This document shows, piece by piece, positions 1-64,000 of a DNA stretch of 64,000 nucleotides. The translations under genes and the position numbers were made by a program. Below the pieces are notes generated by a model that saw nothing but the letters and a program-made list of their open reading frames with translations, was not told where the DNA came from and ran no database searches. Each line of letters opens with the position of its first letter. The first letter of the stretch is position 1. This stretch comes from Methanofollis fontis (GTDB lineage Archaea > Halobacteriota > Methanomicrobia > Methanomicrobiales > Methanofollaceae). Location of the stretch: the NCBI RefSeq assembly GCF_004297185.1, contig NZ_PGCL01000003.1, positions 372,001-436,000 on the forward strand. The letters are read 5' to 3'.

Positions 1-22
1 GTGCAATAAATAACCTTCAGAA

Positions 23-40
23 GAGGGGGAACACCCCCTC
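23..40 (-). terminator. GC-rich hairpin downstream of secG
   Basis: A perfect 7-bp inverted repeat, GAGGGGG / CCCCCTC with an AACA loop, lies about 90 bp past the secG stop on the minus strand. On that strand it is followed by a mildly T-rich stretch (TTCTGAAGGTTATTTATT). It could be a 3' hairpin of the secG transcript or belong to a gene beyond the window edge. The function is inferred only from position and symmetry. Confidence 0.3.
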
Positions 41-130
41 CTCCCATAGGGATGCTGGCAACAGATGAAATATCGGCTGCTTACGTGCGTTCACTCACAT
101 AAGGGCCCCTATCACTTCCGGAAAAAAAGG

Positions 131-289
131 TTAATAGAACGTATTCATGAAGAAAATAATTACACCGACCACAGCAGCGACGGCCATCACATATTCGGGT
201 TTGATGTGGACTGCCCTGCGGTCCTCACTATCATAATAGTTCACAAGACCCGCCGACGAGACGAGACGCCCGCCACTCTTCTTTGCCAT
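131..289 (-). CDS. secG: Preprotein translocase subunit SecG (Sec61-beta type)
   Basis: This 52-residue protein matches archaeal Sec61-beta, the small non-essential subunit of the SecYEG translocon in the cytoplasmic membrane. It begins MAKKSGGRLVSSAGLVNYYD, the usual basic cytosolic N-terminus with the conserved GLxxYYDSE segment. It then has IKPEYV and one C-terminal membrane helix (about residues 34-50, AVAAVVGVIIFFM). A longer in-frame extension to 790 overlaps the neighbouring gene antisense and is not credible. The ATG at 289 has no good SD but sits about 25 bp from a TATA box, so the mRNA is probably leaderless. Confidence 0.93.
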   Translation of the reverse strand: MAKKSGGRLVSSAGLVNYYDSEDRRAVHIKPEYVMAVAAVVGVIIFFMNTFY

Positions 290-310
290 GTACAGAAATT
301 TCTCATTCAC

Positions 311-320
311 TATATATAAA
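311..320. promoter_or_regulatory. TATA box apparently shared by secG and the amidohydrolase
   Basis: The element TATATATAAA (TTTATATATA on the minus strand) lies between two divergent genes. Its centre is about 26 bp from the secG ATG on one side and about 25 bp from the amidohydrolase ATG on the other. That is the distance from an archaeal box A to the transcription start, so both transcripts could be leaderless and start at their ATGs. The flanking ATTTT on the minus-strand side makes the secG direction the better match. Shared use is inferred from spacing. Confidence 0.6.
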
Positions 321-340
321 ATCGGTGCCAACCCTCCAGC

Positions 341-1390
341 ATGCCAGAACAGGTCTACAGGGGAACCGTTCTTGCAGGTGAGAATTTCGAGCCCATTCAG
401 GCGGCTGTAATTGTGGAAAACGGCATTATCACCGGCATCGAGGAGGAGACAGCAGTGCCGCCGGTCTGGATCTCTCCGGCGTTCTTTAACGCCCACACGC
501 ACCTTGGCGACACCGTGGCAATGGACTGCGCCTCCAATGGCGGGGACCTGGCGGCGCTCGTCACCCCTCCGAATGGTCTCAAACACCGAATCCTGGCAGC
601 AACACCCGTCGAACAACTGATCGCCGGGATGAAGGCAAGCATCAGGACCATGCGGGAGTCCGGCACGGCAGGATTCGCCGATTTCAGGGAGGGGGGGATA
701 GAGGGAGTTCGCGCCCTTCAAGAGGCGCTCGAGGACGAACCTTGCCTGCCGATCATTTTCGGACGCGAGGGAGGCGAGAGAGAGGCGCACGGTATCGGCA
801 TCAGCAGTGTGCGGGATGTGACAGATGCAGAAGAGCAGGTGCGCCGCGCACGGGCGTCAGGAAAACTGGTGGCCTTCCATGCCGGCGAAAAGGACCCGGA
901 CGATATCGATGGAGCACTCGCCTATGATCCCGACCTGCTGGTGCACTGCACCCATGCGACGCGGGATCAACTCCGCCGGATCGCCGACGCCGGCATAGCG
1001 ATCGCCGTCTGCGTACGCTCGAACTGGATCCTGGGCGTCACCCGCGGCGCCGAGCACCCGCCCCTGCAGACGATGGCGGATCTGGGGTGTACGGTCTATC
1101 TCGGCACCGACAACGTGATGTTTGTTCAGCCAGACATGCTCAGGGAGATGTGTTTCTGTGATGCGGTCTCGCCTCTTCCCCCAGAGTGGATCCTGCGCGC
1201 TGCCGTCGGCGGCGCCTCGCTTGGTGGCGGCAGATCATTTGATATACAAATCGGCAACCCCGCACATTTTGTCCTGATAGACGCCCGGAGATCCGCCCTT
1301 CAATATTCAACCAATCCAATCGCCTCAATCGTTCGCCGGGTTGGGGGGAAAGAGATTCTAGAAACTGTTATATGCCGAGACTGCGAATAA
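341..1390 (+). CDS. Amidohydrolase superfamily metal-dependent hydrolase
   Basis: The 349-residue protein has the amidohydrolase TIM-barrel layout. A short N-terminal beta-sandwich (VIVENGIITGIEEE) precedes the first metal motif AHTHLGD (His52 and His54). Later metal ligands follow in order: His in AFHAGEK, His in HCTHAT and Asp in YLGTDNVM. This pattern fits the cytosine deaminase/ATZ-TRZ branch, which hydrolyses cyclic amidine or amide substrates in the cytoplasm. The substrate cannot be told from sequence. The start is ATG 341, placed by TATA spacing. It is followed at 32 bp by a separately promoted uspA gene. Confidence 0.85.
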   Translation: MPEQVYRGTVLAGENFEPIQAAVIVENGIITGIEEETAVPPVWISPAFFNAHTHLGDTVAMDCASNGGDLAALVTPPNGLKHRILAATPVEQLIAGMKASIRTMRESGTAGFADFREGGIEGVRALQEALEDEPCLPIIFGREGGEREAHGIGISSVRDVTDAEEQVRRARASGKLVAFHAGEKDPDDIDGALAYDPDLLVHCTHATRDQLRRIADAGIAIAVCVRSNWILGVTRGAEHPPLQTMADLGCTVYLGTDNVMFVQPDMLREMCFCDAVSPLPPEWILRAAVGGASLGGGRSFDIQIGNPAHFVLIDARRSALQYSTNPIASIVRRVGGKEILETVICRDCE

Positions 1391-1422
1391 AATAGCAGAT
1401 TCCGTTTTTGTGAGGTGCAGGA

Positions 1423-1848
1423 ATGTTCCATAAAATCGTCGTTGCCATCGACGGCTCAGAGATCAGCATGAAGGCGCTGGAAGTTGCGCTCTCAGAGGCC
1501 AGAATCTGGAATGCAGAACTTCATGTGATCTATGTCGTCGAAACCAGTATGTTCTCCTCCATCCCCATGGACAACACATGGGAGATCATCTACTCGCTCC
1601 TGGAGAAGGAGGGGCAGGACGTCTTCCAGAAGAGCAAGGATCTCGCCGCACAGGACGGGATTTCGCTCATCACCCACCTGAAAGATGGCCATGCAGGGAA
1701 TGAGATCCTCTCCCTTGCCGAAGAGTTGAACGCCGATCTGATCGCAATCGGATCCCGCGGAAAGAGCAATATCGATCGCCTGCTCCTCGGGAGCGTATCG
1801 GAGCATGTCGTCAGAAACAGCCACTGCACGACAATGGTGGTGAGATAA
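1423..1848 (+). CDS. Universal stress protein, UspA family
   Basis: This is a 141-residue single-domain UspA protein. It opens MFHKIVVAIDGSEIS, the first beta strand plus the nucleotide-contact Asp. The C-terminal ATP-binding motif G-2x-G-9x-G(S/T) is present as GSRGKSNIDRLLLGS, ending with the strand TTMVVR. Such proteins bind ATP or sense adenylates and form dimers; the partner is unknown. The SD GAGGTG lies 6 nt before the ATG and a TATA-like AATAAAATA lies about 30 bp upstream. The next gene, a CBS-domain protein, begins 5 nt after the stop, so the two are probably an operon of adenylate-binding proteins. Confidence 0.93.
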   Translation: MFHKIVVAIDGSEISMKALEVALSEARIWNAELHVIYVVETSMFSSIPMDNTWEIIYSLLEKEGQDVFQKSKDLAAQDGISLITHLKDGHAGNEILSLAEELNADLIAIGSRGKSNIDRLLLGSVSEHVVRNSHCTTMVVR

Positions 1849-1853
1849 TTCCA

Positions 1854-2720
1854 TTGACCCCCTCAGAGATGCTGGTCTCCGACTATATGACAAAGGATGT
1901 CGTAGGAGTCGAGATTCCAAGCAACAGAGATGACATCCTCAAGATCCTCAAACATACCGGCATTTCAGGTGTGCCGGTGACGGAGAAGGGGCGTGTTGTG
2001 GGTGTCGTCACCAGAAAGGATCTGCTACGCAAATCCGAGGAGACACAGGTCGCCCTGCTGATGTCGCAGAAGCCCATCGTCATCAGCCCTGATGCCAGTC
2101 TCGTGGAGGCGGCCGCCATCATGACCGGGCACTCATTCCGGCGTCTGCCGGTCGTGGACGACGATGGCATTCTGGTCGGTCTGATCAGTGTGGCCGATCT
2201 CGTTGCAGCCATCGCACAACTCAGGATCAAGGACGAGATCAGGGATTTTTACCTGAGCACCACATTCGCCCTCTGGGAGGAGACCCCCCTCCCCCTCGTC
2301 GGGCGGATCATGGAGATCTCTGATGTCGAGGCCGTCCCGATCATGGATGAACGGGGCAGGATCTCAGGGATCATCTCAGAACGGGACCTGATCAGGAACT
2401 CCCATATCGAGGACTCGGTCGAGGTCTCAGACTTTTCCAACGGCACCGACGACGACGAATGGACATGGGAGAGCATCAGGGACATGCATGTGATGAGTTA
2501 CGGCGTCTCAAAGGTGCAGCTCCCGGAAAAACCGGTACGGGGCGCGATGGTCTCCAACGTGATTACCGTCCCCAAGAATGCCGGAATCTCAGAATGTGCT
2601 CTGATGATGAAACGGGCCCGTCTCGACCAGCTGCCGGTGGTCAATGGCGATAAGCGTCTCATCGCCATGCTCTTTGACAGGGAACTGATCAGGGTTCTCT
2701 GCATGGAGCAGGATCAATAA
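1854..2720 (+). CDS. Protein with four CBS domains
   Basis: The 288-residue protein is built of four CBS motifs as two Bateman pairs: about residues 5-65 ([10 protein letters not shown] ... GVVTRKDLL), 70-125 (MSQKPIVIS ... GLISVADLV), 140-190 (ISDVEAVPI ... GIISERDLI) and 220-285 (MVSNVITVP ... LFDRELI). CBS pairs bind adenosyl ligands and act as energy or ligand sensors; no catalytic domain is attached. The best start is TTG 1854, preceded by GGTGAGAT in the end of uspA; an ATG at 1869 is the alternative. Tight spacing implies co-expression with uspA. Confidence 0.9.
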
Positions 2721-2722
2721 CC

Positions 2723-2780
2723 TTTAAATTTTTCAATATCAGTAATAGGGATAACGCTTTTACACATTTTCAGCGTGTAA
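2723..2780 (+). promoter_or_regulatory. psmB promoter and leader with inverted repeat
   Basis: A TATA-like TTTAAATTTT (2723-2732) predicts a start near 2753 and a leader of about 45 nt before psmB. The leader carries a perfect 6-bp inverted repeat, TTACAC (2760-2765) and GTGTAA (2775-2780). It ends just before the SD AGGGGG at 2785-2790. The repeat could be a repressor site over the start region or an RNA hairpin near the ribosome-binding site; sequence does not decide. Confidence 0.45.
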
Positions 2781-2797
2781 TTTTAGGGGGTATTTCA

Positions 2798-3436
2798 ATG
2801 CCTGAGATATATCAGGAAGTTATGAAGGGCACTACGACAGTAGGCCTTGTATTTGATGAGGGGATCGTCCTCGCCACTGAGAAGCGCGCAACAATGGGCA
2901 ACCTCATCGCCAGCAAGAAGGCAAAGAAGGTCTATCAGATCGCCGATAGAATCGGCATGACCACCGCAGGAGGCGTCGGCGACGCCCAGTCACTCGCCCG
3001 CCTCATGCAGGTGGAATGCAGCCTCTACAGTGTCCGCCACGGCAAACCCATCTCTGTCGGGGCGGCAGCCACCCTGCTCTCCAACTATCTGCAGCAGAAC
3101 CGCTACTATCCATATTATGTGCAGCTCCTGGTCGGCGGCGTGGACAGGAAGGGGCCGTCGGTCTACTCGGTGGACGCCCTCGGCGGCGCCTCGAAAGAGG
3201 ACGAGATCGTCTCGACCGGATCGGGATCCCCGATGGCCTATGGCGTGCTCGAGGACCGATACCACCCCAATATGCCTGAAAGTGAGGCAGCGGAGCTTGC
3301 AACGCGCGCTCTCAAGGCTGCAATGCGCCGGGACTCAGCATCCGGCGAAGATATCAGCGTTGTTGTGATCACGAAAGACAAATATGAAGAACGAGCCCTT
3401 GCGGTCACACAGAAGAACCCAGAACTCACCCAATAA
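2798..3436 (+). CDS. psmB: Proteasome subunit beta precursor
   Basis: This 212-residue proteasome beta subunit forms the inner catalytic rings of the archaeal 20S particle. The propeptide [11 protein letters not shown] ends before TTTVGL, so Thr12 would become the N-terminal nucleophile after autocleavage. Family residues follow: the acid in the DEG segment, Lys in ATEKRAT, and the [12 protein letters not shown] and GEDISVVVI segments near the C-terminus. The SD is AGGGGG, 7 nt before the ATG. fttA follows after 21 bp, an arrangement I recall as common in euryarchaea. Confidence 0.97.
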
Positions 3437-3445
3437 TTCTTTTTT
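3437..3445 (+). terminator. U-tract between psmB and fttA
   Basis: The 21-bp gap contains ATTCTTTTTT right after the psmB stop. Archaeal termination, including the FttA-dependent kind, occurs at U-rich tracts. This stretch could end part of the psmB transcript. It also sits directly before the SD (AGGA) of fttA, so it may simply be an AT-rich gap in an operon. Confidence 0.35.
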
Positions 3446-3457
3446 AGGACGATATTG

Positions 3458-5347
3458 ATGTTAATTGAGGACAGACTAAAGGAACTCAGGGATAAGATCA
3501 ACGCCAAGGTCCCTGCCGGGATCTCCATCTCTGATGTCGAGTTTGAAGGACCAGAACTGGTCATCTACACCGATGACCCCAAGAAGTTTGCAGACCAGGA
3601 GGACCTGATCAAGGTCCTTGCACGGGAACTGCGCAAACGCATCGTTGTCCGCCCGAATATTCTCGAAGATCCGGAGACTGCAGCCACCAAGATTCAGGGC
3701 GTCGTGCCGGAGAACGCAGGAATCACCGATATCTTCTTTGATCCTGACACCGGAGAGGTGCTGATCGAGGCCGAAAAACCGGGCGTCGTCATCGGCAAGA
3801 ACGGGGCGACCCTCAGGGAGATCACCAAAAACACCTGCTGGACACCGAAGGTCGTGCGCACCCCGCCGATCGAGAGCTCAACGGTCAAGCAGGTCCGTCA
3901 GTTCCTGCGCTCAGTTAAAGACGAACGAAAAACGTTCCTGAGAACTATCGGAAGGCGTATCCACCGTGACGTGATCATGAAGGACCAGTGGGTGCGCGTG
4001 ACCACCCTGGGCTGCTGCAGGGAGGTCGGACGCGCCGCATTCCTGCTGACGACCCCGGAGAGCAAGGTGCTGATCGATTGCGGCGAGAAACCAGGGAACA
4101 CTGCAAGCACCCCCTATCTGTATGTTCCTGAAATATCGCCCCTGACGTCCCTTGACGCCGTCGTCCTCACACACGCACATCTCGACCACTGCGCCCTCGT
4201 ACCCCTCCTCTTCAAATATGGTTACGATGGCCCGGTCTACTCCACACCGCCGACCCGTGACCTTGCCACCATGCTCCAGCTCGATTACCTTGATGTGGTC
4301 AAGAAGGACAGCGGCAGGCAACCCTATACCTCCAACGAGGTGAAGGAGTACATCAAGCACTCGATCACCCTCAACTACGGGTCGGTCACCGACATCGCAC
4401 CCGACATCAAACTCACCTTCCACAATGCGGGGCACATCCTCGGTTCGGCCATCGCGCATTTCCACATCGGGGACGGCCTTTACAACATCGCCTTCACCGG
4501 GGATTTCAACTACCAGAAGACCCGCCTCTTCTCCCCGGCGGTCTCGACCTTCCCGCGGCTCGAGGCAATGTTCATGGAGAGCACCTATGGCGGTTCAAAC
4601 GCACTCCAGCCCCCTCGTGATATCGCCGAGAACAAACTCTATGAGATCGTGAACAGGACGATCGAGCGCGGCGGCAAGGTGATCATACCGGCCTTCGCCG
4701 TCGGTAGGTCGCAGGAGGTAATGCTCGCCCTCGAAGAGGGCATGCGCAAACAGCGCATCCCGCGGGTGAAGGTCTATCTTGACGGCATGATCAAGGAAGC
4801 AACGGCCATCCATACCGTATATCCCGAATATCTCAACAATGATCTAAGAAACCAGATCTTCAGAGACGGGATGAACCCCTTCCTCTCCGACTGCTTTGTT
4901 CAGGTGGACTCACCTGACCTCAGGGAAAAGGTGATCGGCGGCGAACCCTGTGTGATCGTCACCACGAGCGGTATGCTCAGCGGCGGTCCGGTGATGGAAT
5001 ATCTCTATTCCCTCGCACCCGACGAGCGCAACACCCTGGTCTTCGTCGGCTATCAGGCCGACGGCACCTTCGGGCGGCGCCTCCAGAAGGGGTGGCGCGA
5101 GATCCCGATCGGCACACGGGACACCATGGTCGTGAAGCTGGATATCGAGACCGTCGACGGCTTTTCCGGTCACTCGGACAGGAAGCAGCTGATGAGTTTT
5201 GTCCAGCACCTCCAGCCGCGGCCGGAGAAGGTCTACACCATCCATGGCGACGAGGGGAACACCATCGATCTGGCGAGTTCGATCTACAAACGCTTCCATA
5301 TTGAGACGCGCTCGCCGATGAACCTCGAGACCTACCGTATGGTATAA
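3458..5347 (+). CDS. fttA: Transcription termination factor FttA (aCPSF1), KH/beta-CASP ribonuclease
   Basis: This is a 629-residue archaeal CPSF73-like nuclease that cleaves nascent RNA at U-tracts and releases RNA polymerase. About residues 1-145 hold two KH-type RNA-binding regions, the second with the GxxG loop VIGKNGATL. The metallo-beta-lactamase core has LTHAHLDHCALVP (HxHxDH) and GHILGSA, FTGDFNYQKTR. The beta-CASP segment has FAVGRSQEVM and the end has FSGHSDRKQL. All metal ligands appear present. A TTG at 3455 precedes the ATG at 3458; the ATG is 8 nt from AGGA and is preferred. Confidence 0.96.
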   Translation: MLIEDRLKELRDKINAKVPAGISISDVEFEGPELVIYTDDPKKFADQEDLIKVLARELRKRIVVRPNILEDPETAATKIQGVVPENAGITDIFFDPDTGEVLIEAEKPGVVIGKNGATLREITKNTCWTPKVVRTPPIESSTVKQVRQFLRSVKDERKTFLRTIGRRIHRDVIMKDQWVRVTTLGCCREVGRAAFLLTTPESKVLIDCGEKPGNTASTPYLYVPEISPLTSLDAVVLTHAHLDHCALVPLLFKYGYDGPVYSTPPTRDLATMLQLDYLDVVKKDSGRQPYTSNEVKEYIKHSITLNYGSVTDIAPDIKLTFHNAGHILGSAIAHFHIGDGLYNIAFTGDFNYQKTRLFSPAVSTFPRLEAMFMESTYGGSNALQPPRDIAENKLYEIVNRTIERGGKVIIPAFAVGRSQEVMLALEEGMRKQRIPRVKVYLDGMIKEATAIHTVYPEYLNNDLRNQIFRDGMNPFLSDCFVQVDSPDLREKVIGGEPCVIVTTSGMLSGGPVMEYLYSLAPDERNTLVFVGYQADGTFGRRLQKGWREIPIGTRDTMVVKLDIETVDGFSGHSDRKQLMSFVQHLQPRPEKVYTIHGDEGNTIDLASSIYKRFHIETRSPMNLETYRMV

Positions 5348-6429
5348 TGAAACAGCGCCTCCCGATCCTTCTCGGCGTCTTCGCCATCATGGCGCTCTCG
5401 AACGCCGTTGTACCGGTGCTGCCCGCCCTCGCAGGCGGCACCGCCGTTCAGGGGGCGATATTCTCTGCCTATTTCTTTGGGGCGATGCTGACGGTGCTGC
5501 CCGCCGGCATCCTCTCCGATCGTCTCGGCCGGGTGCCGCTGATGCAGGGCGGGCTTCTGCTGACGGTGCTGAGCGGCGGGCTGATCTATCTCTTCCCGGA
5601 TCCGTCCATCCTGCTTACCGCCCGTTCTATCGAGGGGATCGGGGCCGGCCTCTTTGTTCCGGCGGCGATGTCCTGGATCAATCTTCAACCTGATCACGAG
5701 AGGTTGAGCGGCAACTTTATCGCTGCCCTGAATGTCGGGCTTGTAGGCGGGCTTGTGGGGGCCGGCTGGATTGCCGGTCAGGCAGGGATATTCGGTGGCA
5801 TCGTCCTTTTTACCGTCATTTCTCTTCTCCCCCTGCTGTTGAGCCTGGGAATCGTCGATGTGGGGGGGGCAGTGCGGGGAGGCGCCGCCGACTTCATCGA
5901 CATCGGCCGCGATTATTTCTGGCTGTATATCTCGGCAGTCATACTCGTCGGCGCAACCGGTGCCGTGACGGCGATCTACCCGGAGTTCACGGGCGAGAGT
6001 CCAACCACAATCGGCCTGCAACTCGGGATGATGAACGTCGCCACGATAGTCACATCGATCGCCTCCTCACGGGTCCGTCTCGCTCCGATCCCGACGATCA
6101 GGGCTTCGGCCGTGCTGATGGCCGTGGCGGTGGCGTGTTCATTCTTCACCCCGGCAGCATTCGTGCTGATCGGCGGGATTGCCGGCGTGGTGATCATCGC
6201 CCAGATCAACTTTCTATCAGCACATCCAACAGATCAGGGAGCGATCATGGGGCTCTTCAATGCCTCGAGCTATGGCGGCATGACCATTCTGCCGTTCATG
6301 GCAGGAGTGGTGGCAGAGGCCCGGGGATTCCCGGCGGCCTTCCTCATCGTCACCGTGCTCGCCGCCTGCATGGCCCTGACTGTCGGGAGATGCCGGTGCA
6401 GAACCACACATTCAGGTGAAAGAGTATGA
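5347..6429 (+). CDS. Major facilitator superfamily transporter
   Basis: The 360-residue polytopic protein has about 11-12 hydrophobic segments. It carries the MFS loop 2-3 signature as GILSDRLGRVPLM, and ARSIEGIGAGLFVPAAM resembles the helix-4/5 region of drug/proton antiporters. It would export or import a small solute across the cytoplasmic membrane; the substrate is unknown. It is a little shorter than the usual 390-400 residues. Its ATG overlaps the fttA stop by one base (TAATG), and its stop overlaps the next gene by ATGA, so it is translationally coupled on both sides. Confidence 0.87.
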   Translation: MKQRLPILLGVFAIMALSNAVVPVLPALAGGTAVQGAIFSAYFFGAMLTVLPAGILSDRLGRVPLMQGGLLLTVLSGGLIYLFPDPSILLTARSIEGIGAGLFVPAAMSWINLQPDHERLSGNFIAALNVGLVGGLVGAGWIAGQAGIFGGIVLFTVISLLPLLLSLGIVDVGGAVRGGAADFIDIGRDYFWLYISAVILVGATGAVTAIYPEFTGESPTTIGLQLGMMNVATIVTSIASSRVRLAPIPTIRASAVLMAVAVACSFFTPAAFVLIGGIAGVVIIAQINFLSAHPTDQGAIMGLFNASSYGGMTILPFMAGVVAEARGFPAAFLIVTVLAACMALTVGRCRCRTTHSGERV

Positions 6430-6842
6430 GCAAAACATTTGAGAACCTGGACGGCACCTCTGTTGCCGAACGCTTTGCCTCAATCGGGATCGAGGCCGGA
6501 GCGCGAATAGACATCCTTGACCTCCAGCGCCTCCAGCGCCGCTACAATTTCCGTGCGGCGGTCTACTTTGAGGAGGAGATGGCCAGGAAAAACGACCTCG
6601 CCGCTGATGATGCAGAATATGCGAACGTACCCGAGACCGAGCGACCCTTCGTCTCGGTTGATGCCTTCTTATCCTTCGCACGGGAGTTTGACCCCTACTC
6701 ATTTGAACTGAGGCTGAAGGAGTGCCCCCTCATGATCGAGATCATCGGGGTGGGGATGATCGGCGCCAGACCCCATGTGATCGGTCTGATGCCCTTCCTC
6801 GACGAACTGGAGACATTTGAGGAGCCCGAGATCCACAAGTAG
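6426..6842 (+). CDS. Conserved-looking small protein of unknown function
   Basis: This is a 138-residue soluble, acidic protein that I do not recognise. It starts MSKTFENLDGTSVAERFAS with an ATGA overlap to the MFS gene. An amphipathic region LQRLQRRYNFRAAVYFEEEMA is followed by FVSVDAFLSFAREF and a hydrophobic strand pair MIEIIGVGMIGARPHVIGLM. No Cys or His cluster, signal peptide or membrane helix is visible. Codon use, with G or C at most third positions, matches the neighbours, so it is a real gene. Coupling suggests a role tied to the MFS protein, but this is only positional. Confidence 0.75.
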   Translation: MSKTFENLDGTSVAERFASIGIEAGARIDILDLQRLQRRYNFRAAVYFEEEMARKNDLAADDAEYANVPETERPFVSVDAFLSFAREFDPYSFELRLKECPLMIEIIGVGMIGARPHVIGLMPFLDELETFEEPEIHK

Positions 6843-6950
6843 ATGTGCTGATCAGGGGTCCTGACATACGGATCACCCTTTTTAGGCCATGCTCTCACCG
6901 GCACAGATTGCCGCTATTTCAGGGCCGGCCACATCTATGTTGATTTCAGG

Positions 6951-7652
6951 TCAGAATCCCAGCAATTCAAGGGCGATCCCTGCCGCCTCCCGTTTTGCGG
7001 CGGCCTTGCTTCGGCCGCTCCCGATCGCCGAGAACCGTCCGGGTATGCTGACCGCACACAGAAAGGTCGGGGCATGGTCCGGGCCTTCCCGCATCAGGGG
7101 AAGATAGTCCGGCAGGCCGAGACGCTCCTGCTGGAACCACTCCTGAAGTCTGCCGATTGTATTCTCGCCAAGGTCAAAATGGAGGACGTCGTCTCCGATG
7201 AGACCGAGCACGATCTCTCGTGTGCGGTCAAGACCGACATGGAGATAGAGGGCACAGATGAACGCCTCAAATACATCGGCGATGATCGAGGGCGTGAGCG
7301 CCTGACCGCCGCCGAGAAGGATGAGTTCTTCAAGCCCGATACCGCTGCCCGGGACGATGGTGCTGAGATGCTCGTTTTTTGTCGCCTCCATCCGTTTGGA
7401 GAGCGCCCCCACAGAACAGGAAAAGGTGCAGGCAAGGTATTCGGCGACGATGAAGTTGAGTATCCGGTCGCCGAGAAATTCAAGGCGTTCATAGTCCGGA
7501 CGGGGGAGGGGGCCGAGCGGATGCTCATGGGCATACGAACGATGGGTGAACGCCCGGTCGTAGCGGAGCAGCGCCTCATCGTCAATGTCTGCGATCCCGA
7601 TCTGGGGCTGGGTGAGAAAACGGAGGAGTTCGTGTTTGCGTGTCCATTCCAT
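6951..7652 (-). CDS. rnc: Ribonuclease III with C-terminal dsRNA-binding domain
   Basis: The 233-residue protein reads as a complete bacterial-style RNase III. The signature ERLEFLGDRILNFIV holds the catalytic Glu and Asp. AFTHRSYAHEH precedes it, and IADVFEAFICALYL carries the second DxxE acidic pair. A double-stranded RNA-binding domain fills the last 65 residues, ending GSGRSKAAAKREAAGIALELL. It would cut double-stranded RNA in the cytoplasm. RNase III is uncommon in archaea. The start is ATG 7652, 8 nt from GGAG; a longer in-frame extension to 8024 runs antisense through the aldehyde dehydrogenase and is rejected. Confidence 0.9.
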   Translation of the reverse strand: MEWTRKHELLRFLTQPQIGIADIDDEALLRYDRAFTHRSYAHEHPLGPLPRPDYERLEFLGDRILNFIVAEYLACTFSCSVGALSKRMEATKNEHLSTIVPGSGIGLEELILLGGGQALTPSIIADVFEAFICALYLHVGLDRTREIVLGLIGDDVLHFDLGENTIGRLQEWFQQERLGLPDYLPLMREGPDHAPTFLCAVSIPGRFSAIGSGRSKAAAKREAAGIALELLGF

Positions 7653-7712
7653 CGTGCGGTCTCCGGGTCCAGGGAAACATATTTTCCCTTTTAGAGTTGG
7701 ATTGTTCGCATT

Positions 7713-9125
7713 ATGAAGATGCTCATCGGAGGCGCATGGAGCGATGCGACAGCAGGTCGAAGGCTCGGCGTGGTCAACCCGGCCACCTGGGAGGAGATCG
7801 ATCAGGTGCCGCTCGGTGGACCGGACGATGCCGGGGCTGCCGTGGAGGCGGCAGCCGATGCACTCAGGGGATGGGGGGACCTGCCCGTGCTCGAACGGGC
7901 CGGGCGCCTGACCCGCACCGCCTCCCTGGTCAGGGAAGAGACAGAACGGCTTGCGGCACTGCTGGTGAGCGAGCAGGGCAAACCCCTGCGAGAAGCACGG
8001 GACGAAATCAGGGGGTTTGCCCATATCCTCGAGTATTATGCCGGACTTGCCTCATCACTCCGCGGCGACGCCGTCCGGACCGGGGCATACGGCCGGATCA
8101 TCACGGAAAAACGGCCGATCGGGGTGTGTGCTGCGATCGTGCCCTGGAACATGCCGGTGATCATCGCCGGATGGAAGATCGGTCCGGCCCTCATGGCCGG
8201 AAACACGCTCGTCCTCAAACCAGCGAGCAACACACCGCTGACGACACTTGCCATCGGAGAACTCTTCGTCCGCGCCGGTCTGCCACCGGGTGTCCTCAAT
8301 ATTGTGACCGGACCGGGAGAGTCGCTCGGGGAAGCGCTGGTGACGCACCCGGGGGTCAGGAAAGTGTCCTTCACCGGTGCGACCGACACCGGCAGGCACA
8401 TCGCCGAGGCGGCGGCACCGACAATGAAATATCTCACCCTTGAACTCGGCGGGAGCGATCCGATGATCGTCTGCGACGATGCCGACCTTGATGCGGCCGC
8501 AAATGGTGCGGTGGCGGCCCGGTTCTATAATTGCGGGCAGACATGCACGGCAGTGAAACGGGTATATGTGTTCTCTGAAATCGCCGAACGCTTCAGGGAA
8601 CGGGTGGCACAGCGTGTAGAGGAGATCACTGTCGGAAACGGCATGGAAAAGGGGGTTCGAATGGGACCGCTCTCCAATGCCGCCGGATATACGCATATCG
8701 AGCAGATCGTCGATGAGATGAAGGGCGAAGCGGAGATTATCGCCGGAGGAGAACGTCAGGGAGACAGGGGATGGTTCTACCGCCCAACGGTGATCTGCGG
8801 GTGTTCACCGGATGCCCTCCCCCTCCGCGAAGAGGTCTTCGGTCCGGTGCTCCCGATCGTCGAGGTCGAAACCCTTGACGAGGCGATCACAGAGGCAAAC
8901 AGCACACGCTATGGGCTGGGAGCGTCAATCTGGACAAATAGCCTCTCCCGCACAGAACAGGGCTGCCGGGAACTGGAGGCCGGCATCGTATGGGTGAACC
9001 AGCACCTGAAGATCCCGCCCGAGGCCCCGTTCGGCGGGGTGAAGGGGAGCGGCATCGGGAGGGAAAACGGCCCCGGAGCGCTTGATCGTTATACCGAAGA
9101 GCGCTCGATCCTTGTCAGGATCTAA
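7713..9125 (+). CDS. NAD(P)-dependent aldehyde dehydrogenase
   Basis: This is a 470-residue cytosolic ALDH of normal length. It shows the N-terminal MLIGGAWSDA start, IVPWNMPV with the catalytic Asn, LVLKPASNTPL for cofactor binding, and KVSFTGATDTGRHI for the Rossmann loop. The general-base Glu is in LTLELGGSDP and the nucleophile Cys in YNCGQTCTAVK. EEVFGPVLPIV and APFGGVKGSGIGREN close the family pattern. It is closest in feel to succinate-semialdehyde or lactaldehyde dehydrogenases, but specificity is not readable. It diverges from rnc across a 60-bp promoter region. Confidence 0.93.
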   Translation: MKMLIGGAWSDATAGRRLGVVNPATWEEIDQVPLGGPDDAGAAVEAAADALRGWGDLPVLERAGRLTRTASLVREETERLAALLVSEQGKPLREARDEIRGFAHILEYYAGLASSLRGDAVRTGAYGRIITEKRPIGVCAAIVPWNMPVIIAGWKIGPALMAGNTLVLKPASNTPLTTLAIGELFVRAGLPPGVLNIVTGPGESLGEALVTHPGVRKVSFTGATDTGRHIAEAAAPTMKYLTLELGGSDPMIVCDDADLDAAANGAVAARFYNCGQTCTAVKRVYVFSEIAERFRERVAQRVEEITVGNGMEKGVRMGPLSNAAGYTHIEQIVDEMKGEAEIIAGGERQGDRGWFYRPTVICGCSPDALPLREEVFGPVLPIVEVETLDEAITEANSTRYGLGASIWTNSLSRTEQGCRELEAGIVWVNQHLKIPPEAPFGGVKGSGIGRENGPGALDRYTEERSILVRI

Positions 9126-9485
9126 CTGAACAATCCCCTGCCGGGTTTGCTGAGGGGGAGGGTCCGGAGGGGCATACCGGCATAAACCCGGATAATTGTG
9201 CCCCGCCTCCACCACGTTCTCCACGACGAACAGAGGCAGACGGGAGTGTTCAATCCGTTCGGAAATCATACTGCAGAGGGGACAGATGCGGGAGATCTCC
9301 CCGGCAGGAGTGCCGCCCTGCAGGAGCACTATCGCAAAACAGAGCGCTCGACGATCGGGTCACGGCCATGCCTGATCAGTTTTCAGACTTCAGGTTGTTT
9401 CCGGCATGGCAGACGTCTATTCCCGGATAAACGGTTCGGCAAATTCGACCGTCAAAGGTGTGGTGAGGGAAAAAATAGGTGCTTT
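9126..9485. other. 360-bp intergenic stretch between convergent genes
   Basis: This space separates the ends of the aldehyde dehydrogenase (+) and the SpeD-like gene (-). The minus strand holds an open frame from about 9329 with a CPLC pair and the segment LFVVENVVEAGHNYPG. That frame continues antisense into the dehydrogenase, has no SD and has a stop just upstream. I cannot assign it. No RNA gene or strong terminator is visible. Confidence 0.4.
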
Positions 9486-9953
9486 TCAGTCCCTGAAGAG
9501 CACATGGGTGGTCATGGAGCTGGCGCCGAAGAAGCGCTTGCAGAACTCTGCCATGACCTTCGGGCCGTATTCCTTGCACGAGAAGATGTCGAGGTAGGCA
9601 CCGTTGGTCTCGTTCGCAAAGTGACCGGAGACAAGGGAGGTCTCGATGAGCTGCATCATGGAGTAGCCGGCGACCTTCTCGCACGGGCCGAAGTGGACAA
9701 CCGTCGGTTCGCCGAATCTCTTCATGTCAATGAGGTCGCAGAGTTCTACGATGAACTGCTTGATCCTGTCGGCGTCTCTGATCGTCGCCGGGTCGCAGTC
9801 CTTCAGGTCAACGCTGGTGTACAGACCCCAGGATCCCTGTTCCTTGAACTTCTTGATGATCTCATCGTCGGAAAGGGTGTCCCAGTAGTTCATGGTCTCG
9901 TTCACATTCAGCAGGTCAGTCTGATGCATAGTCTCGGTCTCAGTCATGTTCAT
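9486..9953 (-). CDS. S-adenosylmethionine decarboxylase-like pyruvoyl protein
   Basis: The 155-residue protein resembles class 1B (SpeD) AdoMet decarboxylases, which self-cleave to make a pyruvoyl group. The core IETSLVSGHFANE ... YLDIFSCKEYG carries Ser106, His111 and Cys126. This is exactly the Ser63/His68/Cys83 spacing of the Thermotoga enzyme. Departures are Leu in place of the His after the serine, loss of HTWPE, and an extra 40-residue N-terminus. It may be a paralogue with another substrate. The start is ATG 9953, 6 nt after GGAGGGG; a GTG lies one codon earlier. A TATA box GTTTAAAT at 10013-10020 gives a 38-nt leader. Confidence 0.78.
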   Translation of the reverse strand: MNMTETETMHQTDLLNVNETMNYWDTLSDDEIIKKFKEQGSWGLYTSVDLKDCDPATIRDADRIKQFIVELCDLIDMKRFGEPTVVHFGPCEKVAGYSMMQLIETSLVSGHFANETNGAYLDIFSCKEYGPKVMAEFCKRFFGASSMTTHVLFRD

Positions 9954-10108
9954 CACGATCCCCCTCCGGAGCGGACCGGAAGGCATTGATGTAATTACAA
10001 CTCGAATTGAGGATTTAAACATATCTATCGAGATACCTTGGAGCGTTCCGGATAATGACAGCAATATGAAGCAATAATTGAATATTATTGACCATTAAGC
10101 GTCAATTT

Positions 10109-10129
10109 CCAATATTGTCCCCAATATTG
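10109..10129. repeat. Direct repeat of CCAATATTG
   Basis: CCAATATTG occurs at 10109-10117 and 10121-10129, a 12-bp period, and its core CAATATTG is a palindrome. Further AATATT and CAATAATTG copies lie just before at 10070-10090. The block is about 90-115 bp upstream of the SpeD-like TATA box. It is a plausible regulator-binding array, inferred from repetition only. Confidence 0.4.
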
Positions 10130-10284
10130 CCAACAATTCCAACAAAGCCCAGATTAAACCGCTTTTCGGATCGCCATATTCGATCGGCGACGCTCACACC
10201 CCCGATCGGTTCTGCGCTCAATAATTGGCCAGATCTGAATTTGGCGCGAGATTGACGAACCAAAAAGCAAATGAACGGGTTTTA

Positions 10285-10321
10285 TTTGCCACATTCTGGC
10301 AAATTCTGTTTTAATTTGCCA
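10285..10321. repeat. TTTGCCA inverted and direct repeats
   Basis: TTTGCCA (10285-10291) and TGGCAAA (10297-10303) form a perfect 7-bp inverted repeat with a 5-bp spacer. A third TTTGCCA follows at 10315-10321. Such an arrangement is typical of an operator for a dimeric regulator, or of an RNA hairpin in a 3' region of the aminopeptidase transcript. No T-run follows on either strand that would make it a clear terminator. Confidence 0.45.
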
Positions 10322-10475
10322 AAAAAAGAATCAAGAAAGAATTTTTGGACCAAATATCCTCTATCGTGCCATATTGGATGCGATTCTGAATCGGACCGGC
10401 AATTGTCGAATTCAGTATGAAAAATAATATGAGAATTTTGTGGACGTCGATGCACATCACTGTTCATCTTCAGGG

Positions 10476-13307
10476 TCAGGGGGCAGGCGGCGGCGGCACC
10501 TCCGCACACTCCGGGGCGGGGCCGCACTCCCTGCGGTAGCTCTCCACTGCACGGGGTGCGCCATGGAGAAGACGCCGCACCGTATTATAGACGCTCGGCT
10601 GTTGAACGGGATCGGCAGAACGCATGATGCGGAGGAGCACCCCGACAAGCGGCGCCTGATACACATCTTCCATCAGGTCAAGGGCTCCGAAGACCTCCAG
10701 GGCACCGACGGTATTGTACTCGTTCACCGTTGCGAGGTCAGAGAGCACATCGGCAAGATAGTCCCTCCCCTCTTCCGTCTCAAGAGAGATCGCCCGGTTC
10801 CGCGCAAACCGGCCGAATAGAGCTCTTTGATCGTTGGACTGCTCGATCCTGAAGGTGGGGGAGGCGGCGGCCCGGCGGATCAGGTGCAGGGCGTCAGGGG
10901 CCCTGATGCCGCCGACGGTCGCCAGATAGGACTCCCATGAGACCGGATGGGAGCATGAATCCCTCTCAAACGACTCAAGCATGGAGAGACGGTCGGGCGC
11001 CGAGGAGTCCAGATACAGGGCGAAGGCAACAAGGCGGTCGGTGGCGCAGACCGCCGTCTCAAACTGATCCCTGATAATGGTGTGCACCTCGCCGGTATCA
11101 AGAGCGGCCAGAGTGGAGAGGAGGACGGATTTCACCTGCCTGGCCTTGATTGCCGCCGGGCTCCGGCCCTGAGGGGCTGCCGCATAGGTGGTGTAGAGAT
11201 GCAGGAGACCGTCCTGGTGCCGCCCTGCAATACCGTGTATCAATCGCCTCCGCGCCTCGTAAAGGGCGGTATAGTGATGGGCATATCGGGGATCGTTCAC
11301 CGTCTCGAAGATCGTCAGGAACTGTCCACCCGCCTCAGCCATCAGGGCAGGGTCGGATACGCACTCATACCAGAGGTCACAGAACCCCTCCGAGGGGACC
11401 GCAGAGCGATCCTCGAGCAGGGCGATCATCTCCCGTTCGGCAAGCGCCTGGAGTGCACAGAACCGGCCGATCACATCGGAATCGAGACGGACCTGCATGA
11501 AACGTTCTTCTACAGAAGCATCGTCATCCAGTCGTCCGTAGAACGAGTAGCCCCGGTTGGCCGAGACAAATGCGGGACGGTCGACCCCTTCGAACACCAC
11601 CTCCTCATGCCGCCCGGTGACAATGTGCGTTCGCTCTGCCAGGGGCGTGCCGTTTCGGTCCATCAGGGCGATGACAAGGGGAAACTCCCACGTTTCAGCA
11701 TCATGGGGCGTTTCCTGATCCAGGATAAGAGTGCAGGTCCGCATCTCCGGATCATAGCGTCTCGAGAGGCGTAGCGTCGGAAAACCGGTCTGTTTCAGCC
11801 AGAGATTGGCCATCCGCCCGAAACTGCGGTTGGCCTCCTCCTCCATCGCATCCAGCCAGTCCTGCCGTGAGGCGTTTGCATGGGCGAACCGGTGATGATA
11901 CCGCGCAAGGGCACGGGCAAACGCCTCCGGTCCCATGATCCGCTCGATCATCCTGACAAACTCAGGGGCCTTCACGTAGGTGACGCCGGTGATCAGTTCA
12001 TTGGGGTCATTGAAACCGTCGGGCTCGATCGGCATCGAGGCCGCCCCGGCATCGAGGGCAAAGGTCCCCCCCTCCGGAGCGACGAGATCGATCACCGTCT
12101 GGAGGCGGGCATAGGCATCGCCAAAGAGAAAGGCGAAGTATGCGTCCTCCACATGAACGGTCACCGCTTCGTTCAGCCAGAGCTCAAACGGACTCTTGCC
12201 GGTTACTTCAGAGCCATTGAGATTGTGATAATACTCGTGCACCTTCACCCGCACCATGTACTCATAGGCGCGGTCGGTCATCTGCGGGACGGGCATGATC
12301 CGGTTCGTGGTGATCGTGGTGTTGCCGACATTTTCCATGCCCCCATAGTCTGAGTTCTGCATCCCGATCTCGCGGTATATCGCTCCGGTATAGGCATAAC
12401 CCGGCGTGATCTCCCTGATCTCCCCGGCCAGTCTGCGGCGCAGTTCATCAGTAGTTTCCCGGTCGCCGGATGCCTTCGCCAGGTCACGTTCCCTGCAGAG
12501 GTCGTAGATGCGGCGGCGGCGAGGGCGGTCCCGGTACATCTCCGGTCCGGTGAAGAGATAGACCCAGAGCACCCCGTCGGCAAGCACCTCCAGTGCCGAT
12601 TGGACGACACCGGCGTCCGAACCCGGCGGCACCAGGAGTTCGAGGAGGAAGGTCCGGCCATCCGGGTACTCAAACTCCCTCCTGAAGGAGGCATAGGTGC
12701 CGACACCAAGGAAGAAGAGGTAGGGGGCCATCGGCGTCTTCAGATTTGAATAGGTGATCGATGCCCGTCCGCCACTGCCGGGCTGTATTTCAGAGAGGGG
12801 GTCACCGTTGGAGATGAGATCAGTATACCGCCCGTCGGCGATGATCGTCGTCTGATAGGTGCATTTTGCTGTCATATCGTCAAAGCAGGGAACGATCCGC
12901 TGGAACCCCCACTGCTGACACTGGGTGATCTGGGTCGGGGGAGCACCGGGCGGCGTGACATCATAATACAGACCCTCAAGCAGGTGATCGGTAGGTCTGC
13001 AGCGTGTCTCGGTGACAAGATGGAGGTCTGTCCCGCCCGGGACAGGGCGCTCGAAGAGGAAGGAAAGGAGATGACGGCCACGGTCATATTCCGTCAGGGC
13101 AGGAAATTCCTCACACTCGGCACGCTGAATTTCGAGATCACGCGCATTGAGATCAAGGCGAGTGACGGCGGCATCCCGCACCCGCACATGCATCCTCGAT
13201 GAGACATCGGTATACTCGTCATGGACCGAAAAACGGAGGTCCATGTGGATGACATCCACCGGCAGATCGCCAAAATCTTCAGGATAGTAGATAAAAAGAC
13301 GGGTCAT
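10476..13307 (-). CDS. M1 family (gluzincin) zinc aminopeptidase
   Basis: The protein has about 943 residues. The exopeptidase motif GGMEN is in YGGMENVGNTT. The zinc motif is VHEYYHNLNG, followed 18 residues later by Glu in WLNEAVT: an exact HExxH-x18-E. The N-terminal beta domain and a long helical C-terminal region fit the aminopeptidase N/tricorn-interacting-factor type. It would trim peptides in the cytoplasm, for example after the proteasome. The start MTRLFIYYPEDFG at 13307 follows GGTGAGG by 5 nt; an ATG at 13340 overlaps the previous stop as TAATG. It is the last gene of the HAMP/Roadblock operon. Confidence 0.92.
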   Translation of the reverse strand: MTRLFIYYPEDFGDLPVDVIHMDLRFSVHDEYTDVSSRMHVRVRDAAVTRLDLNARDLEIQRAECEEFPALTEYDRGRHLLSFLFERPVPGGTDLHLVTETRCRPTDHLLEGLYYDVTPPGAPPTQITQCQQWGFQRIVPCFDDMTAKCTYQTTIIADGRYTDLISNGDPLSEIQPGSGGRASITYSNLKTPMAPYLFFLGVGTYASFRREFEYPDGRTFLLELLVPPGSDAGVVQSALEVLADGVLWVYLFTGPEMYRDRPRRRRIYDLCRERDLAKASGDRETTDELRRRLAGEIREITPGYAYTGAIYREIGMQNSDYGGMENVGNTTITTNRIMPVPQMTDRAYEYMVRVKVHEYYHNLNGSEVTGKSPFELWLNEAVTVHVEDAYFAFLFGDAYARLQTVIDLVAPEGGTFALDAGAASMPIEPDGFNDPNELITGVTYVKAPEFVRMIERIMGPEAFARALARYHHRFAHANASRQDWLDAMEEEANRSFGRMANLWLKQTGFPTLRLSRRYDPEMRTCTLILDQETPHDAETWEFPLVIALMDRNGTPLAERTHIVTGRHEEVVFEGVDRPAFVSANRGYSFYGRLDDDASVEERFMQVRLDSDVIGRFCALQALAEREMIALLEDRSAVPSEGFCDLWYECVSDPALMAEAGGQFLTIFETVNDPRYAHHYTALYEARRRLIHGIAGRHQDGLLHLYTTYAAAPQGRSPAAIKARQVKSVLLSTLAALDTGEVHTIIRDQFETAVCATDRLVAFALYLDSSAPDRLSMLESFERDSCSHPVSWESYLATVGGIRAPDALHLIRRAAASPTFRIEQSNDQRALFGRFARNRAISLETEEGRDYLADVLSDLATVNEYNTVGALEVFGALDLMEDVYQAPLVGVLLRIMRSADPVQQPSVYNTVRRLLHGAPRAVESYRRECGPAPECAEVPPPPAP

Positions 13308-13339
13308 CGGCCTCACCAGTGGTGGGGCCGGACGGCCCA

Positions 13340-14044
13340 TTATTGTTCTGTTCGAAGGTTCTGCAGTGTGGTCCGGATGCGGCCGAGTGGAACGGCACCT
13401 TCAAAGAGGATGCAGAGCGTCGAGTCCTTTCCGGGGACGGCAAGAAGAATGCCGCCCGATGTTTCAAGAATGAAGCCACCCACACTCTCCGGCGCGGCGA
13501 GCGTTTCCGCCGCGCCGACGGCGTCGATGACAGCACGACAGGAAAGACCGGCGGGACGGGATCCAGAAGAGATGGTGAGGTCGTCACCGGCACAGCGACC
13601 GACCATCAACACCCCGGCCTCGCCTGAGAGTGCCGAGATCGGGTCGAGGGATTGAGGGTCTGCCCGCGCCGGTTTCACCTCCTGGACGGGTGGAGAAGGG
13701 GATATGCCAGGGGACCGCTCCAGGGGCGCATCGTGGACGTGCACGCCGTTTTCACGACACCAGAGGATCGCCGCCGCAAACTCGTCCCCGGTATATTTAC
13801 GGAGGGTGAATGTCACCGCCTCCTGTGAACCAAGATATTCTCGAGCTGCATTTCCGCGCAGCGTCATACCTGCCGATCGGAAACAGAAGGCCACCGCCTC
13901 GCCCCGACGGATCAGGATAAACCCGTCCCCATCCTTGACGCTGACGTCGACCTTTCCAAGAAATCGAACAGTATGAGAGAAGATCCAGGGAAGCGGAGCC
14001 TCCGTACTTCCAAGGCTGGTGCCTTCAGGTAGTGCAGGGTTCAT
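13340..14044 (-). CDS. Two-part protein with C-terminal Roadblock/LC7-like domain
   Basis: The protein has 234 residues. The N-terminal 100 residues (WIFSHTVRFLGKVDVSVKDG ... YTGDEFAAAILWCREN) look like a small beta-rich effector-type domain that I cannot name firmly. After a proline-rich linker near 110-135, residues 140-234 follow the Roadblock/LC7 pattern: VLMVGRCAGDDLTI, a helix AVIDAVGAAETLAA, then GGFILETSGGILLAVP, STLCILFE and a final helix. Roadblock proteins regulate small GTPases by dimerisation. The ATG overlaps the upstream LC7 gene by 4 nt. The domain call is by pattern, not by alignment. Confidence 0.65.
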   Translation of the reverse strand: MNPALPEGTSLGSTEAPLPWIFSHTVRFLGKVDVSVKDGDGFILIRRGEAVAFCFRSAGMTLRGNAAREYLGSQEAVTFTLRKYTGDEFAAAILWCRENGVHVHDAPLERSPGISPSPPVQEVKPARADPQSLDPISALSGEAGVLMVGRCAGDDLTISSGSRPAGLSCRAVIDAVGAAETLAAPESVGGFILETSGGILLAVPGKDSTLCILFEGAVPLGRIRTTLQNLRTEQ

Positions 14045-14394
14045 AGGACCGAGGTGATCAGATCCAGATTCTTTCTCATCTCATACCGCACCCTCCCGGT
14101 GTTTGCATCAGGTTCGAGGATAGCGGCAAGTGTCCCGCCGTCCGGGAGGGGCATCGCAAGGAGCAGGTGCGTCCCTGCCTCGATAAGGGCACCGGAAAAA
14201 TTCTCAGCACCGAGGGAGTCGGCAAGCGTCCCCCAGCTGCCGGCGGCTGACGGGATGAGCCGGGCGATGCCGGTCCAATCGCGGGATCCGGCCTCACCCA
14301 GGATCTCTCCCCCGGGCGAGGTGACGCTGATCCCGATCGCCCCGGCAGCAAGAATTCTGTTCAGCACAAATGCCAGCATGGAAGAGCCCTGCAT
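14041..14394 (-). CDS. Roadblock/LC7 domain protein
   Basis: This is a 117-residue single-domain protein. The pattern AIGISVTSPGGEILGEAG, IARLIPSAAGSWGTLADSLG, FSGALIEAGTHLLLAMPL and LAAILEPDANTGRVRYEMRKNL matches the strand-helix order of Roadblock/LC7 (MglB-like) proteins. These act as GTPase-activating or scaffolding partners of small Ras-like GTPases. No GTPase gene is nearby. Neighbours are a 76-residue protein (6 nt upstream) and a second LC7-like protein (4-nt overlap). Confidence 0.75.
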   Translation of the reverse strand: MQGSSMLAFVLNRILAAGAIGISVTSPGGEILGEAGSRDWTGIARLIPSAAGSWGTLADSLGAENFSGALIEAGTHLLLAMPLPDGGTLAAILEPDANTGRVRYEMRKNLDLITSVL

Positions 14395-14400
14395 GCCGCC

Positions 14401-14631
14401 TCACCTGAGGGCAAGAATACCCTGCCTGATCCGTGCAGCGATCCCCTCCCCGAGGGTGGCCCTCACTGCTGCATGGACGGCATCAGCAAGCACCGGGAGA
14501 TCTGTTGGCACCAGATCGTCCGGCGTCTTTCCAAGGGAGGTACGTGAACAGCGTGAGAGGACGACCCTGGCAGACGGGCCGACCTCCTCCCCGAGGATAG
14601 CGATCACTCTGTCGTTCAGCGGCATGCGCAT
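14401..14631 (-). CDS. Small helical protein of the HAMP/Roadblock operon
   Basis: The 76-residue protein of unknown function begins MRMPLNDRVIAILGEEVG. A core GPSARVVLSRCSRTSLGK precedes TPDDLVPTDLPVLADAVHAAV and a C-terminal helix. It looks all-helical and has one Cys but no metal site. Spacing of 6 nt on both sides to the HAMP and LC7 genes makes membership in the operon certain. It may be the adaptor between the membrane HAMP protein and the Roadblock proteins, which is inference from position. Confidence 0.75.
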   Translation of the reverse strand: MRMPLNDRVIAILGEEVGPSARVVLSRCSRTSLGKTPDDLVPTDLPVLADAVHAAVRATLGEGIAARIRQGILALR

Positions 14632-14637
14632 CCTTTC

Positions 14638-15060
14638 TCACTCCCCGTCTTCACGCGCCAGTGCGTCCAGGATCTTATAGGAGTTGATCATCCTGTTGAA
14701 TGATGATGCAAGATCCCCGATCTCGTCGTTGGTCATTACACTGACCTCGGCGTTGCGCAGGTCGCCCATGGAGACTGAACGGGCCACCTCCGAAAGGCGG
14801 GTGATGGGGCTTGTGATGCTGCTCGCAAGGAAAAAGCTCCACATCACCACAATAGAGAGTGTGGTCAGTGTCAACAGGAAGATCGTTGCCGGGAGACCGA
14901 TGGCGGAGACGATACCTCCGGTATCCCCGGCAGCCATGATGCCGATGAGTACGATGGGGATCACCGCCACAAAGAGCATGCTCACAAAGAGTTTGTAAAA
15001 GATCGGGATCTGGAGAGTCAGGGTGCCCCCTCCTATCCCGCTCCTGATCATTCCATCCAT
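14638..15060 (-). CDS. Membrane protein ending in a HAMP domain, no kinase
   Basis: The 140-residue protein has two membrane helices, IFYKLFVSMLFVAVIPIVLIG (about 19-39) and ATIFLLTLTTLSIVVMWSFF (about 58-77), with a short loop between. A HAMP domain follows (SSITSPITRLSEVARSVSMG ... NDEIGDLASSFNRMI) and the protein ends a few residues later. There is no kinase or chemoreceptor output domain, so a signal would pass to separate proteins. The ATG at 15060 lies about 26 bp from a TATA box, so translation is probably leaderless. It is the first gene of the five-gene minus-strand operon. Confidence 0.85.
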   Translation of the reverse strand: MDGMIRSGIGGGTLTLQIPIFYKLFVSMLFVAVIPIVLIGIMAAGDTGGIVSAIGLPATIFLLTLTTLSIVVMWSFFLASSITSPITRLSEVARSVSMGDLRNAEVSVMTNDEIGDLASSFNRMINSYKILDALAREDGE

Positions 15061-15080
15061 GGCAGATCATTTGCACATTC

Positions 15081-15090
15081 CAGATATAAA
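15081..15090 (-). promoter_or_regulatory. TATA box of the HAMP/Roadblock operon
   Basis: TTTATATCTG on the minus strand is centred about 25 bp before the ATG at 15060. This predicts a leaderless transcript covering the HAMP, 76-residue, two LC7-type and aminopeptidase genes. The surrounding 150 bp (15061-15217) are AT-rich and also contain the 3' end of the RND exporter transcript. Confidence 0.6.
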
Positions 15091-15217
15091 TGTTGCTTTT
15101 TTAATTTATCCAGCCAAGACAAATTAATTACAAAATTAATAATATTTTTGGCGATACTGGAGAATTTGATCGGACATTGACGAAAACAGATTAAAAAATG
15201 GCAGGGGATGGGAGAGA

Positions 15218-17452
15218 TCAGGCCGCACCAGCCGAATTTTCGGATGGTTCCGACCGTCTGGCCATCAGCGAGAGCACTGCCGGCATCACCAGTATCGCAC
15301 CGATCAGCGAGAAGCCGACGGTGATCACTGTCACCGTCCCGAAGTTCTTGATGATATTGAATGTGGAGAGTGTCAGTGCCGAGAAACCAAAGACCGTCGT
15401 CATACCCGAGACGGTGATCGCCGTTCCAATATGCGACACACTCTGCCCGATGGCATCAAAGATGTCGGCCCCCCGCTCCAGTTCCTCATAGCACCGCTCC
15501 ATGATCAGGATCGTGTACTCGGATGCCACACCGATGGTCATGGAACCCAGGGTGGCGGTGAGCGGAGTGTAGTCGATACCCAGGACGTACATGATCAGCC
15601 CGTTCCAGCCGACGATCATCATGATGGGGATGAGCGGCGATGCAGCCTTTCCAATCCGCCGGTACACCAGGAAGAGGAAGGCGAGAATGAGCCCGAACCC
15701 GAGGAGCGTCATCTGGGTCTTGCCCCTGGCAATCTGATCCATCAGATAGGTGAAGAGATCGACGTCACCGGTGGTATCCGCCACAATGCCCGGCGGCGGG
15801 GGATTCCAGAGGAGATCTCCCTGCACCTCATCGACAAGGCTCTTTTGCTGCTCCATCTCGAGATCGATCAGGGAGAACTGGAGCACCGCCTCCATATTCC
15901 CGGAGAGATACTGATCGCGGGTCTGGTCCGGTATTGATGCAAGCACCTCTCTGAGGGCCGCATCGCTTGCAGGCATGCTGCCGCCCGAATACTGGAGCAC
16001 AACGGTGGCGATGCTCTCGACACCGGTCACCTTGTCATTATGGGTCATCTCGTACTCCCCGAAGTCATAAATCCATTGAATGGCGTCGAGGGAGGCCACA
16101 TCGTCGCCGCGCACATAGACAGGCAGCGTCGAGGTCGAACCCATCGTCCGGGTCACCTTCTTGAGATCGACGACGGCAGGCATATCAGAGGGAACAAACG
16201 TCTGTTCATCGGTGGAAATGGGCACCTCGCTGTCCATCTGGATGCCGACGACGGCCACGAGGGCAAGCACGAGGAGAATGGGCACCGGGTTCCTTGCGAT
16301 CTTCACCGCAAGACTGCCGAGGAACTGGTTGTAGGACTCGATCGCACCGGAAGACGATGCGGTCTCCTCCTTTTTCGGCCGGTACCGGATCAGCACCCCG
16401 AAGGTCGGGACGATGATCAGGGCGGAGAGGTAACACATCAGCACACCGATAACACAGACGACCCCGAAACCGACGATCATCGGAACGGGCGAGATCCACA
16501 TCGCAATAAAGCCCATCGAGGTTGAGAGCATCGCATACAGCACCGACGGCCCTGCCTTTGTGACGGTCGTGAACACCGATTGCCGGATGTCGGAACGGCG
16601 CATCTCTTCCTCAAAGCGGGAGTGGAACTGGATGGCATAGTCAATACCGATGCCGATGAGCACCGGAAACGCACCGATCACCGTCATCGTGATAGGGATG
16701 CCGGTCAGCCCCATCATGCCAAAGGTGAGGATCAGGCCCATTGCAACGATGAACACCGGGAGCAGGCGGTACCTCACATGGGAGAAGAGGAGGCTGACGG
16801 CGAGGATCATCATGAGCATCGCCGCCCCGATGAGTACGCCCATCGACGATCCCATCTCCTGCTGCATCTGCTGGTTGAAGGCCGCATCACCGCTGACCGT
16901 CACCTCAACACCGGGTGGGGGGTCGGATATCGTCACGATGGAGTTGATCGATTCAAGGATGCTCTCGCGCTGCTCCGGTGTCGTGCCGGGGTCCAGCCTG
17001 ACGATGCCGATCGTCATCATATTCGACGGCACATACCGCTCAAGGAGATCAGGCGGCACAGCCGCAAGGATCTGCTGAACCTCCCCGTACGAGGTCGGCA
17101 TCAGGCCGCCGTTCACCGCCCGGATCTGGTCGGTGATGCTGGAGGTGGAGGCAACATAGCGTTCGTTTCCGATATCATCCTCCAGGCGGCCGAGATATGC
17201 GAGCACATCCGGGTTGAGGACATCGTCGGTCTCGACGATGAGCATGATGGCGTCCGAATTGAAGGTGTCTGAATATTTGTCATAGAGCATGCCCCGGGTT
17301 GTTGATTTGTCGAGGTAGGTGTCGGACCCCGTCTCCATGGTGACCATGCTCATCCCATAAAGACTGACGAGCAGCAGGGCGATGAAAATGGCGGCAACCG
17401 TGGCAGGGCGGGCGACGATCGCATCGGCGATCGCACGAAACGGCGAGTTCAC
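15218..17452 (-). CDS. RND superfamily exporter, MMPL/HAE3-like
   Basis: This 744-residue protein has about 12 membrane helices in two repeats: one helix, a large external loop, five helices, then the same again. It has the MMPL/HAE3 features FPVLIGIGIDYAIQFHSRFEEE in the first half and SMTIGVASEYTILIMERCYEE in the second, each with the acidic or polar residues of the proton pathway. It exports hydrophobic or amphiphilic molecules; in archaea lipids are suspected, but that is inference. The start is GTG 17452, 6 nt from GGAGG. A TATA TTTTATACTG lies at 17496-17505. Confidence 0.9.
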   Translation of the reverse strand: MNSPFRAIADAIVARPATVAAIFIALLLVSLYGMSMVTMETGSDTYLDKSTTRGMLYDKYSDTFNSDAIMLIVETDDVLNPDVLAYLGRLEDDIGNERYVASTSSITDQIRAVNGGLMPTSYGEVQQILAAVPPDLLERYVPSNMMTIGIVRLDPGTTPEQRESILESINSIVTISDPPPGVEVTVSGDAAFNQQMQQEMGSSMGVLIGAAMLMMILAVSLLFSHVRYRLLPVFIVAMGLILTFGMMGLTGIPITMTVIGAFPVLIGIGIDYAIQFHSRFEEEMRRSDIRQSVFTTVTKAGPSVLYAMLSTSMGFIAMWISPVPMIVGFGVVCVIGVLMCYLSALIIVPTFGVLIRYRPKKEETASSSGAIESYNQFLGSLAVKIARNPVPILLVLALVAVVGIQMDSEVPISTDEQTFVPSDMPAVVDLKKVTRTMGSTSTLPVYVRGDDVASLDAIQWIYDFGEYEMTHNDKVTGVESIATVVLQYSGGSMPASDAALREVLASIPDQTRDQYLSGNMEAVLQFSLIDLEMEQQKSLVDEVQGDLLWNPPPPGIVADTTGDVDLFTYLMDQIARGKTQMTLLGFGLILAFLFLVYRRIGKAASPLIPIMMIVGWNGLIMYVLGIDYTPLTATLGSMTIGVASEYTILIMERCYEELERGADIFDAIGQSVSHIGTAITVSGMTTVFGFSALTLSTFNIIKNFGTVTVITVGFSLIGAILVMPAVLSLMARRSEPSENSAGAA

Positions 17453-17559
17453 TGCAGATCCTCCATACGTGGATCAGAGGTTGCGCGGCAGGCAGTATAA
17501 AAGAAGTGTTGCGACGACGACAACACAAGTCGGCCGGGCATGGCGAGCGAACCCCGCCA

Positions 17560-18276
17560 TCAGGACGGATGCATGGGCCGGACCGCCCGGATCACAATGA
17601 GATGCACATCTTCGTCCGTCAACCCATCATCCATCGTCGGGGCTGCTTTCAGGCCCACCGGGATCTCGCATCTGTCGGACGTGAGGAGAGAGACCGTCGC
17701 ATTACCTGACGCATGTTCGGGTATGATGGCAGCAAGGGATTGCCCTGCAAGATCTGCATGGCGCCAACCCGTCATTTCGGTCATCGCCTCGTTGACCGCA
17801 ACGATCTGGCCAGAACCATCAGCAGCAATCACCGCATCCGGCATCAAACTCATCGCAGAGCGGAGGATACGCACCCCGATCTCGCGCTTCATCCGCATGC
17901 GGTGGCGACGGAGGGCAAGGGCGATATTTGCACAGAGCACCCGTTCGTTGAAGGGTTTTGTGAGGTAGCCGTACGAATGCGTATCCGTTGCACGTTCAAG
18001 GGTGACCTCGTCAGAAAAGGCCGAAAGAAACAGGATCGGGATGTCATGGATGGCCAGAATCCGCCGGGCGGCCTCAGTACCGTCCATCGGCCCCTTCAGG
18101 CGGATGTCCATCAGGATGAGGTCGGGCCAGGAGTCGTGAACGATACGGACGGCGTCGTTGCCGCGCCCGACCGGCCCCATCACCTCATATCCACAGCCCC
18201 GGAGCACCGCCTCCAGCTCCATCGCCACGATCGCCTCATCCTCAACAACCAGAATTCGTTCACCGGCCACGTTCAT
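17560..18276 (-). CDS. Response regulator: receiver plus PAS domain
   Basis: The 238-residue protein starts with an intact receiver: [15 protein letters not shown] (acid pocket), [10 protein letters not shown] (phosphoacceptor Asp), FLSAFSDE (Ser/Thr) and [10 protein letters not shown] (Lys). Residues about 135-238 form a PAS domain ([20 protein letters not shown] ... [12 protein letters not shown]). There is no DNA-binding or kinase output, so it probably relays by protein contact. The ATG overlaps the preceding receiver-PAS gene by ATGA. It is the last gene of the sensor operon. An in-frame start at 18300 is possible but would overlap more. Confidence 0.88.
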
Positions 18277-19298
18277 CCCTCCTCCATTTTCTGCTCCCAT
18301 ACCGCTCCGGCGGTATCGATCTGGCCAATACCCATCCGTTCGATGTCCAGACGCGAGACGGCGCAGATCACATCCTCAATGTACCTATCCAGTATGGCAG
18401 AGTTCGGCATTCCAACAGATGCATTTTCATCACTGAGCGATGAAAGTGTGTCTACCAGCCCTTCCAGAGATTGCGAACAGGAGACGACGGCATATTTCAG
18501 AGAGGCCTCGTAGCTCATGTCCTGGTAGACCGATACGACGGCTGTCACCTTCCCATCTTCAATCACCGGGCGGCGGGAAATTTGAAGATGGAACGGAACC
18601 CCCCGTCTCTCGACAGTGAGTCGGCGCACCCGCCCCTGACGGTTGGTGAAGACCTCCCCGTACTCCCCGGAGGTGCCGAAGACCTCGGGGGGATCATAAC
18701 GATAGATCGGGGTTCCCGCCGAGGGGAGGGGGGCCCCGAACGCCCTGCAGAGCCCTTCAAACGAACGGTTCCATGAGGTCAGGGCATACTCCGGAGAGAC
18801 AACAGAGATGGGAAGATCGATCCCCCGGATGATCGGGGTCGCCCCGGACTCCTTCACCTCTTTCACCTCCTCGACGAGTTTTTTTTCAGCCCGAGAAACC
18901 GGAGCAGGACGGGTCTTCTGCCTGATGCGATGTTTGTGGATCGCCATCTCGATGGCGGCATAGAGCTCCCGCTGCCTGAAGGGTTTGATCAGGTAGCCAT
19001 AGGGCTGTGTCTGCATTGCCCGCTCAAGTGTTTTTTCGTCCGAATGTGCCGTGAGATAGATGACCGGTATGCAAAACCGGGCATAAATGCGTCCTGCCGC
19101 CTCAACACCATCCATATCGCCGTCAAGCCGGATATCCATCAGGATCAGGTCCGGACGCGTCTCCCCGGCCTTTTGAATCGCATCATGACCGGTACGCACC
19201 GACCCGGCCACGGTGTAGCCAAGGGATATGAGAGTATCTTCAAGGGCCATCGCCACGATCGCCTCATCCTCAACAACCAGAATTTTAGAACCCTTCAT
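18273..19298 (-). CDS. Response regulator: receiver plus PAS domain (second)
   Basis: The protein has 341 residues. The receiver is intact ([45 protein letters not shown]). A charged linker (about 130-155, [15 protein letters not shown]) leads to a PAS domain at about 165-275 and a C-terminal helical segment. That segment ends VIGRLDIE-like without any known output fold. It is a paralogue of the neighbouring 238-residue regulator and shares its receiver wording, which suggests tandem duplication. It overlaps the upstream hybrid kinase and the downstream regulator by 4 nt each. Confidence 0.87.
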
Positions 19299-21805
19299 CG
19301 TTCATTCCCTCCCTTATCCATTGCCGGAAGCCGGATCACATAGGTCGTGCCGTCACACGACGAGACCGAGATCTCCCCCCCCAGTTGTTGTGTGACAAGA
19401 CGGTAGACAAGCCTGAGGCCCAGGGACCGGGCAGACGATATATCAAACCCCCCGGGCAGACCCGGACCGTCATCGCCCACCTCAAGACGGATGCAGTTCG
19501 GCCGATCCCGGTGCATGGATATCCAGATCCTCCCCTCGTCACTGTCCAGAAAGGCGTGCTTTATGGAATTTGTCATGAGTTCATTGATGATCAGGCTGCA
19601 CGGTATGGCAGTATCCAGATCCAGGCAGATATCCTCGATATCAAGCTCCAGATGGAGAGGGCATGTGTACATCTCCGCGGCCACAAGATTGTCCGCAAGT
19701 GTCCGGATATGCTCACGCATCCGGATCTCCCCAAGGTTGCCGGACTGATACAGGCTTTCATGGACCAGCGCCATGGTAATGATCCGGTTTTCACACTCCC
19801 TCAGGGAGGCCGCGGCCTCTTCCTGAACGATCTCCCTGATCTGAAGACGGATCATACCGGAGATGATCTGGAGGTTGTTCTTCACCCGGTGATGGATCTC
19901 GGTGAGAAGAATGGATTTTTCCTCAATTGAAGCCTCCAGATCGCGTTCATTCTGCTTTCTTGACGTGATGTCGGCAAAAGAGACGACATAACAGATCGGG
20001 ACATCCGGAGCGTCCAGAACGCTTGAAACAGAGAGATCGATCGTGAACGCCCGACCGGCGGAGGAGAGTGCCGCCGCCTCGCCACTCCAGACGCCACCAC
20101 GGCGGAGCTGCGGCAGGATCTCCTGTTCCCACTCCCCGTCCGGAATGAAGGGCTTCCCGAACAGCGCCCCCTGCAATTCCCGTTTATCACTGCAATCCCA
20201 TGCCTGTGCCGCCGCTCCGTTGAGATAGGTGATCCTCCCGTCCGGGTCCAGGATCATGGACCCTATCAGCGAGGATTCCATTGCGCTCTCTTTAATACGG
20301 AGTTCCCGTTCGGCAGCGATCCGTTCTGATATATCTCTGATTATATTGAGGAGGACCGGCGTCCCCTTCATATCAAAACGATGGGCGCCAATCTCAACAG
20401 GCAGGGGGGAACCGTCTGACGTCCTGATGGATCCGGTGAACCGGCATCCCTGTTGTGCAAGGGAGGGGTCGTCCATATCCGGGTATTGCTCCCAGAAATT
20501 CCGGTCAATAATATCCTGGATCGATCTCTGACAGAGATCGGAGCGGGTACAACCGATTATCTCCAGCATCCGGGGGTTTGCATCGATTACCCTCCCCGGG
20601 CGTCCGTCGGGCTGGATCTGGTTGAGAACGATGGCGTCGTTGGCATTGTCAAAGAGCATCCGATATTTTTCCTCGCTCAGCCTGAGTTCGTTTTCAGCCT
20701 CCCTCTGTGCCGTGACATCGCGTTCAATCGAGGAAAAAGCGGTGACTCTCCCCACTGCATCCCTGAGAGGGGAAACCGTAACCGAGACGATGATCATCTG
20801 CCCGTCCTTTCTGATCCGCCCCGTCTCAAAGTGTTTCACCTGCTCACCGGCGTGGAGACGGGAGAAAATCTGATTGTGTTCATCGTTCTGCCCGGACGGG
20901 AGCAGAACAGACACCTGCTTCCCGATGATCTCTGCAGCAGCATAGCCATAGATCCGTTCGGCGGCACGGTTCCAGCTGCGAATGATTCCATCGCCGTTCA
21001 TGACCAGAACAGCGTCGTCGGTCGATTCTACGATCGAGGCGAGGAGTTTATGATATTTTCTCGCCTTTTTCTCGGCGGTAACGTCATGAAAGACCACCGC
21101 ATTCCCGACCTGACCCCCATCCACTCCTCGGAGGGGCGTGACCGTATAGGAGAGATCGAAATGATCACCGTTCCGGGAGACGAAGGTGACTATGCCCTTC
21201 ATATCTGACCCCCCTTCTCCTGCCGGGATGACAGGCATAACATCAGACAGAACCCTGCCGTCGGCCTCGTCCTCTGACCATCCAGTGATATTTTGCGCCA
21301 CGGCATTGATCAGGGTGATCCTGCTGTCGGTGTCGGTGATGATCATCCCGTCTGCCATGGAGTTGAGCGTCACCCTCATCCGTTCCTGTTCGCCGAAGAG
21401 CTCCCTGAACGCCCTCCTCTTGTCGACAAGGGTTCGGACGGTCCGGGCCAGTTCGGCATACTGCGGTACGGGCTCCCCCCCCTTCTGGAGATAGGCATCG
21501 GCACCGGAATTGAGGGCTTCGATCACGATCTCCTCCCGCCCCTTGCCGGTGAATATGATAAACGGGATGTCGGGTTCGCAGGACCGAACCGCCTTGAGAA
21601 ATGAGATGCCGTCCATCTCAGCCATCAGATAATCGGAAACAACAGCGTCGTAATGGTTCGAAGATAACTGCTCAAGTGCATTATGGGGCGACTGAACCGT
21701 ATCAACATGAAACGATCCCGATCGCCCCAGAAAGATTGAGCTGAGATCCAGAAATGCCGGTTCGTCATCGACCAGCAGGAGGCGTATCCCCTCGTCCCGG
21801 GTCAT
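19295..21805 (-). CDS. Hybrid sensor histidine kinase: receiver, PAS repeats, HisKA_2-type kinase
   Basis: This soluble protein has about 836 residues. Order: receiver (1-125, [12 protein letters not shown] ... [12 protein letters not shown]), about four PAS/PAC domains (roughly 140-640), then a kinase core. The phosphoacceptor segment [20 protein letters not shown] is of the HisKA_2/HWE-like type. The ATPase has the N box [14 protein letters not shown] and the G box [11 protein letters not shown]. It would phosphorylate the two receiver-PAS proteins downstream. The ATG at 21805 follows AGGAGAGG and overlaps the upstream kinase by ATGA. Confidence 0.92.
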
Positions 21806-23559
21806 TGAACCTCTCCTGTTGCATCCGTCGTACCGAGACCTCCGGCAATAACCCCGGCACAACTGATGGTCCTGAAACAGCCCGGCGGGATCGTTATGAC
21901 AAATCGCGCCCCGGCACCGGCCTCCCCATTTTCATAGATGCTGATCCCGGTTGCAGAAAGGATTTCAGAGGCGAGGAAAAGACCCATTCCAGCACCCTCA
22001 CCATATCCACGCTTGAAGATCAGTTCCTTTTTCTCTGCAGGGATGCCCGTGCCGTCATCGGTGATGATAACGGAACAGACGGAACCCGAAACCGAGACTG
22101 CGCAGTCGATGCACCGTGCGCCCCTACCATGCTGAACAGAATTCATGAATATCTCTGTAAATGCCCTGTACAATAGCGGATCCGCAAAAATTTCCACATT
22201 TCCTCTCAATTCGTTGAGGTGTATCTCATCGAGTGAGAGAAAGGCCCGTATCCGCATGATAACCGCCTCAAGGCTCTGCCATACCGGATCGACAGACCCG
22301 ATTGCGTAGAGTTCACCGGAGACGACGGTCTGACGATTGACCAGCAGACAGAGATCCCTCAGGCTCCTGAGATATTGCCCTCCCACCGCATCAGCGACGA
22401 TCCGCTCCTCAAGAAGGTGGAGATACCCGAGCATGGCGGTAACCTGATTGAGAATATCATGCCGACTGATACCGGCAAGGATGGCATTTTTATGGTTTGC
22501 GGCCCTGAGCGCCCCCCTGATGGTCACCGATTCAGTCGAGTCCAGATGAATGCCGGTGATGCGAAGGGGTGTTCCGTCATCGGAACACTCTGTCACCCGT
22601 CCGGAGGACTGGATCCACCGCCATCCGCCGTCGCCATTCTTGAGCCTGTACTCGCATCTGATCTCGGGATGCCTCCCCTCCAGGTGATCCCTGATACCCT
22701 GTTCAACGACCTCACGGTCGTCCGGGTTGATCCGGCCCATCCATGCCGCAATCGGGATGGAGGCCTCTCCATCTCCCCAATCCTTCAGGGAGGTCAGGTC
22801 AGAGCCGAGTTCCATGGTGCCCGATATGGGGTCACAGTCCCATATTTCAACACCAGCACCCTCCACCGCCAGACTGAGACGTTCCTGGCTCAATTTCAGA
22901 TCTTTTTCCGTCTCCCTGAGAGAAGTGATGTCAGTGCACTGGATCAATATCCGTTCGCCGGCAAGGGGGGCGGTTGAAACAAGGAGGTGTTTAATTTTCC
23001 CGCTCTGCTCCCCGACGGCGATCTCCCTGTTGATCGTCGAGAGAGTGTCATCGCCATCCATGCCGCCTCCCTCCTGCAGTGCAACGATGATCTCCCGCGT
23101 GAGGGAATCGGGGTCACCATCACGGATGGCGGCAAAAGGGCGGTTATACTCGAGAGGATACATACATCGCCGGTCGGCGATGCAGATGCCGCAGAGGGCG
23201 CGATCAAAGATCTCTCGATACCTGATATCGCTGTTCTCAAGCGTCAGGATATAAGAGGATATGACCGTGCCCGCCGAGGCAAAGACAACCCCCTGCATTA
23301 TCAACGAGATATAGGAGGATATATCAGGGACCGGGATCAGGACGACTGCTAGGCACAGATAGACACAACCGATGATGCCCGAGAGCACCGTTGCATGCTC
23401 CGGGTAACGAACAGAAAGGAGGACAATGACGAGGAACAGGAGGTTTGCAATCAGCAGTGCCTGTTCAGAAGAGAAGAGATAGAGCATGACCTCGGCGATG
23501 ATAAACGTCGCAACGGATGCCCCCAGGACACCGGTATTCCTCCACCACGACCGGATCAT
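21802..23559 (-). CDS. Membrane-bound PAS sensor histidine kinase
   Basis: The protein has about 585 residues. The N-terminus has five or so membrane helices (about residues 8-110, ASVATFIIAEVMLYL, LLFLVIVLLSVRYP, VFASAGTVISSYIL). Two PAS regions follow (about 115-245 and 250-370). The core then has SRHDILNQVTAMLGYL, the methanogen-style phosphoacceptor His segment. The ATPase boxes are EIFMNSVQHG, ITDDGTGIPAEK and GAGMGLFLASEIL. ATG 23559 is preceded by GGTGGAG at 6 nt. An in-frame GTG at 23679 would add 40 residues without SD but close to the predicted transcript start. First gene of the sensor operon. Confidence 0.88.
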   Translation of the reverse strand: MIRSWWRNTGVLGASVATFIIAEVMLYLFSSEQALLIANLLFLVIVLLSVRYPEHATVLSGIIGCVYLCLAVVLIPVPDISSYISLIMQGVVFASAGTVISSYILTLENSDIRYREIFDRALCGICIADRRCMYPLEYNRPFAAIRDGDPDSLTREIIVALQEGGGMDGDDTLSTINREIAVGEQSGKIKHLLVSTAPLAGERILIQCTDITSLRETEKDLKLSQERLSLAVEGAGVEIWDCDPISGTMELGSDLTSLKDWGDGEASIPIAAWMGRINPDDREVVEQGIRDHLEGRHPEIRCEYRLKNGDGGWRWIQSSGRVTECSDDGTPLRITGIHLDSTESVTIRGALRAANHKNAILAGISRHDILNQVTAMLGYLHLLEERIVADAVGGQYLRSLRDLCLLVNRQTVVSGELYAIGSVDPVWQSLEAVIMRIRAFLSLDEIHLNELRGNVEIFADPLLYRAFTEIFMNSVQHGRGARCIDCAVSVSGSVCSVIITDDGTGIPAEKKELIFKRGYGEGAGMGLFLASEILSATGISIYENGEAGAGARFVITIPPGCFRTISCAGVIAGGLGTTDATGEVQ

Positions 23560-23872
23560 ATCACTCTCCACCTTCCGCACTGTTATCGGCATTCCAGTTG
23601 ATCGTATTGAAGCCCTGAGGGCCGACAGTTTTTTGCCGCACCGGATCTGAGGCAGCGCCATCTGCTCGCCCGAGCCCACAGGAAAATAATCAATACAATG
23701 AGTAAAACTTACTCAATAACATATATAGATTATTTTTTAATCGCCCGCATTTAGAGAATAATTACAATTTATTTCTGCCAGGTTCTAATTAAAACAAAAT
23801 TTGGGGCCAAAATACACCCACATATCGATCAGGGGGAAATGCAGGAGAGATCACTCCCCCTGATCCCGGCGT
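23560..23872. other. Sensor-operon leader and promoter region
   Basis: This 313-bp gap holds the promoter and operator-like repeat listed separately, a leader of about 140 nt if translation begins at 23559, and an AT-rich segment (23716-23800). On the minus strand a 40-codon in-frame extension of the kinase crosses 23560-23679. Nothing else is visible. Confidence 0.5.
23699..23729 (-). promoter_or_regulatory. TATA box with inverted-repeat operator for the sensor operon
   Basis: On the minus strand a TATA box CTATATATG (23721-23729) is followed about 25 bp later by TGAGTAAAACTTACTCA (23699-23715). That is a perfect 7-bp inverted repeat with a 3-bp spacer. It covers the predicted transcription start. 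This is the usual place for an archaeal repressor that blocks RNA polymerase recruitment. The regulator is unknown; none of the nearby genes encodes an obvious DNA-binding protein. Confidence 0.55.
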
Positions 23873-24055
23873 TCAGAGAACCTTTTTGAGCACAAACAGG
23901 AGGGGTGCGGCGGGTCCGGCACAGGAGGTGGGCACCACCCTCACAAGGACACTCAGGATGCGGAAGGGCCCGACAATCATGATCACCATGGAGGCGATCG
24001 ATACCACACACCGCAGCAGGAAGAGGAGAGCACCCACAATCCGCAAAAGACACAT
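23873..24055 (-). CDS. Small hydrophobic membrane protein
   Basis: The 60-residue protein begins MCLLRIVGALLFLLRCVVSI and continues with a second hydrophobic stretch (ASMVIMIVGPFRILSVLV). It ends FVLKKVL, so two membrane helices are likely. A strong SD (GAGAGGAGGATCT) sits just before the ATG at 24055, which is the main reason to accept it. An in-frame ATG at 24088 lacks an SD. It has no recognisable family. It lies between serS (divergent) and the sensor operon (same strand). Confidence 0.55.
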   Translation of the reverse strand: MCLLRIVGALLFLLRCVVSIASMVIMIVGPFRILSVLVRVVPTSCAGPAAPLLFVLKKVL

Positions 24056-24201
24056 AGATCCTCCTCTCACCCGGAGGGTATATTCCATTCGTTTTGTGGA
24101 TCAGGGCATCGCCACCCGATCATGACAGACACCCCGCCCATCCCCGCGTCTACCTGAAAAGGACGGGATCTGTGCAGAAGATCCCTGCTGGAACCACAAA
24201 C

Positions 24202-24220
24202 GTGAATCAGTTTTATTCAC
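24202..24220 (+). promoter_or_regulatory. Inverted repeat overlapping the serS promoter
   Basis: GTGAAT (24202-24207) and ATTCAC (24215-24220) form a perfect 6-bp inverted repeat with a 7-bp spacer. The right arm overlaps a TATA-like TTTTATTC (24211-24218) about 25-30 bp before the predicted serS transcript start. It may be an operator, or chance symmetry in an AT-rich promoter. Confidence 0.35.
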
Positions 24221-24250
24221 AATGCGCCATATACGAGAAAAGGGTTGCAT

Positions 24251-25528
24251 ATGCTTGAACTGAAGTTCCTCCGCACACACCCCGAAATCGTCAGGGCCGA
24301 CCTGACAAAGAGAGGGGATCTGGAAAAAATGAGATTGCTGGACGAACTGCTCGAAAACGACGTAAAAAGCAGGGAAATCCAGACGAATTTAAACCAGTTG
24401 CGCAACCGGCGCAATGTCATCGGGCGTGAGATCAATGCCGCACGCAAGGCAGGTGAGGACACCTCTGCCCTCCGCCAGGAGGCCGCCGACCTGCCGCGCC
24501 AGATCAAGGAGGGCGAGGCCGAACTCCAGGAGATACAGGCGGCCATAACGCATCACCAGATGCGAATCCCGAACATCCTCCACGAGAGCGTACCGGTCGG
24601 AAAAGACGACTCCGAGAATGTGGAGACAAAACGGTGGGGCGAAACAGTGGTCCCCGCCTTTGAACTGCAGAACCACGGGGCGCTCGCCGCAGAAAAGGGC
24701 TGGGCGGATTTTGAGCGTGCGACAAAGATCGCGGGTTCCGGGTTTTATACCCTGAAGGGGCGCCTCGCCCTGATGGACCTCGCCCTCCAGCGCTTTGCCC
24801 TCGACATCCTGATGGAGCGCGGATATACTCCGGTGATGCCGCCCTATATGATGAACAGATCGGCGTACGAGGGAGTGACCGACCTTGCAGACTTTGAGAA
24901 CGTGATGTACAAGATCGACGGCGAGGACGAGTACCTCATCGCCACCAGCGAGCACCCGATGGCGGCGATGTACCTCGACGAGATCTTCGAGGAGAAGGAC
25001 CTGCCCCTGAAGATGGCCGGAATCAGCCCCTGCTTCAGGCGCGAGATCGGCGCCCACGGCATCGACACGAAGGGGCTCTTCCGCGTCCACCAGTTCAACA
25101 AGATCGAGCAGTTCGTCTTCTGCAGACCCGAGGATTCGTGGGATCTGCTCGACGAACTGCTGGACAATGCCGAGGAGGTCTTCAAAAGGCTCGGTCTTCC
25201 CTACCATGTCGTCTCGATCTGCACCGGCGATATCGGGACCGTCGCCGCCAAAAAATATGATATCGAGGTCTGGATGCCCAGGGAGGAGACATACCGCGAG
25301 GTGGTCTCGTGCTCGAACTGCACCTCATACCAGGCGGTCAGGCTGAACATCAGGGTGCGCGACCCCCATGAGTTCGAAACCAAGCGGTTTGTGCACACCC
25401 TCAACAGCACGGCCGTCGCCACGACACGGACCCTCAGGGCGATCCTCGAGAACTATCAGCTCGAGGACGGGACGGTGGAGATACCCGCAGCGCTCAGGCC
25501 CTATATGAACGGGGCGGAGACACTCTGA
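24251..25528 (+). CDS. serS: Seryl-tRNA synthetase, common (bacterial-type) form
   Basis: The protein has 425 residues and charges tRNA-Ser (and tRNA-Sec if present). Residues about 1-110 form the antiparallel coiled-coil tRNA-binding arm (LDELLENDVKSREIQTNLNQ start). The class II core follows: motif 1 around YTPVMPPYMMN, motif 2 GISPCFRREIGAHG with RVHQFNKIEQF, and motif 3 NSTAVATTRTLRAILENYQ. It is not the rare methanogen-type SerRS, which has a different N-terminus. An upstream in-frame TTG at 24245 is less likely than ATG 24251, which begins MLELKFLRTHPEIV. Confidence 0.96.
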   Translation: MLELKFLRTHPEIVRADLTKRGDLEKMRLLDELLENDVKSREIQTNLNQLRNRRNVIGREINAARKAGEDTSALRQEAADLPRQIKEGEAELQEIQAAITHHQMRIPNILHESVPVGKDDSENVETKRWGETVVPAFELQNHGALAAEKGWADFERATKIAGSGFYTLKGRLALMDLALQRFALDILMERGYTPVMPPYMMNRSAYEGVTDLADFENVMYKIDGEDEYLIATSEHPMAAMYLDEIFEEKDLPLKMAGISPCFRREIGAHGIDTKGLFRVHQFNKIEQFVFCRPEDSWDLLDELLDNAEEVFKRLGLPYHVVSICTGDIGTVAAKKYDIEVWMPREETYREVVSCSNCTSYQAVRLNIRVRDPHEFETKRFVHTLNSTAVATTRTLRAILENYQLEDGTVEIPAALRPYMNGAETL

Positions 25529-25550
25529 CCATCCAGACAGATCCTCATCC

Positions 25551-25576
25551 CATCTTTTTTCCAGGACGGTTTTTTC
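25551..25576 (+). terminator. Double T-tract terminator after serS
   Basis: About 25-45 bp after the serS stop there are two T-runs, CTTTTTTCC and GGTTTTTTCC. They lie on the coding strand with no gene between them and the minus-strand tRNA. Tandem U-tracts are typical archaeal termination sites. Confidence 0.55.
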
Positions 25577-25747
25577 CGGTCTGACCCGCGGGACAGAGAC
25601 GGACACTCACTCCCGCACCTTTAGACTTTATTCAGGGCGCATGGGGAAGAGACAACTACACAAACAAAATATTCCAGAAGCACGAATAAAAATCATGGAT
25701 CACACGAATCCAGACAGCAGAAAACGTCACAGAAGAAGGTTTACGAG

Positions 25748-25820
25748 TGGGCCCGGTGCGACTCGAACGCACGACCTCCCGGTTATCAGCCGGGTGCACC
25801 ACCGACTATGCTACGGGCCC
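25748..25820 (-). tRNA. tRNA-Ile (anticodon GAU)
   Basis: The minus strand folds as a 73-nt tRNA without intron. The acceptor stem is GGGCCCG / CGGGCCC with discriminator A. The anticodon stem CCCGG / CCGGG encloses CTGATAA with anticodon GAT. The T arm GTGCG-TTCGAGT-CGCAC is perfect. The CCA tail is not encoded. A TATA-like TTTAAA at 25854-25859 lies about 35 bp upstream, leaving a short 5' leader for RNase P. Confidence 0.97.
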
Positions 25821-25931
25821 TGCTGGTGCCTGTAAATGTTGTATCCTCTTTGATTTAAAGGTTCCGCCAGGAGAGGGGTCTGGCTCTGGCCCCGGGACAA
25901 CATCCTTAAAGAAGGCGCCGGAGCAATACCA

Positions 25932-27719
25932 ATGGGACGGTTCGATATGGTGAAACAATATCTCCTTGGCAATGAAGCCATCGCACATGCCTGCTGTGAG
26001 GCAGGCATCGATTGTGCGACCGGATATCCAGGAACGCCCTCATCCGAGGTGATCGACACCCTTCGGGCACAGAAAGACCGGGATTTCTATATCGAGTGGT
26101 CTGTGAACGAGAAGGTGGCGTTCGAGAACGCCCTTGCCGCATCATGGTGCGGACAGCGCTCTCTCGTGACGATGAAGCATGTGGGCCTCAACGTGGCCGC
26201 CGATCCCCTGATGACGAGCGCCTATACGGGCGTGAAGGGCGGGTTCGTGATCCTCTCGGCAGACGATCCCTTCGCCCACTCCTCACAGAACGAGCAGGAC
26301 ACCCGGCGCTACGCCCATTTCGCCAAGATCCCCTGCATGAACCCCTCCTCTGTTCAGGAGGCGCATGACATGATGAAGGACGCCTTCAGCCTCTCCGAGC
26401 AGACCGGTCTGCCGGTGATCTTCCGGCCCACCACACGCATCTGCCACTCGAAGGGGGATGTCGAACTCGGGAAGATCGCAGACGACCACCGCATCGGCGC
26501 CTTTGAAAAGGATCCCCGACAGTATGTGGTCATCCCGGCCCACACCCGCGTCCTCCACAGGATCCTGAATGAAAAGCAGCCCATGGTCAGGAAGGCCGTG
26601 ATGGACCTCGGCTACAACACCGCCGAGGTGCGGGGCGAAATGGCCGTTGTTGCAAGCGGCATCGCCGCCGCCTATGCCACTGAGGTGCTCCCCCCCGATG
26701 TCTCCCTGATGAAGATCGGCTGTTTCCCGATCGATTCCGAGTGGATGGAGGAGTTTGTTCAGCAGCACCGTCTCGTGCTGGTGCTCGAGGAAGGGGCGCC
26801 GATTGTCGAGGAGCGACTCCGCCAGCTCTCCTGCGGGGTGGAAGTCCACGGCCAGATGAATGGTGCCGTCCCGAAGGAAGGGGAACTCTCCCCCGCCGCC
26901 GCTGCAGAGGCGATGGTGCGGGCCAAAATCCTCTCCTCCTCCCCCTTCAGCGCCCCCGCCCCGGCCGAAGGTCTCCCGCCGAGACCGCCGATCCTCTGTG
27001 CGGGATGCGCTCACCGGGCAATGTTCTATGCCATCAAACGGGTCTTCCCTGACGGCATCTTCCCCTCGGACATCGGGTGCTACACCCTCGGCCTCCAGCT
27101 CGGCACGGTGGACACCACCATCTGCATGGGGGCGTCGGTGACCGTGGGAAGCGGCATCGCCCACTCGGGCGAAAAGCGTCCGGTCGTCGCCACAATCGGG
27201 GACTCCACCTTCCTTCACACCGGCGTCCAGGGCCTCCTGAACGCCGTCTATAATGACGCCGATATGACGCTGGTCGTCCTCGACAACCGGATCACGGCGA
27301 TGACCGGTCACCAGCCCAACCCCTGCACCGGAAAGACGGCGATGGGCGAACCGAGCGTCCCGATATCCCTTGAAGCGCTCTGCCGGGCCTGTGGCGCCTC
27401 TTTTGTCGAGACGGTCGATCCCTACGACCTCCAGGGCACGATGGAGACATTGAAGACCGCCCGGGACCGTAGCGGGACAAAGGTGATCATCGCAAAACAG
27501 GCCTGCGTCATCACCTCCCGCCGGTCCGGGGTCAGGCGCGGCCGCTATGTCGTGGACGCCGATCTCTGCACCGCCTGCGGCGCCTGCCTGCGCTTCGGGT
27601 GCCCGGCGATCGGCAAGGACGGGGACGAAAAGGCAGAGATCAACGACCTCTGCAGTGGGTGCGGGGTCTGCGCGGCCATCTGCCCTGCCGGCGCCATAAG
27701 GAAGGAGGGACGCAAATGA
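25932..27719 (+). CDS. iorA: Indolepyruvate:ferredoxin oxidoreductase, alpha subunit
   Basis: This 595-residue thiamine diphosphate and iron-sulfur subunit of IorAB decarboxylates aryl pyruvates to aryl-acyl-CoA (or runs in reverse for aromatic amino acid synthesis), exchanging electrons with ferredoxin. The pyrimidine-binding part shows ATGYPGTPSSEVID. The ThDP part shows IGDSTFLHTGVQGL and VVLDNRITAMTGHQ. The C-terminus has two 4Fe-4S clusters, CTACGACLRFGCP and CSGCGVCAAICP. The start is ATG 25932, with GGAG about 9 nt before; MVKQYLLGNEA at 25947 is an alternative. It overlaps iorB by ATGA. Confidence 0.96.
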   Translation: MGRFDMVKQYLLGNEAIAHACCEAGIDCATGYPGTPSSEVIDTLRAQKDRDFYIEWSVNEKVAFENALAASWCGQRSLVTMKHVGLNVAADPLMTSAYTGVKGGFVILSADDPFAHSSQNEQDTRRYAHFAKIPCMNPSSVQEAHDMMKDAFSLSEQTGLPVIFRPTTRICHSKGDVELGKIADDHRIGAFEKDPRQYVVIPAHTRVLHRILNEKQPMVRKAVMDLGYNTAEVRGEMAVVASGIAAAYATEVLPPDVSLMKIGCFPIDSEWMEEFVQQHRLVLVLEEGAPIVEERLRQLSCGVEVHGQMNGAVPKEGELSPAAAAEAMVRAKILSSSPFSAPAPAEGLPPRPPILCAGCAHRAMFYAIKRVFPDGIFPSDIGCYTLGLQLGTVDTTICMGASVTVGSGIAHSGEKRPVVATIGDSTFLHTGVQGLLNAVYNDADMTLVVLDNRITAMTGHQPNPCTGKTAMGEPSVPISLEALCRACGASFVETVDPYDLQGTMETLKTARDRSGTKVIIAKQACVITSRRSGVRRGRYVVDADLCTACGACLRFGCPAIGKDGDEKAEINDLCSGCGVCAAICPAGAIRKEGRK

Positions 27720-28300
27720 GTGACAGTTATGACGTACTGATTGTCGGGATCGGCGGTCAGGGAACGATCCTCGCCTCGAACATCCTCGGCAACGCATGTC
27801 TTGCCGGAGAGATGCCGGTGCGGGGCGTGGAGACCCACGGCATGGCCCAGCGAGGCGGATCGGTCGAGAGTCATGTCAGGATCGGCGGGCGCCATGGCCC
27901 CCTGATCCCGGCAGGCGGTGCCGACCTGATGATCGCCCTCGACCTGCTGGAGGCGGTCCGCTACCGCCATTACCTCAAACCCGACGGGCAGATCATCGTG
28001 AACGACCGGACCGTTGTCCCCACATCGGTCTTCACCGCCAGACTCCAGATGCCGTCAAGAGAGGACCTCATCGCCGCCCTCGACGGTTACAGGATCACCG
28101 TGATCGATGCCGAGGCACTCGCCGCCGAGGCGGGAAACCCGATTGTCGGGAATGTGGTAATGCTCGGCGCCGCCTCCCGCCACCTCCCGCTCGGCGAACA
28201 ATTGCTCAGGGATGCGGTGGCGCGCTCGGTCCCGAAGAAGACGCAGGAGCTGAACCTGAAGGCCTTCGACCTCGGGCGGGCGGCTGCAGCCTTCGAATAA
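27716..28300 (+). CDS. iorB: Indolepyruvate:ferredoxin oxidoreductase, beta subunit
   Basis: The 194-residue partner of IorA belongs to the gamma-type 2-oxoacid oxidoreductase family. MSDSYDVLIVGIGGQGTILA is the family N-terminus. VRGVETHGMAQRGGSVESHV carries the conserved GMAQRGG segment, and NVVMLGAASRHLP the later one. A longer frame upstream lies inside iorA; the ATG at 27716 follows GGAGGGACGCAA and overlaps the iorA stop by 4 nt, so the subunits are translationally coupled. Confidence 0.96.
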   Translation: MSDSYDVLIVGIGGQGTILASNILGNACLAGEMPVRGVETHGMAQRGGSVESHVRIGGRHGPLIPAGGADLMIALDLLEAVRYRHYLKPDGQIIVNDRTVVPTSVFTARLQMPSREDLIAALDGYRITVIDAEALAAEAGNPIVGNVVMLGAASRHLPLGEQLLRDAVARSVPKKTQELNLKAFDLGRAAAAFE

Positions 28301-28340
28301 TCCGGGACCTCCGATACGGAACGGCAGTGGGAGATATCGC

Positions 28341-28775
28341 ATGAAGGCGGATTCCGGCATCATCCTGAAGATCGTCTCTGCATGGCCTGCAGAGGAGATC
28401 GTCGCCCTCTACCGGGCAGGCGGGTGGTGGCGGGATGAGTGGACGCCCGAAGGAATTGCACCCCTCATCAGCGGCAGTTTCTGCTTTGTCGTGGCCGTGG
28501 ACGGCGATCAGGCCGTCGGGATGGGGCGGGCGATCTCCGACGGCTGCTCTGACGCCTACCTGCAGGACATCGTTGTCCTCCCCGAATATCGGGGTTCCGG
28601 GATCGGCGGCGCCATACTCCGTGCGCTCGTCGAACACTGCCGGGAATCCGGACTGTCCTGGATCGGGCTCATCGCCCAGCCCGGGACGGTGACGTTTTAT
28701 GAACGCAGTGGCTTTTCCGTCATGGAAGGGCACATACCAATGCTTTTTGGAGAAGCAGATGCTGAAAATAGATGA
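28341..28775 (+). CDS. GNAT family N-acetyltransferase
   Basis: The 144-residue protein has the GNAT core. Strand 4 is AYLQDIVVLPEYRGSGIGGA, giving the acetyl-CoA loop Q/RxxGxG/A as RGSGIG. Strand 5 is LSWIGLIAQPGTVTFYERSG, with the C-terminal Tyr region FYERSGF. The substrate is unknown. It lies 40 bp after iorB on the same strand and overlaps the next gene by 17 nt, so it may be part of one transcript. Confidence 0.88.
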   Translation: MKADSGIILKIVSAWPAEEIVALYRAGGWWRDEWTPEGIAPLISGSFCFVVAVDGDQAVGMGRAISDGCSDAYLQDIVVLPEYRGSGIGGAILRALVEHCRESGLSWIGLIAQPGTVTFYERSGFSVMEGHIPMLFGEADAENR

Positions 28776-29688
28776 TTTTTCGCCGGTCACCCTTGAAGAT
28801 CGCGATTTTTTTCTGGACCTCTTTGCACAATACCCCCAGCAGCATTCTGATATGAGTTTCACGACGATGATGTGCTGGAACCACTATGCACACTACGAGT
28901 GGGCGGAGACAGACGGCGGTGTTGTGATCATGAGCACCATCGAAAACAACAGGACCTTCAGGGGACCGATCGGGCCCCGCAGCCCCGACGCACTCGAGGA
29001 AGTACTCGATCTCGCCGCCAGGGAGGGGTGCGACGCCCCCTACTATGTCTTCGATGAGGCCACCCTGGCATGGATTCGCTCCCTCTATCCGGGACTCAGG
29101 TTCGTCTCCGACAGGGACTTCGCCGATTATGTCTACCTCGCCTCAGAACTCGAGGAACTGCCGGGAAAACACTTCCTGACCATCAGAAAACACCTCAACC
29201 GCTTCAGGCGCGAATGCGATCCTGCAGTTGAGGCGATGGACAATGGCAACCTCGGCGAGGTCAGGGAGTTTCTCGAGAAATGGTGCGAGTGGCGGCATTG
29301 CGACGAATCGCCGGTGCTGGCCCGGGAGAAGGAGGCCGTCATCTACGCCATGAACCATTTCGAGGACCTCAACCTTTCCGGCCTCCTTATCCGTGCAGGG
29401 GAAACGATCAGGGGGATCAGCATCTATGACGCCCTCAATACCGACACCGCCCTTGTGCATTTTGAGAAGGGCCTGCCCGACTGCGAAGGGGTCTATAAGG
29501 CCGTCAATCAGGAAGCGGCCCACCGCCTTTCTGCACAATATATCTATATCAACCGTGAATCAGATGTGGGCGTGCCCGGTCTGCGTGAGGCCAAACTCCG
29601 CTACCACCCCCACCATATGGCAAAAGTATATATTGCAAAAAAAGATGAACTGCTGAACCGACAGAGAGGGAGGAAACAAAATGGCTGA
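28759..29688 (+). CDS. DUF2156 / phosphatidylglycerol lysyltransferase C-terminal-like protein
   Basis: The 309-residue soluble protein has a tandem-GNAT feel typical of DUF2156. It begins MLKIDDFSPVTLEDRDFFLD, has SDMSFTTMMCWNHYAHYEWA, and later GKHFLTIRKHLNRFRREC and YIYINRESDVGVPGLREAK, which resemble the C-terminal domain of aminoacyl-phospholipid synthases. A membrane flippase domain is absent. It may transfer an aminoacyl or acyl group; the acceptor is unknown. ATG 28759 follows GGAG by 6 nt and is preferred over the in-frame 28699. The end overlaps the flavodoxin gene by 8 nt. Confidence 0.8.
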   Translation: MLKIDDFSPVTLEDRDFFLDLFAQYPQQHSDMSFTTMMCWNHYAHYEWAETDGGVVIMSTIENNRTFRGPIGPRSPDALEEVLDLAAREGCDAPYYVFDEATLAWIRSLYPGLRFVSDRDFADYVYLASELEELPGKHFLTIRKHLNRFRRECDPAVEAMDNGNLGEVREFLEKWCEWRHCDESPVLAREKEAVIYAMNHFEDLNLSGLLIRAGETIRGISIYDALNTDTALVHFEKGLPDCEGVYKAVNQEAAHRLSAQYIYINRESDVGVPGLREAKLRYHPHHMAKVYIAKKDELLNRQRGRKQNG

Positions 29689-30211
29689 AAATACAAAAGA
29701 GAAGATTCTCATAGCCTATGCAAGCAGATATGGCTCAACACAGGAGATCGCGGAATCGATGGCCCGCATTCTTGAGGAGCAGGGCTTCGCAATCGACTGC
29801 ATGAATGTCATGGACGTCCGGGACATCGGCCCGTATGCAGCAGTTGTCGCAGGCAGCCCGATATATATGGGGAAATGGCTCGTTGAGGCCGTCGATTTTA
29901 TCAAACTTTTCAGAAACGATCTGAAGATCCGTCCACTCGCCATATTTGCGGTCGGTTACTCGATGAAGGAGGAGAGCGATGTGATCAGAAAATCGGCCAG
30001 GGCATCGATGAGCGAGGTCACGATGTATGTTCAGCCACAGGCCGAAGGCTTATTTGCCGGAAAATTCGATCCTGACACCATGTCTCAGGCCGACCTCCAG
30101 ATTATGAAGATGGCCGGGGCGGTGCCCGGGGATGCACGGGACTGGACGATGATCGGGAACTGGACACGGGCATTGCCGTCGATCCTCTTCACCCTCGAAC
30201 CAGAGGATTAG
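29681..30211 (+). CDS. Flavodoxin-domain protein (protoporphyrinogen oxidase HemG-like)
   Basis: The 176-residue flavodoxin-fold protein has the FMN phosphate loop as IAYASRYGSTQEIAESMA. AAVVAGSPIYMGKWLVEAV fits the HemG/flavodoxin_5 family, in which this GSPIYMGKW segment is characteristic. FAVGYSMKEE follows, with a C-terminal extension. It would be an FMN-dependent oxidoreductase in the cytoplasm. In methanogens heme biosynthesis is often incomplete, so the role is uncertain. SD GGGAGG lies about 7 nt before the ATG. Last gene of the iorAB-to-flavodoxin run. Confidence 0.85.
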   Translation: MAENTKEKILIAYASRYGSTQEIAESMARILEEQGFAIDCMNVMDVRDIGPYAAVVAGSPIYMGKWLVEAVDFIKLFRNDLKIRPLAIFAVGYSMKEESDVIRKSARASMSEVTMYVQPQAEGLFAGKFDPDTMSQADLQIMKMAGAVPGDARDWTMIGNWTRALPSILFTLEPED

Positions 30212-30302
30212 GCCAGCAGCGGAACTCTCTTTTCATATTTTTAGACGACCGATGCTATCCGGTGGTGACCGCCCCCCTATCCCAGAGCATTTTTTCGTAT
30301 TT

Positions 30303-31475
30303 TCAGGAGGCGGGTGCGGAGAACCACAGGCGGAGTATCACCGCACATAACAGGGTGCCCCCGAATCCGACCAGCCCTCCGAGATAAAACACCCATTCGA
30401 TGGAGACGAGGTCCATGATCAGACCGCCGACAATGGGGGCGATGATCATCCCGGCAGACATCGCCGTGTTGTAGGCCCCCATCGCCGTACCCATGCCATG
30501 CTCCCTGCCGGCGACCACGACCATCGCCATGATCGCCGGTTGCTGGAGAGCGCTGCCGATGCCGATCAGGGCCGAGAGGGCCAGAAGCACCAGAAATGAT
30601 GCAGAAAACGGCAGGGCCACCAGTGCCGCCGACGACACCGCCGAACCGATGACAATGAGCAGGATTTTCTCCCGCCGATCGGCAATATCGCCAAAAGGCG
30701 TCTGGAGAAGGGCGATCAGAAATATATTCACGGTGAGCAGGATCCCGGTCTCCGACGGGGTGATCTCATGGATGGGGCCGTAAAGCGGCAGAAACACCAT
30801 CAGTCCACCCCGGCCGATGGCGTTGAAGAGGGTGAATGCGAGCAGGCCGGCGACGACAGGAATGCCGAGAAGGGATCGGATTGACCCCCGCCCGGTTCCA
30901 GACGGTTCTGCCTGAGAAACCGATTTTTCCGGGAGAAAGAGCAGGATGATCACAAAGGCGAATGCCGTGAGCACCGCCATCACGATAAAGGCCGAACTGA
31001 AACCGAAGGTGTCGTTGAGCACCCCGCCAATGAAGGGGCCCGACCCCATCCCGAGAAAGAGGGAGACCTGGAAACGGCCCATCAGCCCGCCCTCCCTGCC
31101 GTCCTGCGCCATCTCCCCCACATAGGCCATGGCGATCGGGACGACCATGGCAGAGGCGGCGCCATGGAGGAGTCGGACAACCGTGAGGCTCAGAACATCG
31201 CCTGCGGTGATGTAGCCGAACGAAAGGATGGTGTAGGCGAGGAGACCGGCAGCGATGAACTTTTTTCTGCCGTGCCGGTCGGAGAGACTTCCGACAATCG
31301 GCATGAACACCGCCCGCGAGAAGGCGAAGGCGGAGAAGATCACCCCCACCCAGAGACCGGTCGCCCCGAGATTTCCGGCATAGATCGGCAGGAGCGGGGC
31401 GACGATCCCGAGACCGAGCATCGCCGCAAACACCGAGACGAAGAGGATGAGAAAGAGCTGCCTGTTTGTGTCCAT
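30303..31475 (-). CDS. Major facilitator superfamily transporter (drug efflux type)
   Basis: The 390-residue protein has 12 predicted membrane helices. MFS motif A is GSLSDRHGRKKFIAAGL, and a second copy lies in the C-terminal half, FGDIADRREKILL. VVRLLHGAASAMVVPIAMAY is the helix-4/5 antiporter-type segment. It most likely exports small hydrophobic compounds with proton exchange; the substrate is not readable. It is unrelated in detail to the MFS gene at 5.3 kb. It lies 81 bp downstream of polB on the same strand, and no regulator is adjacent. Confidence 0.9.
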   Translation of the reverse strand: MDTNRQLFLILFVSVFAAMLGLGIVAPLLPIYAGNLGATGLWVGVIFSAFAFSRAVFMPIVGSLSDRHGRKKFIAAGLLAYTILSFGYITAGDVLSLTVVRLLHGAASAMVVPIAMAYVGEMAQDGREGGLMGRFQVSLFLGMGSGPFIGGVLNDTFGFSSAFIVMAVLTAFAFVIILLFLPEKSVSQAEPSGTGRGSIRSLLGIPVVAGLLAFTLFNAIGRGGLMVFLPLYGPIHEITPSETGILLTVNIFLIALLQTPFGDIADRREKILLIVIGSAVSSAALVALPFSASFLVLLALSALIGIGSALQQPAIMAMVVVAGREHGMGTAMGAYNTAMSAGMIIAPIVGGLIMDLVSIEWVFYLGGLVGFGGTLLCAVILRLWFSAPAS

Positions 31476-31556
31476 GACTACCCCCGATTCGATCTGCTGA
31501 TGCGGATCAGCGGGGACGACCGGAAAAAGGAGCTGAAACGAGCATCCTGAGAGGGA

Positions 31557-33992
31557 TCAGAAATCAAACAGGGTCGTCCTGGTAGGGTCCACATCATGCC
31601 AGCTCCAGCCGAGCGCCTCGATGATCCGTTCGATCGGCTGCCGGATCGTCTTTTCAAGCATCGTTTCCCAGTCCACCACGAATTCAGGGGGCACCTGATC
31701 GGCATACTCGAAGGCGATCACATCGGTCTGCGGATATTTTGCCGAGACATGACTGATATACACCCTTTTTGGCTTGCTGCCCCGTTTGAAATCGGTGCCG
31801 AGATGGGTGTTGGCATAGATCGCCCCCCTGATATGGGCGTCCTTTGTCTCATACTCCTCAAGCGCCTTGCCGATCCCGCCCGGAATCCCGGCCTCGTCGA
31901 GCGAGTAGCCGCCCCGCCGGTAGGTCCGGATCACCCCGCCGAGGTATGACTTCACCTCGGATAGACCCGCACCCTTCAGGATCAGCTCCATCACGTGCTG
32001 CTGCACCTCGCGCGTGATCTGCGGCGAGTCGCTCCGCCGCATCTCAAAGCCCACGATATCGATCGTGTCGGCGCTCACCCCCTCCTTCCAGACAAGGTGA
32101 CCGGCATAGCGCTTTTTCCGTCCGGCCTGGAAAAAGCGTTCATAGACCTTCTCGAACTTGATGGAGAAGTAGTGGCGATCGGCGTTCAGCACCCGCTTTG
32201 AAAACTCTGAATAGCTCCCATTCAGGCGTTCCTCGATGGAGCGGGCGATCCGGATCGTCTCCTCCAGGTCGCCCTTCGGGAGCTCCACCATGCAGGAGTC
32301 GGTGTCGCCATAGATCACCGCGTACCCCATGGCGGTGATCACCTCACGCGTGTGCCCGATGATCGCCCTCCCAACCGAGGTGACGGCGGCGCCGATCTCC
32401 CGGTCATAGAGGCGGAACCGCGAATAGCCGGAGACACCGTAATAGGTGTTCATGATCACCTTGATCACGCCCTGCTGCAGGTCGAGCAGGGTATAGGCGT
32501 CCGATCCATAGGGGTGGGCGTTGCGCCGCCGTTTCAGGTCGTCCCGCTCCTCCATCAGTTCGGCGATGATGCTCCGCGTCAGCCCGTCCGGGCTCTTCCT
32601 GAAGCGTATCCCGTTTGGCGCCCGGAGTTCCCCCTGCGGGTCCTTTGTCTCGGGCGAGGCGTTGATAGTCATCATCGCCATCGGGTAGAGGGACTTGAGG
32701 TCGAGCACCACCACATTCTCCTTCAGCCCCAGGGTCGGTTCAAAGACCGTCGCACCCTCGAACTCGTCAGCGACCACATTCCCCTTCGAGGGGAGCACAA
32801 AACGGCCGTGCGCCTTTCTGAGGATGTAGATGTCGATGACGTTCGAGGAGTTCAGGGTCCGGTCGAGGGGGACACCCACATAGCGGGCGATCATCCGGTA
32901 GAAATCAACAATACTGTTCTTCTCGTTGATCCGCACGCAGAGCTCGACGTCGGTGGTGTTGTACTCCACAAGCCGGACAGGGTCATCGTGCCAGAGGTCG
33001 CTGATTGTCCCGGTATATCGGACCTTCCGCTCCCCGATCTCCTCTTCGGCGATGGCGTCGAGCCTGTAGGACTCCTTCTGACTCGGCTGAAGTTTCTTGT
33101 AGGCGGTCAGGAGGTCAAAGAGCGCCCTGCCGCGCACCGCCGCCCGTTCTGTCATGCCGGGGAGGCGGGAGAGGTCGGACGGCACAAGCCCGAGCGTCTC
33201 CATCCGCTGTGTGATATAGGGAAAATCGAAATCGGTAAAGTTCCAGCCGGAGAGGATATCCGGATCTTTTTCCCGGATATAGGCCACAAACGCCCGCAGC
33301 ATCGCCTCCTCGCTCTCATAGGTGCAGACGACATGTCCGTCCTTCCCCTTCCAGAGGCAGCCGTTCTGTTCCGTCCAGCGTTCTGAGAAATCCGGTGCGG
33401 TGCCGGACGAACACAGCAGGAAGGTGGTATAGGACGCCTCGAAGGAGTCCCAGCAGGTGATGCAGATGATGGCGTCCCGTCCGGGTTCGGGGAACCCCCG
33501 GATGTCCTCGCACTCGATATCGATGAAACACAGCCTCGCCGGTGCATCGACGTCCTCCGTCACCACCGCGGTATAATCCGAGATCTCAGAGGGGACCGAA
33601 ACGCCGCCGGTGAGACCGGCATCGATCATATAGCGCGTCGCAAACGGGATGTCCGCCTCGAAGTGACGGGAAAACAGGTTCCTGATGTCGCGGACATCGG
33701 TCGGCCTGCTAACATAGAGGCGGCGGAGGTCCTCGCCCTTTATCGAACGGTAGGAGGCGTCATCAATACCGGTGACCTGGGAGGGGAGCCGCTTTCGCTC
33801 TGTCTCCTCTGCCGGCACATAGAGATAGGGGCGAAAGCCCGTCACCTGCAGGTGCACCGCCCCTCCGTCGGGCCGCCGCCCGAAGATATGGATCACCGGA
33901 CCTGTCCCGGTGACCGAGTATTCCACCTGGTTGATCCCGATCCTGATCCCCTCGGGTTCGGCCGGTATGAGCGTCGCCTGAGAATCAGACAT
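31557..33992 (-). CDS. polB: DNA polymerase family B
   Basis: This 811-residue replicative-type polymerase has proofreading. The exonuclease motifs are all present: CFIDIECEDI (Exo I), WNFTDFDFPYI (Exo II) and EYNTTDVELC (Exo III). The polymerase motifs are DLKSLYPMAMM (A), KVIMNTYYGVSGY (B) and YGDTDS (C). No intein interrupts motifs A-C, where inteins often occur in archaeal PolB. The ATG at 33992 overlaps the mdh gene by 8 nt, so it is coupled to a metabolic gene. Confidence 0.97.
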   Translation of the reverse strand: MSDSQATLIPAEPEGIRIGINQVEYSVTGTGPVIHIFGRRPDGGAVHLQVTGFRPYLYVPAEETERKRLPSQVTGIDDASYRSIKGEDLRRLYVSRPTDVRDIRNLFSRHFEADIPFATRYMIDAGLTGGVSVPSEISDYTAVVTEDVDAPARLCFIDIECEDIRGFPEPGRDAIICITCWDSFEASYTTFLLCSSGTAPDFSERWTEQNGCLWKGKDGHVVCTYESEEAMLRAFVAYIREKDPDILSGWNFTDFDFPYITQRMETLGLVPSDLSRLPGMTERAAVRGRALFDLLTAYKKLQPSQKESYRLDAIAEEEIGERKVRYTGTISDLWHDDPVRLVEYNTTDVELCVRINEKNSIVDFYRMIARYVGVPLDRTLNSSNVIDIYILRKAHGRFVLPSKGNVVADEFEGATVFEPTLGLKENVVVLDLKSLYPMAMMTINASPETKDPQGELRAPNGIRFRKSPDGLTRSIIAELMEERDDLKRRRNAHPYGSDAYTLLDLQQGVIKVIMNTYYGVSGYSRFRLYDREIGAAVTSVGRAIIGHTREVITAMGYAVIYGDTDSCMVELPKGDLEETIRIARSIEERLNGSYSEFSKRVLNADRHYFSIKFEKVYERFFQAGRKKRYAGHLVWKEGVSADTIDIVGFEMRRSDSPQITREVQQHVMELILKGAGLSEVKSYLGGVIRTYRRGGYSLDEAGIPGGIGKALEEYETKDAHIRGAIYANTHLGTDFKRGSKPKRVYISHVSAKYPQTDVIAFEYADQVPPEFVVDWETMLEKTIRQPIERIIEALGWSWHDVDPTRTTLFDF

Positions 33993-34854
33993 CCAGATCC
34001 CTGCAGATTTCCTGGAGGAACATCGCCGCTTCATCGAGTTTCCGGCGCTCCCATGCGTCCAGGTCCCATTCGACGATTCGGGTGATCCCCTCCTTTCCGA
34101 TCATGGCCGGAAGACCAATGGAAAGCCCGGAATAACCATACTCGCCATCGACGATGCACGAACAGGGGATCACCTCGCTGCTCCTCCTGCCGAGCACCGC
34201 CTCGATCAACCTGACCACATGTGCTGCAGGACCAAAGACGGTTCCCCCCTTGCCGCGGATCACCTCCATGCTTGCCCCCTGCAGGAAACGCAGGATCTCT
34301 TCCCGCTGCCCCTCCGGCACCGGCGTATCCAGCCTTGAGAAGACCGGCACCTGATGCTCGCCGTGCTCACCGAGCACCGTCGCCGTGCCGCCGATACCCT
34401 CCGCGGCAATCCTGCAGCCGAACCGTGCGCTGTCCAGCTGCCCGCCAAAGCCGATGCAGCGTGAAGGTTCGAGATCAAGGCATCGGTGCAGGTAGTAGTT
34501 GTTCATGTCCATCGGGTTGGTGATGGTGATCAGGACCCCCCCGAAGGACGGGAGATGTCTGCAGCAGTCGTCTAGCACCGGGATGTTTGCACTCAGAAGG
34601 TCTGCCCTCGTCTTTGTATCCGGAGAGCGGGGCCGTCCGGCGGCGAACACACATACGTCCGCATCCCGCATCAGGAGGGGATCGGTCTCCACGGTCACAT
34701 CATAGGCGGCATGGGAGAGATCGAGCACCTGCGCGCGTTCGAGGGGCTTGACGGCGTCACACACAACAATCTCGTCGAATAGCCCCAGCGCAGCAGATAG
34801 GAAGGCCACTTCACCGCCGACCCGTCCGGTGCCGATCACTGCGAGGCTGGTCAT
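33985..34854 (-). CDS. mdh: Malate/lactate dehydrogenase family protein
   Basis: The 289-residue NAD(P)-dependent 2-hydroxyacid dehydrogenase shows the dinucleotide loop MTSLAVIGTGRVGGEVA with an acidic residue at the end of strand 2 (VVCDAVKP). AAGRPRSPDTKTRADLL is the mobile loop region, ITNPMDMNNYYLH follows, and the catalytic His is in VLGEHGEHQVPVF. It probably interconverts malate and oxaloacetate in the partial reductive TCA path of methanogens. Substrate choice between malate and lactate is not certain. It diverges from pyrD over a 50-bp AT-rich promoter. Confidence 0.9.
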   Translation of the reverse strand: MTSLAVIGTGRVGGEVAFLSAALGLFDEIVVCDAVKPLERAQVLDLSHAAYDVTVETDPLLMRDADVCVFAAGRPRSPDTKTRADLLSANIPVLDDCCRHLPSFGGVLITITNPMDMNNYYLHRCLDLEPSRCIGFGGQLDSARFGCRIAAEGIGGTATVLGEHGEHQVPVFSRLDTPVPEGQREEILRFLQGASMEVIRGKGGTVFGPAAHVVRLIEAVLGRRSSEVIPCSCIVDGEYGYSGLSIGLPAMIGKEGITRIVEWDLDAWERRKLDEAAMFLQEICRDLDV

Positions 34855-34875
34855 ATGATCCTTCTATGGGTATGC

Positions 34876-34888
34876 TAATAATAAATAA
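34876..34888. promoter_or_regulatory. AT-rich core promoter between mdh and pyrD
   Basis: TAATAATAAATAA is the only AT-rich element in the 50-bp gap. It is centred about 23 bp before the pyrD ATG (34905) and about 28 bp before the mdh ATG (34854). It can therefore serve as box A in both directions, with a leaderless pyrD mRNA. This parallels the shared box between secG and the amidohydrolase. Confidence 0.45.
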
Positions 34889-34904
34889 CCACAATCTCTT
34901 TTGG

Positions 34905-35792
34905 ATGATAACCCTTCAGCCTGGCGAGATTACCGTGGGCGGGGTGGACCTGCGCAACCACCTGATCCTGGCTGCCGGAGTGCTCGGGACGACCGGGGCA
35001 TCGCTGAAGAGGATACTGAAACTCGGTGCAGGGGGTGTGGTCACCAAGTCCATCGGACCCGAACCGGCGTCCGGCCACCACGGCCCCTGCCTGATCAGGA
35101 CCGACTGCGGCGTCCTGAATGCGATGGGGCTTCCAAACCCCTCACAGGAGTTCACCGGGGAGATCGAATCCCTCAAGGACGAACCCGTGATCGTGAGTAT
35201 CTTCGGCAAGGATCCCGACGAGTTCAGGGAGGTGGCCGGCTGGTTTGCCGGACACGCCCGCGGCTTTGAACTGAACGTCAGCTGCCCCCATGCCGCCGGC
35301 TACGGGGCGGCGATCGGCACCGATCCCGAGACCGTTCTCGAGTGCACCCGGGCCGTGGCCACCCATGGTGTGCCGGTCTGGGTGAAACTCACTCCGAATG
35401 TCACCGATATCACCACCATCGGTCGTGCCGCCGAACAGGGCGGGGCGAGCGCCATTGTGGCGGTCAACACGGTCCGGGGAATGCGGATCTCCACGGAAAT
35501 GCGCCGACCGGTGCTCGGAAACAGGAGCGGCGGCCTTTCAGGACGAGCCATCTTTCCGATCGCCGTCAAGGCGGTCTGGGATCTCTATGAGACCTGCCAG
35601 ATCCCGATCATCGGCTGCGGAGGGGTATCGAGTGCGAACGATGTGATCGAGATGATGATGGCCGGTGCACAGGCGGTAGAGATCGGGACGGCGGTGATGG
35701 ACGACATCCGCGTCTTCGACCAGATCAGACGGAAACTCTATACAAAGGACGGAACACCGGCAGAGGAGATCGTGGGGGTGGCCCATGGCTGA
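34905..35792 (+). CDS. pyrD: Dihydroorotate dehydrogenase, class 1B catalytic subunit
   Basis: The 295-residue FMN enzyme of pyrimidine synthesis oxidises dihydroorotate to orotate. The catalytic Cys is in ELNVSCPHAAGYG, as in class 1 enzymes. Other family pieces are VNTVRGMRI, GLSGRAIFPIAVKAVW, GCGGVSSANDVIEM and GAQAVEIGTA. The next gene is pyrK, which defines class 1B. The start MITLQPGEITVGG at 34905 is preferred; an upstream in-frame ATG at 34866 lies within the promoter. Confidence 0.95.
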   Translation: MITLQPGEITVGGVDLRNHLILAAGVLGTTGASLKRILKLGAGGVVTKSIGPEPASGHHGPCLIRTDCGVLNAMGLPNPSQEFTGEIESLKDEPVIVSIFGKDPDEFREVAGWFAGHARGFELNVSCPHAAGYGAAIGTDPETVLECTRAVATHGVPVWVKLTPNVTDITTIGRAAEQGGASAIVAVNTVRGMRISTEMRRPVLGNRSGGLSGRAIFPIAVKAVWDLYETCQIPIIGCGGVSSANDVIEMMMAGAQAVEIGTAVMDDIRVFDQIRRKLYTKDGTPAEEIVGVAHG

Positions 35793-36603
35793 ACTCCCCA
35801 TGATGCCGGTCCCGGTGACGATCAAGGCGATTGTCCCGGAAACGCCCTCGATCCGGACATTCTATTTCGACCCCGGCATACCCTCCTCGCCCGGTCAGTT
35901 CGTGATGGTCTGGGTGCCGGAATACGACGAGATCCCGATGGCCCTTTCGTCTGAGCATTCGATAACCGTTCAGGAAGTCGGCGATGCAACGGCGGCACTG
36001 TTCAGACTGAATGTCGGGGACCGCCTTGGTATGCGGGGTCCGCTCGGCAACGGCTTTACGGTGAGCGGAAAGACCCTCGCCATCGGCGGCGGCGTCGGTG
36101 TCGCACCCCTCCTGAACCTCACCACGGCCGGTAAGGTCAGCACCTTCCTGCTGGGCGCCCGCACACGGGATGAGATTCTGTTTGCGCCGGTGATCGCCTC
36201 GTCCTGCAACCTCCACATTGCAACGGACGACGGGACCGAGGGGCACCACGGATTTGTGACCGACCTGATGGACGGGATCGACCTCGACGAGTTCGATCAC
36301 ATCTGTGTCTGCGGCCCGGAGATCATGATGGTGAAGGTTCTCGAACGGTTGAAGAGGGCCGGTATCGCCGATCGAGGCCAGTTTTCCCTCCACCGCTATA
36401 TGAAGTGCGGGCTTGGCATCTGCGGGTCCTGCTCGATGGACCCCCATGGTCTCAGGGTCTGCCGCGACGGTCCGATCTTCACCGGCGACGATATCCTGGA
36501 GTCGGAGTTCGGCAAATACACGCGGGATGCGACGGGAAGGAAGGTCTATTTCCCCTCGGCCCGCCCGGAGGGGGAGATAAAAGAGGAAAAAACGGAGACT
36601 TGA
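35785..36603 (+). CDS. pyrK: Dihydroorotate dehydrogenase electron transfer subunit
   Basis: The protein has 272 residues. The FAD-binding barrel comes first (SSPGQFVMVWVP, ALSSEH). The NAD-binding part follows (IGGGVGVAPLLNL, VCGPEIMM), and the C-terminus carries a 2Fe-2S cluster with Cys in KCGLGICGSCSM and RVCRDGP. It passes electrons from PyrD to NAD. The ATG lies 8 nt inside pyrD, giving coupled synthesis of the two subunits. Confidence 0.95.
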   Translation: MAELPMMPVPVTIKAIVPETPSIRTFYFDPGIPSSPGQFVMVWVPEYDEIPMALSSEHSITVQEVGDATAALFRLNVGDRLGMRGPLGNGFTVSGKTLAIGGGVGVAPLLNLTTAGKVSTFLLGARTRDEILFAPVIASSCNLHIATDDGTEGHHGFVTDLMDGIDLDEFDHICVCGPEIMMVKVLERLKRAGIADRGQFSLHRYMKCGLGICGSCSMDPHGLRVCRDGPIFTGDDILESEFGKYTRDATGRKVYFPSARPEGEIKEEKTET

Positions 36604-36667
36604 AGGATACCTCTTCTTAACCCGCTATTTTTCTGGGGATCCACCTCCTCATATCAGCCCCTGGATC

Positions 36668-37303
36668 TTAGAGAGGAGAGTCGGTGTTCGCGACCTCTTT
36701 ATGGATGACCCCCTCCATCTCCATGCGGAAGCGCTCAAGATCATGGATATGATTGATGTTTGTGAAGGTGAGCAGGTCGGGGTCAATTGACCTGAACGAC
36801 TCCACCGGCAGAAAAACGGCATCAAGACTGTCGACCATGGAGCGGAGGGAGAGGGATTCATGCTCCCGAAGATATTCCTGCAGTGCGGAGCGCCGATAGA
36901 CCGCATGGAGGGGCTCGTACATCTCTCCGTCCCAGCGGGGTATGACGGCATCCCGTTCACCGAGTGTACTGAAAAGCACCTCAATCACATCTCCGTTGAT
37001 ACAGGGCATATCACAGGCGACGACAAACAGCAGATCGCCGTGCGCGGCAAGGCACCCGGCATGGAGTCCCCCGATGGGGCCAAGACCCTTTCTCAGATCA
37101 GGGATGCACCGCACATATGAATAGGGGGCGAAACGGTTGCACTGCTCTTCGTCTCGGGCGACGATGACGATCTCGTCGACCACCCCTCGGAGGGTCTCGA
37201 GCAATCGGTCGATGAAGGTGCGGCCGCAGACTTCAAAAAAATATTTCTCCATTCCTCCGGCCCGACGCGCCTCACCGCCGACAAGCACAATCCCCGTCCG
37301 CAT
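36668..37303 (-). CDS. mobA: Molybdenum cofactor guanylyltransferase
   Basis: The 211-residue protein of the MobA nucleotidyltransferase family would attach GMP to molybdopterin for formate dehydrogenase or formylmethanofuran dehydrogenase. The GTP loop is IVLVGGEARRAGGMEKYFFE, a variant of LAGGxSxRMGxxK in which Met is Ala. The magnesium Asp is in VACDMPCI, and LRKGLGPIGGLHAGC is the family central segment. The ATG is 2 nt from the panE stop, indicating a shared transcript. Confidence 0.88.
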   Translation of the reverse strand: MRTGIVLVGGEARRAGGMEKYFFEVCGRTFIDRLLETLRGVVDEIVIVARDEEQCNRFAPYSYVRCIPDLRKGLGPIGGLHAGCLAAHGDLLFVVACDMPCINGDVIEVLFSTLGERDAVIPRWDGEMYEPLHAVYRRSALQEYLREHESLSLRSMVDSLDAVFLPVESFRSIDPDLLTFTNINHIHDLERFRMEMEGVIHKEVANTDSPL

Positions 37304-37305
37304 AC

Positions 37306-38223
37306 CTATGTCTCCGAGAGCGACTCGCGGAAGTGCACGAGCCGCGTAATGCAGTCGTTGTAGGGTGCGGGGATCCCGCGTTTCTTCGCCCTCTCAGCGA
37401 TCGCCCCGTTCATGAAATCGATCTCGGTGGGATTTCCCCGCCTGATATCCTGGAGCATCGACGCATGGTGACCCGCAGTATCGGGCACCTGGACGTCGTG
37501 GAGATGGGCAAGATATTCGGTGGCATTCGACCAGGGCAGACAGACACCTTCCGCGGCCATGACCTCGAACGCCTCGTGCACCACACCGCTGATCACGCCC
37601 CATACCGACGGATGGAGCAGGGATCCATACGGCACATTCATGAGCGCACCGAGGGGGTTTAAGGCCGAATTATACAGGGTCTTCGCCCAGATGTCGCCCC
37701 GGACATGGGCACTCGCCTCAACCGGTATGCCCGCGGCCGTGATGAGGGCGGCAAGATCCTCCACCGGCGCATCCAGCCCGTCGGGGAACCGCCCGAGTTT
37801 CATCGGACCGCCGACGACCGAGACATGGACGCTGGCATCGCCCTTCCACTCAAAACCGGTGATGATCGTCGACCCGATGACCCGATCGGTGTATTCGGAG
37901 ATTATTTCCTCGTTTCCAAGCCCGTTCTGAAGGCTGATCGTCTCGGTGCCGCGGATCACACCGGCAAACTGCTCACAGAGAGAACGGGTGGCCAGCGACT
38001 TTGCCGTAATGAAGATGTAATCAAAGTGCTCCCCTGCCGGAACGTCCTCAGATGCCGGAAAGCGGAAGGTCCCCTCGCCCCAGAGACCGGTGAGCCGAAA
38101 TCCCCTCTCTGCAATCGCATCGGCGTGGCGCTTCCTGCAGACCGCACGGACATCACATACTCCGGACAGACGTGCCGCAAGCGAGAGTCCGACAGCCCCC
38201 GCACCGAGTATCAGCACTTTCAT
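37306..38223 (-). CDS. panE: 2-dehydropantoate 2-reductase (ketopantoate reductase)
   Basis: The 305-residue NADPH enzyme makes pantoate for coenzyme A. It has the N-terminal Rossmann loop VLILGAGAVGLSLAARLSG. TISLQNGLGNEEII holds the conserved Asn. DIWAKTLYNSALNPLGAL carries the catalytic Lys region, and SMLQDIRRGNPTEIDFMNGA the final family signature. ATG 38223 has GGGAG about 10 nt upstream. It sits between ogt (41-bp gap) and mobA (2-bp gap). Confidence 0.94.
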   Translation of the reverse strand: MKVLILGAGAVGLSLAARLSGVCDVRAVCRKRHADAIAERGFRLTGLWGEGTFRFPASEDVPAGEHFDYIFITAKSLATRSLCEQFAGVIRGTETISLQNGLGNEEIISEYTDRVIGSTIITGFEWKGDASVHVSVVGGPMKLGRFPDGLDAPVEDLAALITAAGIPVEASAHVRGDIWAKTLYNSALNPLGALMNVPYGSLLHPSVWGVISGVVHEAFEVMAAEGVCLPWSNATEYLAHLHDVQVPDTAGHHASMLQDIRRGNPTEIDFMNGAIAERAKKRGIPAPYNDCITRLVHFRESLSET

Positions 38224-38264
38224 CGCTCAGTCACTCCCCATAGTTCGCCTGCATATCCCATAAC

Positions 38265-38699
38265 TCATACCCTCACACCCTCGAGCGCAAGCAGTGCCCG
38301 CTTGAGGTCTACCGAGGGTGAGAACCCGCCGATGCCCCCCTTCGCAACCACCCGGTGGCATGGCACAACGAGGGGTGTCGGGTTTGACCGCATGGCGTTT
38401 CCGACGACCCGCGGCGAGGTGCCCACCATGGCGGCGACCTCCCCGTAGGATCGCGTCTGCCCGGCAGGGATCGCCTGCACGACCCGATAGATGCGGGCAT
38501 AGACCGTATCCCCATCGGTGGCAGGAGTCCTGAACTCTCGAAGGGCATCGGTTTCGCCGGCGCAATAGCGAATAAACGCACGAGGAGCGCGTTCAGCGGC
38601 AGGGGTGCGGAGAAAACAGACCTGCATGACCACATCGCCGCTCCAGACCACATGCACATGCCACAACCCGAGCGGGCAACTCCCCTCGTTCACGACCAT
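38265..38699 (-). CDS. ogt: Methylated-DNA-protein-cysteine methyltransferase
   Basis: This 144-residue suicide repair enzyme removes O6-alkyl groups from guanine. The active-site motif PCHRVV is intact in LVVPCHRVVAKGGIGGF. The winged-helix part shows IPAGQTRSYGEVAAMVG and AMRSNPTPL with the Arg finger. The N-terminal domain is short and degenerate, as in many archaeal forms. The start overlaps the end of the helicase gene by 10 nt, so the two repair genes are co-translated. Confidence 0.95.
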   Translation of the reverse strand: MVVNEGSCPLGLWHVHVVWSGDVVMQVCFLRTPAAERAPRAFIRYCAGETDALREFRTPATDGDTVYARIYRVVQAIPAGQTRSYGEVAAMVGTSPRVVGNAMRSNPTPLVVPCHRVVAKGGIGGFSPSVDLKRALLALEGVRV

Positions 38700-40705
38700 C
38701 GCTTCACCAGAGTCCTGAACCGCTCCAGGTCACATCGCTCTGTCTCTTCCTGCATCCAGGGCGGAAGACCGGTGCTGACCGCCGGTTCCAGAAAACGCTC
38801 CTCGGCGAGCACAAGCACGCCGCTGTCCTCAGGCGTCCTCAGCACCCGTCCAAGCGCCTGCAGGGCCCGGTTGATCGCCGGGAGGGTGTAGGAGATGAAC
38901 TCGCCCTCCCGCCCGAACTTGTGCACATAGTACTCGATCACCATGCGGCGGACGCTGGTATAGGGGGCAAGGGGGAGACCGACGACCATCGCCCCCCTGA
39001 GCATCTCCCCCCGGTAATCGAGCCCCTCGCTCCATTTTCCGCCGCAGACCGCGAAGAGGATGCCAGCACGTCCGCGTTCGGGCAGTGAGATGAACTCGCG
39101 CAGGGCGGCGGTCGCCTCTGACGCCTCCCTGGGTTCGACATAGACCTGTTTTCCGTTGATCCGGCCCCCGCAGGCATCGGCATAGGTGTTGAGGATCTGG
39201 TAGGATGGGAAATAGACCGCCAGGTTCCCCCGCACCCGCGCGAAGGTCTTGATATAGGCGACGATTCTGGCGGTGTTCTCCTTGTTCCGCCGCATCCGGA
39301 AGGCGGTGGTGACGTCCTTTGCACAGACGATCAGACGGTTTTCCCGCGGAAAACTGTTCGGCAGCGAGAGCGTCCTGACCGGCAGGTCGCCAAAGTAGTA
39401 CTTCCGGTAGGCGTCGAGCGGGGAGAGGGTGCCGGAGATCAGTACGCACCCCCAGTGCGCCTGCCCGATCGTCTGCATCTTCTCGCCGGGATCGATGTTC
39501 TGCACCTCCAGTTCGACCCTCCCCTCCGAGGAGCGGTAGAGGGTGAGGAAGGTCGGGTCCGCACCGGCCCGATAGACGCGATACATGAACCCGGTGAGTC
39601 GTTCGATCGCACTCTCCTTATACACCCCGGCGTTCTTGTTCTTCTCAAGGATCCGTTCGGTGATCTTCGAGAGGTCGGCGACGATCTCCTCGAGCCCCCG
39701 GTAGAGCGTCCCGCCGATCACCATCCTGTGGAAGATCGACGGATCAAACCAGTCCTCCCCCTTCTCAGAACGCTGCAATGCCTCCATAAAACGGACGATA
39801 TTCGGCACCACCTGACGGACGGCGTTCACGTCCTTCATCGTGCGGGAGAGATGGGAGAGTTCGGTCATCGCCGCCTCAAGGTGCCGGTCCTCGAGCACGA
39901 CACTCTGGATGCCGGTGACCACATCACCACAGTTATGGGCCTCGTCGATGAGCAGAAGAACGTCCTTTGGCTCGACGTCGAGTGCCGTATAGAGCTGGTC
40001 CCGGATCTCGTCGTTGAAGAGGTGGTGGAAATTGCAGATGAGGACGTCGGCGCCCCGGGCCGCCTGCATCATCGTCTCGTACGGGCAGAGACCGCCACAG
40101 AAGGAGACCAGGTCTTCGGGCGGGATCGCCTCCTTCTTCACGCGTTCGGCCTTGTTCCGGATCGCATGGGATGGCGCAAGCCTCAGCCCGCTCTCCTCAT
40201 CGCCCTTCACGAAGGTGCGGCTCCGGATATAATAGGGGCAGAGAAGGGGATGATCCCGGTCCATCCGCCGGATCTGGTCCTGGATCACCCTGTCCTCGGC
40301 GGGCACAAGCGAGCCCTTATAGGCCCGTTCACGCATCAGTGAAGAGGAGAAGGCCTTCACCCCCTCGCACCGCCGATAGGGATCCCCTTCTCCCCCGAGC
40401 GGGCACATCGAGCCCTTTCCGACAAGATAGGAAAAGGTCAGGGAGGGCTGCATCTTTCGCACCAGCGCCAGCTCACGGATAAATGTGGAGAGCTGTGAGA
40501 TGGTCCTGACGGCAACGATCACCTTCCGTCCGTTCGCCTCAGAGAGGAGGGCCGATACCACACTCGACTTGCCGCTTCCGGTGGGAGCATCGATCAGGGC
40601 AATGCCACCGTCCCTGGCAGTTTCAGCGGCAAAAGACAGCATCTCCCGCTGGTTCGGGCGGAACTCCGGATAGGGGAACCATTCGCTGAGTCGATCCATC
40701 CGCAT
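38690..40705 (-). CDS. XPD/DinG-family ATP-dependent DNA helicase
   Basis: The 671-residue superfamily 2 helicase has Walker A in LIDAPTGSGKSSVVSALL and the DEAH box in LLIDEAHNCGD. Four Cys lie between them (SMCPLGG, RRCEG, LLCPYY, GLCPYE), the 4Fe-4S cluster of XPD/DinG enzymes. C-terminal motifs include LISGTLSPLDAY, NLAVYFPSY and GRVLRTPEDSG (motif VI). It unwinds DNA 5' to 3' in repair. It may start at ATG 40705 or at 40699 two codons on. It overlaps ogt. Confidence 0.92.
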   Translation of the reverse strand: MRMDRLSEWFPYPEFRPNQREMLSFAAETARDGGIALIDAPTGSGKSSVVSALLSEANGRKVIVAVRTISQLSTFIRELALVRKMQPSLTFSYLVGKGSMCPLGGEGDPYRRCEGVKAFSSSLMRERAYKGSLVPAEDRVIQDQIRRMDRDHPLLCPYYIRSRTFVKGDEESGLRLAPSHAIRNKAERVKKEAIPPEDLVSFCGGLCPYETMMQAARGADVLICNFHHLFNDEIRDQLYTALDVEPKDVLLLIDEAHNCGDVVTGIQSVVLEDRHLEAAMTELSHLSRTMKDVNAVRQVVPNIVRFMEALQRSEKGEDWFDPSIFHRMVIGGTLYRGLEEIVADLSKITERILEKNKNAGVYKESAIERLTGFMYRVYRAGADPTFLTLYRSSEGRVELEVQNIDPGEKMQTIGQAHWGCVLISGTLSPLDAYRKYYFGDLPVRTLSLPNSFPRENRLIVCAKDVTTAFRMRRNKENTARIVAYIKTFARVRGNLAVYFPSYQILNTYADACGGRINGKQVYVEPREASEATAALREFISLPERGRAGILFAVCGGKWSEGLDYRGEMLRGAMVVGLPLAPYTSVRRMVIEYYVHKFGREGEFISYTLPAINRALQALGRVLRTPEDSGVLVLAEERFLEPAVSTGLPPWMQEETERCDLERFRTLVKRWS

Positions 40706-40781
40706 ACTACTATGCGCCCGCCCAATATGGAATCTTGGATCAGAGAGGAAGCATTACATCCCAACAGAACAACTGAAGCAC

Positions 40782-41753
40782 ATGGCGGCAGGCGATCTCC
40801 TGAAATTTCTCATACTGCTGACGCTGACGATGGCGGCATGGACAGCGCACTCCTTCTACCCGGATACGACCATATACCGCATCGCACTCACCCTGCTTGC
40901 CGTCCTGATCGCCTATCTCGTCCTCAGGATCGTGCTTGAACGGGTGTTCGCCCGGACCATCAAAGACGCAAAAGTGCGCTATTCGTTCAGGAAGGCGGTT
41001 TCAGTCCTCTATGCCATAGCAGTCGTGGTCATCGGGGTGCGCATCTGGGTGGACGACCCCCAGAGCCTCATCGTCGCCTACGGCATCATCGGGGCCGGCG
41101 TCGCCATATCCCTGCAGGATTTCTTTAAGAATTTTGTCGGGAGCATCGTCCTCTTCCTTTCTGGAGTCTATACCGTGGGCGACCGGATCGAGATCGACGA
41201 CTCCATCGGCGACGTCATCGATATCGGTCTGATGAGCACCACCCTGATGGAACTCGGCGGATGGGTCGGCGGAGACCAGCCGAGCGGGCGGATCACGATC
41301 GTCCCGAACGGGCAGGTGCTCTCCGGGACGGTCCAGAATTATACAAAGGACTATACCTTCGTCTGGGACGAGATCACCGTCCCGATCACCTATGACAGCA
41401 GTGTCGGAGAGGCGATCGAACTGATCCGCTCTATTGCTGAGAAAGAAACGGCCGACGCCGTACAGGGTGCGGGAGAGGCGATTGTCCAGGCCGGCGGGAA
41501 ATATTATCTCCTCGAGCAGGGGATCGAACCGGCCGTCTATGTGACGCTCACCGACAACTGGGTGAGTCTCACCCTCAGATATGTCACCGGCGTCTGGGGG
41601 CGCCGGGCGGAGCGGGACCGGATCAGCCGTGCAATCCTGGATGAGATCGACGGGAACGACCGCATCAGGATCGCGAGCACGACCCTTGAGATCGCCGGGG
41701 ACCTCAGCGTCCGGGAGAGAAGAGGAGAGAGCAGCGGCACCCGCCAGACCTGA
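40782..41753 (+). CDS. Mechanosensitive ion channel, MscS family
   Basis: The protein has 323 residues. Three to four membrane helices (about 7-25, 30-48, 68-84, 92-125) end in a glycine- and alanine-rich pore helix AYGIIGAGVAISLQDFFKNF. The MscS beta domain follows, GDRIEIDDSIGDVIDIGL and RITIVPNGQVLSGTVQNYT, then an alpha/beta cytosolic part. It releases solutes under osmotic downshift. It diverges from the helicase gene across 76 bp. No SD is clear at ATG 40782. Confidence 0.92.
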   Translation: MAAGDLLKFLILLTLTMAAWTAHSFYPDTTIYRIALTLLAVLIAYLVLRIVLERVFARTIKDAKVRYSFRKAVSVLYAIAVVVIGVRIWVDDPQSLIVAYGIIGAGVAISLQDFFKNFVGSIVLFLSGVYTVGDRIEIDDSIGDVIDIGLMSTTLMELGGWVGGDQPSGRITIVPNGQVLSGTVQNYTKDYTFVWDEITVPITYDSSVGEAIELIRSIAEKETADAVQGAGEAIVQAGGKYYLLEQGIEPAVYVTLTDNWVSLTLRYVTGVWGRRAERDRISRAILDEIDGNDRIRIASTTLEIAGDLSVRERRGESSGTRQT

Positions 41754-41816
41754 AGGGGCGGTCCGGCACCCTCACGCACCACCCCCTTTTATCGCCAGAC
41801 GTCCATACTGTTCCCC

Positions 41817-43151
41817 ATGGCGATTCACCCGATCGATTACCGGTACGGCACCCCGGAGATGAAGGCCGTCTGGTCAGAGGAAAAAAGGTTTTCAGCGGTC
41901 GTTGCCGCCGAGGTCGCTCTTGCAGAGGCGGAAGCGGAGGAGGGCATGATCCCGGCCGAAGCGGCGGCGGCGATCGCTGCCTGTGCCGGGCAGGCATCGC
42001 TTGCGCGGGCAAAGGAGATCGAGGCCGAGATCAACCATGACATGATGGCGATCGTGAAGGCCGTCACCGAGGTCTGCGGCGATGCGGGACGGTGGATCCA
42101 TTATGGCGCCACATCCAACGACATCCTGGATACGGCGACCGGTCTCCAGATGAAGGAGGCGATGGAGATCATCGAGGTGAAACTCCACCGTCTGCTTGCC
42201 GTGCTGCTCAGGCGTGCGGACGAGACGAAACACCTCGTCTGTGTCGGGCGCACCCACGGTCAGCACGGCGTGCCGACCACCTATGGGCTCAGGTTCGCCA
42301 TCTGGGCAAGCGAGATCGGGCGGCACATCGATCGCCTCCGCGAGATGCGCCCCCGCGTCGCCGTCGGCCAGATGACCGGCGCCGTGGGGACGCAGGCGGC
42401 GATGGGGCCGAAGGGTCCGGCCGTGCAGGCGGGCATGATGCGCCGCCTCGATCTCCAGCCCGTGGACGTCTCCAATCAGGTGATCTCCCGCGACCGCTAT
42501 GCGGAGTACGTGATGTTTGTTGCAAACATGGCGACCACCCTGGACAAGATCGGGGTCGAGATCCGGTCCCTCCAGCGGACCGAGATCGCCGAGGTGGAGG
42601 AGGCCTTCGGGAAGAAACAGGTAGGGTCCTCGACGATGCCGCACAAACGCAACCCGATCAAGAGCGAGCAGGTCTGCGGACTGGCCCGGATCGTCAGGGC
42701 GATGGTCGAACCGGCCCTCCAGAACAACACCCTCTGGGACGAGCGCGACCTGACGAACTCCTCCTGCGAGCGGGTGGTCTTCCCCGAGGCATCGGTGCTC
42801 GCCGATCACATCCTCAACCTGATGATCGGGGTCATCGACGGACTGAATATCAGGGAGGAGAACATCGAACGCAACCTCAACCTCCTCCACGGCGTGAACC
42901 TCGCCGAGTCGGTGATGATCGAACTGACCAGGAGCGGCATGGGACGGCAGGAGGCGCATGAGGCGGTGCGCGTGGCGAGTATGACGGCGCTTGCAGAAGG
43001 GCGTCCGATTGCGGGATTGCTCGCGGAAAATCCGGATGTCGCCGCTCTCCTGAGCGCCGATGCGATCGCTGCCCTCCTCGATCCCGCACAGTATATCGGG
43101 ACGGCGGTCGAGCAGGTGGAGCGGGTGATCGCAAAACTCACCCCCCTTTAG
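41817..43151 (+). CDS. purB: Adenylosuccinate lyase
   Basis: This 444-residue homotetrameric lyase acts twice in purine synthesis, releasing fumarate from SAICAR and from adenylosuccinate. The fumarase-superfamily signature GSSTMPHKRNPIKSEQ is complete. IHYGATSNDILDTATGLQM holds the first conserved region, and CVGRTHGQHGVPTTYG the catalytic His region. Length and N-terminus (MAIHPIDYRYGTPEMKAVWS) are normal. It starts 63 bp after the mscS stop on the same strand. Confidence 0.97.
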   Translation: MAIHPIDYRYGTPEMKAVWSEEKRFSAVVAAEVALAEAEAEEGMIPAEAAAAIAACAGQASLARAKEIEAEINHDMMAIVKAVTEVCGDAGRWIHYGATSNDILDTATGLQMKEAMEIIEVKLHRLLAVLLRRADETKHLVCVGRTHGQHGVPTTYGLRFAIWASEIGRHIDRLREMRPRVAVGQMTGAVGTQAAMGPKGPAVQAGMMRRLDLQPVDVSNQVISRDRYAEYVMFVANMATTLDKIGVEIRSLQRTEIAEVEEAFGKKQVGSSTMPHKRNPIKSEQVCGLARIVRAMVEPALQNNTLWDERDLTNSSCERVVFPEASVLADHILNLMIGVIDGLNIREENIERNLNLLHGVNLAESVMIELTRSGMGRQEAHEAVRVASMTALAEGRPIAGLLAENPDVAALLSADAIAALLDPAQYIGTAVEQVERVIAKLTPL

Positions 43152-43472
43152 GCCTGATCGCCAGATCCCCCTCCATAATATTCTTCTGATGCCCGCTGCC
43201 GACACCGACATAAGCGCATAAGACCGGAAGAAGAGGATGTGCATGGATATGATGATTTTTTAGACTATCAGGGGACTGCTGAAAGAGAGAGACAGAACAG
43301 CTGAGCATAGAACTCCCTGATACGGATATACAAAAATAATTGCGAATATTTTTCACATAACACCTGTAAAGAGGGATAAAAAACCCCAACAACAAGTCGG
43401 CATATATCAATATGGGGTGAACCCACTCTATACCAGTCAATCCCGTCTCTCGGATCTTCAGGAGTATTTCCA
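43152..43472. other. Intergenic region with promoter for the degenerate sensor gene
   Basis: This 321-bp gap after purB is AT-richer than its neighbours. A TATA-like CATATATCAATATG at 43401-43414 lies about 60 bp before the next gene, predicting a start near 43432. No open frame, hairpin or RNA gene is clear. A dA-rich run around 43373-43384 is the only other feature. Confidence 0.4.
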
Positions 43473-45155
43473 GTGGTACATAATGTGATCGCAGTGGTTG
43501 ACGACAATGTCGAGGCTGCAGAGCATCTCAGACATATCCTCATATCATCAGGATATGAGGTGCCAGAGATCGTCACCCATGGAGCAGAGGCAACCAAAGC
43601 GGCAGAACGCCTCAGTCCCGAACTCATGATCATCAATGCAGACATGGACGGGGACCCGGACGGAGTCCAGACTGCAATCACGATTGGATCCCGATACAGC
43701 ATCCCGGTTGTTTTTCTGTCCGGAGGCGGGATCGATAGCGAGAGGGCGGTATCGGCAACCCCCTACGGGTATATGCACCGTAACTCTGATCCGGATACCG
43801 TCCGTGTCGTCGTCGCCTTCGCCCTCAATAAATACAGGAGAGAACAGGGTGCGAAAGAGCATGAAAAAACCCTGAATAAACTTCTGGATATTCCTTCTGT
43901 CGGCATCGTCCTGATCGACAGGACGTATGCCGTCAGGTCGATCAACCAGGAGGCCGCCAGGAGAATAAACCGGTCAGCCGACGACCTGATCGGCACGTCG
44001 ATAGAGGATCTGATCGGCCGGGATCCCTTTTCAGAGGATTTATTGGAGGCGTTAAAAGAGAGTTTCTCCGGAAAATCCGTAACAATGAATGTTGAAATAG
44101 GTGAACACTGGATAGAAGAGATCCTGTGTCCGATCAGAGACCCTATCGGGAATATTACAGGAGTGGCACTGTACATCTATAATTTTTCAGATCTACGCAG
44201 AAAATATCAGGAACTCCTCGATGCCCTGCCGTTCGGGATTGTCATCGTTAACCACAATAAAGTCATCAGATTTGTAAACCGAGAGGCCCTGAACCTGATG
44301 AAACGTCTTTCTCCAGCCGAACTGTCCGGTAAAATTTGCTATGAAGCCCTCTGTCCCGCAGATAAGGATGCATGCCCAATTTTTGATAGGCATCAAACGC
44401 TCGACCGTTCGGAACGTATTCTGGTCGACCGTTTCGGCAACCATATCCCCATTCTGAAAAGCGTGAGTGAATTCAAATTTTTTGATCAACCTCTTCTTCT
44501 GGAGTCTTTTATTGATTATAGCGACTATAAAATGGCCGAGCGCAGCATCAGAGAATCAGAGGAAAAATATAAGATCCTGGCCGAATCATCCGATGACATC
44601 ATTTTGATGACCAGCACACACGGTGAGATCCGGTATATGAATAGCGCGGGTCTGGACTATTTCGGCAATACCCAATGTTCAGTCATCGGGTGCAATCTCA
44701 AATCGTTTTTTTCCGGCGACCTGACAGAACACCTGATGGAGGGCATTCATCAGGTACAGGAACAGGGGACAACCGATTTTCTGATCCGCACCTCTGAAGG
44801 GGAAGAATCCCGCTGGTTCAATGTCCATATAAGGCCGGTGCCGCTCGGGAGTGACGCCGAATTGCTCCTTGCCGTTGCACGAGACATGACGATGTATCAG
44901 GAATCGGTGATATCTCTTGAGAAAAATATGGAAAAACTTGCGATATTGAATGACGAGATACGAAACCCCCTCCAGATGATACTCGGTACGGTGCTCCTGA
45001 AAGATCCAGATCTTGCCGAGAAGATTCAACCCTTCTTATCAGAGATCGATGAGCTGGTGGACCGGCTTGATCAGGGCTGGCTCGAATCGAAAAAGGTGCA
45101 CGAAATGCTGAAAAAGCATTACGGGCTCTTTGAGGATGGGCAAGACGGCCGATAA
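43473..45155 (+). CDS. Pseudo-receiver/PAS sensor protein without ATPase domain
   Basis: The protein has 560 residues. Residues 1-120 align with the receivers at 17.6-19.3 kb, but the phosphoacceptor Asp is Asn (LMIINADMDG against [10 protein letters not shown]) and the KP pair is RN (YGYMHRNSDP). Three PAS regions follow (about 140-250, 250-355, 360-480). The end has LAILNDEIRNPLQMILG, a HisKA-like helix with Asn where His is expected. About 65 residues later the protein stops with no ATPase domain. It is probably a signal-binding scaffold. The start is GTG 43473, 8 nt from AGGAG. Confidence 0.85.
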   Translation: MVHNVIAVVDDNVEAAEHLRHILISSGYEVPEIVTHGAEATKAAERLSPELMIINADMDGDPDGVQTAITIGSRYSIPVVFLSGGGIDSERAVSATPYGYMHRNSDPDTVRVVVAFALNKYRREQGAKEHEKTLNKLLDIPSVGIVLIDRTYAVRSINQEAARRINRSADDLIGTSIEDLIGRDPFSEDLLEALKESFSGKSVTMNVEIGEHWIEEILCPIRDPIGNITGVALYIYNFSDLRRKYQELLDALPFGIVIVNHNKVIRFVNREALNLMKRLSPAELSGKICYEALCPADKDACPIFDRHQTLDRSERILVDRFGNHIPILKSVSEFKFFDQPLLLESFIDYSDYKMAERSIRESEEKYKILAESSDDIILMTSTHGEIRYMNSAGLDYFGNTQCSVIGCNLKSFFSGDLTEHLMEGIHQVQEQGTTDFLIRTSEGEESRWFNVHIRPVPLGSDAELLLAVARDMTMYQESVISLEKNMEKLAILNDEIRNPLQMILGTVLLKDPDLAEKIQPFLSEIDELVDRLDQGWLESKKVHEMLKKHYGLFEDGQDGR

Positions 45156-45178
45156 AGGCAGGATCAGCCGGGATCCCT

Positions 45179-45613
45179 TTACCCCTGCACCGGGAACGAC
45201 CGCCCTTCCTCCTGATCCGCATTGGGAAACGAGAAGTGCATCTGGACAAAACGCCAGCCTTCCCATGTGTCCATCAGCACTGCGGTCAGGCGGCCCCGGA
45301 ACACCTGCATCCTGCCCCCGGCGATCGCCGTGATTTCAAAGGGTGTCGCCACCCAGGCGATGATACCGTCGGCGGCGATCCGCAGGTCACCGTATTCGAT
45401 CGAGACCGTTTCGCACTCTGAGAAGTCCCGTTCCGTGCCGGCCTGCACCTGTTCCCGCCCTTCGAGCCACTCGTCCTCTCCTGACCCGATCGCCATGACC
45501 TCGGGCGCCATCAGTTCCATGACGCCATTAACGTCCATCCGGCTGTAGGCCGAGGCATAGGCGTACATCGTGCTGATAATGGCCTCCCGTGTCTTTTCAC
45601 TCAGAAACATCAT
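45179..45613 (-). CDS. SnoaL/NTF2-like domain protein
   Basis: The 144-residue protein has the cone-shaped NTF2 fold pattern. A long N-terminal helix pair (TREAIISTMYAYASAYSRMD) precedes VNGVMELMAPEVMAIGSG, then strands ADGIIAWVATPFEITAI, GRMQVFRGRLTAVLM and GWRFVQMHFSFPN. That last WRFVQMHFS is the SnoaL_3 (DUF4440-like) ending. It could be an enzyme or a ligand-binding protein. The start is one of two adjacent ATGs (45613 or 45610) without SD. It diverges from the asparagine-synthase-like gene. Confidence 0.82.
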   Translation of the reverse strand: MMFLSEKTREAIISTMYAYASAYSRMDVNGVMELMAPEVMAIGSGEDEWLEGREQVQAGTERDFSECETVSIEYGDLRIAADGIIAWVATPFEITAIAGGRMQVFRGRLTAVLMDTWEGWRFVQMHFSFPNADQEEGRSFPVQG

Positions 45614-45754
45614 AACTGAGTGGCACAGGATAGCGTAAGTCTTTTCCATTTTGTGCATGGGGTGCCAGATGTCCGGGATCGTGCCTATCATTATGGTGCA
45701 GCCCCCATCTTCTCAGGATATGACGGAGATCCAGCAGTCACCCGGAGGAGCGGC

Positions 45755-46762
45755 ATGCCAGACCTCGCCCTGAGCGGATGGATCGAGTGCGGCGGGCGGC
45801 GCCTCGCCGGTGAGGAGGTGCAGTCCATCCTCTCAAAGGACCCCCGTGCCGCCCTGCGCTTCGGCGGCGAGTTCTCGTTCACCTATGGCGGGTGGCGGGG
45901 GCGCGACCACTTCGGGATCGTTGCCGGTGATTGCCCTGCAGGAACGCTCACCCACAACGGAGCAGTCGTCGGGCGGATCGATCCCTGCTACCCGGCCGGC
46001 GACCTTGAAGCGGCGATCGTCGAGGCGGTCGCCCTCAGGACTGTGGAGGGTGCCGCCGTCGCCCTCTCCGGCGGGGTGGATTCTGGCCTTGTCGCCGCTC
46101 TCGCACGCCTCCCCTGCGTGGTCGTCGGGTGCACCGGATCCCATGACCACCGACGCGCCCTCGCCCTTGCCGAAGCCCTCGACCTCCCCTGCGATGTGGT
46201 GACGGTCACCGCACCCGAGGTCGAGGAGGCGCTCTCCGAGGTCGTCAGGCTTCTTGTGAATCCAAACCCCGTCGATGCCGCCATCGCCACCACTGAATAT
46301 TTTGTGATGAGGTGGGCGCACGAGCAGGGCTACCGGCGGGTCCTGGCAGGTCAGGGCGCAGACGAACTCTTCGGCGGGTATGCCCGCTATCTCGAATCTG
46401 CAGATCCCGGCGCCATGATGGACGCCGACGTCGTCGATCTCCCCAGACAGGTGGAGCGGGACGGGGCGGTCGCATCCCCTTATAGTACTACATTCTCGCT
46501 GCCGTACCTGGATCTGCGCGTCGTGGCCGCAGCCCGCGCCATCCCCCCTGCAGAGAGGATCGTCAACGGTGTGCGCAAACTCCCCCTCCGGCGGGTCGCA
46601 GAGCGTCATATACCGCCGGATTTCGCCGGCGGAGAGAAGAAGGCGATGCAGTACGGGAGCGGGATCTGGCGGGTGATCCGGCAGCTGGCACGTCACAATG
46701 GTTATAAAAAGTCGGTACAAGGGTACTTAACTGACATGGGTTGGGACATGCATGGTTACTGA
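45755..46762 (+). CDS. Asparagine-synthase-like ATP pyrophosphatase, no glutaminase
   Basis: The protein has 335 residues. Residues 1-95 keep only a reduced relic of the N-terminal Ntn domain (LALSGWIECGGRRLAGEEV ... FGIVAGDCPAGTL), without the nucleophile Cys2. The synthetase domain has the PP-loop VALSGGVDSGLVAALA, and LAGQGADELFGGYARYL is the AsnB signature. It should adenylate a carboxylate and use ammonia or another amine. The start ATG 45755 follows GGAGGAG; a longer frame to 45620 has no support. It overlaps gatC by 11 nt, so it is in the amidotransferase operon. Confidence 0.85.
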   Translation: MPDLALSGWIECGGRRLAGEEVQSILSKDPRAALRFGGEFSFTYGGWRGRDHFGIVAGDCPAGTLTHNGAVVGRIDPCYPAGDLEAAIVEAVALRTVEGAAVALSGGVDSGLVAALARLPCVVVGCTGSHDHRRALALAEALDLPCDVVTVTAPEVEEALSEVVRLLVNPNPVDAAIATTEYFVMRWAHEQGYRRVLAGQGADELFGGYARYLESADPGAMMDADVVDLPRQVERDGAVASPYSTTFSLPYLDLRVVAAARAIPPAERIVNGVRKLPLRRVAERHIPPDFAGGEKKAMQYGSGIWRVIRQLARHNGYKKSVQGYLTDMGWDMHGY

Positions 46763-47021
46763 ATCAGACGTAGCACATATCGCAATACTTGCAGATATCG
46801 GGATCAGCAGAGAGGAACTCGCCGAGTTTACCGGTCAGTTCAATGCAATCCTCGACTATTTCGATCTCCTCGATCAGGTCGAGGCCGAGGAGCGACCCGA
46901 GGCAGAACAGACGAATATCTTCAGGGACGACGAGGTCGTCCCCTCCCTCACACCGGACGCAGTGCTTGAAAATGCCGGGGAGTCTGAAGACGGCTACATC
47001 AGGGCTCCGAAGGTGATGTAG
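46752..47021 (+). CDS. gatC: Aspartyl/glutamyl-tRNA amidotransferase subunit C
   Basis: The 89-residue structural subunit wraps around GatA. It has the family pattern DVAHIAILADIGISREELAEF, then FNAILDYFDLLDQV, and the C-terminal extended tail DDEVVPSLTPDAVLENA. The ATG is inside the end of the asparagine-synthase-like gene, and the stop is followed at once by the gatA GTG. It belongs to GatCAB, which in archaea amidates Asp-tRNA(Asn). Confidence 0.95.
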   Translation: MVTESDVAHIAILADIGISREELAEFTGQFNAILDYFDLLDQVEAEERPEAEQTNIFRDDEVVPSLTPDAVLENAGESEDGYIRAPKVM

Positions 47022-48317
47022 GTGGGCACCCTCGCATTTGATGCCGACGACCGCTGGAACGCCTTCGTCACGATCTGCCGGAATGCAGAGCACGGCGACG
47101 GTCCGCTCGCCGGGGTGCCGGTCGCCGTCAAGGACAACATCTCCACCGCCGGCATCCAGACCACCTGCGGTTCGGCGATCCTGGAAGGATACCTCCCCCC
47201 CTATGACGCCCATGCGGTGTCCCTGCTCAAAGCGGCCGGTGCCGCCATCGTCGGCAAGACCAATATGGACGAGTTCGGCATGGGCACGACGACCGAGTCG
47301 AGCGCATTCGGGCCGACCACCAACCCGGTCAATGTCGCCCATGTGCCCGGCGGTTCCTCGGGCGGGAGCGCCGCCGCCGTGGCGTCCGGCATGGTCCCGA
47401 TGGCGCTCGGCACCGATACCGGCGGGTCGATCCGCTGCCCCGCGGCATTCTGCGGCATCGTCGGGCTCAAACCCACCTATGGCCGCGTCTCCCGGTACGG
47501 CCTCATCGCCTATGCCAACTCCCTCGAGGGAATCGGCCCGATGGCAGGGAATGTGACCGATGTCTCGCGCCTCTTCTCGGTCATCGCCGGGAAAGACCCG
47601 CGGGACGCCACCTCGATCGACCGCCCCTACACCCACACGCCCTCATCGGAGATCCGGGGGATGCGGATCGGTGTGCCGGCCGAATTCTTCGGCGAGGGAG
47701 TGGACGATTCTGTGGCAGAGACAGTAAGAACGGCGATCGGCGATCTGGAAGGGCTGGGCGCAGAGATCGTCGAGTGCTCGATGCCAAGCATGAAATATGC
47801 CCTGGCCGCCTACTACGTCACCTGCACCTCAGAGGCATCATCCAACCTGGCCCGCTTTGACGGGATCCGGTATGGCCCAGGAAACGAATCGAAGCGCTCC
47901 TGGCACGATGCCTACCAGGAACACCGGCGGGAGCGGTTCGGCGCCGAGGTCAGGCGGCGGATCATGCTCGGCACCTTCGCCCTCTCTGCCGGCTATTACG
48001 GGAAGTATTATTCAAAGGCGCAGGCTGCCAGAACAAACGTGCGTGAGGACTTCGCCCGACTGTTCCGTGACGTGGACGTGATCGCCGGCCCCACCATGCC
48101 GACGACGGCCTTCGCCCTCGGGGAGAAGACCGATCCCCTCTCCATGTATCTTGCCGATATCCTGACCGTCCCCGCAAATCTCGCCGGGGTGCCGGCCATC
48201 TCAGTCCCCTGCGGCGATGTCGGAGGCCTGCCCGTCGGCCTCCAGATCATCGGACGGCACTGCGAAGAGGAGCGTATTGTCGACACCGCCTTCGCCTATG
48301 AGGGGGTGCGGAAATGA
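47022..48317 (+). CDS. gatA: Aspartyl/glutamyl-tRNA amidotransferase subunit A
   Basis: This 431-residue glutaminase of the amidase signature family supplies ammonia. The Ser-cisSer-Lys triad is visible: Lys in VAVKDNIS, cis-Ser in [14 protein letters not shown] and the nucleophile Ser in [11 protein letters not shown]. The C-terminal [11 protein letters not shown] and [13 protein letters not shown] regions are normal. The start is GTG 47022, immediately after the gatC TAG. It overlaps gatB by ATGA. Confidence 0.97.
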
Positions 48318-49750
48318 GCACCCATACCGACGTGATCATCGGTCTTGAGATCCACTGCCAGCTGAACACCCGCACAAAACTCTTCTGCGGGTGTTCGACC
48401 GACTACAAGACCGATGGCCCTAACACCCACGTCTGCCCGGTCTGCCTCGGCCTTCCCGGCGCCCTCCCGATGATCAACAATAAGGCCGTCGAGTACGGCC
48501 TGCGCGTCGCAAAGGCCCTCAACCTTGAGGTGCCCGAAGAGTCGGAGTTTGCACGGAAGAACTACTTCTACCCCGACCTCCCGAAGGGCTACCAGATCAC
48601 GATGTACGACCGTCCCCTCGCGGTCTGGGGCCATCTTGACATCGAAGGGGAGGAGGGCGAAAAACGCGTGCGGATCACCAGGATCCATCTTGAGGAGGAC
48701 CCGGGCAAACTCGTGCATAAGGGGGGCGCCGGGCGAGCGGCCTACACGCTGGTGGACTACAACCGTTCCGGCATCCCGCTCATCGAGATCGTCACCGAAC
48801 CCGATCTCAGGTCGCCAAAGGAGGCGCGCCGTTTCCTGAATAAACTCCGCGCCACCCTTGAGTATCTCGGCGTCTTCGACGGGGAGCGCGATGGGGCGCT
48901 CCGTGTCGACGCCAACATCTCCATCAAGGGATCGGAACGGGTCGAGGTGAAGAACATCACCTCGTACAAGGGTGTCGAGAAAGCGCTCACCTTCGAGATC
49001 ACCCGGCAGAAAAGCCTGATCCGCCGGGGGATGGCGGTGCAGCGGGAGACCCGCCACTTCCAGGAGGGCCGCGGCGTCACCACCGCCGGTCGGTCCAAGG
49101 AGAGCGAGACCGATTACCGCTACTTCCCCGAACCCGACCTCCGCCCCCTGCGGGTGACGGACTGGCTGGAACAGATCCCTCTTCCCGAACTCCCGGACGC
49201 ACGCCGCGACCGTTTTATGGCAGAGTTCGGCATCTCGCTCAACCATGCCCGCACCCTCACAGGTGATCTCCGTCTTGCGGAGTTCTACGAGGCCCTGGCC
49301 GCAAAGGTCGATCCGGTGCTGGCCGCCACATGGACGGCCGACATCCTCCTCGGTGAGCTGAACTACCGGGACATGCCGGTGACGGCGGTGCCGCTCGACC
49401 ACGTTGCCGACCTCGTCACCATCGCCGGTGCCGGAACGGTCACCGACCGCGTGGCAGTGGATGTGCTCCGCGCCCTCCTCGATGCCGTCGTGAGCGGGGA
49501 AACACCGACGATGCCGTCTGAATATGTCGCAAAACATAATCTCGGCAAGGGAGAGGCAGACGCCTTTTCCGCCGTGATCGACGAAGTGATCGCCGAAAAT
49601 GAGGCCGCAGTTGCCGATTACCGCGCCGGGAAGCGTCCGGCCCTGAACTTCCTGGTCGGTCAGGTGATGAAAAAGACGCGCGGCCGGGCAGATCCAAAGG
49701 AAATCACACCTTTAATTGCCGCACGGATAGACACCGGGGAGGGGACATAG
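48314..49750 (+). CDS. gatB: Aspartyl/glutamyl-tRNA amidotransferase subunit B
   Basis: The 478-residue subunit activates and amidates the misacylated t[21 protein letters not shown] and [14 protein letters not shown] hold the zinc Cys set and the N-terminal signature. [20 protein letters not shown] and [20 protein letters not shown] are the core regions. The C-terminal YqeY-like tail ends [16 protein letters not shown]. It overlaps gatA by 4 nt; topA begins 3 nt after its stop. Confidence 0.97.
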
Positions 49751-49753
49751 ATC

Positions 49754-52567
49754 GTGCGCTTGATTGTCGCTGAAAAGAACATCTCGGCACGCCGTGTCGC
49801 TGCCATTCTTGCAGACGGCGGACACGTTTCAACGCAGAAACAGGGGGGAGTGGACACCTACTCCTTCGATGACACCGTCGTGGTCGGACTGAAGGGGCAT
49901 GTGGTCGAGGTCGATTTCGTGGAGGGCTACGCCAACTGGCGGAGCGCCGAACGCCCCCCCCGCTCACTCATCGATGCCGGCATCATCAAGCGCCCGACCG
50001 AGAAGCGGATCGTCTCCCTTCTCCAGAAACTCGCACGGAAGGCGGATCTCGTCGTCATCGCCACCGATTTTGATACCGAGGGAGAACTGATCGGCAAGGA
50101 GGCCTTCGAACTGGTCAGGGCGGTGAATTCCGGCGTGAAGATCCTGCGGGCCCGTTTTTCCGCCATTACGCCGCAGGAGATCAAGCGGGCCTTCTCCGAA
50201 CTGACTGAACTCGATTTCGCCCTGGCCGCCGCCGGGGAGTCCCGTCAGATCATCGACCTGATGTGGGGCGCCTCGCTCACCCGCTTCATATCGATCGCAG
50301 CAAAACGGGGTGGGGCGAACATCCTTTCTGTCGGAAGGGTGCAGAGCCCGACGCTTGCGATGATCGTGGACCGTGAACGAGAGATCGAGGCGTTCGTCCC
50401 GCAAAAATACTGGATGCTCACGCTGGATACGCAGAAGGACGGAAAACCCCTCGAACTCCGACACACCCACGGCCGGTTCATGGACCACGGGGAGGCAATT
50501 TCTGCGCTTGAGCGGACAAAAGAGCCACTCCAGGTCACCGATGTGAAAGAAGGGGTGAAAAACGATCGCGCCCCCACTCCCTTCGACACCACGGCACTCC
50601 TTGTTGCTGCCGGGCGGATAGGATTTTCGGCGGCAAACGCCATGCGGGTCGCCGAAGATCTCTACATGAACGGTTTCATCTCATACCCGAGGACCGACAA
50701 TACCGTCTATCCAAAGAGCCTCAACCTCGACGACGTGCTCGACACCCTGAAGACGACCGAGTTCTCCTCAGACGTCGAATGGGTGAAACGGCACCGCCGG
50801 CCCGAACCGACACGGGGCAAGAAATCCAGCACCGATCACCCCCCGATTTATCCCACAGCAGCGGCAACCCGTTCGCAACTCGGCGAAGACCGCTGGAAAC
50901 TCTATGAACTTGTCGTGCGGCGGTTCCTTGCAACCCTCTCGCCGGATGCCAGATGGCTGACCATGAAGGTGAACTTCGACGCCGCCGGCGAACCCTATAC
51001 CGTCACCGGCGGACGCCTGAAAGAGGAAGGGTGGCGGAGGCTGTATCCCTACAGTGAAGCGACCGAACGCATCATTCCGGCCTGCACCGTTGGAGAGCGT
51101 CTGCCGATCCTCACCACCAGATGCGATGAGAAGGAGACGACGCCCCCGCCGAGGTTCACCCAGAGCAGACTGATCCAGACGATGGAGGAACTCGGTCTCG
51201 GGACAAAGAGTACGCGCCACGAGGTGATCGGGAAGCTGATCTCGCGGCGCTACGTGCAGGGGAGTCCGCTTCGACCGACACTTGTCGGGCAGGCGGTGAC
51301 GGAATCGCTGGAGCGCCATGCCGACACCATCACCCGCCCGGATATGACCCGCACCCTTGAGTCGCACATGCAGCAGATCAAGGAGAGCCGGCGGGGCCGC
51401 GAAGACGTGGTCGGGGAGTCGCGAGAGATGCTCCACTCGGTCTTTGATGACCTCGAGGCGAACGAGGACCAGATCGGCATTGAGATCATGGACAGAACGG
51501 TCGAGGAACGAACGATCGGACCGTGCCCGGTCTGCGGCAAGGACCTCCAGATCCGGCAGGCCCACGGCGCCTCCCAGTTTATCGGCTGCTCCGGCTATCC
51601 CGACTGCACCTTCAACATCAGCCTGCCCGGTGTGCAGTGGGGCAAGGCGATCAGGACCGATACGGTCTGCAACGAGCACGGCCTCAGCCATGTCAGACTG
51701 ATCCGGAAGGGGGCCCGGCCATGGGATATCGGCTGTCCGCTCTGCTCTCACATCGAGTCAAATGCCGCAACCCTGCGGATGATGCCGCATATGAGCGATG
51801 TCCTCCTCGACCGACTCCATGAACATCATATCTACACCGTGCCCGAGATCGCCCGGATGGAGCCGACAGATCTCGCCGGAACACTGGGGATAGAGGGATC
51901 TGCAGCGGCACTGCTGGTCCGTGAGGCGGGAGACGTCCTCGATCTGCTGCGGAAACGCTCGGAGATGAAGAAGTTCATCCGCTCAGAGATCGCCCCGCGG
52001 CGCGGGCGGAGCCATGCAAAGATCGTCAAAAAGCTGCATGAAGATGGTATAGACGATATTGCAGCCCTCGGATCCGCGGATGCCGCAGTCCTGAAGGGTG
52101 CCGGGCTATCCGAGGAGGAGATTAAAGGCCTCACTGCAAAGGCCCGCGCCATCGGGACCGAACAGCGGTTGCGTGAGGCCGGACTCCCTGCCGTGAGCAT
52201 TAAAAAATATCTTGACGCGGGTCTGTCCGGGCCCGAGGACTTTGCAGAGATCCACCCCGCCTACATCGCCATGAAGAGCGGGATCCGGGTTGAAACGGTC
52301 TGCAAACATGCCGAAACCGCATGCGCCCATATCGGGCGGGAGGCCCCGCCCCGCGTCACCCGGAAACAGGTTGAAAAAGGGCGCAACGAACTGCTCTCCG
52401 TGCCCGGCATCGGCGAGGGGACCCTTGAAAAACTGGCCTTCGCCGGCATTGTGGATGCCGCCGGTCTTGCCGCCGCCGACCCCGACGAGGTCGCCGCCAG
52501 ATCCGGACTGCCGGAGGCGAAGATCCGCGCCTACATCGCATCTATTAGGTCACAGAAATCACAATAG
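49754..52567 (+). CDS. topA: DNA topoisomerase I (type IA)
   Basis: The 937-residue enzyme relaxes negative supercoils through a 5'-phosphotyrosine. The Toprim start is VAEKNISARRVAAIL with TDFDTEGELIG (DxD). The active Tyr is near residue 311 in GFISYPRTDNTV. A Zn ribbon CPVCGKDLQIR ... GCSGYPDCTF follows the core. A further Cys pair lies in IGCPLCSH. The last 250 residues are several helix-hairpin-helix units (LGSADAAVLKGAGLSEEEI, LSVPGIGEGTLEKLA) that bind DNA. The start is GTG 49754, 3 nt after gatB. Confidence 0.95.
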   Translation: MRLIVAEKNISARRVAAILADGGHVSTQKQGGVDTYSFDDTVVVGLKGHVVEVDFVEGYANWRSAERPPRSLIDAGIIKRPTEKRIVSLLQKLARKADLVVIATDFDTEGELIGKEAFELVRAVNSGVKILRARFSAITPQEIKRAFSELTELDFALAAAGESRQIIDLMWGASLTRFISIAAKRGGANILSVGRVQSPTLAMIVDREREIEAFVPQKYWMLTLDTQKDGKPLELRHTHGRFMDHGEAISALERTKEPLQVTDVKEGVKNDRAPTPFDTTALLVAAGRIGFSAANAMRVAEDLYMNGFISYPRTDNTVYPKSLNLDDVLDTLKTTEFSSDVEWVKRHRRPEPTRGKKSSTDHPPIYPTAAATRSQLGEDRWKLYELVVRRFLATLSPDARWLTMKVNFDAAGEPYTVTGGRLKEEGWRRLYPYSEATERIIPACTVGERLPILTTRCDEKETTPPPRFTQSRLIQTMEELGLGTKSTRHEVIGKLISRRYVQGSPLRPTLVGQAVTESLERHADTITRPDMTRTLESHMQQIKESRRGREDVVGESREMLHSVFDDLEANEDQIGIEIMDRTVEERTIGPCPVCGKDLQIRQAHGASQFIGCSGYPDCTFNISLPGVQWGKAIRTDTVCNEHGLSHVRLIRKGARPWDIGCPLCSHIESNAATLRMMPHMSDVLLDRLHEHHIYTVPEIARMEPTDLAGTLGIEGSAAALLVREAGDVLDLLRKRSEMKKFIRSEIAPRRGRSHAKIVKKLHEDGIDDIAALGSADAAVLKGAGLSEEEIKGLTAKARAIGTEQRLREAGLPAVSIKKYLDAGLSGPEDFAEIHPAYIAMKSGIRVETVCKHAETACAHIGREAPPRVTRKQVEKGRNELLSVPGIGEGTLEKLAFAGIVDAAGLAAADPDEVAARSGLPEAKIRAYIASIRSQKSQ

Positions 52568-52577
52568 GAGTACGAAC

Positions 52578-53276
52578 GTGACTGGCATGCATCTGAAATG
52601 GAAAAACTGGACCCATGTGACAAAACTCGATCCCGACAAACACCTCAATCCAGGGGCAATCGAGGAGGTGGCGACGAGTGGCACCGATGCGATCCTTCTC
52701 TCCGGAACCCTGAACGTGACCCCCGAAAACCTCACCGCCCTGCGCGAACAGGTCGAAGGGTATGGAATCCCCCTTGTTGTGGAACCCGCAGACACCGACG
52801 GTGCGCTGTTCGACGGCGTGGACATGCTGTTCGTGCCGAGCGTGCTGAACACCCCGGACTCACGCTGGGTTGTCGGGAAACATCAGCGCTGGGCACTTGA
52901 ATGCCCGGATATCCCATGGAACCTTGTCGTGCCCGAGGCCTATGTCGTGCTGAACCCGAATTCGGCTGTGGGAAGGGTGACAGGAGCGGTCTGTGACCTT
53001 TCGCCGGCCGAAGTTGCGGCATATGCCCGCTGTGCCGAGCACTACTTCCGGTTTCCGATCATCTATATCGAATATTCCGGGATGTATGGTGATCCAGCGG
53101 TCGTGAAGGCGGCGGCAGAGGCGATTGATGATGCAACACTCTACTATGGCGGCGGGATCAACTCCGCAGAGCGTGCCGCCGAGATGGGGAAGTACGCCGA
53201 CACCATCGTCGTCGGCAATGCCGTATACGAGGCAGGGGTCGAGACCCTGAAGGCGACGGTTCGGGCCGTCCAGTAA
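52578..53276 (+). CDS. Geranylgeranylglyceryl phosphate synthase
   Basis: The 232-residue TIM-barrel prenyltransferase makes the first ether bond of archaeal lipids from glycerol-1-phosphate and GGPP. It shows WTHVTKLDPDKHLNPG for phosphate and glycerol binding, IIYIEYSGMYGD, LYYGGGINSAERA and DTIVVGNAVYE, all group I GGGPS signatures. The start is GTG 52578, 7 nt after GGAG; ATG 52587 is three codons on. The frame is open further upstream but runs inside topA. Confidence 0.95.
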   Translation: MTGMHLKWKNWTHVTKLDPDKHLNPGAIEEVATSGTDAILLSGTLNVTPENLTALREQVEGYGIPLVVEPADTDGALFDGVDMLFVPSVLNTPDSRWVVGKHQRWALECPDIPWNLVVPEAYVVLNPNSAVGRVTGAVCDLSPAEVAAYARCAEHYFRFPIIYIEYSGMYGDPAVVKAAAEAIDDATLYYGGGINSAERAAEMGKYADTIVVGNAVYEAGVETLKATVRAVQ

Positions 53277-53283
53277 GAAGAGC

Positions 53284-54000
53284 ATGCCCGAGATTGAGAT
53301 TGTGCTTGTACAGCCCCTTTATGAGGGGAATATCGGGTTTACGGCACGGGCGATGAAAAATTTCGGTTTCACCCGTCTCGTTCTTGTCGATCCCTGCGAA
53401 ATCGGTGACGATGCCATCGCCCGCGCCTCCCATGCCCGGGACGTTCTTGAAAACGCCGAACGGATGAGTCTGCGGGAGGTCTATGACAGGAGCGATCTGG
53501 TCGTTGCCACGACTGGCGAACTCTCGAAGTCGGTCTGCACATCGATGCGGATGCCGTATTACCGCCCCTCAGAGATCGGATCGATCCTGGAGGGGGCGGA
53601 CGGGAGAGTGAGCATCCTCTTCGGTCGGGAGAACTGGGGACTCAACAACGAGGAGGTCTCCCGGGCAGACCTGATCTGCACCATCCCGACCTCGGAGATC
53701 TACCCGATCCTGAACCTCTCGCACGCCGTTGCAATTGTCTGCTCTGAACTGGCGGCCATTCCGCGCGGCACCTATCGTCTGGCCGGAAAGATCGAGCGCG
53801 AGGCGCTCATCGAGCATTTCGGCAGTTTTCTGGAACGGATCGAGCACCCGGAGCATAAACGCTCGAACACCCTGCTGATGATGCGCCGGATCTTCGGGCG
53901 CACGGCCCTGACCACCCGCGAGGTCTCCACGCTCCATGGTCTGCTGAGGCGTGCAGAGTGGCACCTGGATCACCGGGACACTGAAAACGATAATATCTAA
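53284..54000 (+). CDS. TrmJ-like SpoU family tRNA 2'-O-methyltransferase
   Basis: The 238-residue SPOUT-fold methyltransferase probably modifies nucleotide 32 of tRNA. The N-terminal motif 1 is [20 protein letters not shown] with the catalytic Asn/Arg region. Motif 2 is [16 protein letters not shown], and motif 3 [18 protein letters not shown] makes the SAM knot. A C-terminal helical extension ([20 protein letters not shown]) matches the TrmJ group. It starts 7 nt after the GGGPS stop; the following dcd gene is 25 bp away. Confidence 0.9.
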
Positions 54001-54025
54001 CATCCGGCAGGGCAAACCTTTCACG

Positions 54026-54583
54026 ATGATTCTTGTCGACTGGCAGATCGAGGACCGGATCCGGCGGGGGCAGATCGGGATAGACCCCTATGATCCCTCC
54101 CTGATCCAGCCCAACTCTCTTGATATCAGGCTCGGGGACCATTTTGTCTGGTATGAACCATGCGATGACGTGATCGATCCCTATGACCATGACAGCGTCA
54201 CCTCCCGCGTCGACGAAAAGCGCACCGATTCCATCGTGATGGAGCCCGGCGCCTTTATCCTGGCCGAGACCTTCGAGGCGGTGAGTCTTCCGGACAATGT
54301 CGTCGCCAGTATCGAGGGGAAGAGCTCCATCGCCCGTCTCGGGATCGAACTCCACCAGACAGGGGGCTGGATCGATGCAGGTTTCAGGGGCACGATCACG
54401 CTCGAGATGTGCAATGTCAACAGGCGACCGGTGCGCATCTATGCCGGTATGCCGATCGGTCAGCTGGTCTTCTACACCACCGAGCGCGCGGAAAACCCGT
54501 ACAACCTCAAAAACGACGCCAAGTACATGGATCAGCGGCAGGCGACACTCTCCCGCTACCACGAGAACCGGCGCGCGGTTTGA
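54026..54583 (+). CDS. dcd: dCTP deaminase
   Basis: The 185-residue trimeric enzyme deaminates dCTP to dUTP for thymidylate synthesis. [17 protein letters not shown] is the N-terminal signature. [18 protein letters not shown] carries the nucleotide-binding Ser-Arg-Gly part, and [11 protein letters not shown] the catalytic Glu. QLVFYTTE closes the core. ATG 54026 begins [15 protein letters not shown]; an earlier in-frame start lies inside the methyltransferase gene. It may be bifunctional dCTP deaminase-dUTPase, which sequence alone cannot settle. Confidence 0.93.
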
Positions 54584-54645
54584 AGGCATATATACAGGAA
54601 GGATGAACGTACTACGGAATACCTGAACAGGAATAGGGGTTTTCA

Positions 54646-56484
54646 ATGCGGCTTCTCTTAATTCACTCAGATCATATCGACTATCAGGCCAGAAAGAAGA
54701 CGCCCGTCGCCGAAGAGGGTGCCGTCCTTGAGGACGAACTCGACGAAGCGCTCGTCGCCTTTTGTGCCGTTGAATCATCGGATGAAGAAGATATCGACGA
54801 CGTCATCGTACGCGCCACATCCGAAATCGAAAAAACCGCCCGTGAACTGAATACCGATCGGGTGCTCATCTATCCGTACGCCCACCTCAGCTCCGATCTC
54901 TCGGGGCCTGATGCGGCAAAGAAGGTGCTGAAGGGGATGGAAGAGGCCCTCACCGCCGCCGGAGGACTGACCGTCAGGCGCGCACCCTTCGGGTGGTACA
55001 AGTCCTTCACCCTCTCATGCAAGGGCCATCCTCTCTCCGAACTCTCCCGCACGATTGTGCCGGGCGGCGCGGAGGGCGAGGCGAAACCGGCCAAAAAAGA
55101 GGTCACCCATACGTTTTTCGTGCTCACCCCGGAAGGGGAACAGCTGGACGCCAACGACTTCGCAGACGATTCCGCCTTCGGGGCACTGGTGAAGAAGGAA
55201 CTCGGTCTGCCGGGTGCCTCAGGGGGCGAACCCATCCATGTGGAACTGATGCGGAGCAAGGAACTCGTGGACTATGAACCCGCCTCCGACGTCGGCAACC
55301 TCAGGTGGATGCCGAAGGGGCGGCTTATCCGCGACCTCCTGGAGGACTATGTGCTCGGACTCGTGCTGGACTATGGCGGCATGCCGGTGGAGACGCCGGT
55401 GATGTACGACCTGGACGACCCGGCGATCGCCGAGCACGCCGCCAAGTTCGGGGAGCGGCAGTACCGCTTCAAGAGCGGCAACCGCAATATGATGCTCAGG
55501 TTCGCGGCGTGTTTCGGGATGTTCTCGTTCATGCGCGATATGCACATCTCGCCCAACACCCTGCCGATGAAGATGTACGAACTCTCCACCTACTCGTTCC
55601 GTCACGAGCAGCGCGGCGAGGTCATCGGTCTCAAACGTCTCCGCGCCTTCACCATGCCGGACATGCACACCCTCTGCCGGGACATGGACAATGCACTCGT
55701 ATGTTTTGCCGAACAGCTCAGGATGGGGTGGCAGAGCGGGCGCGACCTCGAGACGCCACTGGTCGGCGTGTTCAGGTGCACGCAGGACTTCTGGGACGAG
55801 CATGAGGCATGGCTCCGGGAGATGGTCAGGGAGTCCAGCGTCCCGATGCTCGTCGAGGTCCTCTCTGACCGCGTCCACTACTGGGTGGCAAAGGTCGATC
55901 TCGCCGCTATCGACGGTCAGGGCAGACCGATCGAGAACCCGACGGTGCAGATCGACGTGGAGAGCGCACGGCGGTTCGACATCTCCTATCGGATGCACGA
56001 TGCCGATGTGCATCCGCCGATCCTCCACTGCTCGCCAAGCGGTTCGATCGAGCGGGTGATCTGTGCCATGCTCGAGAACACGGCATACCAGCAGGTGCCC
56101 CGCCTCCCTGCCTGGCTCTCCCCCATACAGGTCAGATTTGTCCCGGTCGCCGAGCGGCATGTCGCCTATGCCGCCGACATCTGCGACCGGTTCAATGCCG
56201 CCGGCATCAGGGCCGATGTGGACGACCGTGACGAATCGGTGAACAAGAAGGTCCGCGAGGCCGGGACCGAATGGGTGCCCTATGTGGCGGTGATCGGCGA
56301 CCGTGAGATGGATGAGGGCAAACTGACCGTCACCATCCGAAAACTCTCTGAGCCGAAACGCCCGCATAAAGAGGAGATGACCTCCGATGACCTCATTGCC
56401 GCCATCCGGGACGAATGTGCCGGCAAACCGTTCCGTCCAATGTACACCGCAAAACGCCTCTCCATACGGCCGCGGTTTATCTGA
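54646..56484 (+). CDS. thrS: Threonyl-tRNA synthetase, archaeal type
   Basis: The protein has 612 residues. Residues 1-145 form the archaeal editing domain related to D-aminoacyl-tRNA deacylase ([20 protein letters not shown]). The class II core has motif 2 [20 protein letters not shown], the zinc Cys in RFAACFGMF and motif 3 [20 protein letters not shown]. The anticodon domain ends the protein ([19 protein letters not shown]). The start is ATG 54646. It is preceded by a 62-bp gap after dcd. Confidence 0.96.
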
Positions 56485-57079
56485 ATATTCTTCGGGAATG
56501 CCGCCGGCAGACCCATCTTTTTTTGATGATTGGACACCGCCACATCTCTGCTCCTTTCCTGCAATAGGGCGTGTCGTGGTTGCTCCACATCATACGTCTG
56601 ACACCCTTCCCGTCAGATGGAGATCAGAAATGGTTCATGTCATTCAATCCTCGCATCATTCCGGAACCACGCCGGCCTCATAAGGGCCAATTGTCATAAT
56701 ATCCATTTCCGTCAATTTTTCAGGACAATAATTTTACCGCCATCACGACCCCCAATCCAGCATCTCTGCACTCCGATGCCACCACAGGATGCACCGAACC
56801 ATGCAAATATTAATATAATATTGTATTCAGAATGCGGGAAAGATACCGATAGTGGATCGATATTGCTAATCATCCAGGATATTCAGAGAGTCCATGACCA
56901 GACGATCATTGTGTAAAAATCACCATTTCCGCACATTGGCACCATCGATCACCTGTCATCGTTGCATTGTACAGAGAACGGGAGATGGAGATCTCACCAG
57001 AAAATCATATCCACATCACATATATCGCTTCCATACCGGTCTGGCTGTAATCGAGATCGCGAACAGGGCACCTGTCATA
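56485..57079. other. Non-coding-looking stretch after thrS
   Basis: About 595 bp have no convincing gene. Codon-position bias typical of the neighbours is lost and AT content rises, with a block ATTAATATAATATTG near 56811-56825. A long T-run (CTTTTTTTG, 56518-56526) some 35 bp past thrS is a plausible terminator. The region marks the border between the core genes and the surface-protein cluster. Confidence 0.5.
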
Positions 57080-57199
57080 ATGGAGGGAGAATCGAACCAT
57101 CATGAGGACGATGGCTCCCTCTCCACCGGGCCCGATCCCATCGCAACCCTGCAGGATATGGCCTCCCGGAATGGAAACACCCAGACAACCGAATTTTAG
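57080..57199 (+). CDS. Possible 39-residue peptide, unassigned
   Basis: The frame MEGESNHHEDDGSLSTGPDP... to TAG at 57199 shows the third-position G/C bias of real genes here. It is hydrophilic and acidic, without a signal peptide. The frame extends upstream to 56894 with poorer codon use. No strong SD is visible. It is followed at 11 bp by another doubtful ORF. It could be a remnant of a larger gene or a true small protein. Confidence 0.25.
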   Translation: MEGESNHHEDDGSLSTGPDPIATLQDMASRNGNTQTTEF

Positions 57200-57210
57200 A
57201 GGGACAGACC

Positions 57211-58074
57211 GTGGTGATGCCGGAAAACGATGATAAAAAGAAACGCTTCAAAATAACCGACAGCACACCAGGTCAGAACGGCGATGACGTCCCGATGGAA
57301 ACGATCACCATCGGTCACCGGGGGACAGAGCCGGCAGCATTTTTTCATTCATTCACATTATGTCAGGGCGGACCCCGAAACCCTGAGATGTATACGCCGG
57401 GGAGAGATCCCTGTGATCCCACCGCCTCTGAACGCCTTTCGATTCTCAGCCTCGTGTCCATGCTACACTCCGAACCAGAGATACGAAATAGAACCCCTAT
57501 CCTCAGGACTGACCAGCTCTCCGGACAGGGATATACCATCCCGGGGCGGATGACCCTTGAACCCGATCCTCCAGGATGGAATTATATTTCAACAACAGGA
57601 CCACAACCCGCACGATCTTTCCGGCCCCGGGTGCCGACAGATCACCGCCTCTTTGTGTCTCAGCCAGACACCAGAAGGATGCAGCGCCGCCGGAGAGCGG
57701 GAGCACCAGAGAATAGGACGGATGGAATAACCGAGGACTATGGTTTTTCGGTGATGAGGTGCCACCACCGGAACAGAACCGATCCAGCACCCACACCGGA
57801 GCGCCCGTACGTTCCACTTCTTTGGTCCATGTACATGAGGGTGCAAATCCAGGCGCAACCAGACAGAATCACGGTCAGAGAGGAGGTGCCGGCGGGTCCG
57901 TTCTCGGAAGTGTATGATGGTGCCGATTGCGACCGGAGGGACGCCGATCCGATTTCGGGACATCGTCGGAATTATTTCGATTTGGTCGATGGAGACAATC
58001 AAACCATCATAAAATCGATCATATCACACCCAGAATCAGTTTTTGTGGCGCCTTCGAGTTTTGCGAGGAGATAG
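57211..58074 (+). CDS. Doubtful 287-codon ORF with coding-like N-terminus
   Basis: From GTG 57211 (or ATG 57217, after GAGGGACAG) the first 45 codons look native: PENDDKKKRFKITDSTPGQN then DDVPMETITIGHRGTEP. Beyond about codon 50, codon use changes sharply (AGA, CGA, TTA, CTA) and composition becomes rich in Pro, Arg and Thr with no fold pattern. The stop lies 1 nt before the cohesin gene start and its last codons supply that gene's SD. It is either an ORFan or a short gene fused by decay to non-coding sequence. Confidence 0.3.
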   Translation: MVMPENDDKKKRFKITDSTPGQNGDDVPMETITIGHRGTEPAAFFHSFTLCQGGPRNPEMYTPGRDPCDPTASERLSILSLVSMLHSEPEIRNRTPILRTDQLSGQGYTIPGRMTLEPDPPGWNYISTTGPQPARSFRPRVPTDHRLFVSQPDTRRMQRRRRAGAPENRTDGITEDYGFSVMRCHHRNRTDPAPTPERPYVPLLWSMYMRVQIQAQPDRITVREEVPAGPFSEVYDGADCDRRDADPISGHRRNYFDLVDGDNQTIIKSIISHPESVFVAPSSFARR

Positions 58075-58075
58075 A

Positions 58076-58801
58076 ATGAGACTGCCAATATCTGTAACAG
58101 GAATTGTTGTGTTATGTATTCTTCTTTCAGGAGCCTGTCAGGCCACGCCAGTCCTGATAACCCAACAATCGACCTTGATCTCAGATGGAGAGGATATCAC
58201 CGCCGCTATCATCCTCAAGGACGCTGAAAACGGCCTTTCTGGATACAATATGTCGCTTTCAGTTATTGATTCCCAGATTGCTCATATCAGAGGGTTTTCT
58301 TACCCGGAATGGGCAGCACTGCATGATAATGGCACACTTCCTGCAGGAGAAACCTGGATAGAAGCCATCGATATCGGAGATACGGCTGAAGGAAATGAGG
58401 GACCGATCAGCCTCGGCAGTGTCATACTTCAGGCCAACACGGCAGGGACGACCACCCTCCGCATTCATTCCCTGAATATTCAGGACAACAGGGGTAACTC
58501 CTATGAGATCGACGGATATGAGGTTGAAATCCATGTGGAGGCTTCCAGCGGGGGAGGAGGCAATGATGAACAGGTCTCAACAGAACCCCCCGCCACATCA
58601 ACACCCGGACCAACCATGAATATCACCGATACCCCCTCTCCTTCAATGACAACCTCACCCCCCCCGACCCCGCAGATTGAGACTGAGGCAGCACCAACCA
58701 TACAGAACGCAGAATCAGGTTTTATTTCCCCTTTTATTTGCCTTCTAACCCTGTTTGCCGGACTTTACATCATTAAACGGAGTGAAAAAAGATGGAAATG
58801 A
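58076..58801 (+). CDS. Membrane-anchored cohesin-like surface protein
   Basis: The protein has 241 residues. A signal peptide (LPISVTGIVVLCILLSGACQA) is followed by one cohesin-like beta-sandwich (about 25-165) with GYNMSLSVID, FSYPEWAAL, TLPAGETWIEAIDIGD and LGSVILQANTAGTTTLRI. A Thr/Pro/Ser linker spans about 170-215. The C-terminal helix FISPFICLLTLFAGLYII ends in a basic tail (KRSEKRWK). This is a cell-surface anchor able to hold dockerin partners. ATG 58076 follows GAGGAG. It overlaps the next gene by 10 nt. Confidence 0.82.
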   Translation: MRLPISVTGIVVLCILLSGACQATPVLITQQSTLISDGEDITAAIILKDAENGLSGYNMSLSVIDSQIAHIRGFSYPEWAALHDNGTLPAGETWIEAIDIGDTAEGNEGPISLGSVILQANTAGTTTLRIHSLNIQDNRGNSYEIDGYEVEIHVEASSGGGGNDEQVSTEPPATSTPGPTMNITDTPSPSMTTSPPPTPQIETEAAPTIQNAESGFISPFICLLTLFAGLYIIKRSEKRWK

Positions 58802-60858
58802 AAACGATGCTGGCTTTCAGCACACTGCTTTTCTGCATCCTTCTGGTGCAGGGGGCGCTGGCTGCAGAGGCCATACCAAATGTGGAGTTCGCCACCATCT
58901 CGATTCTGCCGGCAACGGCGGAAGTTGATGTGAATGAGACCATGGACTATTCATTTGTCATGGACACCGCCATGTGGGGAGTGTCAAGGTATACCATGAC
59001 AGTATCCCTTGAAAACGGGACAGTCGGTGAGATCGTCGGGGTTAACGTCCCGCACTGGGCACAGATCCCGCAGGACGTTATACTTCCTGCCGATGAAGTG
59101 ACGATTCAGACGGTTGATCTGACAGGCGGGTCAGGCTTTGAGAATATTGAACTCTTAACCGTCACCGTCCGCGGTGACGTACCGGGATCGAGCGAGATCA
59201 CCATTGGACCGATCACCGTCGCGGACCGGCGGAGTGACCTCTATGCGATCACGGTTGTCCCCGCAAGCATCAGTGTCATTGCAGAAGAACCGGTTGAGGA
59301 ACTCATCGCCAACTTTACCGCCAGCGTGACCTCCGGAGAGGCGCCGTTGACCGTTGCGTTCAGTGACCTCTCCACCGGAAACCCGACCGGATGGGTATGG
59401 GATTTTGGTATGGAAAATGCCACATCAGAGGAGCAGAACCCGACATATACCTATGAGATGCCCGGCATCTACACAGTCAGCCTGACAGTCACCAATGAGA
59501 TGGGGGACAATAACACCATAGTCAGAGAGGGCTACATCAATGTCAGCGAAGGGGGAGGCATGAGCATCTATGAGACAGCAGTTGCAGACGGGAACTTCAC
59601 AAGCCTTGTCGGTGCGCTCGATCTTACCGGCCTGAACGCCACGCTCCATGAACCCGGCACATACACCGTCTTCGCACCGACGGATGACGCCTTTGCCTCA
59701 CTTCCAGATGATCTCCTCGATGCCCTTCTCAACGATACTGCTGCGCTCACCGATGTGCTCCTCTACCATGTGGCCGGAGAATCGTACATGGCTGAAGACC
59801 TCACCGCAATGGATAAACTCCAGACACTGCTCGGTCCGACGGTAAGCATCACCTGGGATGATGCGAATGCGACGCTGATGGTGAATGACGCAACCGTGAT
59901 CATCGCCGACATGGAGTGCACCAATGGGGTCATCCATGCAGTCGACACCGTGCTGATCCCGCCGGAAGAAGAGGCAGAGGCAGACTTTGAGGCGGACGTC
60001 CTCTCCGGTCCAGCGCCGCTGACCGTCACCTTCACCGACATGAGCACCGTCGAAAATATAACGGCATGGGCGTGGGATTTCGGCGTGGAGAATGCCACAT
60101 CCACAGAACAGAACCCGACATACACCTATGCAATGCCCGGCATCTACACTGTCGGCCTGACGATCAAGGACGCAATGAACGAGACCTATTCTGAGGTGAA
60201 GATCGATTATATCCAGGTCACCGAACCTGCCGCCGGTTCGGCCATATCCTTCACACCGGTCAACGCAACGGTGGGGGGAGGTCAGACGGCTGAATTCACA
60301 ATGATCCTTGATTCTGCGCCCTCAGGTCTTGCAGGATATACACTGAACCTGAGTGTCGTCAATCCTGCCGTTGCGACAATTTCCGGCATCACATTCCCGG
60401 AGTGGGCAGAGATCAATGGAACGTCAGATCTTCCCAATGCAAGCGCCTGGATGAAAACGGTCGATCTCGGAGAGATGGTCGGATCAAATGCAACAGACGT
60501 CGTTCTCGGGACCGTGATCCTCACCGGACTCTCGGCAGGGAACACCACCCTGATAGTCGATGTGGTGGCGATGACAGCAGACGGAGGTGAGGCGGTCACA
60601 CCCAAAACCGGCGAGGCAACAATCGAAGTGACCGCCATTCCACCGTTGCCTGGATACACCAACCCGCCAGCCGATCTGGACGGTGATGGACTCTATGAGG
60701 ACGTCAACGGAAACGGAATGCTGGACTACGACGATGTCGTGGGTTTCTCAAGGAACTTCTTATGGATTGAAGAGAATAACCTGACGGCCTTGTTTGATTT
60801 CAATGCAAACGGTGTTCTGGACTATGACGATGTGGTAACGCTGTACGGAATGATCTAA
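58792..60858 (+). CDS. Scaffold-like surface protein: cohesin, PKD, fasciclin, PKD, cohesin, dockerin
   Basis: The protein has 688 residues with a signal peptide (about 1-25). Domains in order: cohesin-like (30-160), PKD (170-250, WVWDFGMENATSEEQNPTYT), fasciclin (256-392, YTVFAPTDDAFASLPDDLLD), PKD (396-478, AWAWDFGVENATS), cohesin-like (482-615, FPEWAEI), and a C-terminal type I-like dockerin (625-688). The dockerin has two Ca-binding repeats, DLDGDG/VNGNGMLDYDDVV and FDFNANGVLDYDDVV. It is presumably secreted and docked on a cohesin such as the upstream protein. Asn-X-Thr/Ser glycosylation sites are common. It is coupled to the anchor gene. Confidence 0.88.
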   Translation: MEMKTMLAFSTLLFCILLVQGALAAEAIPNVEFATISILPATAEVDVNETMDYSFVMDTAMWGVSRYTMTVSLENGTVGEIVGVNVPHWAQIPQDVILPADEVTIQTVDLTGGSGFENIELLTVTVRGDVPGSSEITIGPITVADRRSDLYAITVVPASISVIAEEPVEELIANFTASVTSGEAPLTVAFSDLSTGNPTGWVWDFGMENATSEEQNPTYTYEMPGIYTVSLTVTNEMGDNNTIVREGYINVSEGGGMSIYETAVADGNFTSLVGALDLTGLNATLHEPGTYTVFAPTDDAFASLPDDLLDALLNDTAALTDVLLYHVAGESYMAEDLTAMDKLQTLLGPTVSITWDDANATLMVNDATVIIADMECTNGVIHAVDTVLIPPEEEAEADFEADVLSGPAPLTVTFTDMSTVENITAWAWDFGVENATSTEQNPTYTYAMPGIYTVGLTIKDAMNETYSEVKIDYIQVTEPAAGSAISFTPVNATVGGGQTAEFTMILDSAPSGLAGYTLNLSVVNPAVATISGITFPEWAEINGTSDLPNASAWMKTVDLGEMVGSNATDVVLGTVILTGLSAGNTTLIVDVVAMTADGGEAVTPKTGEATIEVTAIPPLPGYTNPPADLDGDGLYEDVNGNGMLDYDDVVGFSRNFLWIEENNLTALFDFNANGVLDYDDVVTLYGMI

Positions 60859-60890
60859 AACCAAATAATCGGAAAACGGGGGGGAAAGAA

Positions 60891-61979
60891 GTGGAACAGG
60901 AGTGGACGTGGAGAGTAAACGGAGAGGATGAGATATATTACAACACCAGGACCGGGGTCATGCAGAAGCAACGGCCCGCGTTCATCGATGACAATGAGAT
61001 CTGGGCACCGCCAGACCACAATCCCCTCGCACCCCTCCGCCTTTATCTCGATCCCACCTAACGCTGTAACCTTGCCTGCCGTCATTGCATCACCCGTTCC
61101 TCTCCCGTAGCAGAGAAAAACAGGGAAGTTGGCATGGAGCACCTCCGAAGCCTCATTCGATCGTGTTGCCGTGCCGGCGTCCTGGAAGTGGCTATAACTG
61201 GTGGAGAGCCCTTAATTTATCCGGAGATTTTCTCTTTGATGGATCAAATCCGAAACTGCCGGATGAATGTGATGATCTCCACCAATGGCATGCTGGTCAC
61301 TCATGAAATCGCACAAAAGCTGGCGGCACTGGGCGTGATGGAGACCAGAGTCAGTTTCGAAGGATGCCGGGAGGTGAATGACGGTATCAGGGGAAACGGC
61401 ACATATGACCGGGCACTCAGGGCCATAGAACACCTGGTTGATACAGGAAACCGCACTGTCTGCCGCCTGACACTCTCCCGGAGAAGTGAAGAGAGCCTGG
61501 ATCATCTATTTGCAGACCTGCAATCACGGAATGCCAGAATTGTGAAGGTTTCAGTTATAAAAAATAGCGGAAGAGCATCTGATCCTGAAAATGCGGATTT
61601 GCATGGACCTAAAGGAGATCTGGCATGTGCGAAGCGACTCATAGAAATGGGGCAACGTTTCGGAATCGAGGTGCAGCTCTCATCCGATGATTTCCCGGTA
61701 TCGGCAGAAGAGGCAAAAGATGGAAAATTAGGGATTTCAGGGGTCCAGAACTGCGGGGCAGGAACAGCAACAGCATATGTGTCACCCTATGGAGAGGTTC
61801 TGCCCTGTTCATCAATACCACAGATTGTATTTGGGAATATCCGAAACGACTCATTTATGAGAATATGGACCGGTTCTACAGCAATGTGGTTCAGAAAGAT
61901 GGCGGCAAGCTCCAATGAACGACTGATCTGTCAGGCACCCTGTTTCCGGCATGTTGCCGAACAAATATGTCATTTGTGA
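60891..61979 (+). pseudogene. Radical SAM/SPASM protein interrupted by in-frame TAA
   Basis: From GTG 60891 the frame runs 362 codons with one internal stop, TAA at 61059-61061 (codon 57). Before it: LRLYLDPT. After it: RCNLACRHC, the CxxxCxxC motif that binds the SAM 4Fe-4S cluster. No frameshift is involved. Later parts are intact: AITGGEPL, MISTNGML and a Cys-rich SPASM-like end (NCGAG, LPCSS, ICQAPCFRH, ICHL). The first downstream ATG (61134) omits the cluster cysteines, so no truncated product could be a radical SAM enzyme. The parent codon was probably Tyr. It lies 32 bp after the dockerin gene, with a G-rich SD. Confidence 0.85.
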
Positions 61980-62057
61980 GAAAAATAACCAATTTTTAAA
62001 ACCTGTTCCATAAAATAACAATTTTCCATATTGATGTTGCATCAAAAAGGGAAAGGA

Positions 62058-62065
62058 TATAAGTA
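62058..62065 (+). promoter_or_regulatory. Candidate TATA box of the sensor kinase
   Basis: GATATAAG lies in the 154-bp gap after the radical SAM gene, about 72 bp before the kinase ATG. This would give a leader of about 45 nt. The gap has no other feature. Confidence 0.35.
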
Positions 62066-62133
62066 ATTCCCTGATAATTTACAGTGATAAATCCCTTCCC
62101 ACAGGAAGCGGGCAGGAGAACAGGGTCGGAACA

Positions 62134-64000
62134 ATGCTGGATATAAAGGCTTTTTTTTCGCGTTTACTGAAGGATCGACCCCTCACCGAACACCTCATGA
62201 TCTCGGTGATCATACTGATCGTGCTCATAATTGCCTCGCTTTCCGCCTTCTCCTATTATGAAGCACAGTCCGGGCTTGAAGAGCGTGAACGCCTGCTCCA
62301 GATAGAGACCGAACAGAGCATCATCCAGTGGATGACCCTTGTCGATGAGGGCCTGAAGATGTATGATGACACCCTCGATTTAAGGATGAAAGACAGTTTT
62401 GAGGGTTTTCTCGAGGCATACCAGGATTCGGGGGGCGATCCCTCCAGGATGAATCTGGAGGATCTCAAAACCGGGCTTGACAATACAATGGACCTCTATA
62501 TCATCAATTCAAGCGGCGTGATCGAATACAGCACTGTTGCTGAAGAAATCGGCGTTGATTTTTCTCAGATCCCGGAATTTTATCAATATCTCACCTCTAT
62601 CAGGGAGAGCGACAATTTTTCAGCGGACCGGGTGGTGCGGGAGAGCTCTACGGGTGCAATCAGGAAATTTGCCTATATGCCAACGCCAGACCACAGGTAT
62701 ATCCTCGAACTCGGACTGGTGCCGGATCTCCTGAAAGACCGGAAACTCGGACTCTCCTATGTGGATGCCGCCGAAGATCTCAAAAAAATAAACCGGAACC
62801 TGCAATCCATTCGAATTTATGATATATTTGGCAAAACTGTCGGCAACAAGAGTCATGTCCCAACCCCCCTCCAGCAAGAACGGATCAAAGCGGCGATACA
62901 GGAGCGCACAGGGAACCAGTCCTATGATCCGGCGAACAAAACCGCGACTGACTATATCTTTATCGATCTCTTCGATCCTGACTATCCTTCTGATATGAGT
63001 CTGGTGATCGAACTCACCTTCACCACCGCCCCCCTTGAAAGAAGTCTGAATTCGATCTTCTTCACCCATCTCCTGATCGCACTCCTCGCTCTCCTGATCA
63101 GCATGATCCTCGCATTTTCCCTGATTCGATATATATCAAAACCGATTTCCCGTATGGTTGCCGACGTCGATCAGATCGCCCATGGTGACCTGGATCACCG
63201 GATCCAGCATACCCGGGGTGTTGAACTCACCAGACTGGAGGAGAGCATCAACGCCATGGTTGGCACCCTGAAATCAAGCCTTACACGGGCACAGGAATCA
63301 GAAGAGGCCCTGAAACAGACGAATGAGAACCTTGAAAAAATTGTTGAAAAACGAACCGCAGATCTCCAGAATGCAAATGCAGAGGCAAACCTCTATCTTG
63401 ACATCATATCCCACGACATCAACAATGTGAATACCATCGGGCTTGGATATGTCCACATATTAAGACGGCGCCTCTCAGGTGGAGATAGGGAGTATGCCGA
63501 AAAAATCACCAGAACCATTCACAGAAGCAGTGGAATCATCCATAATGTCGCAACCATCAGGATGATACACCAGAAACGCCTCCCCCTCCAACCAGTGGAC
63601 CTGGACCGGGTAATCAGAGATGAGATCGCCCATAATCCCGAGGCCAGGATCCATTTTTCGGGTTGCGAAGGTCTGAAGGTCTATGCGGATTCGCTCCTCT
63701 CAGAAGTCTTTTCGAACCTGATCTCAAACTCACTGAAGTTTATGGAGAAGGATGGCGATATCACGATTCGCGTCTCCGATGAGGACAGGGAGATCATGGT
63801 TTCGGTGGAGGATACAGGACCGGGCATTCCCGATGAACTCAAGGAGGTCATCTTCAACCGCTTCAAGAGGGGGAGCGAACGGCAGACAGGAAAGGGCCTT
63901 GGCCTCTATATCGTCAGATCGCTGGTGGAGAATTACGGTGGAAGGGTCTGGGCAGATGACCGGATACCCGGACAACAAACTGCCGGTGCGGCGATCCGAT
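62134..64000 (+). CDS. Sensor histidine kinase with extracytoplasmic sensor and HAMP (partial)
   Basis: The frame is open from ATG 62134 to the window edge (622 codons, no stop). Helix 1 is about residues 18-40. An external sensor domain of double-Cache type is about 41-305. Helix 2 is about 309-334 (HLLIALLALLISMILAFSLI), followed by HAMP (335-385) and a coiled coil (EALKQTNENLEKIVEKRTAD). The phosphoacceptor His is near 427 in YLDIISHDINNVNT. The ATPase boxes are NLISNSLKF, EDTGPGIPDE and GKGLGLYIV. Only the last few residues are missing. It has no adjacent regulator inside the window. Confidence 0.93.
   Translation, partial: MLDIKAFFSRLLKDRPLTEHLMISVIILIVLIIASLSAFSYYEAQSGLEERERLLQIETEQSIIQWMTLVDEGLKMYDDTLDLRMKDSFEGFLEAYQDSGGDPSRMNLEDLKTGLDNTMDLYIINSSGVIEYSTVAEEIGVDFSQIPEFYQYLTSIRESDNFSADRVVRESSTGAIRKFAYMPTPDHRYILELGLVPDLLKDRKLGLSYVDAAEDLKKINRNLQSIRIYDIFGKTVGNKSHVPTPLQQERIKAAIQERTGNQSYDPANKTATDYIFIDLFDPDYPSDMSLVIELTFTTAPLERSLNSIFFTHLLIALLALLISMILAFSLIRYISKPISRMVADVDQIAHGDLDHRIQHTRGVELTRLEESINAMVGTLKSSLTRAQESEEALKQTNENLEKIVEKRTADLQNANAEANLYLDIISHDINNVNTIGLGYVHILRRRLSGGDREYAEKITRTIHRSSGIIHNVATIRMIHQKRLPLQPVDLDRVIRDEIAHNPEARIHFSGCEGLKVYADSLLSEVFSNLISNSLKFMEKDGDITIRVSDEDREIMVSVEDTGPGIPDELKEVIFNRFKRGSERQTGKGLGLYIVRSLVENYGGRVWADDRIPGQQTAGAAIR

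Follow-up and report, generated by a model that had tools for sequence, protein, structure and literature searches.

A cohesin anchor and a cohesin/dockerin adaptor encoded in tandem in Methanofollis: a probable archaeal surface-display system

The window analysed here is a stretch of 64,000 nucleotides from contig 3 of a Methanofollis genome (2.36 Mb in 22 contigs; order Methanomicrobiales). It contains two consecutive genes on the plus strand, which occupy positions 58076-60858 from the ATG at 58076 to the end of the last stop codon. These are exactly the limits given by a first-pass annotation of the sequence, which had also correctly taken the host for a methanogen. The two genes overlap, since the start of the second at 58792 precedes the end of the first at 58801; an alternative start at 58798 would produce an ATGA overlap with the stop codon of the upstream gene.

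The first gene (58076..58801) encodes an anchor protein of 241 amino acids, at the N-terminus of which inspection reveals a signal-peptide-like segment. A single cohesin-like module (W1, 58145..58543) is followed by a Pro/Thr-rich linker which also contains Gly, as recognized by inspection (58544..58717), and by a C-terminal hydrophobic helix with a Lys/Arg tail (58718..58798), predicted from hydropathy as the sole criterion (19-residue mean of 2.1). Cohesin module and putative membrane helix thus lie in the same predicted protein, the combination expected of a surface-anchored cohesin and the one initially proposed. Pfam and NCBIfam returned nothing useful for this protein, and a hit of the NCBIfam ClfB exception model (E 0.0015) was discarded as a match to Pro/Thr composition. 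The genome encodes an ArtA-type enzyme (TIGR04125); despite its presence the archaeosortase route was rejected for this anchor, which has no match to the NCBIfam PGF-CTERM signal and is therefore taken to carry a plain membrane helix.

The second gene (58792..60858) encodes an adaptor protein of 688 amino acids with the order cohesin-PKD-FAS1-PKD-cohesin-dockerin. Its first cohesin-like module (W2, 58882..59289) was identified by sequence alignment and profile match. It is followed by a PKD domain (59308..59547; Pfam PF18911/PF00801, in two stretches), a Fasciclin domain (FAS1, 59569..59961; PF02469, E 6.4e-34, with TGFBI and periostin chains among the PDB matches) and another PKD domain (59980..60222; Pfam), the Fasciclin and PKD modules being those that had been read from the sequence at the outset. 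A further cohesin-like module (W3, 60238..60636), supported by alignment and by a model of W3 together with the dockerin, stands immediately upstream of the C-terminal dockerin (60646..60855). The first-pass description of two cohesin-like modules and a two-repeat dockerin stands for this protein, but it had missed an additional Asp-rich loop, DLDGDGLYED, ahead of the repeats. Pfam detects no glycoside hydrolase in either protein, as had been noted.

The three window modules belong to a divergent archaeal cohesin subfamily, which we call cohB. They align with four modules encoded in another cluster of this genome (28-36 % identity to W3), and the motif P-x-W-A is invariant in all seven, so that the earlier assignment of the modules to one lineage holds. 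The more extended signature proposed for them does not: the anchor module reads WAAL...AIDI instead of WAxI...VDL. A cohB profile finds the seven copies of this genome and scores hits in 41 out of 120 genomes from the order, which, together with the predicted cohesin fold of W1, raises the resemblance among the modules above chance. The Pfam Cohesin model (PF00963) matches none of W1, W2 and W3. When 55 cohB modules were scanned singly it matched 11, weakly (best E 4.2e-5) and more often than any other family did. In InterPro or CDD, cohB may already carry a cohesin label.

As the cohB profile found no cohesin in a sequence search of the PDB, recourse was made to structure comparison. The AlphaFold2 model of W1 (pLDDT 91.6; 55 sequences in the alignment) has ten strands, and in a Foldseek search of the PDB ranks 1 to 35 are all cohesins, the best being 2jh2 (E 3.6e-9) and the Archaeoglobus cohesin 2xdh occupying rank 12. 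VIA yields Z scores of 14.1 to 2vo8 and 12.2 to 2xdh. The best non-cohesin beta-sandwiches reach a Z of about 11 (9ifr, 11.1; YcnI, 7me6, 10.9) and were rejected as relatives of W1, along with 7wwo, because they score lower than the cohesins. The model of W3 with the dockerin (pLDDT 94.8, pTM 0.81) combines cohesin strands with dockerin helices; its structural matches are cohesins over residues 1-134 (Z 14.2 to 2xdh), and since cohesins fill the match list it is silent on the dockerin part. The nine-stranded beta-sandwich of cohesins is thus found in the W1 and W3 models, while W2 is placed by sequence alignment. The first-pass annotation had suggested structure prediction, and the result that would have spoken against it, models lacking the cohesin jelly-roll, was not obtained. 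By modelled fold, and weakly by sequence, cohB is a cohesin subfamily.

The dockerin likewise belongs to a recognizable type, here called docB. Its hallmark in our alignments (A3/A4) is a conserved DxDGDGxYED loop ahead of two standard repeats, each with a Ca-binding loop of the DxNxNGxxDxxD type followed by a helix; in the W3-dockerin model the dockerin helices span residues 164-172 and 196-205. Against Pfam Dockerin_1 (PF00404) the window dockerin scores 15.3 bits, below the cut-off of 22.9. With the cohesins unmatched as well, neither name could have been obtained from Pfam alone. In two sets of proteins scanned from relatives PF00404 is matched at E<=0.001 by 10 of 21 and 21 of 27, respectively.

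The same genome contains other cohesin/dockerin loci. A second cluster, on contig C2 at about 203.5-209.1 kb, encodes a 492-aa cohB-docB protein, a 251-aa protein with cohB and a membrane anchor, and a protein of 1127 aa in which two cohB modules occur together with one PF00963 cohesin and a classical dockerin, from which it follows that divergent and classical cohesin types coexist in one polypeptide. A third cluster, on contig C1, encodes a subtilase, an anchor-like protein of 254 aa and a dockerin protein of 1276 aa that has TED-like regions. The genome search for more dockerin proteins that had been recommended brought up six classical ones above the Pfam cut-off; two of those scanned are subtilases. 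In the Pfam scans of the window pair and of 10 other proteins encoded at the genome's cohesin/dockerin loci no glycoside hydrolase family appeared, and the window system is for this reason not classified as a cellulosome.

Across genomes, docB tracks cohB and is unrelated to the classical Pfam cohesin. Among the 120 genomes of the order, with strong docB defined as a profile match at E<1e-10, 35 have both modules, 1 has docB only, 6 have cohB only and 78 have neither. In other words, cohB occurs in 35 of 36 strong-docB genomes versus 6 of 84 others (Fisher 7e-23, with related genomes counted as independent). The association is partly built in, because dockerins adjoining cohB genes served as seeds of the docB profile (A3), and many proteins contain both modules. 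The corresponding numbers for docB and PF00963 are 12, 24, 20 and 64, so that PF00963 is present in 12 of 36 strong-docB genomes versus 20 of 84 others; with the same counting of related genomes as independent there is no association (p 0.37). This contrast persists outside the genus Methanofollis, where the counts (both, docB only, other only, neither) are 24, 1, 6 and 77 for cohB and 5, 20, 19 and 64 for PF00963. Outside the order, for which 174 genomes (294 minus 120) were taken as a lower bound, 27 of 33 docB genomes contain cohB at E<1e-10; 14 have cohB only and at least 127 neither. The exceptions are G106 (docB with no detected cohB) and the six genomes with cohB but no strong docB in the order, and six genomes outside it with docB but no cohB at that threshold. 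A mirror-tree comparison of cohB with neighbouring docB distances, with identical sequences and modules shorter than 95 profile positions removed, as also in one other step of the analysis, gave a Mantel r of 0.69, which counts as weak support, being confounded by species phylogeny that was left in.

The gene neighborhood tells a similar story. The 80 best of 149 candidates yielded 79 loci picked by docB alone; they include near-duplicates (e.g., L149/L150 and L154/L155). In 41 of these 79 a cohB module lies within 8 kb, in the same protein as docB in 27 loci, only in separate neighbouring proteins in 13, and in one further locus (L139) the dockerin was missed by the A3 profile; the flank examined contains no cohB in the other 38. 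All 32 cohB-only ORFs at the 79 loci are on the docB strand. Across all loci gathered, 48 distinct neighbour pairs of a docB gene and a cohB-only gene were counted, same strand being a condition of the count. The partners overlap or are separated by no more than 30 bases in 29 of them, docB comes first in 43 and cohB first, as in the window, in 5, and in 13 of the 48 the docB protein itself lacks cohB. Neighborhoods within the order were taken from 59 regions which, together with the window's own genome, represent 38 of the 41 cohB genomes (G006, G038 and G060 being left out). Among the matches listed, the taxa represented include Methanofollis, Methanolinea, Methanoculleus, Methanophagales (ANME-1), ANME-2, Archaeoglobaceae, Thermoproteaceae and the haloarchaeon Natribaculum, and the anchor/adaptor pair itself turns up in methanogens, ANME archaea, haloarchaea and Thermoproteaceae. 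In Natribaculum the gene of a PhoX-like protein that contains both cohB and docB is followed by that of a 240-aa protein in which cohB is joined to a C-terminal membrane helix. In ANME-2 (L127) the second gene combines cohB with a classical dockerin (PF00404, E 3.8e-9); elsewhere PEGA or CBM6 modules form the attachment part. The recurring logic is a protein carrying cargo and docB paired with a second protein that has cohB at its N-terminus and, for attachment, a membrane helix, a classical dockerin, PEGA or CBM6. In Methanofollis the cassette has thrS on one side and a sensor kinase gene on the other; 10 other loci of the genus encode ThrRS, and 8 of these also the kinase.

At a probability of roughly 70 %, we take the window pair for an archaeal cohesin-dockerin system that serves surface display and forms a distinct specificity class. 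The C-terminal helix would hold the anchor protein in the membrane and the Pro/Thr stalk would present its single cohB. The adaptor would be secreted, and its C-terminal docB, folded by calcium, would plug into the anchor cohB, thereby fixing the PKD-FAS1-PKD cargo at the cell surface. The two cohB modules of the adaptor could accept additional docB proteins, either a second copy of the adaptor or the 492-aa paralogue from contig C2, and such extra docking may lead to short chains or branching. Adhesion is the most likely function of the FAS1/PKD cargo; syntrophic bacteria and a biofilm matrix, the targets suggested at the outset, are conjectural. Adhesion is not the function of the cassette as such, because docB is attached in relatives to cargo as varied as subtilase, PhoX-like, metalloprotease, beta-propeller and cellulase modules.

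A rival reading concerns the role of W3. X-dockerin units of bacterial scaffoldins have a beta-sandwich module directly before the dockerin, and two of them (4u3s and 5m0y) are among the VIA matches of W1; in the adaptor the module in this place is itself of the cohesin type. Like the X module, W3 might stabilize the dockerin, with only the anchor cohB binding docB and no chains being formed. We lean against this possibility but take it seriously, as W3 and the dockerin are predicted as a single well-defined unit (pLDDT >=90 across the joint, in addition to the pTM given above) and as pre-dockerin and anchor cohB modules separate on a tree, with 22 and 21 label changes versus shuffled means of 49.7 and 38.1. 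That docB proteins without their own cohB occur in the neighbour pairs implies, moreover, that the tandem is unnecessary for docking. However, anchor and pre-dockerin cohB have a consensus signature in common: when class-specific conservation was compared, after filtering at 80 % identity had left 38 of the 43 anchor modules and 51 of the 62 pre-dockerin modules, the columns that differed were few and outlined no clear interface. In haloarchaea, furthermore, two or three cohB modules can precede docB in one protein.

Two other explanations dispense with docking altogether. According to one of them, the window modules are generic Ig-like stalk domains that resemble cohesins in nothing but fold, and the dockerin is a tail made rigid by calcium. 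The failure of Pfam on the window modules and of the cohB profile on PDB cohesin sequences, as well as the structural proximity of beta-sandwiches such as 9ifr and YcnI, would fit this idea. It is nevertheless improbable in view of the uninterrupted run of cohesins at the top of the Foldseek list, the PF00963 matches among relatives and the association of cohB with docB in separate adjoining genes. Still less credit can be given to docB-like modules that bind carbohydrate and not cohesin. Substrate binding by a dockerin has been proposed for haloarchaeal polysaccharide-degrading enzymes (PMC10963439, PMC13260240). Against this, the word cohesin has no occurrences in the available portions of either text, docB is also present on subtilases, PhoX-like proteins and FAS1 proteins, and it tracks cohB.

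The preferred reading of a docking system invites comparison with OlpA and SdbA of Clostridium thermocellum and ScaA of Acetivibrio, which are anchoring and adaptor scaffoldins of cellulosomes. The likeness, to which the first-pass annotation had already pointed, consists in a surface-anchor cohesin and a secreted partner that bears cohesins and ends in a dockerin, both predicted here, and it gains from the fact that the gene pair recurs across archaea and that cohB and docB co-occur. The differences are that the cohB subfamily is mostly beyond the reach of Pfam, that the dockerin has an extra Asp-rich loop, that an archaeal membrane helix takes the place of the SLH or sortase anchor, and that the cargo scanned in the Methanofollis genome is devoid of glycoside hydrolases. 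Another parallel is the archaeal, non-cellulosomal cohesin fold of Archaeoglobus fulgidus (2xdh), to which W1 and W3 have 14-17 % identity in structural alignment; a two-gene anchor/adaptor cassette is reportedly not part of the description of that system.

In ANME genomes cohesins and dockerins are present in large numbers (PMC5244752, PMC9012536), likewise as large archaeal sets without cellulose degradation, and the same cassette is found in ANME loci L121, L123 and L127. Both accounts, in the parts available, agree with the initial statement that the function of archaeal cohesins and dockerins is largely unexplained, PMC9012536 adding that experiments are needed to learn which modules pair; within those parts they contain neither specificity classes nor a named anchor/adaptor gene pair, unlike the cohB/docB scheme proposed here. 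Archaeal cohesins and dockerins were already known; what is new, as far as we have seen, is that cohB/docB can be set apart as a class, that this class contrasts with PF00963, and that an anchor/adaptor cassette is conserved. Dockerins of archaea have long been described with no clear partner assigned to them, and cohB/docB names concrete partners to test. If the scheme is correct, one surface-assembly system would be common to organisms from ANME consortia to salt-lake cellulose degraders, and it would offer salt-tolerant docking pairs from haloarchaea and perhaps heat-stable ones from Thermoproteaceae and Archaeoglobaceae.

An expanded set is encoded by G135, a genome of the same phylum which its family code and Tat signals suggest is haloarchaeal. 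No description of a haloarchaeal cellulosome was found in a full-text literature search, in which papers were judged by title and opening of the abstract and subscription papers were mostly outside the coverage; in a genomic study of haloarchaeal cellulose use (PMC10267330) dockerin and cohesin have no occurrences in the available text, which calls the mechanisms almost unknown. That cohB/docB is a recognition class apart from the classical pair, with both used in one genome and with a conserved two-gene cassette, and that it has expanded to a true cellulosome in some haloarchaea, is a proposition for which we see the chances as evenly balanced. G135 has 70 docB and 15 cohB matches, and as predicted from its proteins the set has the layout of a cellulosome. 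Of 21 docB proteins scanned, 7 contain GH5 and 2 contain GH9; GH18, GH43, GH26 and GH3 are present in one each and CBM3 in one, and Tat signals match in 3. Potential scaffold proteins are a 770-aa frame that has three cohB modules and one docB besides a Tat-like signal, a 1354-aa protein with two cohB modules and docB, and a 1664-aa protein in which two cohB modules are combined with a PGF-CTERM surface signal.

A putatively haloarchaeal genome (G135, loci L195-L210 and L231-L236) yields 70 matches to docB, the dockerin class with an extra Asp-rich loop, cellulases among them, together with scaffoldin-like proteins that carry multiple modules of the divergent cohesin subfamily cohB, one of these proteins bearing PGF-CTERM. 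This docB/cohB set is a candidate haloarchaeal cellulosome. Two Methanomicrobiales genomes, G068 and G116 (loci L085 and L211-L230), are likewise rich in docB, with 43 and 45 matches, respectively, and have 8 cohB matches each. NHL propellers occur in 10 of the 27 G068 proteins scanned and CBM6 in 6 of the 27, and CBM6-type stretches are found at the end of a neighbouring cohB protein. A docB/cohB pair also lies on a contig labelled Spirochaetes bacterium, its dockerin near-identical to that of an Archaeoglobaceae MAG (loci L155 and L154), which would reflect either a misbinned contig or a recent transfer.

The two cohesin-dockerin classes meet in an ANME-2 protein (L127:8216-9145), where an N-terminal cohB is joined to a C-terminal classical dockerin (PF00404, E 3.8e-9); this protein would be an adaptor linking them. 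In M. fontis itself, a cluster on contig C1 (152584-165947, L013) encodes an anchor-like protein of 254 aa alongside a subtilase and a TED/squalene-cyclase-like dockerin protein; it is apparently the classical-type counterpart of the window's anchor/adaptor pair.

Between thrS and the anchor gene, 1.57 kb (window 56490-58060) contain no convincing gene and, in a DNA comparison, find no match in 11 other Methanofollis genomes, in contrast to the flanking genes, which are syntenic. The adaptor gene is followed by a radical SAM/SPASM gene (60891-61979, + strand), whose relatives occupy the same position in three other Methanofollis loci. An in-frame TAA immediately 5' of its CNLACRHC cluster motif represents either gene decay or a sequencing error.

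Follow-up and report, generated by a model that had tools for sequence, protein, structure and literature searches.

A premature TAA in a radical SAM/SPASM gene of Methanofollis fontis probably marks a recent nonsense pseudogene

In the 64,000-nucleotide stretch of the Methanofollis fontis genome that we analysed (the window, on contig C3), the reading frame of a radical SAM/SPASM gene is interrupted by one TAA codon, and what remains is very probably a recently inactivated nonsense pseudogene of a lineage-specific accessory gene. The host assembly comprises 2.36 Mb in 22 contigs and is 98.5% complete. Translation of the open reading frames on the + strand gave one protein of 362 residues from 60891 to 61979, save for the TAA at 61059-61061. 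This bears out the original prediction that the frame is intact on either side of a single stop, and both a Radical_SAM and a SPASM domain were matched within it. The features of the gene are as follows.

60891..61061, + strand: 5' part of the interrupted gene, with a GTG start, 56 codons and the premature TAA, aligned with the starts of five orthologues
61059..61061, + strand: premature TAA at codon 57, Tyr (TAT or TAC) in the orthologues
61062..61979, + strand: remaining radical SAM/SPASM frame, 305 codons and a TGA stop, with no further stop or frameshift
61065..61088, + strand: C-N-L-A-C-R-H-C, with the three predicted cysteines of the SAM-binding [4Fe-4S] cluster, 3' of the TAA
61134..61136, + strand: first in-frame ATG past the TAA; a product restarted there would miss all three cluster cysteines
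61752..61934, + strand: SPASM domain match, residues 288-348
61911..61913, + strand: Ser341 (TCC), second candidate lesion, Cys in 27 of 27 aligned homologues

Both Pfam matches were well above their cut-offs, Radical_SAM (PF04055) with an E-value of 1.7e-22 and 80.8 bits against a cut-off of 29.5, and SPASM (PF13186) with an E-value of 7e-11 and 42.6 bits against 21.5. The CxxxCxxC cysteines of the Radical_SAM domain (C59, C63 and C66) all lie 3' of the TAA, which sits two codons ahead of them, and inspection of the sequence between the TAA and the motif found no ATG, GTG or TTG. With the stop at codon 57 and the first in-frame ATG 3' of the motif, CxxxCxxC is not inside a translatable protein. 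Translation from the GTG at 60891 would halt after 56 residues, ahead of the cysteines, and a restart at 61134 would give a barrel that lacks those of the SAM cluster; given that no downstream start restores the motif, no radical SAM enzyme is expected. We infer that the stop is a true mutation and that the gene yields no protein. A structural model of the read-through protein had a mean pLDDT of 62.8; the barrel core was visible, but confidence near the motif and across SPASM was too low for Cys341 to be assessed.

A search of 150 related genomes identified orthologues in four other Methanofollis genomes (G001, G003, G005 and G006, 55-57% identity) and a fifth, at 45% identity, in the metagenome-assembled genome (MAG) G114 from another family of the same order; all remaining matches were at 37% identity or less. 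The resemblance is beyond chance, since the 305 codons after the TAA align to the genus orthologues at about 57-60% identity. The original prediction had called for an alignment with homologues from related genomes, and this returned DPT-Tyr-RCN in all five orthologues, with the Tyr encoded by TAT or TAC, so one substitution suffices for TAA. Set against these intact copies, four of them at the same locus, the disabling change is TAA versus Tyr, and the proposed event would be a single substitution of the Tyr57 codon (TAC or TAT). None of the orthologues (n = 5) carries a stop at codon 57. The residue there varies in more distant homologues, which have Asn, Ala, Asp, Ser, His and Pro among others. 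A scan of genome contigs recovered just two of the known orthologues, those of the MAGs G001 and G114, along with one distant match from a myxobacterium, and a scan of viral contigs found no mobile relatives. A paralogue acting as substitute was also considered and rejected, as the host genome holds no other match at E <= 1e-8.

The original prediction described the SPASM-like cysteines as well kept, and here the comparison gave a different result. When the window copy was aligned with 27 homologues (28 sequences in all), two changes at otherwise invariant columns proved unique to it, L80V and C341S; among the other copies only one (L014) differs at a cysteine (C351D). In this subfamily Cys341 opens the C-x5-C-x3-C segment of SPASM, and position 338 is not Cys anywhere in the subfamily, so that one SPASM cysteine was already missing and the full set for an auxiliary cluster is absent from the window copy on two counts, of which only the Ser at 341 is its own. 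As judged from sequence, C341S is suggestive of a second lesion and falls short of proof, since the subfamily already lacks the 338 cysteine and the window copy retains C288, C306, C347 and C351; the change may be tolerated.

The gene lies between two neighbours that mark a conserved site.

58792..60858, + strand: upstream surface protein with PKD, fasciclin and PKD domains and a dockerin/EF-hand-like tail, the conserved neighbour
62134..64000, + strand: downstream HAMP/HATPase sensor kinase, the other flank of the conserved site, running past the window end

The order of dockerin-like surface-protein gene, radical SAM gene and HAMP/HATPase histidine kinase is the same in G001, G003, G005 and G006 as in the window. 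The radical SAM gene occurs in 5 of 12 genus genomes and is therefore a dispensable accessory gene; no close orthologue was found in G002, G004 or G007-G011, though the kinase is present there. In G008, G009 and G011 the dockerin-like and kinase matches are only about 270 bases apart, a short empty spacer, while additional dockerin-like sequences stand between the two flanking genes in G002 and G004, and in G010 the two flanks are on separate contigs. At the six dockerin-kinase loci tested for a remnant of the gene we found nothing convincing, only short matches with E >= 0.36, and its absence from most other species of the genus may reflect either loss or never having had it.

The original prediction placed the gene behind a cohesin/dockerin pair and tied it to the neighbouring surface protein. 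The pair did not hold up, for no cohesin was matched, Dockerin_1 stayed below its cut-off (E 0.024) and the tail gave EF-hand-like matches. The tie to the surface protein gains some support from the gene order, which is identical in each of the four sister genomes with an intact copy; no substrate was found. The dockerin-tailed protein itself (60244-60855; loci L048-L058) is 57-58% identical in genomes with the radical SAM gene and 40-49% identical in those without it, a pattern that could reflect co-inheritance of the pair or coupling of enzyme and substrate; ThrRS and the kinase show a slight opposite trend. In the window only a short spacer separates the dockerin-like gene from the radical SAM gene. 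In G001, G005 and G006 (L049, L050 and L052) it is long and well conserved, with about 160-170 bases after the dockerin-like stop that apparently keep no constant coding frame.

To place the break in time, relative rates were taken from Tajima-type counts of unique changes with L014 as outgroup. Window copy and genus orthologue had accumulated equal numbers (35 and 34 for L010, and 32 and 34, 36 and 33, and 39 and 35 for the others), which argues against a long spell of relaxed selection and, together with the lack of any further stop or frameshift, for a recent break; any relaxation of constraint since then would be too young to register. A random substitution past the TAA (305 codons) has a chance of about 3.6% of creating another stop, and the absence of a further disabling change in these 915 bases bounds neutral divergence since the TAA at about 0.09 per site or less, or at about 0.02-0.04 per site if indels make up 5-10% of substitutions; dS against the orthologues, which are 55-57% identical, is saturated. 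Identity to the genus orthologues is 43% in the N-terminal part and about 57-60% in the remainder. On this evidence the gene would have been under purifying selection until recently and would now be in the course of being lost.

Codon use gave a picture at odds with the native usage that had been claimed for the frame. The genome was sampled in stretches that total about 0.4 Mb. Relative to 283 long ORFs sampled from the genome, with a median GC3 of 0.76, the gene has a GC3 of 0.52 as a whole (3rd percentile) and of 0.49 after the TAA (2nd percentile), and a codon-adaptation measure fell at the same percentiles. GC3 is 0.65-0.78 in the genus orthologues. It is low in some neighbours too (0.60 in the kinase, 0.47 in the upstream gene at 58070-58798), so the low value is partly regional. 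The window from about 58000 to 63999 is poorer in G+C altogether, with gene GC of 0.49-0.55 against a median of 0.62 and GC3 low as well. In a hexamer scan of coding potential over about 0.47 Mb the gene scored poorly as native coding sequence. The same scan was tried as a means of finding other interrupted genes and was dropped as unspecific (194 candidates), since the high G+C of the genome lets shadow frames score as coding too.

A recent stop, readthrough and a sequence error had been left standing side by side by the original prediction, and of these a recent stop is now the best supported and the other two less likely, given the Tyr in the orthologues, the lack of a suppressor tRNA, the second lesion at a cysteine and the absence of the gene from most of the genus. 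Counting against a pseudogene, the intact remaining frame and the equal rates would be expected just as much from an error or from leaky readthrough. An error of assembly or base calling, or a base taken from a minority strain where strains were assembled together, with the gene in fact intact, would fit a lone substitution in an otherwise perfect frame whose relative rate is that of intact orthologues, and a 22-contig draft lends itself to it; but we regard it as unlikely, since the genome looks clean otherwise (0 of 100 other domains with a stop), the same gene has independently changed at a cysteine that is otherwise invariant, and a true null mutation is plausible for a gene so patchily distributed across the genus. 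It is quite improbable that a real TAA is read through to some extent by near-cognate suppression, with a little full-length enzyme still made and perhaps a role in down-regulation. Such leakage is consistent with the intact frame and the unaccelerated rate, and prokaryotic genes are reported to carry in-frame stops widely, often while constraint persists, though most such stops do not last long (PMC7918605). Against it stand the SPASM cysteine that has changed as well, the lack of the stop in any orthologue, and the tRNA complement, in which no suppressor with a UUA anticodon was found among 43 tRNAs, a set that also missed tRNA-Tyr and tRNA-Trp and that an intron-bearing tRNA could escape. 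The stop redefinitions reviewed for archaea are likewise of UAG and UGA only (PMC8211752), and the original prediction was correct that pyrrolysine is not encoded by UAA.

If the TAA were genuine and usefully decoded as Tyr or another residue, the gene would encode a UAA-gated archaeal radical SAM enzyme and represent a type of stop-codon redefinition so far undescribed for archaea; we hold this to be highly improbable. Use of UAA as a sense codon genome-wide was considered and rejected, for among 101 domains of the host genome (31 radical SAM, 43 ABC and 27 HATPase) only this one contains an internal stop, and the other 100 domains of the three families have none. Finally, it is extremely unlikely that the N-terminal product of 56 residues functions by itself as a short protein: orthologues share part of the module (W5, R8, G11, Y16, Y17 and G22), which has two strands in the predicted model, but it lacks a Pfam match, is fused to the enzyme in every orthologue and is less well conserved (43% identity) than the remainder (57-59%). 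Across L010-L014 this module (60903-60980 in the window) spans 30-45 residues with conserved W5, R8, G11, YY16-17, G22 and P29. A WW domain was entertained for it and rejected, the likeness being by eye only and without a Pfam match.

The interrupted gene is most likely a case of ordinary recent gene loss and not of a new reading of the genetic code. Like the genes with a single in-frame stop described before (PMC7918605), it has one stop, a constrained frame and occurrence in one genome, and there is no material difference beyond orthologues that are here just 55-57% identical, with dS saturated. As a broken gene it has little wider importance; in annotation, a single pseudogene should be recorded for the frame instead of two genes.

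The intact enzyme of the other Methanofollis species is uncharacterised, and its relatives give some indication of what it may do. The best NCBIfam matches to the protein were MftC, the mycofactocin maturase (TIGR03962), and proteins of the AhbC/AhbD/NirJ/PqqE group, which likewise have a radical SAM core followed by SPASM. Unlike these, it is without one SPASM cysteine, and it is far under every listed cut-off (133.6 bits against 265 for MftC). Among solved structures the RiPP maturases SkfB and SuiB ranked at the top, SkfB by sequence profile (E 1.1e-21) and both by fold, though with just about 14-16% identity over the fold alignment; BlsE, MoaA, anSME and PqqE ranked lower. No precursor peptide was identified beside the gene. 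The resemblance to SkfB, SuiB, PqqE and the mycofactocin maturase, together with the surface-protein neighbour, fits an intact enzyme that would modify a peptide or a surface component, and the enzyme could plausibly act at the cell surface. In part of Methanofollis the radical SAM/SPASM enzyme and the dockerin-like surface protein form a conserved but dispensable pair, which indicates where the enzyme's substrate might be sought.

Weak similarity was also found to the radical SAM sugar and aminocyclitol enzymes BlsE (a cytosylglucuronate decarboxylase) and BtrN. The G114 copy (Euryarchaeota MAG BL5_bin.5; L046, 540-9065) offers a parallel, as it stands near genes that read as nucleotide-sugar genes, named from their translations and not from a domain scan: a nucleotidyltransferase, epimerase/dehydratase, aminotransferase and glycosyltransferase-like run, which is divergent from the radical SAM gene and does not form one operon with it.
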